Origin: an uncultured Lachnospiraceae bacterium
GTDB lineage: Bacteria; Bacillota; Clostridia; Lachnospirales; Lachnospiraceae
NCBI GenBank assembly: GCA_945864145.1
Contig: CAMBAN010000011.1
Coordinates: 1 to 41,639 of the forward strand
Reading direction: 5' to 3'
DNA length: 41,639 nucleotides
Part shown: positions 1 to 41,639 of the stretch, piece after piece
Numbering within the stretch: the stretch's first letter is position 1
Layout of the letters: each line of letters begins with the position of its first letter
Notes under the pieces: model-generated
What the model saw: the letters and a program-made list of their open reading frames with translations, nothing else
What the model was told of the DNA's origin: nothing
Database searches by the model: none
Position numbers and translations under genes: made by a program

Positions 1-91
1 CTAATATGTTTTTTCTATAAAGAAAATCTTTTTGGAATACTTTTGAGTGGAAGAATATAAATAAATCAGTTTATGATAAGGAAGTGATTTG

Positions 92-361
92 ATGGATTAT
101 GCAATATTAAGCAATGACAGTAAGTTTACAATATTCAAATATGGAGATTGCATTATAAGATTCAGAGCACCATATTCTTTAGAGCGATATACAGATGTTA
201 AAGAGTGGGATAATGGCTACCTCGTGGTTATGGCAAAGTATAGGCATAATATTGAGAGTGAAGAAGAATATATCGATTTAGTTCCTATCTTAGAAAATCT
301 ATATATATCACCAGAGACATTTTTGAAACCAATTAAGGAGGTCAAAATTGAAAATGCTTGA
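92..361 (+). CDS. small acidic protein of unknown function, first of three
   Basis: This 89-residue protein has no signal peptide or membrane segment and is rich in Tyr, Glu and Ile. I do not recognise a named domain. The ATG at 92 is preceded by a purine-rich AAGGAAG at 79-85 and is preferred over the TTG codon just before it. The 3' end overlaps the start of the next gene, and a third small gene follows within 2 nt of that one, so the three are probably co-transcribed and translationally coupled. Similar trios of small proteins turn up in accessory regions of gut Clostridia as far as I remember, but the function is unknown to me. An immunity or antitoxin-like role is only a guess. Confidence 0.7.
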   Translation: MDYAILSNDSKFTIFKYGDCIIRFRAPYSLERYTDVKEWDNGYLVVMAKYRHNIESEEEYIDLVPILENLYISPETFLKPIKEVKIENA

Positions 362-575
362 TTTGATTAAAATAGCAGATAATGCGGATTTAATTGTGAA
401 TGGATATGCATTTACAAAGTCTAATGTTGGATATAGAGTATTGAATTTGAATAAACCTGATCGTGCAATTGTATTATCTTTTGGAGGAGATATACTAGAA
501 ACAACAATGGATGATATTGAAGGAAGCATTGTAAAAGAGTATTTTTTCAAAAACAAGAAATATATGGAGGACTAA
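348..575 (+). CDS. small hypothetical protein, second of three
   Basis: This is a soluble protein of about 75 residues of unknown function with a short hydrophobic core (residues roughly 13-35) and a lysine-rich tail. A strong AAGGAGG at 335-341 sits 6 nt before a TTG at 348 and 12 nt before an ATG at 354; either could be the start. The start overlaps the end of the upstream gene by about 14 nt in another frame, and the stop is 2 nt before the next ATG, which is a tight operon arrangement. No catalytic motif is visible. Confidence 0.65.
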   Translation: MKMLDLIKIADNADLIVNGYAFTKSNVGYRVLNLNKPDRAIVLSFGGDILETTMDDIEGSIVKEYFFKNKKYMED

Positions 576-577
576 TA

Positions 578-865
578 ATGCCAAAATATTATGAATTCAA
601 AGTTGCGGGGTATTATTTGTATTTCACATCTTTCTGTGTAATTGAGTGTATGCATGTCCATGCAAGTGATAGAAAATTAACTGAAGCAGGTTTAGCAAAG
701 TTTTTTGTTAAGGAAAATGGAGAAACAGTTCTTCAGAATAGAGGAATCTTAACTGATCGAGAAATTTCCAAAATACAGGATTTTATACAGGACAATTATA
801 AAGAAATGTATTTAGTGTGGTCTAAATATAGTGAAAATAAATTTTATAATGGAAATAAAGAATAA
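578..865 (+). CDS. DUF4160-like small protein, third of three
   Basis: This 95-residue protein resembles DUF4160 proteins. It carries an N-terminal beta-rich segment, a histidine motif HVHAS at about residues 26-30, a central 'AKFFV' strand, and a C-terminal helix of the 'KIQDFIQDNYKEMYLVW' kind seen in that family (residues about 64-80). DUF4160 proteins are short and often encoded beside another small protein such as DUF2442; a toxin-antitoxin role has been suggested for such pairs but is not certain. The start has GGAGG at 566-570, 7 nt upstream, and the gene is the last of a compact three-gene unit. The family call is moderate; the function is unknown. Confidence 0.65.
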   Translation: MPKYYEFKVAGYYLYFTSFCVIECMHVHASDRKLTEAGLAKFFVKENGETVLQNRGILTDREISKIQDFIQDNYKEMYLVWSKYSENKFYNGNKE

Positions 866-1165
866 ATGGTTTGAGTATACCAGAAATGAGGAATATAAAG
901 CAGGTAATCTATTTGGTTGCCTGCTGTATTTATTTTCTTGGTAATTTGAACGAGAATAAATTGAAAATGCTCCCCATCAATTATAGGGATTGAGCTAAAA
1001 AGTTTCGTATGAGAAGGTACAAATAGAATATTGAGAATTGCTCGCAAGAAAAGCCGACACTTTATTGTTGTGATACTGGATTCATGCTAATATTGTGGCT
1101 AGAATATGCAAAGTTGGAAATAAAAGAAAGTATGAATAGATTTGATAGGAAATTTAGGAGAGATG
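866..1165. other. 300-base gap with no supported gene
   Basis: Apart from the weak hairpin at 899-932 I see no gene here. The open frames on both strands lack a ribosome-binding site and any recognisable protein. The stretch is AT-rich and probably holds the promoter for the GNAT-Nudix gene, but I could not find a convincing -35/-10 pair. Confidence 0.5.
899..932 (+). terminator. weak hairpin after the three-gene unit
   Basis: The arms AGCAGG (899-904) and CCTGCT (920-925) enclose a 15-nt loop and are followed by a T-rich run. This is a plausible but weak intrinsic terminator about 35 nt after the third small gene. Confidence 0.4.
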
Positions 1166-2119
1166 ATGGAATTAATGATTAGAAAAGCTACTGTAGAGGA
1201 TGCACATGAAGTGGCAAGTTTGGCGATACAGATGTGGAAATCACACACGATTGAAGAATTGACAGAGGAATTTTATGATTATATCAGTAAAGAGAGTAGT
1301 GCTGTTTTCCTTGCTTTGTCAGATGAGTGTGCGGTTGGATTTGCACAATGTGGATTAAGACATGACTATGTAGAAGGAACAGATTCTAGTCCGGTGGGAT
1401 ATTTGGAAGGAATTTTTGTAGTAGAGGAATATAGAAAAAGAGGCTTGGCAAGAGAGCTGCTGGAAAATTGTCAGAAATGGGCAAAGAAGCAGGGATGCAC
1501 AGAATTTGCCAGTGATTGTGAGTTGACTAATGATGATAGTTTGAAATTCCATTTAAAGATGGGATTTGAAGAAGCAAACAGAATTATTTGTTTTACAAAG
1601 AAATTGACGGATACGGAAATTTGGGATTTGTATAACGAGAATAGAGAACTTCTTGGAAAAGACCATGTCAGGGGAGAGCAGTTACCGATAGATGGATATC
1701 ATTTGGTGGTACATGTGTGGATTCGAAATTCTAAGGGAGAGTACTTGATTTCTCAGCGTTCTGCAAATAGACCGACATATCCATTGATGTGGGAGTGTGT
1801 AGGCGGTTCTGTTGTAAAAGGTGAGAATAGTTTACAGGGAGCAATCAGAGAAGTAAAAGAAGAAGTCGGAGTGGATTTGGTGCCAGAAAAAGGACAAGTT
1901 CTTTTTACAAAAACACGTAAAATGATAGATGGCAAAGTTTTTAATGATATTGCGGATGTTTGGTTGTTTGACTATGACGGAGAGGTTGATTTGAGAAATG
2001 CTACAACAGATGAAGTGGCGCAAGTTGCATGGATGGATAGGAGGCAGATTAAGGAATTGTTTGATACGAACATGCTTGTAGAGACTTTGGAGTACTTCTT
2101 TACAGAAGTAGATAAGTAG
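1166..2119 (+). CDS. AAC(6')-like GNAT acetyltransferase fused to a Nudix hydrolase
   Basis: This is a two-domain protein of about 317 residues. Residues 1-150 form a GNAT acetyltransferase with the acetyl-CoA motif 'VEEYRKRGLARELL' near 85-98, followed by 'GCTEFASDCEL...SLKFHLKMGFEEANRIICFTK', a pattern typical of aminoglycoside 6'-N-acetyltransferases. Residues about 155-317 form a Nudix domain with a complete box (G-x5-E-x7-REVKEEVGV, near 213-235). The two activities in one chain suggest detoxification of a drug or damaged metabolite, but the substrate is unknown. The start is set by AGGAG at 1156-1160; the second in-frame ATG (1166) has the best spacing, and an upstream TTG at 1142 and an ATG at 1163 are alternatives. 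An ITPase-like gene follows 31 nt downstream, probably in the same operon. Confidence 0.85.
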   Translation: MELMIRKATVEDAHEVASLAIQMWKSHTIEELTEEFYDYISKESSAVFLALSDECAVGFAQCGLRHDYVEGTDSSPVGYLEGIFVVEEYRKRGLARELLENCQKWAKKQGCTEFASDCELTNDDSLKFHLKMGFEEANRIICFTKKLTDTEIWDLYNENRELLGKDHVRGEQLPIDGYHLVVHVWIRNSKGEYLISQRSANRPTYPLMWECVGGSVVKGENSLQGAIREVKEEVGVDLVPEKGQVLFTKTRKMIDGKVFNDIADVWLFDYDGEVDLRNATTDEVAQVAWMDRRQIKELFDTNMLVETLEYFFTEVDK

Positions 2120-2150
2120 CAATTAAGAAAATGAAAAGCAGGAGCTAAAG

Positions 2151-2780
2151 ATGAAGGTACTATTAGGGACAACAAATCCTTCCAAGGTAAAAAGATTTGA
2201 AAATTTGTTAAGTGGGTGCAATATTGAATTCCTTACCTTGAAGGATTTAGATATTACGGAAGAACCAGATGAAACAGGGAACACACCGGAAGAAAATGCT
2301 ATTTTGAAAGCGAAATTTTATGGACAATCCTTTGATGTTGTCATTTGTAATGACTCTGGATTGTATTTTGATGAACTTGGTATAGATGATGAGCGACAAC
2401 CAGGATTACATATAAGAACGCCAATGAACAGGAATAGATTATCGGATGAGGAAATGATTGATTACTATACTAATCTTATTTCTACACTTGGGGGAAAGGT
2501 ATCTGCATATTATCTTGATGGAATTGCCGTATATAATAAAGGGAGCATTTCATCGTTCATGGATCAAGAGTCTTCAAAAAATTTAAGTTCTTTTTATATG
2601 ATTGACAAAGCTTCCGACAAAAGATTTGAGGGATGGCCGCTAGATTCTCTCTCAATTAATAAAGACACCGGTAAATATTTTGTCGATGGTAGAGTTCTTG
2701 AAAGCAAAGAGAATATTATTCGTGGGGAATATGAGACGAAAATAATTACCTTTTTGAAACAGGCATTACAAGTTAAGTAG
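2151..2780 (+). CDS. RdgB/HAM1-like nucleotide pyrophosphatase
   Basis: This 209-residue protein has the length and layout of non-canonical purine NTP pyrophosphatases (ITPase/HAM1 family), which hydrolyse ITP and XTP to the monophosphates and so keep deaminated bases out of DNA and RNA. The family start 'LLGTTNPSKVKRFENLL' is at residues 4-20, 'EETGNTPEENAILKAKFY'-type substrate-binding residues are at about 41-57, and 'CNDSGLYFDEL' with the metal-binding Asp is near 66-76. The C-terminal half is more diverged than in housekeeping RdgB, so this may be an accessory paralog. It follows the GNAT-Nudix gene closely, and both act on nucleotides or small molecules. The ATG is preceded by AGGAG. 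Confidence 0.8.
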   Translation: MKVLLGTTNPSKVKRFENLLSGCNIEFLTLKDLDITEEPDETGNTPEENAILKAKFYGQSFDVVICNDSGLYFDELGIDDERQPGLHIRTPMNRNRLSDEEMIDYYTNLISTLGGKVSAYYLDGIAVYNKGSISSFMDQESSKNLSSFYMIDKASDKRFEGWPLDSLSINKDTGKYFVDGRVLESKENIIRGEYETKIITFLKQALQVK

Positions 2781-2795
2781 AGGAGTGGATTTTTG

Positions 2796-2824
2796 TTGAC
2801 ATACCATGGTGACTAAGGTATATT
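2796..2824 (+). promoter_or_regulatory. promoter of the argS leader transcript
   Basis: TTGACA (2796-2801) and TATATT (2819-2824) are separated by 17 nt. The pair lies about 30 nt upstream of the leader-peptide ORF, so argS has its own promoter separate from the ITPase gene. Confidence 0.8.
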
Positions 2825-2853
2825 TGAACTAATAAATTGAGAGGATAAAAAAT

Positions 2854-2913
2854 ATGAGTACATTATTGATTAACAGCTTAAGACGCAGACAGAGAAGACA
2901 TAAGTTCTTGTAA
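2854..2913 (+). CDS. arginine-rich leader peptide of argS
   Basis: This is a 19-codon ORF encoding MSTLLINSLRRRQRRHKFL, with five Arg codons among six consecutive codons (AGA CGC AGA CAG AGA AGA). GAGAGGAT lies upstream at good spacing. It sits between a consensus promoter and mutually exclusive hairpins that end in a terminator, directly before arginyl-tRNA synthetase. This is the layout of ribosome-mediated transcription attenuation: a shortage of charged tRNA-Arg stalls the ribosome on the Arg run and lets argS be transcribed. The peptide itself needs no function. The position of the Arg run at the base of the first hairpin supports the call. Confidence 0.85.
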   Translation: MSTLLINSLRRRQRRHKFL

Positions 2914-2951
2914 CTATTGAAATTCCGTATGGTTACAAGAATGTATGTCTT
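2895..2951 (+). promoter_or_regulatory. argS: argS attenuator: first hairpin and antiterminator region
   Basis: The arm 2895-2914 pairs with 2932-2951 in 18 of 20 positions, and the left arm overlaps the last Arg codons and the leader stop. If a ribosome stalls on the Arg codons this stem cannot form. Just downstream, CGGTGCTG (2961-2968) can pair with CAGAACCG (2986-2993), which would use up the 5' arm of the terminator. The exact alternative fold is inferred from complementarity. Confidence 0.7.
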
Positions 2952-2986
2952 GTTTCTGTGCGGTGCTGTTAATAAGTAATATATGC

Positions 2987-3037
2987 AGAACCGTAATTGA
3001 TTTAGCATAGGCTATAATCCATTGCGGTTCTTTTTTT
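2987..3037 (+). terminator. argS: argS attenuator terminator
   Basis: AGAACCG (2987-2993) pairs with CGGTTCT (3025-3031), and the stem continues inward with mostly paired bases. It is followed directly by a run of seven T. It lies about 30 nt before the argS start, so it acts as a conditional terminator rather than as the end of the previous gene. Confidence 0.85.
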
Positions 3038-3064
3038 ATCCGGTTTTAAAGAAGGGAGAATAGG

Positions 3065-4765
3065 ATGAAAGAAAACTTAAGTAAAGTAATTGCAGGTGTG
3101 GTTGGTGAATGTGAATGGGAGCAAATACTGGATTTGATTGAAATTCCGCCAGATGCTTCTATGGGAGATTTGGCAATTCCATGCTTTTCACTTGCAAAAA
3201 TAAAAAGAAAGAATCCGGTATTCATTGCGGAAGAATTGAAGAATGAATTAGAGAATTATAAAGAAAAACTGGGTATTTCTAAGATTGAAACTGTCGGTGG
3301 ATATTGTAATGTTTACTTGAATCGTGAGATATATGTGCAGAATAGCATAAAAAAATTGCAGCAAGATAATTTGGGGGTTCCAAAGATTGGCTCGGATAAA
3401 ACAATATGTATAGATTACTCTTCTCCTAATATTGCAAAAAACTTTCATGTAGGTCATTTGCGCACCACTATCATTGGCAATTCCTTATACAAAATACATG
3501 AAAAGTTAGGCTTTCATGTGGTTCGAATCAATTATTTAGGAGATTGGGGAACGCAATTTGGAAAATTGATTGTTGCATATAAAAAGTGGAGTAGTAAGGA
3601 ACTCATTGAGAAAAAGGGAATAGAAGAGCTATTGGATATCTATGTTAAGTTCAATGCTGAAGCCGATAAACAACCGGAACTGATGGATGAGGCCAGGGCC
3701 TGGTTTATTAAAATGGAACAAGGAGACGAAGAAGCTTTATCTATATGGAAGTGGTTTAAAGATATAAGCATGGTCGAATTTGAGAGAGTCTATGATATGC
3801 TTGGGATATCTTTTGATTCTTATTTGGGTGAGAGCTTTTATCGTAAGAAAGTCCCTGCATTGGTAGAAAGTCTTAAAGAGAAGAAGTTACTGGTAGAAAG
3901 CCAGGGTGCAAATGTGATTGACTTATCTCAGTATGATATGCCGCCATGCATGATTACAAAGAAAGATGGAGGTTCCATCTATCATTCGCGTGATATAGCT
4001 GCTGTCCTGTATCGAAAAGAAACTTATCATTTTGATAAATGTTTATACGTAACCGGGTTAGAGCAAAGCCTACATTTTAAACAGGTATTTAAAGCGATAG
4101 AGATAATGGGATATGATTGGTATAAAGATTTGGTACACGTTCCGTATGGGCTTGTAAGTTTAGAAGGCGCAAAGCTATCAACACGAACAGGTAATATTAT
4201 TTATGCAGAAGATATCTTAAATGAGGCAGTTAAGAGAGCAGCCAATTCGATGGAAGAAAAAAATCCTGATTTAGAAAATAAAGAGTTGATATCCAGGCAG
4301 GTAGGAATTGGAGCGGTCATCTTTCATGACTTATTCAATCAGCGTATAAAAAATGTGGATTTCTCATGGGATGAAGTATTAAGCTTTGATGGAACGACAG
4401 GTCCGTATATTCAGTACACGTATGCCCGTGCAAAGAGTGTGCTTCGCAAATATGGTAAAACGATAAATGGAAACTGTATTGATTTTGGAGTGCTTACAGA
4501 TGATGTGACATTTGAACTTATCAAAACAATAGTTGGATATGAAGATGCGGTAAAAGTAGCGGCAGAACGTTATGAGCCATCTGTAATCGCTCGTTTCCTG
4601 GTTAGTGTTGCAACTTCATTCAATAAGTTTTATCATGAATGTCCAATCTTGCGGGAAGAAAAGGAAAATGTAAAACTGGCTAGATTACAGGTTGTGGATT
4701 TAGTGCAAAAGGTTATCAAGGATGCTTGTGAATTGCTTGGAATGCAGTGCCCGGAAGAAATGTAA
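3065..4765 (+). CDS. argS: arginyl-tRNA synthetase
   Basis: This 566-residue class I aminoacyl-tRNA synthetase charges tRNA-Arg with arginine using ATP. The N-terminal Add-1 tRNA-recognition domain covers about 1-110. The HIGH-type motif appears as HVGH in 'SPNIAKNFHVGHLRTT' near residue 130, and the KMSKS-equivalent is 'KLSTRTGN' near 370, as in other ArgRS that have lost the second lysine. The C-terminal anticodon-binding helical domain covers about 450-566. Length is normal for the family. The gene is monocistronic: promoter, Arg leader and attenuator upstream, and a strong terminator directly downstream. Whether this is the only argS or a second copy cannot be told from the window. Confidence 0.95.
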   Translation: MKENLSKVIAGVVGECEWEQILDLIEIPPDASMGDLAIPCFSLAKIKRKNPVFIAEELKNELENYKEKLGISKIETVGGYCNVYLNREIYVQNSIKKLQQDNLGVPKIGSDKTICIDYSSPNIAKNFHVGHLRTTIIGNSLYKIHEKLGFHVVRINYLGDWGTQFGKLIVAYKKWSSKELIEKKGIEELLDIYVKFNAEADKQPELMDEARAWFIKMEQGDEEALSIWKWFKDISMVEFERVYDMLGISFDSYLGESFYRKKVPALVESLKEKKLLVESQGANVIDLSQYDMPPCMITKKDGGSIYHSRDIAAVLYRKETYHFDKCLYVTGLEQSLHFKQVFKAIEIMGYDWYKDLVHVPYGLVSLEGAKLSTRTGNIIYAEDILNEAVKRAANSMEEKNPDLENKELISRQVGIGAVIFHDLFNQRIKNVDFSWDEVLSFDGTTGPYIQYTYARAKSVLRKYGKTINGNCIDFGVLTDDVTFELIKTIVGYEDAVKVAAERYEPSVIARFLVSVATSFNKFYHECPILREEKENVKLARLQVVDLVQKVIKDACELLGMQCPEEM

Positions 4766-4773
4766 TGGTTATA

Positions 4774-4816
4774 TTCCTACGAAACCTGTGTTTACAGGTT
4801 TTGTAGGAACTTTTTT
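4774..4816 (+). terminator. argS terminator
   Basis: TTCCTAC-g-AAACCTGT (from 4774) pairs with ACAGGTTT-t-GTAGGAA (to 4809) around a 4-nt loop and is followed by CTTTTTT. This is a strong intrinsic terminator 8 nt after the argS stop. Confidence 0.93.
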
Positions 4817-4900
4817 AAAAGTTTTTTCCAGTATGCAACCAAATGGAATTTTTTCCCTCTATAGAAGTAACAGAGATAAAAATGCAAAGGAGAATTTTTT

Positions 4901-6154
4901 ATGATGAAAAAGAAACAGATTTTTATTTTATTACTTTCTATGATGACCATGTTAACTGGCTGTGGAAATTCGTACAAATCCTCTGAACTAAAGGTTTCTT
5001 TGGCAAAAGAAGAGCCTGTTCAGGAAGAAGAAATCTCAGAGGAGTCTGTCATTAAGCTCAACACATTTGGGTTAGATTTATTTAAGGCAAATGAAGATGA
5101 TAGAAATCCAGTGTTGTCACCTTTGTCAGCCTATCTTGCATTGCATATGGTCGCAGAAGGAGCAGATGAAAAGACAAAAGATGAATTTGAAGCATTAATG
5201 GGAAGTGTGGAAGAGCAAAAAGTAATTGCTGCAATAGCAAAGAAGGAATTACCATCCAATACTTCAGATATGATATTTACGATTGCAGATTCTGCCTGGA
5301 TTGATGATGATTTTCACGTGAATAAAGAATGGTTAGAAAACGTAATTACAGATAAACAAGACAAAGCGTTTCAACTTAATCTGTCAACGGAAGATGCCAT
5401 GAACCAGATGAATCAATGGGTAAAGGATAGTACAGATGGCATGATTGAAAAAATGATTACTGACCCATTACCGGATAGTACAAGATTAGTTCTATTTGAT
5501 GCCTTGTTTATGAAAGGAAAATGGAATACTCCATTTAAGAAGGAAGATACACAGATGGAAGATTTTTATCTTAGTGCAGATCAAACTATTCAGGTTTCCA
5601 TGATGAATCAATATGATGAAGCTTATGCCTACTTGGAAAACGATTGGTTAGAAGGTTGTATTCTTCCCTATAAAAACAGCTCTTTCGCCTTTGTAGCTTG
5701 TAAACCAAAGAATCAGGATACAGATATAAGAACTGCTTTAGATAGACTTTCTGCTACAGAATTGCTAGAATTAGTGCAGACAGGACAGGAAAAACAACTT
5801 AATTTGAAACTTCCTTCTTTTGAAATCGCTTATGAAAAAACGCTCAATGATTCTTTAATGCAATTAGGTCTTGTTGATGTGTTTGATCCTGAGAAAGCCA
5901 ATCTTTCCCAAATGGGTACTACCACAACAAATAATCCAATCTATGTAGATTTGGTTTATCAGAAAGCGAAAGTAAATGTGGATGAGGAAGGTACAAAAGC
6001 AGCAGCTGTTACGGAAGTTGCTATGTTAGAAGCGACAGCATATATAGAACCTGAAGAGGTATATGATTTATACTTTAACCAACCATTTTTCTATATGATT
6101 TTGGATACAAAGAACCAGATTCCAGTCTTTATGGGGATTATAGACCAACCTTAA
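4901..6154 (+). CDS. secreted lipoprotein serpin (serine protease inhibitor)
   Basis: This 417-residue protein starts with a lipoprotein signal peptide (KKK, a hydrophobic stretch, then LTGC with the lipid-bearing Cys at 21). An acidic linker leads into a full serpin fold. The family signatures are the N-terminal 'NPVLSPLSAYLALHMVAEGA', a central 'LFDALFMKGKWNTPF', and a reactive-centre hinge E362-E-G-T-K-A-A-A-V-T371. Counting P17 as Glu362 puts P1-P1' at Ala378-Thr379, which predicts inhibition of elastase-like proteases preferring small residues. Serpins trap proteases as covalent suicide complexes; here the inhibitor would sit on the outer face of the membrane. AAAGGAG precedes the ATG. 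A sigma factor gene follows at 30 nt, suggesting one operon. Confidence 0.93.
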   Translation: MMKKKQIFILLLSMMTMLTGCGNSYKSSELKVSLAKEEPVQEEEISEESVIKLNTFGLDLFKANEDDRNPVLSPLSAYLALHMVAEGADEKTKDEFEALMGSVEEQKVIAAIAKKELPSNTSDMIFTIADSAWIDDDFHVNKEWLENVITDKQDKAFQLNLSTEDAMNQMNQWVKDSTDGMIEKMITDPLPDSTRLVLFDALFMKGKWNTPFKKEDTQMEDFYLSADQTIQVSMMNQYDEAYAYLENDWLEGCILPYKNSSFAFVACKPKNQDTDIRTALDRLSATELLELVQTGQEKQLNLKLPSFEIAYEKTLNDSLMQLGLVDVFDPEKANLSQMGTTTTNNPIYVDLVYQKAKVNVDEEGTKAAAVTEVAMLEATAYIEPEEVYDLYFNQPFFYMILDTKNQIPVFMGIIDQP

Positions 6155-6184
6155 TGTACAATCAGATTTTTGGAGGAAAACAAT

Positions 6185-6739
6185 TTGGAGGACAGAGATA
6201 TTATTGAACTATTCTGGATTAGAAACGAGCAGGCTATTACAGAAACAGATCAAAAATACGGGAAAGCTCTTCATTCTTTATCAGATAAAATAGTGGAAAA
6301 TTATGAAGATGCCCAGGAATGTGTAAATGATACCTATCATAAAGCGTGGACACATATACCACCTGCAAGACCTGATTTTTTCTTTGCCTATCTTGCAAAA
6401 ATAGCAAGGCATTTATCCTTTGGCAAGTTAGATTATCATCATGCACAAAAGAGAAATGCCATCATTGTAGAATTAAGTACAGAATTGGAAAACTGTATTT
6501 CTGCACCGGATGCGTATGAACAAAAAACGACAAGTGAAGAAATAGCAAAAGTTATCAATCAATTTTTAGCCAAACAAACAGTAGAAATGCGCAAAGTATT
6601 TGTACGCAGATATTGGTATATGAACTCTGTTTCAGAAATCAGTACGATGTTTTCCATTAGCGAAAGCAAAGTAAAATCGATTTTATTTCGTATGAGAAAT
6701 AAGCTTCGAAGGGAGTTGGAAATGGAGGGATTAGTATGA
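6185..6739 (+). CDS. sigma-70 family RNA polymerase sigma factor
   Basis: This 184-residue protein has the ECF-like two-part layout. Sigma region 2 covers about residues 15-85 ('ALHSLSDKIVENYEDAQECVNDTYHKAWTHIPP...FFAYLAKIARHLS'), and region 4 with its helix-turn-helix covers about 115-175 ('MRKVFVRRYWYMNSVSEISTMFSISESKVKSILFRMRNKLRREL'). The TTG start at 6185 lies 8 nt after GGAGG (6172-6176); an upstream in-frame TTG would overlap that ribosome-binding site. Its stop overlaps the ATG of the next gene, a membrane protein that probably restrains it. The target promoters are unknown; the serpin upstream may be one of them. Confidence 0.9.
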   Translation: MEDRDIIELFWIRNEQAITETDQKYGKALHSLSDKIVENYEDAQECVNDTYHKAWTHIPPARPDFFFAYLAKIARHLSFGKLDYHHAQKRNAIIVELSTELENCISAPDAYEQKTTSEEIAKVINQFLAKQTVEMRKVFVRRYWYMNSVSEISTMFSISESKVKSILFRMRNKLRRELEMEGLV

Positions 6740-7290
6740 ATGGATTTGATGTTTTACAGGCTATGGAACAAATTGATGACAAATACATAGAAGAAGCAAA
6801 TCAGGGAATTGCGTTAAAACACACGCGAAAAAGGTTTTCGAATGCGCATCTTAGTATCGCAGCATTACTCCTAATCAGTATCATTGCAGCAGCAGTATTA
6901 AAGGAATTACCTGGAAACAATAGAGACACTGTGGCAACTGTTTACGAAGAAGCAAGTATTGAAAATGAAATTGGTATATCAGGGGCTTGTTTGGAATCTA
7001 CTGTTGAAATGCAAGAAGCTATACCTGATGAAGCAGTTGTAGAAAGCACAAAGGGAGATTATCCTGCCCTAATCCAGGTAAATGGCATTGTGTATCGCGA
7101 TTCCGGTGAAATTAGTACAGACGCCAGATGCGGTGTTATGGATGGAGAAATCACTACCCAATGTGATGAAATTCCTACTGAAGATAATCAATCCAATTTT
7201 GGTACAGGTTACGGTTATCAGATAGGAAAGGATAGAATCGATGTCTTAATTGATGACCAGTGGCATATTTTTGTTCCATATCAAGAATAA
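6736..7290 (+). CDS. membrane-anchored anti-sigma-factor-like protein
   Basis: This 184-residue protein has a short N-terminal cytoplasmic region ('FDVLQAMEQIDDKYIEEA', residues about 4-21), one membrane segment near 40-57 ('LSIAALLLISIIAAAVL'), and an acidic extracellular domain with two Cys residues. It starts inside the stop codon of the sigma factor gene (ATGA overlap), the usual arrangement of a sigma factor and its regulator. The N-terminal motif is common in small proteins encoded after lone sigma factors in Lachnospiraceae. It lacks the zinc-binding HxxxCxxC motif of ZAS anti-sigma factors, so the role is assigned from context and topology. Confidence 0.7.
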   Translation: MNGFDVLQAMEQIDDKYIEEANQGIALKHTRKRFSNAHLSIAALLLISIIAAAVLKELPGNNRDTVATVYEEASIENEIGISGACLESTVEMQEAIPDEAVVESTKGDYPALIQVNGIVYRDSGEISTDARCGVMDGEITTQCDEIPTEDNQSNFGTGYGYQIGKDRIDVLIDDQWHIFVPYQE

Positions 7291-7292
7291 AA

Positions 7293-7385
7293 GCTTATAA
7301 AAGAACACTGCAATATTATGATGAAATAGGGCTTTTGAAACCGGCAAAAGTCAATGATGCCGGTTATCGTTATTATTTTAATCAG
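7293..7385 (+). pseudogene. remnant of a MerR-family regulator
   Basis: About 31 codons translate to a segment ending in RTLQYYDEIGLLKPAKVNDAGYRYYFNQ, the second half of a MerR winged-helix domain with its conserved 'YYDEIGLL.P....N.YR.Y' pattern. There is no start codon or first helix, and a stop follows five codons later. It begins right after the anti-sigma gene stop. It is a clear fragment, left by deletion or recombination. Confidence 0.8.
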
Positions 7386-7561
7386 GTAAGTAATGGATAA
7401 AAGTTGTGAGATTCGCTTCTTCTTTCAACATGTTTTTGGACAGCGGTGCAAGGAATCATGGAAAAGATGGCATTTAACGATAATATGAAAGTACCTGATC
7501 CGGAATGTATCTGGCTTTCACGGGGAATACTTAAGAATATTTACCGATGGAGGCAGAAGAT

Positions 7562-8135
7562 ATGGAAGGTACATTTTATGGCTGGTATATGAAATGTCAG
7601 TCCGTTTGCTGTGATTCCGTTTTTGGAATGCCGCCACAGTGTGTGGAGTATGAGACATACAGTAAATGGAAGCTTGTGTATCAATGATCAGATTTTTCAT
7701 TTTCAGAATGCAAGAGGTTACTGGGAGGGAGATGAAGGACGCTCGTTTCCAAAACAATATGCCTGGACGCAATGCTTTTTTCCTGGTGGTTCTCTGATGC
7801 TGTCCGTGGCGGATATACCTATGGCAGGGATTCACTTTACCGGTGTTATAGGTGCAATTATGTGGTATGGGATGGAATATAGACTGGCTACTTATTTGGG
7901 AGCAAAAGTAGTGCAGATTCAAAATAAGAAGATTTGGGTTGTACAGGGCGACATGGAATTGGAAGTCCGTTTGTTAGAAAGAGTCAAATGTTCCTTGAAA
8001 GCTCCAGTAACAGGGAATATGAAAAGAACGATTCAAGAAGGGGCAGCCTGCAGAGCTTTGTACCGTTTTGGCAAAAGCGGAAGAACTGTATTTTATTTTG
8101 AAACAGACAAAGCATCTTTCGAATATGAATATTGA
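7562..8135 (+). pseudogene. tocopherol-cyclase-like gene with internal deletion and frameshift
   Basis: The 3' part (frame open from about 7611) encodes some 174 residues typical of the tocopherol cyclase family: 'ECRHSVWSMRH', 'GYWEGDEGRSFPKQYAWTQC', 'SLMLSVADIPMAGIHFTGVIG', 'EYRLATYLGAKV'. The family's N-terminal motif is present just upstream but in another frame, starting at an ATG (7562) as MEGTFYGWYMKCQ. The two pieces abut near 7600, and the 60 or more residues that normally separate them are missing. The GTG at 7611 has no ribosome-binding site. This is best explained as a deleted, frameshifted gene. Bacterial members have no established activity, so 'cyclase' is a family name only. 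Confidence 0.8.
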
Positions 8136-8406
8136 TATTATTAATTGTATATGCTATATATAATATGCCTAGGCAAAAAAACGTAAGGATTAAATCAAGC
8201 ACTTTTTCACCTCCTATCTGTTGCCAGAATAGGTGCGGTAACTTTGTTATTCTACCACACTTTTCAGATAAGAAAAATGTAAAAACGGTGTTTATACGAT
8301 AGTAATTTCATAATAATATTTTGCACACGCATAGTGGAGTTTGTGAACAAGTCATGCAATACCAAGTAAAGGTTTTACAAACATGAGACTTGCAGTCAAA
8401 AAATGA
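8136..8406. other. AT-rich gap without a gene
   Basis: I see no supported gene between the tocopherol-cyclase remnant and the next promoter. There is a small inverted repeat (CCTAT / ATAGG, near 8210-8232) and AT-rich sequence but no T-tract terminator. Confidence 0.5.
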
Positions 8407-8436
8407 TTGACATCATAACCAAGCTCGTGCTAAAAT
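8407..8436 (+). promoter_or_regulatory. promoter of the GNAT-carbamoyltransferase leader
   Basis: TTGACA (8407-8412) and TAAAAT (8431-8436) are separated by 18 nt. This would start a transcript about 20 nt before the ribosome-binding site of the leader peptide. Confidence 0.8.
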
Positions 8437-8463
8437 GACAAAAAATTTTAAGGAGAACACACA

Positions 8464-8526
8464 ATGAATCAGAACTTACATGTAAGACGTTATATGTACG
8501 CGTACCCTAGACGTATCTGGCTGTAA
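8464..8526 (+). CDS. arginine/tyrosine-rich leader peptide
   Basis: This is a 20-codon ORF encoding MNQNLHVRRYMYAYPRRIWL with a good AAGGAG site 9 nt upstream. It contains two Arg-Arg pairs (AGA CGT each time), three Tyr and one Trp. It is followed by hairpins that can switch between an antiterminator and a terminator, then by a GNAT and a carbamoyltransferase-like gene. The layout matches the argS leader at 2854, so arginine, or tRNA-Arg charging, is the likely signal. The Tyr codons leave tyrosine as a second possibility. Confidence 0.82.
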   Translation: MNQNLHVRRYMYAYPRRIWL

Positions 8527-8667
8527 ATGATGCAGAATTCGTGCATACCACAGCCGATAGGTCTTTTGTGTCTGTGCATGAAATAGGAATGTAAGTTGGT
8601 TTCATATGATTACATTTTAGATTGGATAATCGCACTAGACACAAAAAATGTTTGGTGCGATTTTTTT
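8527..8667 (+). promoter_or_regulatory. attenuator with antiterminator and terminator
   Basis: Three elements are visible. A small hairpin (ATGCA / TGCAT, about 8529-8546) follows the leader stop. The segment TTTTGTGTCTGTGC (8564-8577) is complementary, with one bulge, to GCACTAGACACAAAA (8632-8646). The terminator stem is AATCGCAC (8628-8635) with GTGCGATT (8655-8662), followed by T7. The second pairing would use up the 5' arm of the third, so the two states exclude each other, as in classic amino-acid attenuators. Confidence 0.82.
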
Positions 8668-8687
8668 GTGTGAAGGAGAGGTATAGA

Positions 8688-9194
8688 ATGAGCAATGTGA
8701 TTGAATTGCAATTGGTAACTAAGGACGAGGCGGAGTGTCTGCATAGACTGCAAGTAAAAGCTTTTATGCCATTGTATGAAAAATATCAGGATGAAGAAAC
8801 AAGTCCTGCAAAGGAAAGTCTTGAAAAAGTAACAAAAAAAATTATGGAGGAGAATTCTGATTTTTACTTCATTGAGTTTTATGGAGAAAAAGTCGGAGGC
8901 GTGAGAGTACGGTGGCATCAAGGGAAAAAGGTATTCGAAAATATAAATTGGATATCACCTATTTTCATTATTCCTGAATATCAAAATAAAGGGATAGCCA
9001 GTAAGGTGATAGAAAAACTATTTGAATTATATCCAAATACCATAGAATGGCGGTTGGATACCATAAAACAGGAGGTTGGTAATTGCCATTTGTATGAAAA
9101 ATGTGGTTTTATCAGAGTTGGTGAGGAAACGGTAATCAATGAAAAAATGACCTTGGTTGATTATGTGAAAAAAATTAAGGAGGCTGGACAATGA
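8688..9194 (+). CDS. GNAT-family N-acetyltransferase
   Basis: This 168-residue protein has a typical GNAT fold, with acetyl-CoA-binding motif A 'IIPEYQNKGIASKVIEKLF' near residues 96-114 and a C-terminal 'NCHLYEKCGFIRVGEE' segment. It would transfer an acetyl group from acetyl-CoA to an amine or small molecule that cannot be predicted. The ATG at 8688 is set by AAGGAGAGG at 8673-8681; earlier in-frame codons lie in the terminator. It is the first full gene behind the Arg leader and overlaps the next gene by 4 nt (ATGA), so the two proteins are translationally coupled and probably act in one pathway or response. Confidence 0.88.
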   Translation: MSNVIELQLVTKDEAECLHRLQVKAFMPLYEKYQDEETSPAKESLEKVTKKIMEENSDFYFIEFYGEKVGGVRVRWHQGKKVFENINWISPIFIIPEYQNKGIASKVIEKLFELYPNTIEWRLDTIKQEVGNCHLYEKCGFIRVGEETVINEKMTLVDYVKKIKEAGQ

Positions 9195-10024
9195 AGCACT
9201 TCATACACTTGAGTGATTTTTCGAAACAGGAAATAAAACATATATTTGAATTAGCAGATAAATTAAATGCAGATTATGGAAATACCAAACCATTAAAAGG
9301 GAAAACAATTGTGTTATTCTTCCCGGAAAGTAGTATTAGGACGAGAGTTTCCTTTGAAAAAGGAATACAAATGCTTGGCGGAAACACAATATTATTTCCT
9401 CCGACAGCTCTTGATAAGAGAGAAGACATAAAAGACGTCATAGGATATCTTGAAAATTGGGCAGATATGGTGATTGTTCGTCATAATGATTTATCCTTAC
9501 TGGAGTATATGGCGGAGCATTCCCATATACCTATTGTAAATGCTATGACCTCTGTAAATCATCCCTGCGAGATATTAACAGATTTGTACGCTCTGTCAAA
9601 GAAGTATGCAGATTTTTGTCAAAAGGAATATCTTTTTATAGGAGAGAAAGGAAATATAGGAAATACGTGGAAAGCTGCAGCCGAATTATTGGGATTTCAG
9701 TTTACCCAGTGTTGTCCGAAAGGATATGAAATCGAGGGAGCGCATGTATGCTATGATTTAGAGGAGGCTATTGTCCAAAAGGATATTATTTGCACCGATT
9801 CGATTCCTTCATCAGCAAAGGATGATTTTAAAGATTATCAAATTACATTAGAACATTTAAAACATGCAAAGGAAGGTGCTTGTTTAAATCCATGTCCACC
9901 ATTTTTTAGAGGAGAGGAAGTATCTGCTGATGCAATTGATAGTGAATATTTTGTAGGTTATGCGTTCAAGAAACACTTGTTGGAAGTGCAGCAGGCGATT
10001 ATTTGTTATCTGTTAGTGGAATAG
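9191..10024 (+). CDS. divergent ornithine/aspartate carbamoyltransferase family protein
   Basis: This 277-residue protein belongs to the carbamoyltransferase superfamily, which moves the carbamoyl group of carbamoyl phosphate to an amine. The phosphate-binding S-x-R-T-R motif is intact ('ESSIRTRVSFEKGIQMLGG', near 49-67), and 'HPCEILTDLYAL' corresponds to the HPCQ loop with Gln changed to Glu. The ornithine loop D-x3-S-M-G reads TDSIPSSA, and the C-terminal HCLP-RGEE motif reads PCPP-FFRGEE with the His replaced. At 277 residues it is shorter than usual OTCases (roughly 305-335). Carbamoyl phosphate binding looks preserved while the amino-acid site has diverged, so the acceptor may not be ornithine. 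It is coupled to the GNAT gene and controlled by an Arg leader. Confidence 0.82.
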   Translation: MKHFIHLSDFSKQEIKHIFELADKLNADYGNTKPLKGKTIVLFFPESSIRTRVSFEKGIQMLGGNTILFPPTALDKREDIKDVIGYLENWADMVIVRHNDLSLLEYMAEHSHIPIVNAMTSVNHPCEILTDLYALSKKYADFCQKEYLFIGEKGNIGNTWKAAAELLGFQFTQCCPKGYEIEGAHVCYDLEEAIVQKDIICTDSIPSSAKDDFKDYQITLEHLKHAKEGACLNPCPPFFRGEEVSADAIDSEYFVGYAFKKHLLEVQQAIICYLLVE

Positions 10025-10073
10025 AAAGAAATTATGATTTGAGTCGCCGTTTGGCGGCAGAATGGAGATTAGT

Positions 10074-11129
10074 ATGCAACAGGCAAGAAAATTAAAAAAA
10101 GGTGACAAAGTAGCAATCGTAAGTCTATCAAGCGGTATGTTAGGGGAGGAATTTTGCAGTCACAACATAGAAATAGGTGTAAAGAGATTGAAGGAATATG
10201 GGTTGGAGCCTGTATTTATGCCAAATGCCTTGAAAGGCATTGCGTATGTAAAAGAAAATCCACAGGCACGAGCAAAAGATTTAAAAGATGCATTTTTGGA
10301 TGATTCCATTGCTGGAATTATCTGTGCGATAGGTGGTGATGATACCTATAGACTGTTACCTTATTTGATGGAAGATGCAGAATTTGTTCAGACAGTACAA
10401 AAGAATCCTAAATTATTTACCGGTTTTTCTGATACTACGATTAATCATTTGATGTTTTACAAACTTGGATTATCAACCTATTATGGTCCTAACTTTATAT
10501 GCGATTTGGGAGAGATTGCAAAGGAGATGCTTCCATACAGTAAAAAAGCATTTGAAAGCTATTTGGAAGGAAACGAATATAGCCAAATAGTATCCAGCGA
10601 AATCTGGTATGAAGAAAGAGAAGATTTTTCCAGAGCAGCAATCGGGACAGACAGAGTAGCACATAAGGAAGAGCGGGGATTTGAACTTCTGCAAGGAAAC
10701 GAAGTTTTTGAGGGTGAGCTGTTAGGTGGTTGTCTGGAAAGTCTTTATGACATATTGACAACAAACAGATATAAGGATGAAAAAGAGGTGTGTGAAAAAT
10801 ACGGATTGTTTCCGGGTAAAGAAGAGTGGACGGGAAAAATATTATTTATAGAAACCTGTGAAGAAAAGCCTGTACCGGAACTTTTTGAAAAGGAGATTAT
10901 TGCACTTAAGGATAAAGGAGTATTTGATGTAATTAACGGTGTTCTGGTTGGAAAACCGCAGGATGAAGCTTATTATGAGGAATATAAAGATATCCTTAAA
11001 AGAGTGATAGACAATGAGAAACTTCCCATTGTTTATAACGTGAATTTCGGTCATGCCACACCCAGATGTGCATTGCAATATGGCACTTTGGCAAAGGTCG
11101 ACATGAAACAGAAAAAGATATATGTATGA
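10074..11129 (+). CDS. S66 family peptidase (MccF / LD-carboxypeptidase-like)
   Basis: This 351-residue serine peptidase of family S66 has the nucleophile elbow 'GFSDTT' with Ser at about 119, the catalytic Glu in 'ETCEEKP' near 259-263, and the His in 'NFGHA' near 327. The group includes LD-carboxypeptidases that trim murein tetrapeptides and MccF, which inactivates microcin C and related aminoacyl-nucleotide antibiotics. The long insert with 'GELLGGCLESL' fits the MccF-like branch, but sequence alone does not settle the substrate. The start at 10074 is preferred because GGAG (10064-10067) lies 6 nt before it; an in-frame ATG at 10062 is an alternative. No terminator separates it from the carbamoyltransferase gene 49 nt upstream, so it may share the Arg-controlled transcript. 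Confidence 0.87.
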   Translation: MQQARKLKKGDKVAIVSLSSGMLGEEFCSHNIEIGVKRLKEYGLEPVFMPNALKGIAYVKENPQARAKDLKDAFLDDSIAGIICAIGGDDTYRLLPYLMEDAEFVQTVQKNPKLFTGFSDTTINHLMFYKLGLSTYYGPNFICDLGEIAKEMLPYSKKAFESYLEGNEYSQIVSSEIWYEEREDFSRAAIGTDRVAHKEERGFELLQGNEVFEGELLGGCLESLYDILTTNRYKDEKEVCEKYGLFPGKEEWTGKILFIETCEEKPVPELFEKEIIALKDKGVFDVINGVLVGKPQDEAYYEEYKDILKRVIDNEKLPIVYNVNFGHATPRCALQYGTLAKVDMKQKKIYV

Positions 11130-11170
11130 CGTCTGATGCAAGAAGGATTCTATAGATTGTAGAGCCATTC

Positions 11171-11235
11171 TCACACTTAGAGAGTGCATTCTACCGGAGA
11201 AATTGGTACACTTGAAGTGTGAAGAGCATGCACTC
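11171..11235 (+). repeat. interleaved inverted repeats before the XRE gene
   Basis: TCACACTT (11171-11178) is complementary to AAGTGTGA (11215-11222), and GAGTGCAT (11182-11189) is complementary to ATGCACTC (11228-11235). The order A-B-A'-B' would give a pseudoknot if both paired in RNA. Local hairpins (CACT/AGTG and ACACTT/AAGTGT) are alternatives. It may also be a DNA operator cluster for the XRE protein encoded just downstream. Confidence 0.6.
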
Positions 11236-11256
11236 ACAAAAAAGAAAGGGGTCATT

Positions 11257-11904
11257 ATGGATTACAAAAATATAGGAAAATTTATTGCAGATATCAGAAA
11301 AGAAAAAGGATATACTCAAAAGGAACTGGCAAATCTAATCGGTGTAAGTGACAAGACCATATCAAAATGGGAATGCGGTAATGGTATACCGGATTTGTTC
11401 TACATGGATTCGCTTTGCGAAAGTTTAGGCATTAGTATCAATGAGTTGATTTCCGGACAAAAGCTGCAGGAGAATTCATATCCCCGGAAAGCAGAGGAAA
11501 ATATTATGATGTTAATGAAAGAAAATGCAAATAATAAAAAAAGTATATGGATGCAAAGTATCATTGGTGTTGTATTTTTCATTATCTTTTTTATCATTCT
11601 TTTTAGTGAAGGTTTGGCACTTGTAAGCATTATTGATCCTGTAGGTTTTCTAAGTCTTGCTTTATTGCTTTTGGGTACTGTATTATTATCTGGGAAAAAA
11701 GAACCGAAGGATATACTGGATATCATTAGGAAAATGGCTTTTCCAGGTGCGACTTTGATTACTGCCTGTGAATTAATTGTTATTTTAACACGGGCAACCG
11801 ACGCAAGGATATTGCAGGCAAGCATAGCGGTATTGATGTTAGAGTATTTTTATGCAAGTATCATTTATTTTGTTTTGTTTATCATACAAAATAGGAAAAA
11901 ATAA
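11257..11904 (+). CDS. XRE-family regulator with membrane domain
   Basis: This 215-residue protein has an N-terminal Cro/C1-type helix-turn-helix ('IGKFIADIRKEKGYTQKELANLIGVSDKTISKWECGNGIPD', residues about 5-45) and a C-terminal half with about four hydrophobic membrane segments (near 97-118, 124-142, 165-183, 190-210). Such proteins are common in Clostridia and are thought to regulate neighbouring genes in response to a membrane or ligand signal, but few have been studied. The ATG at 11257 follows AAAGGGG; codons further upstream lie within the inverted repeats and are not used. The inverted repeats at 11171-11235 could be its binding sites. Confidence 0.85.
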   Translation: MDYKNIGKFIADIRKEKGYTQKELANLIGVSDKTISKWECGNGIPDLFYMDSLCESLGISINELISGQKLQENSYPRKAEENIMMLMKENANNKKSIWMQSIIGVVFFIIFFIILFSEGLALVSIIDPVGFLSLALLLLGTVLLSGKKEPKDILDIIRKMAFPGATLITACELIVILTRATDARILQASIAVLMLEYFYASIIYFVLFIIQNRKK

Positions 11905-11971
11905 TACTGGAAATTCATAGTAATTGAAGTCCCGGGAGCTGTTCATAACAATATAAGCAGGAGCTGACAAC

Positions 11972-12742
11972 ATGAAAAATACAGATTTTGACTCAAAAAG
12001 AATAGCAGAGGGATATGCAAAACGTCCATGGCTTCATAAAGAGGTCATGGAGCAGGTAAAAGCAGATTATCAAATCACACAAAATTTTGAAAATGGGTTG
12101 GATGTTGGATGCGGAGCAGGATTGTCAACAAAAGGCCTGCGTCTCATTTGTAATCGCGTGACTGGTACAGATATATCACCGGAAATGATAGACATATGTA
12201 AGCAGCTTTATAAAAATGACACATATGACTTTTATGTTGCAAAGGCAGAAGAAACCAGGATACCCCAAGCACCATATAATATAGTAACAGCAGCAGGGGT
12301 AATGAACTGGGTAGACAGGGATAAATTTTTACATAATGCTGCGCAAATTATGGCACAGGACGGACTTATTATCATATATGATTTCTGGATTACAGATAAG
12401 ATGGTGGCAAATCCGGCTTACACAGATTGGTATCAAAATGAATATCTGAAAAAGTTTCCGAAACCACCAAGAAATGAAGACACTTGGACGCAAAGTGATT
12501 TGAGTGATGATTTTCTCATGGAAAAACAGACAGTTTATGAAATGACCTATTCCTTCTCTTTAGAAGATTTTATTGATTTTATGATGATTCAGTCCAATGT
12601 AAATGTTAAGATAGAGAAAGGGATTATGTCAGAGGCAGAAGTCAGAGAATGGATGACAAATACACTTTTACCAATTTTTCAACATGAAAAAGAAACGTTA
12701 GTATTTGCCGGATATAATTGGTACATTAGAAAAAAGAAATAA
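11972..12742 (+). CDS. class I SAM-dependent methyltransferase
   Basis: This 256-residue protein has the methyltransferase motif I 'LDVGCGAGLSTKGL' near residues 43-56, an acidic residue at the end of strand 2 ('GTDISPEMIDIC', about 68-79), and 'NIVTAAGVMNWV' as motif IV (about 102-113). It would use S-adenosylmethionine; the methyl acceptor cannot be deduced. The gene has its own AGGAG site and lies 67 nt after the XRE regulator, with no terminator between them, so the two may be co-transcribed. Confidence 0.87.
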   Translation: MKNTDFDSKRIAEGYAKRPWLHKEVMEQVKADYQITQNFENGLDVGCGAGLSTKGLRLICNRVTGTDISPEMIDICKQLYKNDTYDFYVAKAEETRIPQAPYNIVTAAGVMNWVDRDKFLHNAAQIMAQDGLIIIYDFWITDKMVANPAYTDWYQNEYLKKFPKPPRNEDTWTQSDLSDDFLMEKQTVYEMTYSFSLEDFIDFMMIQSNVNVKIEKGIMSEAEVREWMTNTLLPIFQHEKETLVFAGYNWYIRKKK

Positions 12743-12760
12743 AAGTGCGATAAAAGGTTG

Positions 12761-12790
12761 TTGACAAAAAAAGGAACTTATAGGAAAATA
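12761..12790 (+). promoter_or_regulatory. candidate promoter of the Mn riboswitch transcript
   Basis: TTGACA (12761-12766) is followed, at 17-18 nt, by an A-rich -10 of weak match (GAAAAT/AAAATA, 12784-12790). It lies just upstream of the riboswitch, as expected. Confidence 0.55.
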
Positions 12791-12796
12791 AAATCA

Positions 12797-12893
12797 ACAA
12801 AAAGGGAGTAGTTGCATGCAATGCATGTCTTAGCTTTCGTCAGGACGTCTTTAGGACCGGAGGTTAGGTGACAGTTGTTAAACAAGACTTTTT
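12797..12893 (+). ncRNA. yybP-ykoY manganese riboswitch
   Basis: The element shows the conserved blocks of the yybP-ykoY class in order: AAAGGGAGTAG (12801-12811), CGTCA (12838-12842), ACCGGAGG (12856-12863), and a 3' AAGACTTTTT (12884-12893) that closes P1 with the 5' AAAAAG. This class binds Mn2+ and is known to control Mn exporters and P-type ATPases such as Lactococcus yoaB. Here it directly precedes such an ATPase. Its 3' P1 arm is also the 5' arm of the terminator that follows, so Mn2+ binding should block termination and switch the genes on. Confidence 0.87.
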
Positions 12894-12929
12894 GTGTACA
12901 TTTTTGTGCACAAAAGGTCTTTTTCTTTT
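12884..12929 (+). terminator. riboswitch-controlled terminator
   Basis: AAGACTTTTTGTGTAC (12884-12899) pairs with GTGCACAAAAGGTCTT (12906-12921) around a 6-nt loop and is followed by a T-rich run. It overlaps the 3' strand of riboswitch stem P1, so it is the expression platform. The ATPase start is 35 nt downstream. Confidence 0.9.
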
Positions 12930-12963
12930 GTACACAGCAAGAAAGTAAGAAAGGAAGAAAGGT

Positions 12964-15597
12964 ATGAAGGAAGTTTATCAACAAACAAAACAGGAACTTT
13001 TTGAAAAGTATGGTAGTGAGAAAGGTCTTACTGAAGAGAGAGCAAAGGAATTATTGCAGAAGTATGGAGAGAATGCATTAGAAGAAAAAGGAAAGAAAGG
13101 CGTAGCCAGAATTTTTTTAGAGCAATTTGCAGATTTACTGGTAATTATTTTAATCATTGCAGCGATTATCTCTATGTTCTCAGGAAATGTAGAAAGTACC
13201 ATTGTTATATTTGCAGTAATCCTGTTAAATGCGATGTTAGGAACTGTTCAGTATGTGAAAGCTCAAAAATCATTAGATTCCTTAAAGGAACTGTCTGCAC
13301 CAAAGGCAAAAGTCTTACGAGACGGAGTACGAAAAGAAGTGGCTTCCAAGGAAATTGTTCCGGGCGATGTACTGCTGTTAGAAGCCGGCGATATGATTGT
13401 GGCAGATGGAAGAATTATTGAAAATTATTCCTTGCAGGTAAATGAAAGCTCCTTAACCGGAGAATCAACCAATGTTGATAAAAAGGATGAAGAGATTGTA
13501 AAGGAAGTTGCACTGGGGGATCGGTGTAACATGGTTTTCTCAGGAAGTCTGGTTACCTATGGCAGAGCCGATGTGTTAGTAACTACTACCGGTATGCATA
13601 CGGAGATGGGAAAAATTGCAACGCTTATGAACGATACCAGAGATAAGAAAACGCCTTTACAGGTAAGTTTGGATGATTTTAGTAAAAAGCTTGCAATTAT
13701 GATTATGATAATTAGTGTGCTTGTATTCGGTCTTAGAATATGGCAGCAGGAACCGGTATTGGATTCCCTTATGTTTGCTGTTGCTTTAGCGGTTGCAGCG
13801 ATTCCGGAAGCACTTAGTTCCATTGTTACCATAGTGCAGGCAATGGGAACAAGAAAAATGGCAGCAGACCATGCCATTATCAAGGACTTAAAGGCAGTAG
13901 AGAGTCTTGGTTGTGTATCTGTCATTTGCTCTGATAAAACAGGTACTTTGACCCAGAATAAAATGACAGTAAAAGAAGTATATGTAGATGGTCAATGTAT
14001 GTTGCCACAGGATTTGGATTTATCCTTAAGTCTTCACAGATATTTCTTATATATCGCCATTTTAAATAATGATTCCACCATTTATAATGGTAAAGATATT
14101 GGTGACCCGACAGAAACCTGTTTATTGAATATGGCTAGAAAAGCAGGACTTATGGAAGCAGGAGCAACCGAAGAAGATATCAGAAGCATGATGCCACGTA
14201 TGGAAGAAATACCTTTTGATTCTGATAGAAAACTGATGAGCACCAAGTATCGCGTGCATGGCATTCCAACGGTATTTACCAAGGGTGCGGTAGATGTCTT
14301 GTTAGACAGGATTGAGACGATTGCTACAAGTAAAGGCATCCGACCGATAACAGAAGCTGATAAGGAAGAAATTCTAAGACAGAATCAGATTTTTTCAGAG
14401 AACGGTTTGAGAGTATTAGCATTTGCCTATAAGGAGTGCGACGAGAAAGATGTTCTATCGATAGAAAAGGAATATGGATATACTTTTGTAGGCTTGGTAT
14501 CCATGATTGATCCACCAAGAGAAGAATCGATGGAAGCTGTTGCAGATGCTATCAATGCAGGTATCAGACCGGTTATGATTACCGGAGACCATAAGGTGAC
14601 AGCGACTGCCATTGCAAAACAGATTGGTATTTATCGGGATACAGATATGGCTGTGACCGGACAGGAATTAGACAAAATGTCTGATGAGGAATTAGATCAG
14701 GTTCTTAGTAGAATTTCCGTCTATGCCAGAGTATCACCGGAAAATAAAATTCGAATTGTAGATGCATGGCAGAGAAAAGGGAATATTGTTGCGATGACAG
14801 GAGATGGAGTGAATGATGCGCCAGCCTTGAAAAAGGCAGATATTGGTGTGGCAATGGGCATTACCGGAACAGAAGTTTCCAAAGATGCTTCCGCAATGAT
14901 TTTGGCAGATGACAATTTTGCAACGATTATAAAAGCTGTTTTGAATGGACGAAATGTCTATAGAAATATTATGAATGCAATTTTATTTTTGCTTTCAGGA
15001 AATTTGGCTGCAATATTTGTAGTATTATTCTGTTCTATCATGGCATTGGATACACCCTTTGAACCGGTGCATTTGTTATTTATCAATTTACTGACAGATT
15101 CCTTACCGGCATTAGCGATTGGCATGGAACCATCTGACAAACAATTACTGAAAAATAAACCAAGGGACCCAAAAGAAGGAATGCTCACAAAGAAATTTTC
15201 CCTGCGATTATTATGTTATGGATTATGCATTGCAGTTGTCACACAGATTGCATATTATCAAGGACTAAAAGTCAGTCCTATGACTGCCAGTACAATGGCT
15301 TTTGCAACATTGACTTTGGCAAGATTATTTCATGGATTTACATGTAGAAGTGATTCTTCCATCTTTCGGATAAGGCTTACAAGCAATAAATGGAGCATCG
15401 CGGCATTTGCTGCAGGCGCTTTCCTGTTGGCATTTGTATTGTTCGTGCCGGTGATGCATGGATTATTTATGGTGGAACCGTTAGAAAAAATACAAATTGG
15501 CCTGATTGCGTTATTGGCCTTTATTCCGACAGCAGGGATTCAGTTGGTTCGAGTAGTAAAAGAACAAAGAAACAATAAAACAGTAGAAGAAAAATAG
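12964..15597 (+). CDS. P-type cation ATPase (Ca2+/Mn2+ type)
   Basis: This 877-residue P2A-type ATPase has an N-terminal cation-ATPase domain, actuator motif TGES (residues about 165-168), phosphorylation motif DKTGTLT with Asp324, hinge 'TGDGVNDAPALKKADIGVAMG' (about 612-632), and ten predicted membrane segments. The ion-site signatures 'VAAIPEAL' (M4) and 'NLLTDSLPALAIG' (M6) fit Ca2+ or Mn2+ transport out of the cytoplasm. The Mn2+ riboswitch upstream argues that Mn2+ efflux is the relevant task. AAGGAAGAAAGG precedes the ATG. Four more genes follow at short spacing (14, 53, overlap, about 42 nt), mostly ion transporters, probably in one operon. Confidence 0.95.
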   Translation: MKEVYQQTKQELFEKYGSEKGLTEERAKELLQKYGENALEEKGKKGVARIFLEQFADLLVIILIIAAIISMFSGNVESTIVIFAVILLNAMLGTVQYVKAQKSLDSLKELSAPKAKVLRDGVRKEVASKEIVPGDVLLLEAGDMIVADGRIIENYSLQVNESSLTGESTNVDKKDEEIVKEVALGDRCNMVFSGSLVTYGRADVLVTTTGMHTEMGKIATLMNDTRDKKTPLQVSLDDFSKKLAIMIMIISVLVFGLRIWQQEPVLDSLMFAVALAVAAIPEALSSIVTIVQAMGTRKMAADHAIIKDLKAVESLGCVSVICSDKTGTLTQNKMTVKEVYVDGQCMLPQDLDLSLSLHRYFLYIAILNNDSTIYNGKDIGDPTETCLLNMARKAGLMEAGATEEDIRSMMPRMEEIPFDSDRKLMSTKYRVHGIPTVFTKGAVDVLLDRIETIATSKGIRPITEADKEEILRQNQIFSENGLRVLAFAYKECDEKDVLSIEKEYGYTFVGLVSMIDPPREESMEAVADAINAGIRPVMITGDHKVTATAIAKQIGIYRDTDMAVTGQELDKMSDEELDQVLSRISVYARVSPENKIRIVDAWQRKGNIVAMTGDGVNDAPALKKADIGVAMGITGTEVSKDASAMILADDNFATIIKAVLNGRNVYRNIMNAILFLLSGNLAAIFVVLFCSIMALDTPFEPVHLLFINLLTDSLPALAIGMEPSDKQLLKNKPRDPKEGMLTKKFSLRLLCYGLCIAVVTQIAYYQGLKVSPMTASTMAFATLTLARLFHGFTCRSDSSIFRIRLTSNKWSIAAFAAGAFLLAFVLFVPVMHGLFMVEPLEKIQIGLIALLAFIPTAGIQLVRVVKEQRNNKTVEEK

Positions 15598-15611
15598 AAA
15601 GGAGTTAGCGG

Positions 15612-16022
15612 GTGCGCAAAAAAAGAAACGAATGGATAGGCATGTTAATGATGGTACTTGTATTGATTGCAGGCGTTTATGGAAGCAATGCTAAAGCTGC
15701 TTCCCTATCCATGTGCGCACCTGTGCAGACAACAAATTCCTATCGTTCATCTATTGACGCTGTTATCAGAAATATGGAAATGGGTACAATAGAAATGATA
15801 GGTATTTGTGATAACACAAATCAAGAACAATTAGCAATTCGTTTTCAAAATCAAAACAGGGATACGAAAATATTCCCGGATTTTCTATATCAAGTCATTA
15901 CTTCCCAAAAGGAAGAACAATCTTATGTAAGTGTCAAAAAGATACAAATCGTATCTAAAATCCAGGATACACTTGTTATCAATTATATTCACGAAATTGA
16001 TGGAAAAAAGAATCTACTGTAA
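15612..16022 (+). CDS. secreted protein of unknown function
   Basis: This 136-residue protein starts at a GTG 7 nt after AAAGGAG, only 14 nt behind the ATPase. It has a signal peptide (RKKR, a hydrophobic stretch, then 'SNAKAASL', with cleavage predicted after about residue 30) and a mature domain of about 105 residues with one Cys and no recognised motif. It is embedded in the ion-transport operon, so an extracytoplasmic role linked to the ATPase or the Na/Pi transporter is possible but unproved. Confidence 0.72.
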   Translation: MRKKRNEWIGMLMMVLVLIAGVYGSNAKAASLSMCAPVQTTNSYRSSIDAVIRNMEMGTIEMIGICDNTNQEQLAIRFQNQNRDTKIFPDFLYQVITSQKEEQSYVSVKKIQIVSKIQDTLVINYIHEIDGKKNLL

Positions 16023-16075
16023 TTCCAATGAACTGAGTCGGGAGAAACATGAACAAAGTTGAAAGGATGTAATAA

Positions 16076-17110
16076 ATGAGTTTTACATATGTTATGGGAT
16101 TACTTGGAGGCTTGGCTTTATTTCTATATGGCATGCAAATGATGAGCACCGGTCTTGAAGCTGCTGCTGGAAATAAAATGAAAGTAATATTAGAAAAGCT
16201 GACGGCAAACAGATTTGTAGGAGTATTGGTAGGTGCCCTGATTACTGCAATTATTCAATCATCATCAGCCACGACGGTTATGGTAGTTGGATTTGTTAAT
16301 TCAGGTATGATGACATTAAATCAGGCAATCTGGATTATTATGGGTGCTAATATTGGTACAACCATTACAGGTCAGTTAATTGCATTAGATATTGGAGAAA
16401 TTGCACCGTTAATTGCATTTTTTGGTGTCGCAGCAAATATATTTATCAAACAGGAAAAGGTAAAACAAATTGGAGAAATCGTGGCAGGTTTAGGGATTCT
16501 TTTTCTTGGTATGGATATGATGGGAGAGGCGATGAAGCCTTTAGCAGATTCAGAGTCCTTTGTGAGTATGCTTACTGAATTCGAAAATCCATTGTTAGGT
16601 ATTGCAACCGGTATTATTTTTACAGCTCTCATACAATCTTCATCTGCTTCTGTAGGTATCTTGCAAACACTTGCAGGAAGCGGAGCGATTGGGTTAAAGA
16701 GTGCAGCATTTGTATTATTTGGACAAAATATCGGGACCTGCATTACTGCAGTTTTGGCTTCCGTAGGAACAAGCAGAAATGCAAAGAGAACTACGATTAT
16801 CCATATCATGTTTAATGTGTTTGGTACAGTGGTATTTACGATTTTATGTCTTACAACCCCAATCATTATGATGGTGGAAGGCTGGACTCCTGAAAATGCA
16901 CCTGCACAGATAGCAAATTTGCATACGATGTTTAATCTTGTTACTACGATTTTATTATTACCGATGGGAACCTGCCTGGGAAAGATTGCGGCAGTTATTT
17001 TGAAAGACAGGAAAGTTACAGATAAACCCCAAAGTATGCATGCAGAATATTTTTTGGATAGAAAGCATATTTCCAACGATATGCAAAAAATGGTCATGAT
17101 GAAAAAATGA
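16076..17110 (+). CDS. Na+/phosphate cotransporter (NptA/PNaS type)
   Basis: This 344-residue membrane protein carries the duplicated signature of Na/Pi-cotransporter II proteins: 'QSSSATTVMVVGFV' near residue 61 and 'QSSSASVGILQ' near 188, each in an inverted-repeat half with re-entrant hairpins. It would bring in phosphate, or move a related substrate, together with Na+. Many bacterial members have a C-terminal PhoU-like domain (total about 550 residues); this one ends soon after the membrane part and lacks it. It is the third gene of the Mn-riboswitch operon. Its stop overlaps the frame of the DUF368 gene. Confidence 0.92.
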   Translation: MSFTYVMGLLGGLALFLYGMQMMSTGLEAAAGNKMKVILEKLTANRFVGVLVGALITAIIQSSSATTVMVVGFVNSGMMTLNQAIWIIMGANIGTTITGQLIALDIGEIAPLIAFFGVAANIFIKQEKVKQIGEIVAGLGILFLGMDMMGEAMKPLADSESFVSMLTEFENPLLGIATGIIFTALIQSSSASVGILQTLAGSGAIGLKSAAFVLFGQNIGTCITAVLASVGTSRNAKRTTIIHIMFNVFGTVVFTILCLTTPIIMMVEGWTPENAPAQIANLHTMFNLVTTILLLPMGTCLGKIAAVILKDRKVTDKPQSMHAEYFLDRKHISNDMQKMVMMKK

Positions 17111-17127
17111 AAGAAGAGATAGCATTT

Positions 17128-17982
17128 ATGATAAAAGATGTATTAAAAGGAATGATTATTGGGTTAGCTAATATTATACCGGGGGTGAGTGGCGGAACCA
17201 TGGCGGTATCCATGGGAATATATGATAAACTGATTCACTGTGTTACTCATTTTACAAGTGAAATGAAGAAAAATATTGCTTTTTTGCTTCCTGTGGTTTT
17301 GGGTATGGGAATTGCCATTATTGGTAGTGCATTTGGCATTGCTTATTTATTTGAGACATTTCCGGTGCAGACTAATTTTTTGTTTATTGGTCTGATACTT
17401 GGAAGTCTGCCGTCTGTATATAATAAAGTGAAAAAAGAATCTATTCAAATAGGATATCTATTGTCTGCAATTATTTTTTTTGTAATAGTTGTAGAAATGG
17501 CTTTGCTTAATGGCACTGCAAGTCGTACAATAATGATTGATACCAGCTTTTATCAAATCATCCTATTATTTTTTGTGGGTGTGATTGCGGCAGGTACTAT
17601 GGTAGTTCCCGGAATAAGTGGTTCTATGATGCTGCTTTTACTTGGTTATTACAATCCTATTTTGGATACCATTAAAGAATTTTTCATGGCAATCGTTGCT
17701 TTTGATTTACAGACACTGATAGGGACATTATTTGTTTTAGTGCCTTTTGGAGTTGGAGTGCTTGTCGGAATTATTGTAATTGCAAAGATAATTGAAGTGG
17801 TATTTCAAAAAATTCCTTTTTATGCATATTGGTCAATTATTGGCCTTTTAGTGGCATCACCAATCGCAATTATTCTGGTGGCTGATTTTCCAAAGCTTAC
17901 AGTTGTTCGCGTATTAACGGGAATGGTTACTTTCCTGCTTGGGTGGATTATTTCAGGAAAATTGGGTGAAAAGGAGGAGTAA
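17128..17982 (+). CDS. DUF368 membrane protein (PopT-type polyprenyl-phosphate transporter family)
   Basis: This is a membrane protein of about 284 residues starting with the family hallmark 'LKGMIIGLANIIPGVSGGTMAVSMGIYDKLI'. A second 'GTMVVPGISGSMMLLLLGYY' near the middle reflects the family's internal repeat, and about eight membrane segments are visible. DUF368 proteins have been linked to recycling of undecaprenyl phosphate across the membrane. The ATG at 17128 is preferred, with AGAAGAGA upstream; an ATG at 17107 overlapping the previous stop is the alternative (291 residues). Its place in an ion-transport operon is unusual for a lipid-carrier transporter. Confidence 0.88.
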   Translation: MIKDVLKGMIIGLANIIPGVSGGTMAVSMGIYDKLIHCVTHFTSEMKKNIAFLLPVVLGMGIAIIGSAFGIAYLFETFPVQTNFLFIGLILGSLPSVYNKVKKESIQIGYLLSAIIFFVIVVEMALLNGTASRTIMIDTSFYQIILLFFVGVIAAGTMVVPGISGSMMLLLLGYYNPILDTIKEFFMAIVAFDLQTLIGTLFVLVPFGVGVLVGIIVIAKIIEVVFQKIPFYAYWSIIGLLVASPIAIILVADFPKLTVVRVLTGMVTFLLGWIISGKLGEKEE

Positions 17983-18024
17983 CAGTTAGACATTTGAGTT
18001 TATGGATAGGAGACGAAAGGATAG

Positions 18025-19614
18025 ATGGCAGGATATGTTTTAGGAATAGCATTCATTATTTTACTTTGTATCATAGCGGAAAAGTTTTCTGGCTATTTTG
18101 GGATGCCGGCCCTGATTCTTTTCATGTTTATTGGAATGTTATTTGGGTGTGATGGCATTTTTAAGATTAGCTTTGATGACTTTACGCTTGCTGAAACGGT
18201 ATGCTCACTGGCTTTGGTTTTCATTATGTTCTACGGTGGCTTCAGTACGAAATGGAGTGCTGCAAAGCCGGTTGCAGGAAGAGCTATTTCCTTATCTACG
18301 CTTGGAGTAATCATAACAGCCGGTATCACGACTGTGCTTTGTCATTTTCTGCTGCATATGTCATTGGAAGAAAGCTTTCTGGTGGGAGCTGTACTTTCTT
18401 CGACAGACGCGGCAAGTGTGTTTTCTATCCTTAGAAAGAAAAAGCTTAATTTGAAGGATGGAACAGCCTCTATTCTGGAAGTGGAAAGCGGAAGTAATGA
18501 CCCGATTGCCTATATGCTGACCATCATTGCAATCAGCTTTTTAGGAGCTTCCGATTCCGGGAATGTGGTTTGGATGGTAGTATTGCAGATTGTCGTAGGT
18601 ATTTTAGTTGGATTTTTGCTATCTGTGGTTTCTATACAGATTACAACAAAAACAAATATCGTGTCAGACGGATTAGATACTATTTTTATGATAGCGATGG
18701 TATTAGGCTGCTACAGCATAGCTGCCATACTGAAGGGAAATGCCTATTTGAGCCTGTATATTTATGGAATTATCATAGGAAACAGCAGGATTAGCAATAA
18801 ACAGACTCTGGTTCATTTTTTTGATGGAGTGACAAGTCTGTCACAAATTTTGGTATTTACACTAATTGGATTATTAAGTTATCCAAGTCAAATGCCCAAA
18901 ATCATCCCTACCGCACTTGTGATAGTAGCGATTTTGACATTTGTTGCAAGACCAATTGCTGTATTTTTACTGATGCTTCCTTGCAGGTGCGGATTAAGAC
19001 AATGTTTATTGATTTCATGGGCAGGATTACGAGGAGCTTCTTCCTGCGTATTCGCTATCATGGCAGTCGCTTCCGGGGTAACGATGAAACAGGATTTGTT
19101 TCATATTGTGTTTATGGTAACACTTTTCTCTGTTGCCTTTCAGGGCGGTTTGCTGCCACTGATTTCTAATAAATTGCGCATGGTTGACAGTGAAGCGGAT
19201 GTCAGAAAAACCTTTACGGATTATCAGGAGGAAACAGCATTGCAGCTTATGCGAATGTATATTCCGGAGGGACATAGCTGGGCTAACAGAAAAGTAAAGG
19301 AAGTAAATATTCCGCAGGGGTCTTTAGCACTTATGATAAAAAGGAATAAGGAAACCATGATTCCCAAAGGAGATACCATGATTTTACCAAATGATACAGT
19401 CATACTAAGTGTACCACCTTATGTTCCATCGGAAGATGAAAAACTCGAAGAAATAGTAATTGACCAGGCACATAAATGGTGTCGAAAGACAATCGGAGAG
19501 CTTGGTCTTGGAGATGATGAGTTGATTGCCATGATTTTCAGGAATGAGGAAACTATCATTCCGGATGGAAAAACCACAATTTTGGAAGGTGACAGGGTTG
19601 TATTGTACAGATAG
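18025..19614 (+). CDS. NhaP2-type K+/H+ antiporter with TrkA-C domains
   Basis: This 529-residue monovalent cation:proton antiporter of the CPA1 family has a membrane domain over about 1-385 with the motifs 'AVLSSTDAASVFSIL' (near 130-144) and 'LEVESGSNDPIAYML' (near 151-165), the ion-binding Asp lying in SNDP. The C-terminal 145 residues hold two TrkA-C-like modules ('VNIPQGSLALMIKRN...GDTMILPNDTVIL' and 'LGLGDDELIAMIFRN...GKTTILEGDRVVLYR'), which sense nucleotides or ions. It probably expels K+ in exchange for H+. It starts 42 nt after the DUF368 gene and is the last gene of the presumed Mn-controlled operon. Confidence 0.93.
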   Translation: MAGYVLGIAFIILLCIIAEKFSGYFGMPALILFMFIGMLFGCDGIFKISFDDFTLAETVCSLALVFIMFYGGFSTKWSAAKPVAGRAISLSTLGVIITAGITTVLCHFLLHMSLEESFLVGAVLSSTDAASVFSILRKKKLNLKDGTASILEVESGSNDPIAYMLTIIAISFLGASDSGNVVWMVVLQIVVGILVGFLLSVVSIQITTKTNIVSDGLDTIFMIAMVLGCYSIAAILKGNAYLSLYIYGIIIGNSRISNKQTLVHFFDGVTSLSQILVFTLIGLLSYPSQMPKIIPTALVIVAILTFVARPIAVFLLMLPCRCGLRQCLLISWAGLRGASSCVFAIMAVASGVTMKQDLFHIVFMVTLFSVAFQGGLLPLISNKLRMVDSEADVRKTFTDYQEETALQLMRMYIPEGHSWANRKVKEVNIPQGSLALMIKRNKETMIPKGDTMILPNDTVILSVPPYVPSEDEKLEEIVIDQAHKWCRKTIGELGLGDDELIAMIFRNEETIIPDGKTTILEGDRVVLYR

Positions 19615-19671
19615 GCGGTGTAAAGTATATCTTAGAAGTTATTTTATATAAAAGAGAAAGGGGTCATTTAT

Positions 19672-19698
19672 ATGAAACGATATGTAATGTTTGCATAG
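19672..19698 (+). CDS. 8-codon leader peptide of the CD3324-like gene
   Basis: This ORF encodes MKRYVMFA and ends in GCATAG. AAAGGGG lies 10 nt upstream. The stop codon is followed directly by a hairpin and then by a second hairpin that covers the ribosome-binding site of the next gene. The same layout, including GCATAG plus GGCTATTGCAA, recurs at 20180, which makes chance unlikely. Confidence 0.65.
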   Translation: MKRYVMFA

Positions 19699-19770
19699 TG
19701 TTGGCTATTGCAATCAGATAAAGTTTTGTTATAGCCAATGCTGTCCTTAGACAATAACACATAAGGAGGC
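19699..19770 (+). promoter_or_regulatory. erm-like translational attenuator
   Basis: Stem 1 is TTGGCTAT (19701-19708) with ATAGCCAA (19731-19738). Stem 2 is TCCTTA (19744-19749) with TAAGGA (19762-19767), which masks the AAGGAGG site of the CD3324-like gene. TGTTAT (19727-19732) can instead pair with ATAACA (19754-19759), which would open stem 2. No T-tract follows, so control is at translation. A ribosome held on the 8-codon leader would disturb stem 1 and free the start site. Confidence 0.6.
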
Positions 19771-19774
19771 AAAC

Positions 19775-20050
19775 ATGGGCTATATGAGAGCAGAGGAAAT
19801 TCTGCCATTAGAAGTGATAGAAATGATACAGCAGTATGTAGATGGAGCAAATATTTACATCCCGAGGAAGGAAAATAATCGTTCAGGCTGGGGACAGGCA
19901 AATCACACAAGAGAAAGGCTGCGAACGAGAGATGAAGCGATATATCGCGAGTATCTGGCTGGCAGCAAGGTAGAGCATCTTGCGGAAAAATATTATTTGT
20001 CGGATAAAAGTATTTGGAGAATTATTCGTAACAGAAAAAATGCTGTATAA
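19775..20050 (+). CDS. CD3324-family small DNA-binding-like protein
   Basis: This 91-residue protein resembles the CD3324 family, related to Mor-type activators. It has 'AEEILPLEVIEMIQQYVDGANIYIPRKENNRSGWG' at residues about 5-39 and a C-terminal helix-turn-helix ('YREYLAGSKVEHLAEKYYLSDKSIWRIIRNRKN', about 55-88). It is probably a transcription regulator; its targets are unknown. AAGGAGG lies 7 nt before the ATG but is masked by the stem described just upstream. A terminator follows, so it is a single-gene unit. Confidence 0.85.
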   Translation: MGYMRAEEILPLEVIEMIQQYVDGANIYIPRKENNRSGWGQANHTRERLRTRDEAIYREYLAGSKVEHLAEKYYLSDKSIWRIIRNRKNAV

Positions 20051-20059
20051 AAAATCTTT

Positions 20060-20091
20060 GAGAGCTTGCTTTGGAGCAAACTCTCTTTTTT
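20060..20091 (+). terminator. terminator of the CD3324-like gene
   Basis: GAGAGcTTGCT pairs with AGCAAaCTCTC around a TTGG loop, followed by a run of T. Confidence 0.9.
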
Positions 20092-20179
20092 AATTCTAAA
20101 AGAAAACGAGGTATAGAAACAAAACGGTCTGAGATAGAATAGAGATGTTCTTATTTTTGATGAAAAGGAGGAATTTCAA

Positions 20180-20206
20180 ATGACAACACCTCATTACAAT
20201 GCATAG
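20180..20206 (+). CDS. 8-codon leader peptide of the DUF1062 gene
   Basis: This ORF encodes MTTPHYNA and, like the leader at 19672, ends in GCATAG. It has a very strong AAGGAGG (20165-20171) at good spacing, better than that of the main gene. Such a strong site before an 8-codon frame suggests it is really translated. Confidence 0.72.
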   Translation: MTTPHYNA

Positions 20207-20278
20207 CACGGGCTATTGCAAATAAAAGAAAAAATACAATAGTCTGTGCATATTTCCCAAAAGAGAATAAGGAGATAT
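20206..20278 (+). promoter_or_regulatory. erm-like translational attenuator of the DUF1062 gene
   Basis: GCACGGGCTATTG (20206-20218), starting at the leader stop codon, pairs over its full length with CAATAGTCTGTGC (20237-20249), using two G-U pairs. ATATTTCC (20250-20257) pairs with GGAGATAT (20271-20278), covering the ribosome-binding site of the DUF1062 gene. The motif GGCTATTGCAA (20211-20221) is identical to the one after the leader at 19672. Confidence 0.65.
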
Positions 20279-20281
20279 GAC

Positions 20282-20812
20282 ATGAACTATGTAGATAATT
20301 TATCATATAAAATTATGCCAACACAAAACTTTCAAATTGTCAGAGGTTGCGCAGGATGTGGCAGTAAGCAAAATTTTTTAAACAGAGAGCATTTCAGGGT
20401 AAATGCAAATGGGAATCGTTTGGATGTATGGTTGATTTTTGGATGTGAAAAATGTGGACACACCTATAATTTACCGATTTATGAAAGGGTAAATCCGGGA
20501 AAAATTCCGAAGAAAGACTATGAGAGATTTTTATCAAATGACAAAGAGCTTGCTTTTCAGATAGGGGTAACAAAAAGGATGTTTTCAAAAAATAAAGCAG
20601 AGATTGCAAAAGAGAGTATCACGTATGAGCTTATAGAAATGCAGAAAAGCAACATGGAGTCTGCAGGAGATTGCTTGGAAATAATTCTGTATAATCCATA
20701 TGACATCCCTGTCAGAAATGAAAAAATCGTAGCAGAAATCTTACATGTGACCAGGGCAGAAGCAAAAAGAAAGCTTGCAGAGGGGAAAGTTATTGTGAGG
20801 CAGGAAAAATGA
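20282..20812 (+). CDS. DUF1062 protein with zinc-ribbon motif
   Basis: This protein of about 176 residues has two CxxC pairs, 'CAGCG' near 23-27 and 'CEKCG' near 54-58, which probably form a zinc ribbon as in other DUF1062 proteins. The C-terminal part ('VRNEKIVAEILHVTRAEAKRKLAEGKVIV') is S4/HTH-like, suggesting nucleic-acid binding. The family's function is not known to me. The ATG at 20282 follows AAGGAG, which is masked by the stem at 20250-20278. A separate leader peptide and hairpin control it, so it may respond to stalled translation. Confidence 0.85.
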   Translation: MNYVDNLSYKIMPTQNFQIVRGCAGCGSKQNFLNREHFRVNANGNRLDVWLIFGCEKCGHTYNLPIYERVNPGKIPKKDYERFLSNDKELAFQIGVTKRMFSKNKAEIAKESITYELIEMQKSNMESAGDCLEIILYNPYDIPVRNEKIVAEILHVTRAEAKRKLAEGKVIVRQEK

Positions 20813-20826
20813 TTTGCTGCGTAAAT

Positions 20827-20864
20827 GAAAAAACCACGTGTACCAAAATAGTAGGTACACGTGG
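20827..20864 (-). terminator. terminator of the TetR-DUF998 operon
   Basis: CCACGTGTACC (20834-20844) and GGTACACGTGG (20854-20864) form an 11-bp perfect stem. Only on the minus strand is it followed by a T run, so it ends the minus-strand operon. It may also slow plus-strand transcripts from the DUF1062 gene. Confidence 0.88.
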
Positions 20865-20876
20865 GTGTAATGATAA

Positions 20877-21497
20877 CTAAATAAAACGTCCTTTCATGAG
20901 GTAGATGCCCAAAATGCCATTGAATACAACGGCAGAAAAGGTGCTGAATCTTTCAAATAGTCCAAATACTGTTTTAGGTAAAAGAGCGGTACCGATTGGA
21001 CCGATTAACATAGCTGCAAGACAAACAATTGCCCAGATGCTAAGAGATTTCATTTGTTCCTTTCTTGCTCCGATTGCTACTAAGACTAAAGATGATAAGG
21101 AAAGGATAACGACCAGTGCTGTCACAGCAAGATGCATAAAATTTTGAGGATTGGAGGCTGGTGCATCCTTTATCCATGGAAAAAGGTTATATCCAACATC
21201 ACATACCCATTCCATGGCAGCAAAAAAGTAAATGCCTGACTTCAATATTTTTGATTTGCAACCAACGACACCAATGCAAACTGCCATAATAGATATCAGA
21301 CCGCATGGTCCAAACAGTGCATTCAACTGATTAGCAAGGGCTTGTGAGGGTGCTCCCTCTGCACTCAAATCACTCACTGCCATGCTCAACCAATCATATC
21401 CCGGATACGCCAGTGGGGAAAATACCACCATTGCTGTGTAGGACAGTAAGCTTATGATTCCCAGTATACCAAGTGTTCTTATTCTTTTTTCTAACAT
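20877..21497 (-). CDS. DUF998 membrane protein
   Basis: This 206-residue protein has six hydrophobic segments and the DUF998 pattern 'YPGYDWLSMAVSDLSAEGAPSQALANQLNALFGPCGLISI' near residues 32-71. Function is unknown. It lies 32 nt after the TetR gene on the same strand and shares its promoter and terminator, so it is most likely a target of that regulator. Confidence 0.88.
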   Translation of the reverse strand: MLEKRIRTLGILGIISLLSYTAMVVFSPLAYPGYDWLSMAVSDLSAEGAPSQALANQLNALFGPCGLISIMAVCIGVVGCKSKILKSGIYFFAAMEWVCDVGYNLFPWIKDAPASNPQNFMHLAVTALVVILSLSSLVLVAIGARKEQMKSLSIWAIVCLAAMLIGPIGTALLPKTVFGLFERFSTFSAVVFNGILGIYLMKGRFI

Positions 21498-21529
21498 ATT
21501 TCATTTCTCCTGTATTTTTAGATTGTTCA

Positions 21530-22135
21530 TTAGTTTCTACTCTTGTCTGCTGTGTATATTCTGCAGAATTCATCGATATATTGCTCTAAAATACCATCAG
21601 AGCTATTGCTGTGTGCCATGTGATCATCGAATTGAAAATCCAGGATGGCATGCACGCCCATTGCAAAAGAAAGTGCTGCAGAATCAATGTTTTCAAAGTA
21701 TGCGATTTTTTTTGCCATAATGGCATAGAAGAGTTGCTTTGTAGCCCCAATCATAGTATTTGTCTCAGCAACCATGATTTCAGCTGCAGCCGGGTTAAGT
21801 GTTTTTTCAGATATGATGATTTTATAAAACATCTGCATCTGTGGATTTTGGTTCATTTTGTTATAATTTTGAACAGTCCCCATCAATATTTCCTTCAAGG
21901 TTTTGCCCTCAACATAGCTTCCATAATCGAATTGACCAATCTCTCTGTTTTGATTGGCTTGTTTTCGCAAAAAGGTATACATTTCGGAAATAATTTCTTC
22001 CTTGGAAGAAAAATGGCTATATAACGATGATTTTTTTAATCCTGCTTTTGCTGCAATCTGCGACATGGATATTCCTCTAAGCCCTTGTTTGCTGGCAAGC
22101 TCTAAAGTACTCATGATAATTTTTTCTTTACTCAT
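21530..22135 (-). CDS. TetR-family transcriptional regulator
   Basis: This 201-residue regulator has an N-terminal TetR helix-turn-helix ('IIMSTLELASKQGLRGISMSQIAAKAGLKKSSLYSHFSSKEEII', residues about 6-49) and a ligand-binding C-terminal domain with a TetR_C-like 'ALSFAMGVHAILD' helix. It is the first gene of a two-gene operon with a DUF998 membrane protein. Far upstream (22603-22632) a consensus promoter contains an ACGACCG/CGGTCGT palindrome of the TetR type, so the operon is probably autoregulated through a leader of about 460 nt. Confidence 0.92.
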   Translation of the reverse strand: MSKEKIIMSTLELASKQGLRGISMSQIAAKAGLKKSSLYSHFSSKEEIISEMYTFLRKQANQNREIGQFDYGSYVEGKTLKEILMGTVQNYNKMNQNPQMQMFYKIIISEKTLNPAAAEIMVAETNTMIGATKQLFYAIMAKKIAYFENIDSAALSFAMGVHAILDFQFDDHMAHSNSSDGILEQYIDEFCRIYTADKSRN

Positions 22136-22237
22136 TTTATCCTCATTCCAGTGTTTATTTTTTTCACTTCTTCTTTGACTATTTTAGATATTTTCAACCA
22201 TAACTAAAACTCATTTCCCACGTACTACTGTTTTTTT

Positions 22238-22555
22238 ACCTTTTCCCTCTGCCCAATTTTCACTTCATGATGCTCTCTAGTCACCCTTAATTTCCTTTTT
22301 TTTGACTTTTCCTCTGTTTTTCGCAATTTCTTCTGATAAAAATGGCAGATGTTTGCCACTGTTTTTGTTTCTTCCCTCTGCCCTTCATCCATTTACATTT
22401 GAAAAAGTCAGAGGGGAAGCGTATTTTTTGCCTTTTCCATCTGACTCTACCATCGCTTTTTCTCTTTTTCAGGCAGAGGGAAATCGTAATTTTTACTCGC
22501 TACCTCTGAGCGGGCAGAAGGATTATGAGTTTTTGGTTTTTCCACTCTGCCTTAT
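22238..22555 (-). repeat. array of GGCAGAGGGAAA-like repeats in both orientations
   Basis: At least eight copies of a degenerate CAGAGGGAAA / TTTCCCTCTG motif occur in about 310 bp, near 22244, 22309, 22374, 22410, 22436, 22471, 22503 and 22541 on the plus strand, in mixed orientation. Neighbouring opposite copies can form hairpins, for example GTCAGAGGGG with CCATCTGAC at 22409-22446. The whole set lies in the untranslated leader of the TetR operon. I see no coding sense; the spacing is irregular and there is no conserved spacer, so it is not CRISPR. Confidence 0.65.
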
Positions 22556-22602
22556 ATTCATTAGTAATGAAAAAAACATTTATACTATACCTCTTGGCTG
22601 CA

Positions 22603-22632
22603 ATTATACGACCGTTCGGTCGTAAATGTCAA
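22603..22632 (-). promoter_or_regulatory. TetR-operon promoter with embedded TetR operator
   Basis: Read on the minus strand, TTGACA (22627-22632) and TATAAT (22603-22608) are both exact consensus hexamers, 18 nt apart. The spacer holds ACGACCG and CGGTCGT, arms of a palindrome at 22607-22624 that resembles TetR-family operators. Repressor binding would block RNA polymerase directly. Confidence 0.85.
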
Positions 22633-22712
22633 CAAATATATACTACTTTAGTCTTATATAAAGTGGATTACAGATAAGACTTACGTGAAATGAAAGTTTT
22701 AGCTTTTTCCGG

Positions 22713-22771
22713 GTATGAAATATAGAATTTCTAGAGAATTTCTAGAAATTCTCTAGAAATTCTTTTCATAC
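22713..22771. terminator. long palindrome after the ABC operon
   Basis: A nearly perfect palindrome of about 28 paired bases per arm (GTATGAAA, a 3-nt bulge, then AGAATTTCTAGAGAATTTCT and its mirror) lies 2 nt past the stop of the minus-strand permease. No long T-tract follows on either strand. It most likely acts as a transcript end or 3' stabiliser; a mobile-element origin is possible. Confidence 0.6.
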
Positions 22772-22773
22772 TA

Positions 22774-24303
22774 TTATTGTGTTTTTACATCTGTCTTTTT
22801 GAGATAGCATACGCTCAGCAAATAGAAGAGTACGGTAAAACAGAAATTTAATAAGACAAATCTTACAAGATGAAGCTCTCTGTTAGGATTATTGGCGCGC
22901 ATACCAATACTTAGTAATGCGTAAGGTACCAAATACCACAAATCCATTGCAGTTGCGACAAGTCCTGCAATGCCGCCGCCAAGTGCAAGACCAATAGGGA
23001 TGGCAAAGCTGCGGATGACAAGGGATAGAAAGCATTGTACGGTACTGACGGTGATACCGCCAAGAATTCCACAGACTGTCCATTCTATCAGTTCAGGTGG
23101 TACCGGTTCGGACAATCCACAGGCAAAACCGCAGAAAAGATACAATCCGACTGTCCACACAATGGTAATCATGGTCATGGCTGCACAGGCAAGGATTTTG
23201 TTAAAAATCAGTCGGGCAGCAGAGATGTTAACCATAATCATATTCCAGTTCGTTCCATTATGCTCCAGGCGCCATAAATAGCTCGCATACACGCCAACTA
23301 GTGCAGGCATAAAGAAATAGCATAAAAATAAAGAATGCTGTGTCCAAAGAGAATACCAGCTGCTTTTTAGAAGCTCCAGATTACATAAATAATTGAAGGT
23401 TCCTACAAATGACGAAATAGAAGGAAGTATGAAAAAAGCAATCCAGATTGGAGAGCGTCTGATTTTCAGATATTCAATCGGAAGAAGAGGAATATAAATA
23501 CGACTATTTTTGCGCTTTCTGCCCTGATGCTTTACAAGACCAGAAAAGGAGTAGCCTTCTGTGTCCATATTGGAAAATAATTTCCATCCGCCATATAAAA
23601 GAGCAACAAGCCATACTATAATAAAAAGCAATATATGATTCTGACGATTGGCATAATAGTAAGTACAAATTCTGGTCGATTCTTCCCAATCCATGCCGAC
23701 AAACATGGCAGCACCAAAATGACCCCATGGAAGAAGACATTGCAAAAAATCCCATGGCATGAACATCAGGAATAATCCGGCCATACTTCCACAGATTCCA
23801 ACGCACAAGGACACTGCCTGATTGGAAAAGAGGATAGAAAGAATCATTTGAAATAAAAACAGGATAAAGCTGACAGTAAAGGTCTGTACAAAATATAACA
23901 TATATGCCCATACATCGGGCTCTCCGTAATAACCAAACGAAAAGCCTAATAAAAGCATCATGATAAGCTGTGTAATGGAAAAGCATAATAAGTAGCACAT
24001 CCCATAAATGATTTTTCCAAGATAAATACTGCATTTGCTTTGTAAGGTTTCTAAAAGCTTCCAATCAGAGCCTTTGTGTTCAATATCAATTAATCGACTT
24101 GCCACAACAGCAGTAAAGGTTGGAACCATAATACTATTTAGTAAAGGAAAGTTGTAAAGCAAAATGAGCCAGCCTTGTATTAAATCTTTATTCTTTCCTT
24201 CTGCGTAGAGAAACCAAAGACATTGAACGGCAAGTAAAGCAACCATTACAAGCCACATGCCATGGTGTTTTGTTTTTTGAAGCTCTAAAGATAATGATTT
24301 CAT
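22774..24303 (-). CDS. ABC permease, two lantibiotic-immunity-type permeases fused
   Basis: This 509-residue membrane protein has about twelve predicted helices and two halves that resemble each other. Residues 1-250 contain 'TAVVASRLIDIEHKGSDWKLL' and residues about 270-509 contain 'VGVYASYLWRLEHNGTNWNMI' at the matching position. LanE and LanG type permeases are usually two proteins of about 250 residues, so this looks like a fused or duplicated pair in one chain. Its ATPase is encoded just upstream with an ATGA overlap. Together they would extrude or release a membrane-active peptide such as a lantibiotic or bacitracin. Confidence 0.85.
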   Translation of the reverse strand: MKSLSLELQKTKHHGMWLVMVALLAVQCLWFLYAEGKNKDLIQGWLILLYNFPLLNSIMVPTFTAVVASRLIDIEHKGSDWKLLETLQSKCSIYLGKIIYGMCYLLCFSITQLIMMLLLGFSFGYYGEPDVWAYMLYFVQTFTVSFILFLFQMILSILFSNQAVSLCVGICGSMAGLFLMFMPWDFLQCLLPWGHFGAAMFVGMDWEESTRICTYYYANRQNHILLFIIVWLVALLYGGWKLFSNMDTEGYSFSGLVKHQGRKRKNSRIYIPLLPIEYLKIRRSPIWIAFFILPSISSFVGTFNYLCNLELLKSSWYSLWTQHSLFLCYFFMPALVGVYASYLWRLEHNGTNWNMIMVNISAARLIFNKILACAAMTMITIVWTVGLYLFCGFACGLSEPVPPELIEWTVCGILGGITVSTVQCFLSLVIRSFAIPIGLALGGGIAGLVATAMDLWYLVPYALLSIGMRANNPNRELHLVRFVLLNFCFTVLFYLLSVCYLKKTDVKTQ

Positions 24304-25028
24304 AAACTTTCTGTTCCTCCTGTCAGACTTAAAAAGATTTCTTCCAAACCATCTCCCTGTGCTTCAAGAGAGACCATGGACCCTTGGAAAACAAGCTCTC
24401 CATGGTTGATAATACCAACCATATCTGCCATTTGCTCTACTTCACTCAAAAGATGACTGGATACAATAACTGTCATTTGATGGGTTACGGGAAGATTTTT
24501 GATAAGCTCACGTATTTCCTGTATTCCCGCCGGGTCTAAACCGTTTGTCGGTTCATCTAAAATCAGGACTCGCGGATTTCCAAGCAGTGCCATGGCAATG
24601 CCAAGTCTTTGCTTCATGCCAAGAGAATAGTGCTTTACCTTTTTATCACGTTGCTCGTAAAGACGAACCGTGTGTAACACCTTTGTGATTTCAGAGGCAG
24701 GTACTTTCTTTAATTTTGCTACAATTTGCAGATTTTCAAGTCCTGTCAGATGACCATAGAAGCTGGGACTCTCAATCAGGCTTCCTGTATGATGTAAAAG
24801 GGAAAGGCGATTTTTTTCATTCATTTTCTGACCAAAGAAATAGATTTCTCCATTTGTTGGTTTCAATAGTCCAAGTAAAAGCTTGATGGTTGTTGATTTT
24901 CCGGCTCCGTTAGGACCTAGAAAACCATACACACAGCCTTCAGGGATTTGCAGGCACAGATTCTTTACACGAAACTGTGCACCATGCTTTTTACTTAAGT
25001 CTTTTGTTTCGATAATATATTCACTCAT
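24300..25028 (-). CDS. lantibiotic-protection-type ABC transporter ATPase
   Basis: This 242-residue nucleotide-binding protein has Walker A 'GPNGAGKSTT' (near 38-47), signature 'YSLGMKQRLGIAMAL' (near 134-148) and Walker B 'VLILDEPTNGLDP' (near 154-166). The usual Q-loop glutamine is a glutamate here ('GSLIESPSFYGHLTG'), the E-loop known from LanF and BcrA proteins that protect against lantibiotics or bacitracin. It drives the double permease encoded next. The promoter region is shared with the divergent two-component genes, and direct repeats there suggest control by that regulator. Confidence 0.93.
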   Translation of the reverse strand: MSEYIIETKDLSKKHGAQFRVKNLCLQIPEGCVYGFLGPNGAGKSTTIKLLLGLLKPTNGEIYFFGQKMNEKNRLSLLHHTGSLIESPSFYGHLTGLENLQIVAKLKKVPASEITKVLHTVRLYEQRDKKVKHYSLGMKQRLGIAMALLGNPRVLILDEPTNGLDPAGIQEIRELIKNLPVTHQMTVIVSSHLLSEVEQMADMVGIINHGELVFQGSMVSLEAQGDGLEEIFLSLTGGTESL

Positions 25029-25071
25029 AATGGTTCCTCCGTTTTTCGTTTTGATAATCTGATTGTAGAAA

Positions 25072-25114
25072 AGTTACCTTACAGGGAAATGACAGTTACC
25101 TTACATTTACCTTA
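25072..25114. promoter_or_regulatory. phased direct repeats, probable response-regulator sites
   Basis: AGTTACCTTACA occurs at 25072-25083 and again at 25094-25105, followed by TTTACCTTA at 25106-25114. The TTACCTTA cores start at 25074, 25096 and 25107, spaced 22 and 11 bp, which puts them on one face of the helix. They lie upstream of a TACAAT -10 (minus strand, 25062-25067) for the ABC genes that lacks a good -35, as expected for an activated promoter. Confidence 0.78.
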
Positions 25115-25129
25115 AAAAAGAAAAAATAG

Positions 25130-25158
25130 TTACGTTTCTTCTGTTTTTCTTCTATAAT
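25130..25158 (+). promoter_or_regulatory. promoter of the two-component system
   Basis: TTACGT (25130-25135) and TATAAT (25153-25158) are separated by 17 nt, followed by GGGAGGA before the response regulator gene. Confidence 0.72.
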
Positions 25159-25190
25159 GGGAGGAAAAGGAAATGCTTGGAGAGTAGGAC

Positions 25191-25889
25191 ATGAATTTAT
25201 ATGACAGCAGGATTTTAGTGATAGATGATGAAAAGGCTCTTTCTAAAATGGTAGAAGGAGTTTTGAAAAAAGCAGGATTTCAGAACATTCATATAGCGCA
25301 GGATTGCAAAACTGCGTCAATGCTTACGCAGGAAAAAGAATATCAGATGATATTGCTTGATGTGATGCTTCCGGATGGGGATGGATTTTCCCTATTTGCG
25401 GAAATGAAACAAAGGGAAAAAAACAGACAGACTCCAGTAATCTTTCTCTCTGCAAGAGATGAGGATTATGCACGCTTAAAAGGACTTGGACTGGGGGCTG
25501 ATGATTATATTACGAAGCCATTTTTGCCGGAGGAATTATTGCTTCGTGTAAAGGCAGTGCTAAAACGAACCTTTCATATGGAAGAAACACTTGCGGATGA
25601 TACCATTGGAAATACCCGGGTGGATTGGAATGCAGGAATTATTCGTACGCCAAAAGAAGAATACACGCTAACCGCCAAGGAGTATGCTCTGTTAAAAAAA
25701 CTGTGTGAAAATCGAGGCAGAATTTTGTCTATGAATGTATTGTGCGATACCCTTTGGCCGGATGGAAGCTATGGCTATGAAAATTCACTGATGGTGCATA
25801 TGCGAAGACTAAGGGAGAAAATAGAGGAAAATCCTTCAAAACCACAGCACTTGATTACGGTACGCGGACTTGGATATAAATTGATATAG
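25191..25889 (+). CDS. OmpR-family response regulator
   Basis: This 232-residue protein has a receiver domain (1-120) with acidic residues 'IDDE' near 12-15, phospho-acceptor Asp in 'LLDVMLPDGDG' near 57, Ser/Thr in 'FLSARDEDY' and Lys in 'YITKPF'. A winged-helix DNA-binding domain covers about 135-232 ('LLKKLCENRGRILSMNVLCDTLW...MVHMRRLREKIEENPSKPQHLITVRGLGYKL'). It is followed by its kinase at 15 nt and is divergent from a peptide-detoxification ABC transporter that it probably switches on. Confidence 0.94.
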   Translation: MNLYDSRILVIDDEKALSKMVEGVLKKAGFQNIHIAQDCKTASMLTQEKEYQMILLDVMLPDGDGFSLFAEMKQREKNRQTPVIFLSARDEDYARLKGLGLGADDYITKPFLPEELLLRVKAVLKRTFHMEETLADDTIGNTRVDWNAGIIRTPKEEYTLTAKEYALLKKLCENRGRILSMNVLCDTLWPDGSYGYENSLMVHMRRLREKIEENPSKPQHLITVRGLGYKLI

Positions 25890-25904
25890 AGGGGACAGGA
25901 AGCA

Positions 25905-27137
25905 GTGAAAAGAATAGAAAAACTCATACAGTATTTTGTCATTTTTACAGGGATGATGTTATTGCTTCTTATTCTGAATTTTGCATTTATGTACGTCGTG
26001 AATGTACAGACGAAAGATGAACAGTTTTATCCAAAAGCAGAAAGACTGGAAGGTCTTATAAAGCAGGAAAACGATGGAAGCTTTTTCATGGCAAAGGAAG
26101 GAATGGATGAAATAGATTCCTATCATGGTTTTGCCATGATTATCGGAAATTCCGGAGAAATACTATGGAAATACAAACTTCCAAAGGAACTGGAGCAGAC
26201 CTATACCCTTCAGGATGTTGCTGTTTTTGCAAAGTGGTATCTAAAGGATTATCCGGTGGACATCCATGTCATTGAGGAAGGAATTTTTGTGCTTGGTCGT
26301 CCTAAGAATACGATATGGAAGTACAATATCAGTCATTCATTAGGTACAATGGAGGCACTCATAAAATATATGCCTTTTTTATTGGTTGCAGATATTTTTC
26401 TTTTGATTGTGATACCGTTTGTCATTCTGCATCATCAGAACAGACAAAAGGAAATGGAACGTACGACATGGATAGCAGGCGCTTCTCACGATATTCGTAC
26501 ACCATTATCATTGGTACTTGGTTATGCAGATGAGATTGGCAAAGAAAGCTTTGACCCGGAAGCTGTACAAAAAGCACAGGTAATTGAGGAGCAGGCAATA
26601 CGTATTCGAACCTTAATTACTAATTTGAATACAGAGAATAAGCTTGCTTATGGTATGGGAAACTGGCATAAGGAAAAGCTGTTGCTTCCTGCATTGATAC
26701 GAGAGGTCATTTGTGAGCTGATGAATCGCAACTTAGGAGAGCAATATGAGTTGGATGTGAATATTTCGGAAGAGCTGGAACAGTTTTCTATTGCAGGAGA
26801 CAGAGAACTCATAAGGCGTATGCTTGAAAATCTTTTGAATAATGCCATCGTGCATAATCCGCAGGGATGCTGCATTTCGGTAGCTTTGCAGAAAAAGAAG
26901 ACAGGAGTGTTTTCCTGGTGTGAACTTGCCATTTCAGATAATGGCTGTGGTGTTTCCAGAGAACAATTAAAAAAAATGCGTGCACCACTGAGATTGGAAA
27001 AGCTTTCAGAGCATGGGCTGGGGATAAGGCTTGTCAGACGTATTGCAGCGATGCATCATTGGAGCGTAAAATTTAGCAATCATAAAGACGGTGGTTTTTG
27101 CTGCAGAATACAAATATTTTTTGGAAATAATAAGTAG
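25905..27137 (+). CDS. sensor histidine kinase
   Basis: This 410-residue kinase has membrane segments at about 9-33 and 157-177 around an extracellular sensor region of roughly 120 residues, then HisKA with the phosphorylated His in 'GASHDIRTPLSLVLGY' near 195, and an ATPase domain with N-box 'ENLLNNAIVHNP', G1 'ISDNGCGVS' and 'EHGLGIRLVRRI'. The start is a GTG with AGGAAG upstream. The extracellular part is longer than in BceS-type kinases, which have almost none, so it may detect its signal directly. It pairs with the response regulator just upstream. Confidence 0.92.
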   Translation: MKRIEKLIQYFVIFTGMMLLLLILNFAFMYVVNVQTKDEQFYPKAERLEGLIKQENDGSFFMAKEGMDEIDSYHGFAMIIGNSGEILWKYKLPKELEQTYTLQDVAVFAKWYLKDYPVDIHVIEEGIFVLGRPKNTIWKYNISHSLGTMEALIKYMPFLLVADIFLLIVIPFVILHHQNRQKEMERTTWIAGASHDIRTPLSLVLGYADEIGKESFDPEAVQKAQVIEEQAIRIRTLITNLNTENKLAYGMGNWHKEKLLLPALIREVICELMNRNLGEQYELDVNISEELEQFSIAGDRELIRRMLENLLNNAIVHNPQGCCISVALQKKKTGVFSWCELAISDNGCGVSREQLKKMRAPLRLEKLSEHGLGIRLVRRIAAMHHWSVKFSNHKDGGFCCRIQIFFGNNK

Positions 27138-27162
27138 TGTAAGAAAGAAATGAGGAATTAGA

Positions 27163-28539
27163 GTGAAAGAAAATGTATTAGGTACAGAGAGGGTTGGAAA
27201 GCTCATGGCAAAATTTGCAATACCAAGTATTGTTGCCATGATGGTCAGTGCTGTGTACAACATGGCAGACCAGCTTTTTATTGGAAATGCAGTAGGAACT
27301 CTGGGAAATGCGGCAACGAGTGTGGCATTTCCACTTTCTATGCTGTGTACGTCGCTGGCGCTTATGTTTGGAATTGGTGGTGCATCCAGTTTTAATCTGA
27401 GTATGGGGGAGGGGAAAACAGAAGATGCTCCCTATTATGTTGGTAACGCCATAACCATGCTGCTTAGTGTAGGCGTTTTGCTTTTCGTCCTGACAGAGAT
27501 ATTTCTGACACCAATGCTTTTGGGATTTGGTTCTTCAGCAAGTGTACTTCCCTTAGCGAAACAATATGTGAGTATTACGGCAATTGGCTTTCCGTTTTTA
27601 ATCATTACAGTAGGTGGTGGACATCTGATTCGTGCCGATGGCAGTCCAAGGATGACCATGATTTGCAATGTGTCCGGTGCTGTCATTAATATTATTCTGG
27701 ATGCCCTGTTTGTACTGGTTTTCAGATGGGGCATGGTTGGTGCAGCAGCGGCAACTATTATCGGACAGGTTTTTTCAGGCATTTTAGCGATTTCCTATTT
27801 GACGCATTACAGAACTGTAAAAGTGGAAAAACGGCATTTAATACCAGAGAAAAGCTATTTATTAAAGATAATGTCACTTGGCATGGCATCCTTCTTTAAC
27901 CAGATAGCCATGATGGTCGTGCAGATTACCGTCAATAATCTGCTCAGATATTATGGAGCGCAATCCGCTTATGGAGAGGATATTCCCATTGCCTGTGCAG
28001 GTATTGTTACCAAGGTAAATCAGCTCTATTTTTCTGTCATTATTGGTCTCTCACAGGGAAGTCAGCCGATTGAAAGCTATAATTATGGGGCAGGAAAATT
28101 TCATCGTGTGAAGGAAGCATACCGTCTGGCGATTATGGTAGGTGGAAGTGTTTCCCTGATAGCCTTTGCACTGTTTCAGTTTTTCCCAAGACAGATTCTT
28201 GCACTGTTTCAAAGTGGTTCGGAAGAGTATTTTACATTTGGTATCAAATATTTTAAAGTATTTTTATTCTTTACCTGGTTAAACTGCATGCAGCCGATTA
28301 CTTCGACCTTTTTTACTTCTATTGGTAAAGCTTATAAAGGAACCTTTTTGTCTCTGACCAGACAGATTATTTTCCTTTTGCCGTTGTTTTTGATACTGCC
28401 AGAATTTATGGGGATTGATGGTATTTTGTATGCAGGACCGATTGGAGATGTGTTAGCATTTTGTGTGGCAGTTGGTATGGTCATACGCGAAATGCATCAT
28501 ATAAATCAACTAGAAAAGACAAGGAGAGGACAACTATGA
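27163..28539 (+). CDS. MATE family multidrug efflux transporter
   Basis: This 458-residue protein has twelve predicted membrane helices and MATE motifs ('KFAIPSIVAMMVSAVYNMADQLFIGNAVG' at about 15-43; 'SMGMASFFNQIAMMVVQ'-like second half; 'GLSQGSQPIESYNYGAGKFHRVKEA' near 300-324). It expels drugs or metabolites in exchange for Na+ or H+. The start is GTG with a weak GAGGAAT upstream. It follows the kinase gene by 25 nt and overlaps the nitroreductase gene by 4 nt, so it may be part of the same transcript. Confidence 0.93.
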   Translation: MKENVLGTERVGKLMAKFAIPSIVAMMVSAVYNMADQLFIGNAVGTLGNAATSVAFPLSMLCTSLALMFGIGGASSFNLSMGEGKTEDAPYYVGNAITMLLSVGVLLFVLTEIFLTPMLLGFGSSASVLPLAKQYVSITAIGFPFLIITVGGGHLIRADGSPRMTMICNVSGAVINIILDALFVLVFRWGMVGAAAATIIGQVFSGILAISYLTHYRTVKVEKRHLIPEKSYLLKIMSLGMASFFNQIAMMVVQITVNNLLRYYGAQSAYGEDIPIACAGIVTKVNQLYFSVIIGLSQGSQPIESYNYGAGKFHRVKEAYRLAIMVGGSVSLIAFALFQFFPRQILALFQSGSEEYFTFGIKYFKVFLFFTWLNCMQPITSTFFTSIGKAYKGTFLSLTRQIIFLLPLFLILPEFMGIDGILYAGPIGDVLAFCVAVGMVIREMHHINQLEKTRRGQL

Positions 28540-29102
28540 TGAAGGAACTGGTTCAAAAAAATCGCTCATACAGAAGATTTTATGAGGAGAAAAAAATATC
28601 GAAAGAAACGTTAAAGGAATTGATTTCGATTGCAAGATTGACACCATCAGCAGCAAACAATCAGCCGCTGCGTTACATGCTTTTCAGCGATGAAGAGAAC
28701 TGTGGAAAAATTTTTGAAACCTTAAAATGGGCAGGTTATTTACAGGATTGGAATGGTCCGGAAGCAGGGGAAAGACCTTCTGCATACATTGTGATAGTAA
28801 GCCCGGACGGCGTGAATTCAGCTCAGGATGAAGGAATTGTAGCACAAACCATACTTCTTAGTGCCGTAGACATGGGAATGGGTGGCTGTATGCTTGGTGC
28901 GATTGACAGACCAAAGCTTGCAGAGGCAATTCAGGTACCGGCCGGCTATCAGATTAAGCTGGTGATTGCACTTGGTTATCCAAAGGAGCATGTTGTACTT
29001 GAGGAAATCACTGCTGATGAAGATAAGAAATATTATCGTGACAGTGAGCAGACACATCATGTACCTAAAATCTGTTTAGAGGATTTGATTATCAGGGAGT
29101 AA
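28536..29102 (+). CDS. nitroreductase family protein
   Basis: This 188-residue FMN-dependent oxidoreductase has the family start 'KNRSYRRFYEEKKISKETLKELI' (about 7-30), 'ARLTPSAANNQPLRYMLF' (about 34-51) and 'AVDMGMGGCMLGAID' (about 107-121). It reduces nitro groups, quinones or similar substrates with NAD(P)H. The ATG at 28536 overlaps the MATE stop and follows AAGGAGAGG. Confidence 0.93.
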   Translation: MMKELVQKNRSYRRFYEEKKISKETLKELISIARLTPSAANNQPLRYMLFSDEENCGKIFETLKWAGYLQDWNGPEAGERPSAYIVIVSPDGVNSAQDEGIVAQTILLSAVDMGMGGCMLGAIDRPKLAEAIQVPAGYQIKLVIALGYPKEHVVLEEITADEDKKYYRDSEQTHHVPKICLEDLIIRE

Positions 29103-29104
29103 GC

Positions 29105-29593
29105 ATGGAATATACAACAGTGACTCATACCTTTGAGCCAATTTTTAATGCAGAAAGCAGAGTACTGATTTTAGGTTCTCTGCCTTCTGTAAAATCAAGG
29201 GAAAATCAGTTTTATTACGGACATCCCAAAAACAGATTTTGGACAGTGCTGGCAACAATTTTAAAATGTGACATTCCTGTCACAATAGAAGAGAAGAAGG
29301 CTATGCTTTTGGCAAATCATATTGCCATATGGGACGTGATTGCAAGCTGTGATATTATAGGCTCTTCTGACAGTTCTATCAAAAATGTGACAGCAAATGA
29401 CATGAGTGTCATTTTAGACCATGCTCCTATTGAAAAGATATATGCTAATGGGGCAAAGGCTGAGGAACTGTATCAAAAATACTGTTATCCGAAAACGCAA
29501 ATTGCCATTGAACGACTTCCATCCACGAGTCCGGCAAATGCTTCCTGTAAGCTGCAAACACTGATAGAAATCTGGAGAAAGTGTGTGCCATAA
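29105..29593 (+). CDS. DNA-deoxyinosine glycosylase (UDG family 6 type)
   Basis: This 162-residue protein resembles hypoxanthine-DNA glycosylases of the uracil-DNA glycosylase superfamily: 'RVLILGSLPSVKSRENQFYYGHPKNRFWTVLA' at about 19-50 with the family's glycosylase loop, and 'RLPSTSPANASC' near 138-149. It removes deaminated adenine (hypoxanthine) from DNA, starting base-excision repair. It starts 2 nt after the nitroreductase stop. The ITPase-like gene at 2151 acts on the same type of damage in the nucleotide pool, though far away. Confidence 0.9.
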   Translation: MEYTTVTHTFEPIFNAESRVLILGSLPSVKSRENQFYYGHPKNRFWTVLATILKCDIPVTIEEKKAMLLANHIAIWDVIASCDIIGSSDSSIKNVTANDMSVILDHAPIEKIYANGAKAEELYQKYCYPKTQIAIERLPSTSPANASCKLQTLIEIWRKCVP

Positions 29594-29608
29594 GGTCAGT
29601 TACTTTTT

Positions 29609-30991
29609 TCAAAGCTCCATTATTTTTTTCAAAAGCTCCAAGCCTTCTTCGTATCGTGTATCGGAATGTTCTGAAATAAGGGAGAGTCTGACTGCGTTTG
29701 GAGCAAGCGCACTACCTACCATAAAACGAGAAGCGGAGCATAAATGCAAGCCGTTTTGCAGGGCTTTTTCTTCAAAAGCGTCCGGATTACAGTCCTTTGG
29801 TAATGTGAGCCAGCCAATGGGACTGTGCAAATCTGTGACAATGGGAAGCCCCTTGCAGATACGGGATAACGTGTTGTGACGTTTTTCAATTTCCAGAATG
29901 CGCAAACGTCTGATTTCTTCAAACTGTCCTGAAAGCACAAGCCTTGTAAAGAGCTGCATCATAAGAGCAGGCGAGGTAATCTGCATAGCGTACAGACAGT
30001 TGCCAATAACAAGGTGATATTGCGTCGGGACATGAAGGACAGCAAGCCTTAACCCCGGTGCCATAATTTTAGAAACGCTCGAAATCAAAATACCATATTC
30101 TTCTGTAAAGGAAGTAATGGTTGGCAGTGGGTTTGGGATGTAAAGCGAGTAAATCGCATCTTCAATGACAGGCATCTGGTATTTTGTTGCATAATTGCCA
30201 ATCATTTTACGTGTTTCTACATCCATGACCTCGTTGGTTGGATTATTGTAATCAGGGATAAAGTAAAACCCTTTCACATTCTGATTTTTTCTGACATATT
30301 CTAAGGACTGCTCTGTAATTTTTCCATCATATAAAGGAAGTGCGACTAATTGAATCCCTAAAATTTTTGCGACCATTTTTAACCCCGGATAAATCATCGG
30401 CATGGTTGCCAGCTTACCGCCTCCTTGAAAAAGCGAGGATAATACAGCAAAGATAGCGTTCTGACTGCCATTTGAAAAAAGAATGTGATTTTTGCAGGAA
30501 GTCAGTCCCAAATAGGAAAGCCATTTACAGGCAGCTTTTACCTGTAAATCATCATAAGGTACGGTGCCATATTGCAGAAGCTTATAGAAATCAGGCTCCT
30601 TTACCATCGAGGCTAAAAAATTGGAGGCGATTTTATTGATATCAGGGTTTGGTAAAATAGCTCCCATTTCAATGATTTTTTTGCTTGGTGCATTGATACC
30701 AATCATGCCTTGAGAAGCAGCATCCGCAGCAACATAGGTACCGCGTCCTACTGCACTGCAGATTAACCCCTTTTCCTCACAAAGCTTAAATGCTCTTGTG
30801 ATAGTGCTTAAATTGATATCTAAAAAGTCAGCAAGCTCTCTTTGCGGCGGAAGCCTGGTGCCCGGTGTAAGGGTACCGCTTAATATGTCCTCCTGCAGTT
30901 GTCTGGCAAGAGACAGGTAAATAGGCTCATCGGAATCCTCTAAGTGAGGTCTCCAGCTCATGGGATATTCATCAAAAGAATTAACAGGCAT
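29609..30991 (-). CDS. MocR-type regulator (GntR HTH plus aminotransferase domain)
   Basis: This 460-residue MocR protein has an N-terminal GntR winged helix ('LARQLQEDILSGTLTPGTRLPPQRELADFLDINLSTITRAFKLCEEKGLI', about 26-76) and a class I aminotransferase domain (about 100-455) with the PLP lysine in 'ISSVSKIMAPGLRLAVL'. Such proteins use PLP as a sensor and usually regulate a divergent gene; here that is an aminotransferase whose promoter overlaps its own. The ATG at 30991 follows GAGAGGAAA; an upstream in-frame ATG at 31024 would overlap the promoter -10. Confidence 0.9.
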   Translation of the reverse strand: MPVNSFDEYPMSWRPHLEDSDEPIYLSLARQLQEDILSGTLTPGTRLPPQRELADFLDINLSTITRAFKLCEEKGLICSAVGRGTYVAADAASQGMIGINAPSKKIIEMGAILPNPDINKIASNFLASMVKEPDFYKLLQYGTVPYDDLQVKAACKWLSYLGLTSCKNHILFSNGSQNAIFAVLSSLFQGGGKLATMPMIYPGLKMVAKILGIQLVALPLYDGKITEQSLEYVRKNQNVKGFYFIPDYNNPTNEVMDVETRKMIGNYATKYQMPVIEDAIYSLYIPNPLPTITSFTEEYGILISSVSKIMAPGLRLAVLHVPTQYHLVIGNCLYAMQITSPALMMQLFTRLVLSGQFEEIRRLRILEIEKRHNTLSRICKGLPIVTDLHSPIGWLTLPKDCNPDAFEEKALQNGLHLCSASRFMVGSALAPNAVRLSLISEHSDTRYEEGLELLKKIMEL

Positions 30992-31027
30992 AGCGTTTCC
31001 TCTCTCATAAAAATTGTCTTGCATACA

Positions 31028-31056
31028 ATTCTAATATTGAATGGTTCTATTGGCAA
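31028..31056 (-). promoter_or_regulatory. promoter of the MocR gene
   Basis: On the minus strand TTGCCA (31051-31056) and TAGAAT (31028-31033) are separated by 17 nt. It overlaps the divergent promoter, so one operator could control both genes. Confidence 0.7.
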
Positions 31057-31065
31057 TGCTAAAAT
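31037..31065 (+). promoter_or_regulatory. promoter of the aminotransferase gene
   Basis: TTGAAT (31037-31042) and TAAAAT (31060-31065) are separated by 17 nt, interleaved with the MocR promoter on the other strand. Confidence 0.72.
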
Positions 31066-31092
31066 CAAAAAAATACAAGGAGGGAATTAGTT

Positions 31093-32268
31093 ATGTTTGA
31101 AGAAAAAATATCAGAGAGAAGTCTTGCCACACCCCCATCATTTATCCGCAGTATTTTAAAGGCAACAGAGCAGGAGCAGACAATTTCCTTTGCAGGAGGC
31201 TTGCCAAATCCTATTTCTTTTCCGCAGGAAGCGATTAAGGAATCTACCAACCGTGTGATCGATACTTTTGGCGCAAAGGTCTTTCAGTATGCGGCGACAG
31301 CAGGTTTATTGCCGCTTCGAGAGTACATTTGCAACCGTTTACATACCAAATACCAAATGGAAATCCAACCGGATGATATTTTGATTACTACAGGCTCGCA
31401 GCAGGCATTGGATTTGATTGGTAAAGTTTTTATCAATAAAGGAGATGTAGTTGCATTGGAAAAACCAGGGTATCTTGGTGCCATTCAGGCCTTTTCCCAG
31501 TACCAGCCGGATTTGCATGCCATTACTTTGGAAGAGGATGGTATGGATATCAATGAATTGGAACAGGTGTTAAAAGACAAAGCGCCTAAATTTTTGTATG
31601 TAATTCCCAACTATCAAAATCCGACCGGTATTTCCTATAGTGATGAAAAAAGAAACCAGGTGCTTTCACTGGTGCAGCAGTATTCCTGCATTTTAGTCGA
31701 GGATGACCCTTACGGAGAGCTTTGCTTTGAAGGTACACCCAAGGGATATATCAGTGCAAAAGCACCACAGGGCAGTATTTTGCTTGGGACCTTTTCCAAA
31801 ACAGTTACCCCTGGCATGAGGCTGGGATATATGATAGTATGTGAGGAGGGGCTTCGAAAACGATTGAACACCGCAAAGGAGGCCGCTGACCTTCATTCTA
31901 ATATTTTTTCGCAGTATATTTTGTGGGATTATTTGTCACATAATGATATAGAAGTGCATGTTGAAAAAATCCGTATGCTGTATAAAGAACAGTGTGCCAC
32001 TATGCTTTCTGCTATGAAGACTTATTTTCCGAAAAATGTTTCTTTTACCAGACCAACAGGTGGTATGTTTCTTTGGGCGACTTTGCCACAGGAACAATCT
32101 TCCCTGGAATTGTTTGGAAGAGCAAGCAAAGAAAACGTAGTCTTTGTACCGGGAAATCCGTTTTATACAGATGGACGTGATGCCAATACCATGCGTTTAA
32201 ATTACACCAATTCTTCCTGCGAAACAATTACAGAGGGAATCAGAAGGCTTGGACAATTGATGAATTAA
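31093..32268 (+). CDS. PLP-dependent aminotransferase (2-aminoadipate/aromatic type)
   Basis: This 391-residue class I/II aminotransferase lacks a DNA-binding domain. The motifs are 'ISFAGGLPNPISFP' near 35-48, 'LITTGSQQALDLIGKVF' near 96-112, 'YVIPNYQNPTGISYS' near 172-186, and the PLP lysine in 'LLGTFSKTVTPGMRLGYM' near 236-253. It is closest in style to LysN/2-aminoadipate and aromatic or branched-chain aminotransferases; the substrate is not certain. AAGGAGGG precedes the ATG. The divergent MocR regulator probably controls it. Confidence 0.92.
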   Translation: MFEEKISERSLATPPSFIRSILKATEQEQTISFAGGLPNPISFPQEAIKESTNRVIDTFGAKVFQYAATAGLLPLREYICNRLHTKYQMEIQPDDILITTGSQQALDLIGKVFINKGDVVALEKPGYLGAIQAFSQYQPDLHAITLEEDGMDINELEQVLKDKAPKFLYVIPNYQNPTGISYSDEKRNQVLSLVQQYSCILVEDDPYGELCFEGTPKGYISAKAPQGSILLGTFSKTVTPGMRLGYMIVCEEGLRKRLNTAKEAADLHSNIFSQYILWDYLSHNDIEVHVEKIRMLYKEQCATMLSAMKTYFPKNVSFTRPTGGMFLWATLPQEQSSLELFGRASKENVVFVPGNPFYTDGRDANTMRLNYTNSSCETITEGIRRLGQLMN

Positions 32269-32305
32269 GTCAATCGTAATCAGTTGCTCAGAAAGGGAGA
32301 AAGGT

Positions 32306-32770
32306 ATGAAGAACACAACGCTTTGCTATATTGAAAAAGATGGAAAATATTTAATGTTACATAGAATCAAAAAGGAAAATGATTTGAATGAAGGCAAATG
32401 GATAGGCGTTGGTGGAAAATTTGAACCGGGAGAAACTGCAGAGGAATGCTTATTACGAGAGGTATATGAAGAAACAGGAGTCATACTTACTTCCTATCGT
32501 TATCGGGGGATTATCAAATTTCTTTCAGATAAATGGGAGGATGAAGTTATTTACCTGTATACAGCAGATGCTTATGAAGGAGAAATATCCATGGAGTGTA
32601 ATGAGGGGGTTCTTGCCTGGATAGATAAGGATAAAATTTTAGACTTACATCTATGGGAGGGAGACAGTATCTTTTTAAAAGAATTGTTAGCTGACAGAGA
32701 TGTCAGCATTACCTTACATTATGATGAAGAGGATAAGTTAAAGGAAGTCATTAACGATAACTGTCATTAA
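32306..32770 (+). CDS. Nudix hydrolase (MutT / 8-oxo-dGTP diphosphatase-like)
   Basis: This 154-residue protein has a complete Nudix box, 'GKFEPGETAEECLLREVYEETGV' (about 38-60), and the MutT-like start 'TTLCYIEKDGKYLMLHRIKKENDLNEGKWIGVGG'. It hydrolyses nucleoside diphosphates linked to another group, possibly 8-oxo-dGTP, which would otherwise cause mutations. It lies 37 nt after the aminotransferase gene and may share its transcript. AAAGGGAGAAAGG precedes the ATG. Confidence 0.9.
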   Translation: MKNTTLCYIEKDGKYLMLHRIKKENDLNEGKWIGVGGKFEPGETAEECLLREVYEETGVILTSYRYRGIIKFLSDKWEDEVIYLYTADAYEGEISMECNEGVLAWIDKDKILDLHLWEGDSIFLKELLADRDVSITLHYDEEDKLKEVINDNCH

Positions 32771-32774
32771 AGCA

Positions 32775-32803
32775 TTGCATTTTGTGCGCAATGTGCGTAT
32801 AAT
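32775..32803 (+). promoter_or_regulatory. promoter before the lactate dehydrogenase gene
   Basis: TTGCAT (32775-32780) and TATAAT (32798-32803) are separated by 17 nt. An inverted repeat ATTGC / GCAAT (32774-32792) overlaps the -35 and could be an operator. Confidence 0.75.
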
Positions 32804-32819
32804 AAAAACAGATTAAAAG

Positions 32820-32851
32820 GCAAAGAGGCATTAGTTATCTTTGCTTTTTTT
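32820..32851 (+). terminator. terminator hairpin between the promoter and ldh
   Basis: GCAAAGA (32820-32826) pairs with TCTTTGC (32838-32844), followed by T7. It ends the Nudix transcript, but it also lies about 10 nt inside any transcript begun at the 32798 TATAAT box, so it may attenuate ldh. Confidence 0.82.
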
Positions 32852-32893
32852 AGTTACATTAACACGTTGAAGCGATAGAAAAGAGGTTTTTAA

Positions 32894-33847
32894 ATGAAAA
32901 CGACAAAAAAGAAAGTTGCTATTGTAGGCTGTGGTCTTGTGGGTGCAACAACTGCATTCAGCTTAATCACACAGGGAATTTGTGATGAAGTATTACTGAT
33001 TGACATCAATGAAGAACGTGCTTATGGAGAAATGCTTGATTTAAGAGACAGTATCGAATATTTAAATCGTAATGTAAAGGTTTCTACAGGAACCTATGCA
33101 GACTGCGGAGATATGGACATCATTGTGATTACGGCAGGTGCACCACCAAAGCCGGGGCAGACACGCTTAGATACGCTTGAGCTTTCTGCAAAAATCTGCA
33201 AATCGATTGTGCAGCCTATTATGGCAAGTGGATTTGATGGTATTTTTATTGCTATTTCCAATCCGGTGGATATTATTGCGCACTATATTTATAAATTGTC
33301 AGGACTTCCTAAAAATCAGGTCATTGGTACAGGAACAGCTTTAGATTCTGCAAGATTGCAGACCTTAATCGGTGAAATCTGTAAGGTTGACCCAAGAAGT
33401 GTGCATGCCTATAGTATGGGCGAACACGGAGATTCACAGATGGTGCCATGGTCAGCAGTAACAGTGGGAGGTAAATCCTTCTATGATGTTTTAAATGACA
33501 ATAAGGAAATGATTGGTAAGGTTGATTTAGATGCACTAGTGGAGCAGACAAGAAAGCAGGGCTTTGAGATATTAAATCGTAAGGGAACTACCTATTATGG
33601 CATTGCGACAACCTGCGCCGGAATTATCAAGGCAATTTTGAATGATGAAAATAGAATTGTCCCCGTTTCTACATTGCTGGAGGGTGAGTATGGAGAGTAC
33701 GATGTATACGCCGGAGTTCCGACTGTACTAAATCGCTCCGGCGCATTTGATGTACTTGAAATTCATATGGCTCCCGGAGAGCTTACAAGATTTAAAGAAT
33801 CTACCAAGCTAATCAGAGAGTATACAGAAAAAATTATGAGTATGTAG
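32894..33847 (+). CDS. ldh: L-lactate dehydrogenase
   Basis: This 317-residue NAD-dependent enzyme reduces pyruvate to L-lactate in fermentation. The Rossmann motif 'VAIVGCGLVGATTAF' is at 8-22, the cofactor Asp at the end of strand 2 in 'LLIDINEERA', the substrate loop 'AGAPPKPGQTRLD' has the Gln that favours pyruvate over oxaloacetate (near 93), and the catalytic His is in 'MGEHGDS' near 178. Length is normal. A hairpin before the gene may modulate it. Its stop overlaps the end of the convergent sensor gene by 14 nt. Confidence 0.93.
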   Translation: MKTTKKKVAIVGCGLVGATTAFSLITQGICDEVLLIDINEERAYGEMLDLRDSIEYLNRNVKVSTGTYADCGDMDIIVITAGAPPKPGQTRLDTLELSAKICKSIVQPIMASGFDGIFIAISNPVDIIAHYIYKLSGLPKNQVIGTGTALDSARLQTLIGEICKVDPRSVHAYSMGEHGDSQMVPWSAVTVGGKSFYDVLNDNKEMIGKVDLDALVEQTRKQGFEILNRKGTTYYGIATTCAGIIKAILNDENRIVPVSTLLEGEYGEYDVYAGVPTVLNRSGAFDVLEIHMAPGELTRFKESTKLIREYTEKIMSM

Positions 33848-34613
33848 TAAGCTCTGTGATGGTGTCTGTGATCTTAGCCAGCGAAGATACGATATTTTTG
33901 CTGGCTACGTCCATACCCTGTGCAAGTTTTTGTACTTCGATAGCAACAACGGCAAAGCCTTTTCCGATTTCTCCAACACGGGCAGCCTCAATAGAAGCGT
34001 TTAAGGCAAGCATACGCTGCTTGTTACTAAAGCCTGCAATCTGCTTTGTGCTTTCATTGGCAGTGGTAAGCTCGTCTACGGCAGTATGGATACCATTACT
34101 AAGCTTGGAAATCAGTTCCGCGTTTTTCTTACTGATATAGCTTGCTCGTACATACATATTAATAACATCTCCAAGTAATTTTGCAGATGCTTCAATTTCT
34201 TCTTTTGTTTTGACAGTAACCTTGTGAAGTGCTTTGATATAGGCATCTTCATCGATGCCAAGTTCTCTTGCTGTGGCACGGAATTTTTCTTCATCCGGAT
34301 TTTCTGGAAGAACTTGTCCACCAATGATACTGCCAAGTACCGTACCATCCTCCAACGTGATGGGAATACCGAAATCCATTAAGCCGGCGTGACAAGTGTA
34401 TATACCGACACCTTCTCTGTCATTTTTTTCACATCTTTCACAGCCTTCTTTACTGCCGCGTGTTAATTTGATACAGAAATCAGTAAAATTATAACAGCTA
34501 CTGATATATTTTCCGTCGGTTCCTACAGCAACTGATGCAAGTCCTGTACTTTTTGCCCAATTTGACATGATTTCTTCAAATTTTTTCATGTCACAAAAAT
34601 CTTCAATTTTCAT
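33834..34613 (-). CDS. soluble PocR-type sensor with methyl-accepting signalling tail
   Basis: This 259-residue protein has no membrane segment. Residues about 5-165 form a PocR ligand-binding domain with Cys residues at 'FCIKLTRGSKEGCERCEKNDREG' and 'YTCHAGLMDFGIPI', which may hold a metal or cofactor. Residues about 170-259 form a short coiled-coil piece of a chemoreceptor signalling domain ('NKQRMLALNASIEAARVGEIGKGFAVVAIEVQKLA', the hairpin tip region). It lacks most of the methylation helices, so it may signal to CheA or act independently. The ATG at 34613 follows AAAGGTG. It is convergent with ldh and divergent from glmS. Confidence 0.88.
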   Translation of the reverse strand: MKIEDFCDMKKFEEIMSNWAKSTGLASVAVGTDGKYISSCYNFTDFCIKLTRGSKEGCERCEKNDREGVGIYTCHAGLMDFGIPITLEDGTVLGSIIGGQVLPENPDEEKFRATARELGIDEDAYIKALHKVTVKTKEEIEASAKLLGDVINMYVRASYISKKNAELISKLSNGIHTAVDELTTANESTKQIAGFSNKQRMLALNASIEAARVGEIGKGFAVVAIEVQKLAQGMDVASKNIVSSLAKITDTITELTTYS

Positions 34614-34749
34614 AACATTTTCAACACCTTTCCCCAAACAGAATGTAGAGTTAAAATACCTTTCCGATATATTGTATCATAAATTGATAAAATAGTGAAT
34701 AAATTCTGAAAAATATATAAAAAAGAAAGATTTCTATAACTTTCATTTC

Positions 34750-34778
34750 TGGACATTATGTGAATATTATAGTATAGT
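34750..34778 (+). promoter_or_regulatory. glmS: glmS promoter
   Basis: TGGACA (34750-34755) and TATAGT (34773-34778) are separated by 17 nt, upstream of the glmS ribozyme. Confidence 0.75.
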
Positions 34779-34889
34779 AAAGACGTTGCAGGAATCCAAA
34801 CGGAAAAACTGCAAAAGAACCTTGAGAATTGAATAAAGAAGAAGTTTATATGTTCAGATGCGCAATTCTGTCTGAAACTGATTGCGGAC

Positions 34890-35060
34890 AAATAAGTTTC
34901 TCTTCTAGCGCCAGGTACCTGTGGGAACGGAAAAAAAGAGCAGGTTAACGAGGAAAAGGGTTATCGAAAAATTCGGCGGACGCCCTTTCGTACTTCCCAG
35001 TGCGAGATACATCGGCAAATATGCGGGCAACTGCAAAACAAATACGGTGTAATGGGATAC
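34890..35060 (+). ncRNA. glmS ribozyme
   Basis: The sequence after TCTA|GCGCCAG (cleavage expected between A34907 and G34908) follows the glmS ribozyme consensus: AGCGCCAGG, 'GTTAACGAGG' (34944-34953), 'GGGTTATCGAA' (34958-34968), 'TTCGGCGGACGCCC' (34972-34985), and a 3' region with 'GCGGGCAACTGCAAAACAAATACGG' pieces. This RNA cuts itself when glucosamine-6-phosphate binds, which destabilises the glmS mRNA. It lies just before the glmS gene, as expected. The 3' end is approximate. Confidence 0.94.
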
Positions 35061-35113
35061 TATTGATAAGAAATCAAAGAGTATGAAATAGATTGAAAGA
35101 AGAGGAAATTTAT

Positions 35114-36934
35114 ATGTGTGGAATTATAGGTTATACAGGCAGTAATTGTGTAAAGGATATTTTATTGGATGCGTTGAGTTTATTAGAGTATAGAGGATAT
35201 GACAGTGCGGGAATTGCAGTGAACGAGGAAGAAAAGAAAAAAACAGAGATTTTCAAATGTGCCGGAAGAGTAAGTGATTTGAAAGCGATTTGTGATACGA
35301 AACAGATTACTGCAACCTGTGGAATTGGTCATACGAGATGGGCAACCCATGGAGGCGTGAACGATGGGAATGCACATCCGCATCAGCAGGGAAAGGTCAC
35401 TTTGGTTCATAATGGAATTATTGAAAACTATCGGGAATTAATCGCAGATTATGATTTGCAGGATGTGCTTCGCTCAGAAACTGACAGTGAAGTGGTAGCT
35501 GCATTGTTAAATCATTTCTATCAGGGAAATCCAGGTGAAGCAATTAGAAAGACAGTCAGCAAGCTGAAGGGAACCTTTGCATTTGTTATTTTGTTTGAGG
35601 ATCAACCGGGAGTCATTTACTCCATTCGTAATGTCAGTCCGATTGTGGCAACGATATGTAAGGAGGGAGCTATGTTAGCTTCTGACTTGACAGCACTTTG
35701 CCGATTTACGAATGAGTATTTTGTAGTGCCGGAATATCATATTCTGGAGTTGCACAAGGATTGTATTCTTTTGACAGATTTACAGGGGCAGAAGGTAGAG
35801 CCTCAAATGCTGTCGGTTGATTGGGAATTGAACAGTGCCGGTAAAAATGGATATCCTTTTTATATGGAAAAAGAAATGATGGAGCAGCCGGATGCAATCA
35901 GACGTACGATAGAAGGTCGTATTATGAATGGTCTTCCTGACTTTACAGGGGACGGTGTGCCCGATGAACTGTTTACAAATTGTGAAAGAATTTGTGTGGT
36001 AGCATGTGGAACAGCTATGCATGCAGGACTTGTGGCACAGGCGCTGGTAAAATCCATGGTACATGTACCGATGGAAGTGGAGCTGGCATCAGAATTCATG
36101 TACTCCGACCCGGTAATTGATGAGAAGACATTGGTAATTGCGGTGTCACAGTCAGGGGAAACCATCGATACTTTAGAAGCATTAAGGTATGCAAAAAGAC
36201 AGGGAGCAAAGTGCCTTTCCATTATTAATGTGAAAGGGTCTTCTATTGCAAGAGAGAGTGACTATGTGCTGTATACTTCTGCAGGACCGGAAATTGCAGT
36301 TGCAAGCACGAAGGCGTATACGACACAGCTGTCAGTTTTTCATCTTGTAGTTGCAAAAATGGCGATGTTGCGTGGTGCATATACAGAGAAACAGGCAAAG
36401 GCATTTGTACAGGAGTTGCAGCGTGTGCCGGAAGTATTAGAAACAATATTGGAACAAAGAAAAGATATTCACGTTATTGCAAAAAAGATTCTTGAAGCAA
36501 AGGATTTATTTATGATTGGACGTGGTCTGGATTATTCTATTCTTTTAGAGGGATCCTTGAAGCTAAAGGAGGTTTCTTATATTCATTCCGAAGCATATGC
36601 ATCCGGTGAATTAAAGCACGGACCAATTGCATTGATTACCCGGAATACTCCGGTTGTGGCAGCAGTGACACAGGAGAAGATTATGTCTAAAGAGCTTTCT
36701 AATATCAAGGAAGTAAAATCAAGAGGAGCTGATATTGTTCTTTTTATCAAAAAAGCACTTGCAGGAGACTTGCATCAGGAATATCAGCTAATTGAACTAC
36801 CTGACATGCAGGATGTATTTATGGTATTCCCGACGTCAGTAGCACTTCAACTGTTGGCATACTATGTGTCATCAGACAAAGGCTTTGATGTTGATAAGCC
36901 AAGAAACCTTGCAAAGGTTGTAACAGTAGAGTAA
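35114..36934 (+). CDS. glmS: glutamine-fructose-6-phosphate aminotransferase
   Basis: This 606-residue enzyme makes glucosamine-6-phosphate from fructose-6-phosphate and glutamine, the entry step to cell-wall amino sugars. The start must be the ATG at 35114: the next residue, Cys2 in 'CGIIGYTGS', is the catalytic N-terminal nucleophile, so the upstream TTG at 35093 is not used. The glutaminase domain is at 1-240 ('RGYDSAGIAV', 'HTRWATHG', 'HNGIIENY'). Two SIS domains follow ('SQSGETIDT' near 345, 'SEAYASGELKHGPIALI' near 490) and the tail 'DKPRNLAKVVTVE' is canonical. The ribozyme just upstream is its feedback control. Confidence 0.97.
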   Translation: MCGIIGYTGSNCVKDILLDALSLLEYRGYDSAGIAVNEEEKKKTEIFKCAGRVSDLKAICDTKQITATCGIGHTRWATHGGVNDGNAHPHQQGKVTLVHNGIIENYRELIADYDLQDVLRSETDSEVVAALLNHFYQGNPGEAIRKTVSKLKGTFAFVILFEDQPGVIYSIRNVSPIVATICKEGAMLASDLTALCRFTNEYFVVPEYHILELHKDCILLTDLQGQKVEPQMLSVDWELNSAGKNGYPFYMEKEMMEQPDAIRRTIEGRIMNGLPDFTGDGVPDELFTNCERICVVACGTAMHAGLVAQALVKSMVHVPMEVELASEFMYSDPVIDEKTLVIAVSQSGETIDTLEALRYAKRQGAKCLSIINVKGSSIARESDYVLYTSAGPEIAVASTKAYTTQLSVFHLVVAKMAMLRGAYTEKQAKAFVQELQRVPEVLETILEQRKDIHVIAKKILEAKDLFMIGRGLDYSILLEGSLKLKEVSYIHSEAYASGELKHGPIALITRNTPVVAAVTQEKIMSKELSNIKEVKSRGADIVLFIKKALAGDLHQEYQLIELPDMQDVFMVFPTSVALQLLAYYVSSDKGFDVDKPRNLAKVVTVE

Positions 36935-37340
36935 AAAGGTAGAGAAACGTTTTGTCTGCAAACATGACAGTACAGAATTGCGTATCTGAACGTATAAACG
37001 ATAGCTATTCCTTAGTCTCTGTTGTATATTTCGCAGTTTTGGAAAAAACAGGGAGAGGGTTATACCAATTATCCAGCCGATTGGCAAAATTACAAGAATT
37101 AATCAATATACCTTTGATAGAGGAAGAATATATTGGAAATTCCTATTTTCCTGCTTATAAGGAAGCAAAACTATTGGGTCATTTTTCTTAAGACTACACC
37201 GGAAAAAGCTTATTTCAATTTTCTCGGTGTTAAAATATGGTGATTTTCGGGTTGTTAACACCGGGATTTACAAAATGTGAAGAAATTGTTGTTAATTTTT
37301 TTAGAAGAACCTAATAGAAAAATGTTATTAAATTATGTAT
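36935..37340. other. gap between glmS and the araR leader, inverted repeats only
   Basis: An open frame of 79 codons (36952-37191) starts with TTG and has no ribosome-binding site or known relatives; I do not call it a gene. ACACCGG (about 37197), CGGTGTTAA (about 37225) and TTAACACCG (about 37256) can pair in two alternative ways, which may form the glmS transcript end or an operator pair. Confidence 0.5.
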
Positions 37341-37460
37341 GCTACAAGCCTTAACTTCGTGAGACAATTTCACTAGGTCACGGGCTGTCGTTCTATGAAT
37401 CTGCACTTGAAATTAGCTGCCTGTGAGCAAGCTGCTGGCAGCCAATTTGTAGAAATGCGA
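37341..37460 (+). ncRNA. candidate structured RNA upstream of araR
   Basis: The segment is not coding and is unusually rich in paired arms. CTACAA (about 37350) can pair with TTGTAG (about 37449) to close the domain. AGCC-CGTGA pairs with TCACG-GGCT (about 37355-37389). AAATTaGCTGCC pairs with GGCAGCcAATTT, with an inner AGCA/TGCT (about 37411-37448). It lies about 90 nt before the AraR gene and before its operator, so it could be an independent small RNA or an araR leader. I could not match it to a known family. Confidence 0.45.
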
Positions 37461-37506
37461 AAACTATAGTGGCTTTCTTTCTTGAAAAGAAAAAGGAATA
37501 GACTAA

Positions 37507-37520
37507 GATGTACGTACAAG
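37507..37520. promoter_or_regulatory. AraR operator
   Basis: The palindrome TGTACGTACA (37509-37518) matches the core of the Bacillus AraR operator (TTGTACGTACAA). It lies 23 nt before the AraR start, so AraR probably represses its own gene and is released by arabinose. Confidence 0.82.
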
Positions 37521-37542
37521 TATAAGAGAGGGACAAGGGGAT

Positions 37543-38628
37543 ATGCAGACGGACAAGCGGTTAAAATATCATGATTTGGTGGAAGAACTCAGGGACAAGA
37601 TATTGAGTGGGCATATCAGACCCGGTGAAAAGCTTCCTTCTGAAAATGAGCTGGCAGCAGCTCATGCAATCAGCAGACAGACAGTACGCAAGGCATTGCA
37701 GATTTTGGAAAATGAGGGCTTTGTATATGCAGAGCACGGAAGAGGAACCTTCTGTTCAGACAGAACAGGGGTGCATAAAAGTTCACATAATATTGCAGTA
37801 GTGACGACCTATTTGTCCGATTATATTTTTCCAAGAGTGATACAGGGAATCGATCAGGTGCTGACGGAAAAGGGCTATAGTATTTTATTAAAAAATACCA
37901 GAAACTCCAGAGCGATGGAAGCAAAAATCATTGAGGAGCTTTTACAAAAGGACATAGATGGTTTGATTATAGAGCCGAGTAAGAGCCAGATTTACTGTAA
38001 GCACCTTAACTTGTATGCCATGTTGGATAAATATCAGATTCCTTATGTGTTTATTCAGGGCTGTTACAGTCATATGGAAAAGAAACCGCAGATTTTACTG
38101 GATGACAGAAAAGGAGGCTTTCTCATAACAGAATATTTGATTTCTCTGGGGCACAGGGATATTGTAGGTATTTTTAAGGCAGATGATATGCAGGGACAGG
38201 AAAGGCATAAGGGCTATATTCAGGCCTTGCAGCAGGCTGGCATTGCTTATGACCCGGATAAGGTTATCTGGTATCATACAGAGGATAGAAAAAGTCATCC
38301 TTATGAGCAAATCAGGCGTATGGCAAAAAAACGGGAAAAGCTGTTTTTTGATGCGGTGGTCGCATACAATGATGAGGTTGCAATCTCTGTGATACAGGCA
38401 TTGGAGGCGGAAAACCTAAGCTGTCCTAAGGATGTGTCTGTCACAGGTTATGACAATTCCTATCTTGCAGCTTCCTGTAAAGTACCACTGACTACGATTG
38501 CACATCCACAGGAAAAGCTTGGGAGTATGGCGGCAAAATTGTTACTTTCTCTGATGGAAAAAGAAGAAGTAGGACAGACAAAAATAATTATTGAACCTGA
38601 GCTGGTTATCAGAGACTCCTGCCAATAA
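37543..38628 (+). CDS. araR: AraR-type arabinose repressor (GntR HTH plus LacI-type sensor)
   Basis: This 361-residue repressor has an N-terminal GntR winged helix ('YHDLVEELRDKILSGHIRPGEKLPSENELAAAHAISRQTVRKALQILENEGFVYAEHGRGTF', about 9-69) joined to a LacI/periplasmic-binding-type sugar domain (about 83-361, 'IAVVTTYLSDYIFPRVIQGI', 'GFLITEYLISLGHRDIVGIF', 'GYDNSYLAA'). This mix is the mark of AraR, which senses L-arabinose. It lies before araA and an arabinan-degrading enzyme, with an AraR operator just upstream. AGAGAGGGA precedes the ATG. Confidence 0.92.
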   Translation: MQTDKRLKYHDLVEELRDKILSGHIRPGEKLPSENELAAAHAISRQTVRKALQILENEGFVYAEHGRGTFCSDRTGVHKSSHNIAVVTTYLSDYIFPRVIQGIDQVLTEKGYSILLKNTRNSRAMEAKIIEELLQKDIDGLIIEPSKSQIYCKHLNLYAMLDKYQIPYVFIQGCYSHMEKKPQILLDDRKGGFLITEYLISLGHRDIVGIFKADDMQGQERHKGYIQALQQAGIAYDPDKVIWYHTEDRKSHPYEQIRRMAKKREKLFFDAVVAYNDEVAISVIQALEAENLSCPKDVSVTGYDNSYLAASCKVPLTTIAHPQEKLGSMAAKLLLSLMEKEEVGQTKIIIEPELVIRDSCQ

Positions 38629-38631
38629 AAA

Positions 38632-38661
38632 ACAACTTGTATTGTCAACTGTACAAGTTGT
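38632..38661. promoter_or_regulatory. inverted repeat after araR, terminator-like or degenerate AraR site
   Basis: ACAACTTGTA (38632-38641) and TACAAGTTGT (38652-38661) are 10-bp arms around a 10-nt loop, 4 nt after the araR stop. No T-tract follows. The TTGT...ACAA half-sites resemble a loose AraR operator that could control araA. Confidence 0.55.
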
Positions 38662-38676
38662 AAGATGAAAGTAGTG

Positions 38677-38711
38677 AATCGGTAAGCATTCAAATCAGGT
38701 GTGTACCGATT
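38677..38711 (+). repeat. inverted repeat upstream of araA
   Basis: AATCGGTA (38677-38684) is complementary to TACCGATT (38704-38711). It lies about 50 nt before the araA start and may be an mRNA leader hairpin or an operator for another regulator. Confidence 0.5.
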
Positions 38712-38759
38712 ACAAATAGAAAAATAGATAAACGAGATTGAGAAAGGTTAGGGGTTACA

Positions 38760-40256
38760 ATGTTAAAAACGAGAAATTACAAATTTTGGTTCTGTACAGG
38801 TTCACAGGATTTATATGGAGATGAGTGTCTTGCACATGTAGCAGCACATTCCAAGGAAATTGTGGAGACCTTAAACAAGTCTGGTGTGCTTCCTTATGAA
38901 GTTGTTTGGAAGCCAACTTTAATTACAAATGAATTAATTCGTAAAACCTTTAATGAGGCAAATAATGATCCGGAATGTGCAGGTGTTATTACCTGGATGC
39001 ATACGTTTTCGCCTGCAAAGTCATGGATTTTAGGATTACAGGAATATCGTAAACCGCTTTTACATTTACATACCCAGTATAATGAGGAAATCCCTTATGC
39101 AACAATGGATATGGATTTTATGAACGAAAATCAGGCTGCTCATGGTGACAGAGAGTATGCACATATCCTGACACGTATGGGTATTGAAAGAAAAGTAGTG
39201 GTAGGCTTTTGGAAGGATGCAAAGGTGCAGGAAAAAATTGCAGGCTGGATGCGTACTGCGGTAGGTATCGTGGAAAGCAGTCATATCCGCGTGATGAGAA
39301 TTGCCGACAATATGAGAAATGTTGCGGTAACAGAGGGCGATAAGGTAGAAGCACAGTTAAAGTTTGGCTGGGAAATCGATGCTTATCCGGTAAATGAAAT
39401 TGCAGAGGCAGTTGCGGCAGTATCAGCAGCAGATACCAATGCGTTAGTAGAAGAATATTACAGCAAATATGATATTGCATTAGAAGGCAGAGATCCGGAA
39501 GAATTTAAAAAGCATGTAGCAGTACAGGCGCAGATTGAGCTTGGTTTTGAAAGATTTTTAGAGGAAAAAAATTATCAGGCAATTGTTACCCACTTTGGTG
39601 ATTTAGGCGCTTTACAGCAGCTTCCTGGTCTTGCAATTCAAAGATTAATGGAAAAGGGCTATGGCTTTGGTGCAGAAGGTGACTGGAAGGTTGCTGCGAT
39701 GGTTCGATTAATGAAGATTATGACAGCCGGTATGAAGGATGCAAAGGGTACTTCCATGATGGAGGATTATACCTATAATCTTGTAAAGGGAAAAGAAGGT
39801 ATTATCCAGTCCCACATGCTTGAGGTTTGTCCAAGTATTGCCGGCGTAAAACCAATGATTAAGTGTCAACCACTTTCCATGGGTAACAGAGAGGATCCGG
39901 CAAGACTCGTCTTTACCTCAAAGGAAGGAAAGGGTATTGCAACCTCTTTAGTAGACCTTGGAAATCGTTTCCGTCTGATTATCCAGGATGTAGACTGCAA
40001 GCTTCCTGAGCATGATTTCCCGAAGCTTCCTACTGCGATTAATTTCTGGACACCACAGCCTGATTTCTATACAGGAACAGAGGCGTGGTTACTTGCAGGA
40101 GGTGCACATCATACAGCCTTCTCTTACGATTTGACTGCAGAACAGATGGGAGACTGGGCAGCAGCTATGGGTATCGAGGCTGTTTATATTGATAAGAATA
40201 CGAACATCAGAGACTTTAAGCGTGATTTAATGTTAGGAAATGCTTTTTACCGTTAA
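38760..40256 (+). CDS. araA: L-arabinose isomerase
   Basis: This 498-residue enzyme converts L-arabinose to L-ribulose, the first step of arabinose use. The sequence is typical from end to end: 'KFWFCTGSQDLYGDECL' at 8-24, 'WMHTFSPAKSWI' near 81, Glu306 in 'GAEGDWK' and a second Glu near 335 in 'MMEDYTYNL' as Mn2+ ligands, a His in 'QSHMLEVCPSIAG', and a C-terminal His in 'GGAHHTAFSYDL'. It follows araR and precedes a GH43 arabinanase-like lipoprotein. The ribosome-binding site is weak (GAAAGGTTAGGGG). Confidence 0.97.
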   Translation: MLKTRNYKFWFCTGSQDLYGDECLAHVAAHSKEIVETLNKSGVLPYEVVWKPTLITNELIRKTFNEANNDPECAGVITWMHTFSPAKSWILGLQEYRKPLLHLHTQYNEEIPYATMDMDFMNENQAAHGDREYAHILTRMGIERKVVVGFWKDAKVQEKIAGWMRTAVGIVESSHIRVMRIADNMRNVAVTEGDKVEAQLKFGWEIDAYPVNEIAEAVAAVSAADTNALVEEYYSKYDIALEGRDPEEFKKHVAVQAQIELGFERFLEEKNYQAIVTHFGDLGALQQLPGLAIQRLMEKGYGFGAEGDWKVAAMVRLMKIMTAGMKDAKGTSMMEDYTYNLVKGKEGIIQSHMLEVCPSIAGVKPMIKCQPLSMGNREDPARLVFTSKEGKGIATSLVDLGNRFRLIIQDVDCKLPEHDFPKLPTAINFWTPQPDFYTGTEAWLLAGGAHHTAFSYDLTAEQMGDWAAAMGIEAVYIDKNTNIRDFKRDLMLGNAFYR

Positions 40257-40306
40257 ATTAAGAATAGACTAAAATATTTTACAAAAATATAAATTAAATA
40301 TTGTAA

Positions 40307-40392
40307 TACCTTCAGTTATCTGCTATGATTTATTTCATCAAACAAAGATTTTCGGGGCTTGTTGTTTGAAAGATAATTGGAGGTATTTTTTT
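40307..40392 (+). terminator. terminator-like stem that contains the GH43 ribosome-binding site
   Basis: TACCTTCAGTTATCT (40307-40321) pairs over 15 positions, with two G-U pairs, with AGATAATTGGAGGTA (40371-40385). An inner stem of TTTCA-CAAACAA (40333-40345) with TTGTTTGAAA lies within. The 3' arm is followed by T7 (40386-40392) and then directly by the ATG of the GH43 gene. The GGAGG of that gene is inside the 3' arm, so the stem can both end araA transcripts and hide the start site. Confidence 0.75.
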
Positions 40393-41639
40393 ATGAAACA
40401 TTTTCACAAACTTGTTTCATTTGCTTTGATTGCTGGCATGACTGGCAGTCTGATTGCTTGCGGACAAAGTCCTGAAGATTACGATTTTACGGTAAGCTAT
40501 GATGGTATAGCTACCGGAGATGTTTCCTCCTCAGGCATTGCGGTACATGACCCGTCAATTTTAGAGGCAGATGGAACGTATTACATTTATGGTTCACATA
40601 TGACCTGTGCCAAGAGCACGGATTTGTTGCATTGGGAAAGAGTAGCAGATGGTTACAATAAGACAAATCCGGTGTATGGTCAGATTTTTGAAGTAGCAGA
40701 CGAATCTTTTGCTTATTCGGGCAGTAAAAACAGTCTGATTACAACAGATGACAGAACAACACATGTGTGGGCACCGGATGTAATTTATAACGAAACAATG
40801 GGGCTTTACTGTATGTATTACTGCACGACCTCGACCTGGAATGCATCCAATCTGTGTTTTGGTACTTCTGAAACACCGGAGGGACCTTTTACCTGGCAGG
40901 GAGCACTGATCTATTCCGGCTTTAACAACACAGAAACCTTAGAGGCTACAGATGTATTGGATTATGTGGATTTGGAGTATGCAAAGGCAAATTATATCAA
41001 GGCTGGTGCGTATAACTACAATGATTATCCAAATGCGATAGACCCTACTGTTTTTTATGATGCGGATGGCAGACTTTGGATGGTGTATGGTTCCTGGAGT
41101 GGTGGTATTTTCCTGCTGGAGCTTGACCCCAAGACAGGCTATGTTATTCATCCTGAAGCAGATGAGGAAAATAATGTGGACCCGTATTATGGCAAAAAAC
41201 TGTTAGGCGGTGGGCATATTTCCATCGAAGGACCTTATATCATGTATGATGCGGATACAGACTATTATTATCTGTTTGTGTCTTATGGTGTGTTGACCAG
41301 TAACGGTGGTTATCAGATGAGAGTTTTTCGTTCGAAAACAGTGGACGGTACCTATGTGGATATGAATGGAGCATACCCGCAAAAAAGTGCTATGCATGAA
41401 AATTTTGGACTGAAATTATCCGGAAATTACAAGCTTCCAAGCTTGGAAAAGGCATATATGGCGACCGGGCATAATTCTGCTTTTGTAGATAAAGATGGTA
41501 AAAAATATGTTGTTTATCATACTCGTTTCAATGATGGTGGAGAAGACCATTCTCCAAGAGTTCATCAAATGCTGATGAATGAAGATGGCTGGCCTTGTGA
41601 ACTGCCATATCAGACACAAGGGGAGACTGTTAGTGAAAA
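40393..41639 (+). CDS. GH43 family lipoprotein, probable arabinanase, cut by window end
   Basis: At least 415 residues are visible; the gene runs past the window. A lipoprotein signal peptide ends in LIAC (Cys at about 20). The rest is a five-bladed-propeller glycosidase of family GH43: 'AVHDPSILEADGTYYIYGSHMTCAKSTDLLHWE' with the catalytic base Asp near residue 55, 'HVWAPDVIYNETMGLYCMYYC', 'NAIDPTVFYDADGRLWMVYGSW' with the pKa-setting Asp, and 'SIEGPYIMYDADTDYYYLFVSYG' with the likely acid Glu. It resembles extracellular endo-arabinanases that release arabinose oligomers. GGAGG lies in a terminator-like stem, so expression may be controlled at the RNA level. Position after araA supports arabinan use. 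Confidence 0.88.
   Translation, partial: MKHFHKLVSFALIAGMTGSLIACGQSPEDYDFTVSYDGIATGDVSSSGIAVHDPSILEADGTYYIYGSHMTCAKSTDLLHWERVADGYNKTNPVYGQIFEVADESFAYSGSKNSLITTDDRTTHVWAPDVIYNETMGLYCMYYCTTSTWNASNLCFGTSETPEGPFTWQGALIYSGFNNTETLEATDVLDYVDLEYAKANYIKAGAYNYNDYPNAIDPTVFYDADGRLWMVYGSWSGGIFLLELDPKTGYVIHPEADEENNVDPYYGKKLLGGGHISIEGPYIMYDADTDYYYLFVSYGVLTSNGGYQMRVFRSKTVDGTYVDMNGAYPQKSAMHENFGLKLSGNYKLPSLEKAYMATGHNSAFVDKDGKKYVVYHTRFNDGGEDHSPRVHQMLMNEDGWPCELPYQTQGETVSE

Follow-up and report, generated by a model that had tools for sequence, protein, structure and literature searches.

Two adjacent genes of an uncultured Lachnospiraceae bacterium are each preceded by an 8-codon open reading frame and a copy of the same 11-mer, which raises the question of whether each gene is controlled by a ribosome within its leader and, if so, by what signal. 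The window (the whole stretch of DNA that was analysed, 41,639 nucleotides) contains the following features, with the segments of each leader element numbered 0, 1, 2 and 4.

19655-19698, + strand: leader 1, a Shine-Dalgarno region and the 8-codon ORF MKRYVMFA (ATG at 19672, TAG at 19696-19698).
19687-19698, + strand: element 1 segment 0, the last leader codons and the stop, ATGTTTGCATAG.
19699-19713, + strand: element 1 segment 1, TGTTGGCTATTGCAA.
19726-19749, + strand: element 1 segment 2, TTGTTATAGCCAATGC, then the anti-Shine-Dalgarno TCCTTA (19744-19749).
19762-19785, + strand: element 1 segment 4, with TAAGGAGG, GCAAAC, the ATG (19775-19777) and codons 2-3, GGC TAT.
19775-20050, + strand: CD3324-family gene for a Mor-like DNA-binding protein of 91 aa (NF040785, E 6.3e-31; PF08765 (Mor), E 4.4e-10).
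20060-20085, no strand assigned: terminator-like hairpin with a T-run, between both units (listed by the scan on the - strand only).
20163-20206, + strand: leader 2, a Shine-Dalgarno region and the 8-codon ORF MTTPHYNA (ATG at 20180, TAG at 20204-20206).
20206-20221, + strand: element 2 segment 1, GCACGGGCTATTGCAA.
20237-20257, + strand: element 2 segment 2, CAATAGTCTGTGC, then ATATTTCC (20250-20257).
20271-20292, + strand: element 2 segment 4, with GGAGATAT and the start codon ATG (20282-20284).
20282-20812, + strand: DUF1062 gene, 176 aa (PF06353, E 1e-33).

These coordinates confirm the first-pass annotation, which had noticed that both leaders end in GCATAG and are followed 4 nt later by GGCTATTGCAA. 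The sole exact copies of this 11-mer in the window lie at 19703-19713 and 20211-20221, with two more sites at one mismatch, and both leader regions folded better than 200/200 dinucleotide shuffles (z -4.0 for the first and -3.6 for the second). The stems TCCTTA/TAAGGA and ATATTTCC/GGAGATAT are both present as claimed; the sequestration ascribed to them stands in so far as the TCC/GGA stem exists, but this stem is only part of the closing, as the leader end can also pair with the gene start. In element 1, segment 0 has as partners either segment 1 or GCAAACAT at 19769-19776, and this 0:4 pairing belongs to the minimum-energy fold; in element 2 the 0:4 pairing is poor. A terminator had been said to divide the two units, and a T-run hairpin does lie between them, but it is listed on the - strand only because its + strand stem has one C.A mismatch. 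The region before leader 1 showed no strong promoter-like site. Elsewhere in the window, a gene for a CPA1-type potassium/proton antiporter with TrkA_C domains (18025-19614) ends 58 nt upstream of leader 1, a DUF998 membrane protein gene (20877-21497, - strand) is convergent with the DUF1062 gene, and a glmS riboswitch/ribozyme (34896-35061, + strand, 70.3 bits) is followed by a 613-aa ORF at 35093.

The pattern GCATAG-N(2-8)-GGCTATTGC was present in 26/200 genomes of the family compared with 9/200 for a reversed control pattern, some of the 26 being coincidences inside coding frames. Scanning genome contigs gave at least 118 stretches, of which 15 were inspected by eye, while all fetched loci were inspected by script. 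The listed matches on viral contigs and most of those on genome contigs were set aside, keeping cases where a leader is followed by a gene of either family; L011, L026, L051, L193, L201 and L210 were dropped as chance pattern matches. One relative (G122) carries the same pair of elements at an identical spacing of 508 nt, and the double-element observation is not due to chance.

A covariance model of relatives' leaders, as the first-pass annotation had proposed, was built from 29 true elements (model R1, alignment A1) and found 58 matches in 47/393 genomes of the order. At phylum level 3/398 genomes matched, the window's own among these, and in that genome both the bare pattern and R1 found the two copies described here only. 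Neither R1 nor CD3324 matched anything in G196, the sole same-genus companion of the window genome, so the presence of R1 is patchy. Outside the family, named carriers among the matches listed include Heyndrickxia sporothermodurans, Clostridium sardiniense, a Defluviitaleaceae assembly and a Sphaerochaeta assembly; assembled metagenomes may be contaminated. Rfam gave no match at the gathering threshold, and weak chance-level matches only at a relaxed one. The first-pass annotation knew of no description of this leader class for these gene families, and none was found in open-licence PMC literature on DUF1062, CD3324, Mor activator and leader/attenuator, though it may be in print elsewhere. The papers retrieved for CD3324 concern nematode primers and those for DUF1062 are unrelated judging by their titles; the passages searched in PMC11109978 contain no uORF of this kind.

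The element is linked exclusively to the two gene families that had been named. Applied to 87 loci, R1 gave 108 matches, which left 94 distinct elements after dropping duplicates and a 66-nt part-match: 65 precede CD3324 and 26 precede DUF1062 (91/94 assigned), 3 are cut by the locus end, and no third gene family was seen. The converse fails, as a CD3324 protein scored above the cut-off in 105/393 genomes, many without R1; a CD3324 match is also present in B. subtilis. For DUF1062 there were 19 matches in 18/196 genomes of the order: 7 with their own R1 element, 5 after an R1-led CD3324 gene, 1 after a CD3324 gene with a weak leader of the second sequence class (class II, below), and 6 with no element of their own and no CD3324 gene led by an element nearby. 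No CD3324 match was found in phage records, and the 5 plasmid records with CD3324 include none from Lachnospiraceae.

From a second alignment (A2), 13 duplicate rows were dropped together with two antisense part-matches of 66 nt that were identical to each other; L306 was left out for lack of a recognised stop, yet it has TAG too. In class I (80/92 elements analysed), segment 0 is ..TTTGCATAGC with the stop, segment 1 is GCAAAGGCTATTGCA, segment 2 is AATAGCCTTTGC..TCC and segment 4 is GGAG..GCAAAATGAGCTAT. Class II (12/92) has the same plan in other letters, GCTCAG-TAG-TCTGAGC and then AAGCTCAGA. Segments 0 and 2 each suit both 1 and 4, and all four resulting pairings co-vary. When pairing energy within an element was compared with that between elements (92 elements, 2000 permutations), z was -12.7 for 0:1, -15.5 for 1:2, -7.4 for 2:4 and -11.1 for 0:4, with 0/2000 permutations as good in each case, values that are inflated by related sequences and come from tests that are not independent, because segment 0 is similar to segment 2 and segment 1 to segment 4. 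Two control pairings over the 92 elements showed no co-variation (z -0.9 and -0.5). In a subset of 23 mutually unlike elements, z was -5.6 (0:1), -7.0 (1:2), -3.9 (2:4) and -5.7 (0:4). The 1:2 helix was 97.4% paired over 95 distinct rows, in an alignment that was fitted to the helix itself, and its covariation was 0.377 versus 0.178 when shuffled and at most 0.097 when slid; two-sided pair changes were the weak one of five measures (6 versus 4.9 shuffled, reached by 49/500). The four pairings together with the 1:2 helix constitute mutually exclusive helices with compensatory changes. Codons 2-3 of the controlled gene read NGC TAT in the CD3324 and DUF1062 families alike, which suits a role in segment 4 more than a role in the protein.

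How the position of a ribosome would affect this fold was computed with a model in which the ribosome covers the RNA as far as 13 nt beyond the first base of the P site (an assumed footprint edge) and the cost of opening the gene start is determined; co-transcriptional folding is ignored and RNA upstream of the ribosome is counted as absent. For 47 thinned elements the mean predicted cost was 10.4 kcal/mol for ribosome-free RNA; it was 7.8 and 7.5 kcal/mol when the P site lay 5 and 4 codons, respectively, ahead of the stop and 13.0 kcal/mol once the stop was in the A site, whereas block-shuffled controls stayed flat near 8 kcal/mol at all positions. The minimum fell 4-6 codons before the stop in 41/47 elements, and the early position was cheaper than no ribosome in 43/47; the model was also run for all 92 elements. 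Element 1 follows the predicted dip (9.0, 5.2, 11.9). Element 2 does not, with costs of 6.4 without a ribosome, 6.1-6.4 early, 7.5 at -4 and 12.9 at the stop. Default sequestration with release by a halted ribosome is thus seen in the model for most of the 47 and for element 1, and not for element 2.

We consider it probable that the two genes have separate translational attenuators, each responding to where a ribosome is located in its 8-codon leader. In a leader free of ribosomes, or once translation has terminated normally, the gene's start codon and ribosome-binding site would be buried, either by segment 2 (when 0:1 is formed) or by the leader end through 0:4 (when 1:2 is formed). A ribosome at the leader stop would cover segments 0 and 1 and free segment 2, shutting the gene, while one halted after 3-5 codons would cover segment 0 only, so that 1:2 could form, segment 4 would be free and the gene could be translated. 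Translational coupling or re-initiation, in which any passing ribosome opens 0:4 and output simply follows leader translation with neither stalling nor a stress signal, would agree with the co-variation of 0:4 and with its place in the minimum-energy fold of element 1. However, the folding model predicts that the gene start closes rather than opens when a ribosome has reached the leader stop (13.0 versus 10.4, and above the early position in 46/47 elements), and competition between 1:2 and 2:4 would be needless, making coupling an improbable explanation.

A leader attenuator further requires that the short ORF be translated. The start, Shine-Dalgarno sequence, stop and length of the predicted leader ORF are conserved, with no start found for 5 class I elements; its length is 8 codons in 63/80 class I and 9 codons in 11/12 class II leaders. 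The stop is TAG in 91/92 elements, a count that is partly built in, because the first pattern and the class I stop rule both require TAG. Together with the ORF, the 11-mer region and compensatory base changes are kept in relatives, so the element passed the conservation check that had been suggested for it. The two window peptides had been described as different, which they are, but each belongs to a group that recurs, MTTP.. or ..[RK]YV.., and neither group is strictly bound to one gene family. Under one rule, 26 of the 92 leaders fall in a ..TP.. group and 36 in an [RK]-aromatic/aliphatic-[VI] group, which leaves 30 outside both, and these groups mix across the CD3324 and DUF1062 families. 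A specific stalling peptide is therefore not general, since 30/92 leaders fit neither group. In class I, codon -4 (codon 5 of 8) specifies Val or Ile in 45/80 leaders; in class II, R/K at -6 and V/I at -4 are each present in 12/12, at the same places as R-Y-V of class I.

The predicted halt site coincides with codons 2-5 of the leader. Over these codons, 34/68 single-base codon differences were synonymous compared with 25% expected (p 9e-6), in nearest-neighbour pairs that were picked by the RNA after the stop and are not fully independent; counting all changed codons, 34 were synonymous and 78 non-synonymous. The excess of synonymous change indicates that the leader peptide is under some selection. 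Codon counts within the MTTP group, which was selected by peptide, constitute no test of selection, the nearest-neighbour pairs being the unselected one.

The leader might instead be a protein-binding site for feedback, perhaps by the S4-like DUF1062 protein or by CD3324, with the short ORF secondary. Both products look nucleic-acid binding. The DUF1062 protein has a zinc ribbon (C23xxC26...C55xxC58 in the alignment) and a putative C-terminal S4-like domain. The window protein itself gave no Pfam S4 match at E up to 1, and 4/24 DUF1062 relatives matched S4 weakly at this threshold (best 0.0034), while a divergent protein (L339) passes both the S4 and the DUF1062 cut-offs. Against feedback, DUF1062 is not always present (the element occurs in 47 genomes of the order and DUF1062 in 18/196), and the start, stop, length and codon bias of the leader are conserved, so that we regard this explanation as quite improbable. 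DUF1062 also occurs in 57 plasmid records, including Streptomyces, Agrobacterium and Klebsiella, and one Klebsiella plasmid record has it next to genes for amino-acid transport and MdtM efflux. Least credible is attenuation that senses tRNA charging or amino acid supply, as in amino-acid operon leaders, which would share ribosome position in a short ORF as its input and fits the recurrence of MTTP.. and ..[RK]YV.., but no residue is repeated across leaders, different residues are used by one element family before the same gene family, and the controlled genes are not biosynthetic.

Upstream regions of CD3324 genes were also read, 52 from genes without an R1 match and then 20 more. A box coding LHAK[PS]V with CTCCATGCAAAGCCAGT was found in 14/72 and can pair alternatively with TTTGCATGGAG or TGCTGGCTTTGC. 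In 12 aligned sequences both helices are kept (97.0% and 98.0% of cells), with few two-sided changes (4 and 5 cells), and RNAalifold pairs the last segment with the gene start too. The position model predicted a shallower dip for this class, 8.2 versus 9.3 without a ribosome and ~11.5 later (n=14). A covariance model (R2) matched 4/398 phylum genomes, every match lying before a CD3324 gene, one of them broken, and HAK-like leaders precede CD3324 on Pseudalkalibacillus and Paenibacillus plasmids. By these predictions, a further group of CD3324 genes has an attenuator of a second class that follows the same logic. Also before CD3324, a leader type ending ..QRL with GCAAAGACTG was seen at five loci (L364, L365, L369, L371 and L442), in one genome with six CD3324 genes, in Paraclostridium and in others; another type (L370, L383, L387 and L402) has CTCTATGCAACACA-like boxes and two apparent alternative hairpins. 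Several other upstream regions that were read showed no clear element.

The neighbours of CD3324 bear on the signal. Taking the next gene as the longest same-strand ORF starting within 500 nt, a crude rule, 61 rows gave 19 DUF1062-like proteins (18 by signature, plus L339), 9 GNAT acetyltransferases and 6 methyltransferases (raw counts, both gene types being common), 2 Vat-like proteins, 1 FusB-like protein and 2 RNHCP-domain proteins (L022 and L295); the next gene at one more R2 locus is Vat-like. The Vat- and FusB-type neighbours fall short of the NCBIfam cut-offs (Vat 235-250 of 300 bits, FusD 124 of 450), which makes them relatives and not proven resistance genes. CD3324 is also fused in a single frame to APH-type (L405 and L406), GNAT (L404 and L407) and methyltransferase (L408) domains, and the last of these fusions has a class II leader. 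At six further loci (L403, L410 and L412-L415) a CD3324-like domain is followed by a C-terminal region of no assigned family, close behind an upstream gene and with no leader; L403 gave no Pfam family match. No known resistance gene is under control in the window, where the controlled genes are CD3324 and DUF1062, and FusB- and Vat-type genes lie directly after CD3324 in some other genomes only. From this neighbourhood (Vat-, FusB-, acetyltransferase-, methyltransferase- and APH-type) and the conserved codons of the halt site, we infer that halting occurs and that its trigger is a ribosome-targeting antibiotic or a similar translation stress.

In the erm/cat attenuators (ermC, cat-86), a four-segment scheme is used in which the gene is opened by a ribosome halted inside the leader. 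A likeness to these systems had been proposed for the window, and it holds more fully than claimed, the 11-mer being segment 1 of a four-segment switch: in both, a short leader that carries a ribosome-binding site of its own is combined with hairpins that exclude one another, a sequestered start and, here by prediction, halt-dependent opening. Unlike in erm/cat, the leader stop here lies inside the 0:1 hairpin and two different segments can close the start; the controlled genes are CD3324 and DUF1062, and no sequence kinship was seen. Firmicute uORF control tied to ribosome-targeting drugs is also reported for the ARE ABC-F genes vmlR and cplR, in which an ATPase is said to be controlled. While vmlR reportedly uses transcription attenuation as well, no + strand terminator-like site was found in the window at 19400-21000, and the 1:2 hairpin is not followed by a T-run.

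For pairing between leader and gene start, the closest studied case is E. coli toiL/topAI, where, according to PMC12121999, uORF sequence is paired to the downstream gene's ribosome-binding site, which becomes free on stalling in the uORF, and tylosin stalls the ribosome at Val5. toiL reportedly opens wherever the ribosome stalls, whereas for the present leaders opening is predicted on an early halt only, and the genes and RNA differ. The V at codon 5 and the RYV of the present leaders may resemble Val5 of toiL and an RYR stall in B. subtilis cited in PMC12121999, an analogy that serves as a lead only.

More tentatively, Firmicutes may contain a large and so far undescribed set of ribosome-stress modules whose shared first gene, controlled by an attenuator, is CD3324, a proposal that we find possible though on balance doubtful. 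At least two unrelated-looking attenuator classes would sense an early-halted ribosome, CD3324 would relay the response, and an interchangeable partner (DUF1062, Vat-like, FusB-like, acetyltransferase, methyltransferase or phosphotransferase) would protect the ribosome or alter the drug. If this module reading is true, DUF1062, which combines a zinc ribbon with an S4-like domain, would represent a new protection factor that binds the ribosome or tRNA. The attenuator reading itself would place two families of unassigned function on the short list of those under ribosome-position control, through a folding logic where either of two segments can shut the gene. With the models R1 and R2, resistance-type genes that have escaped recognition in Firmicutes of gut and soil could be searched for, and the codons of the predicted halt site (TTP, RYV) make the sensed drug or stress directly testable.
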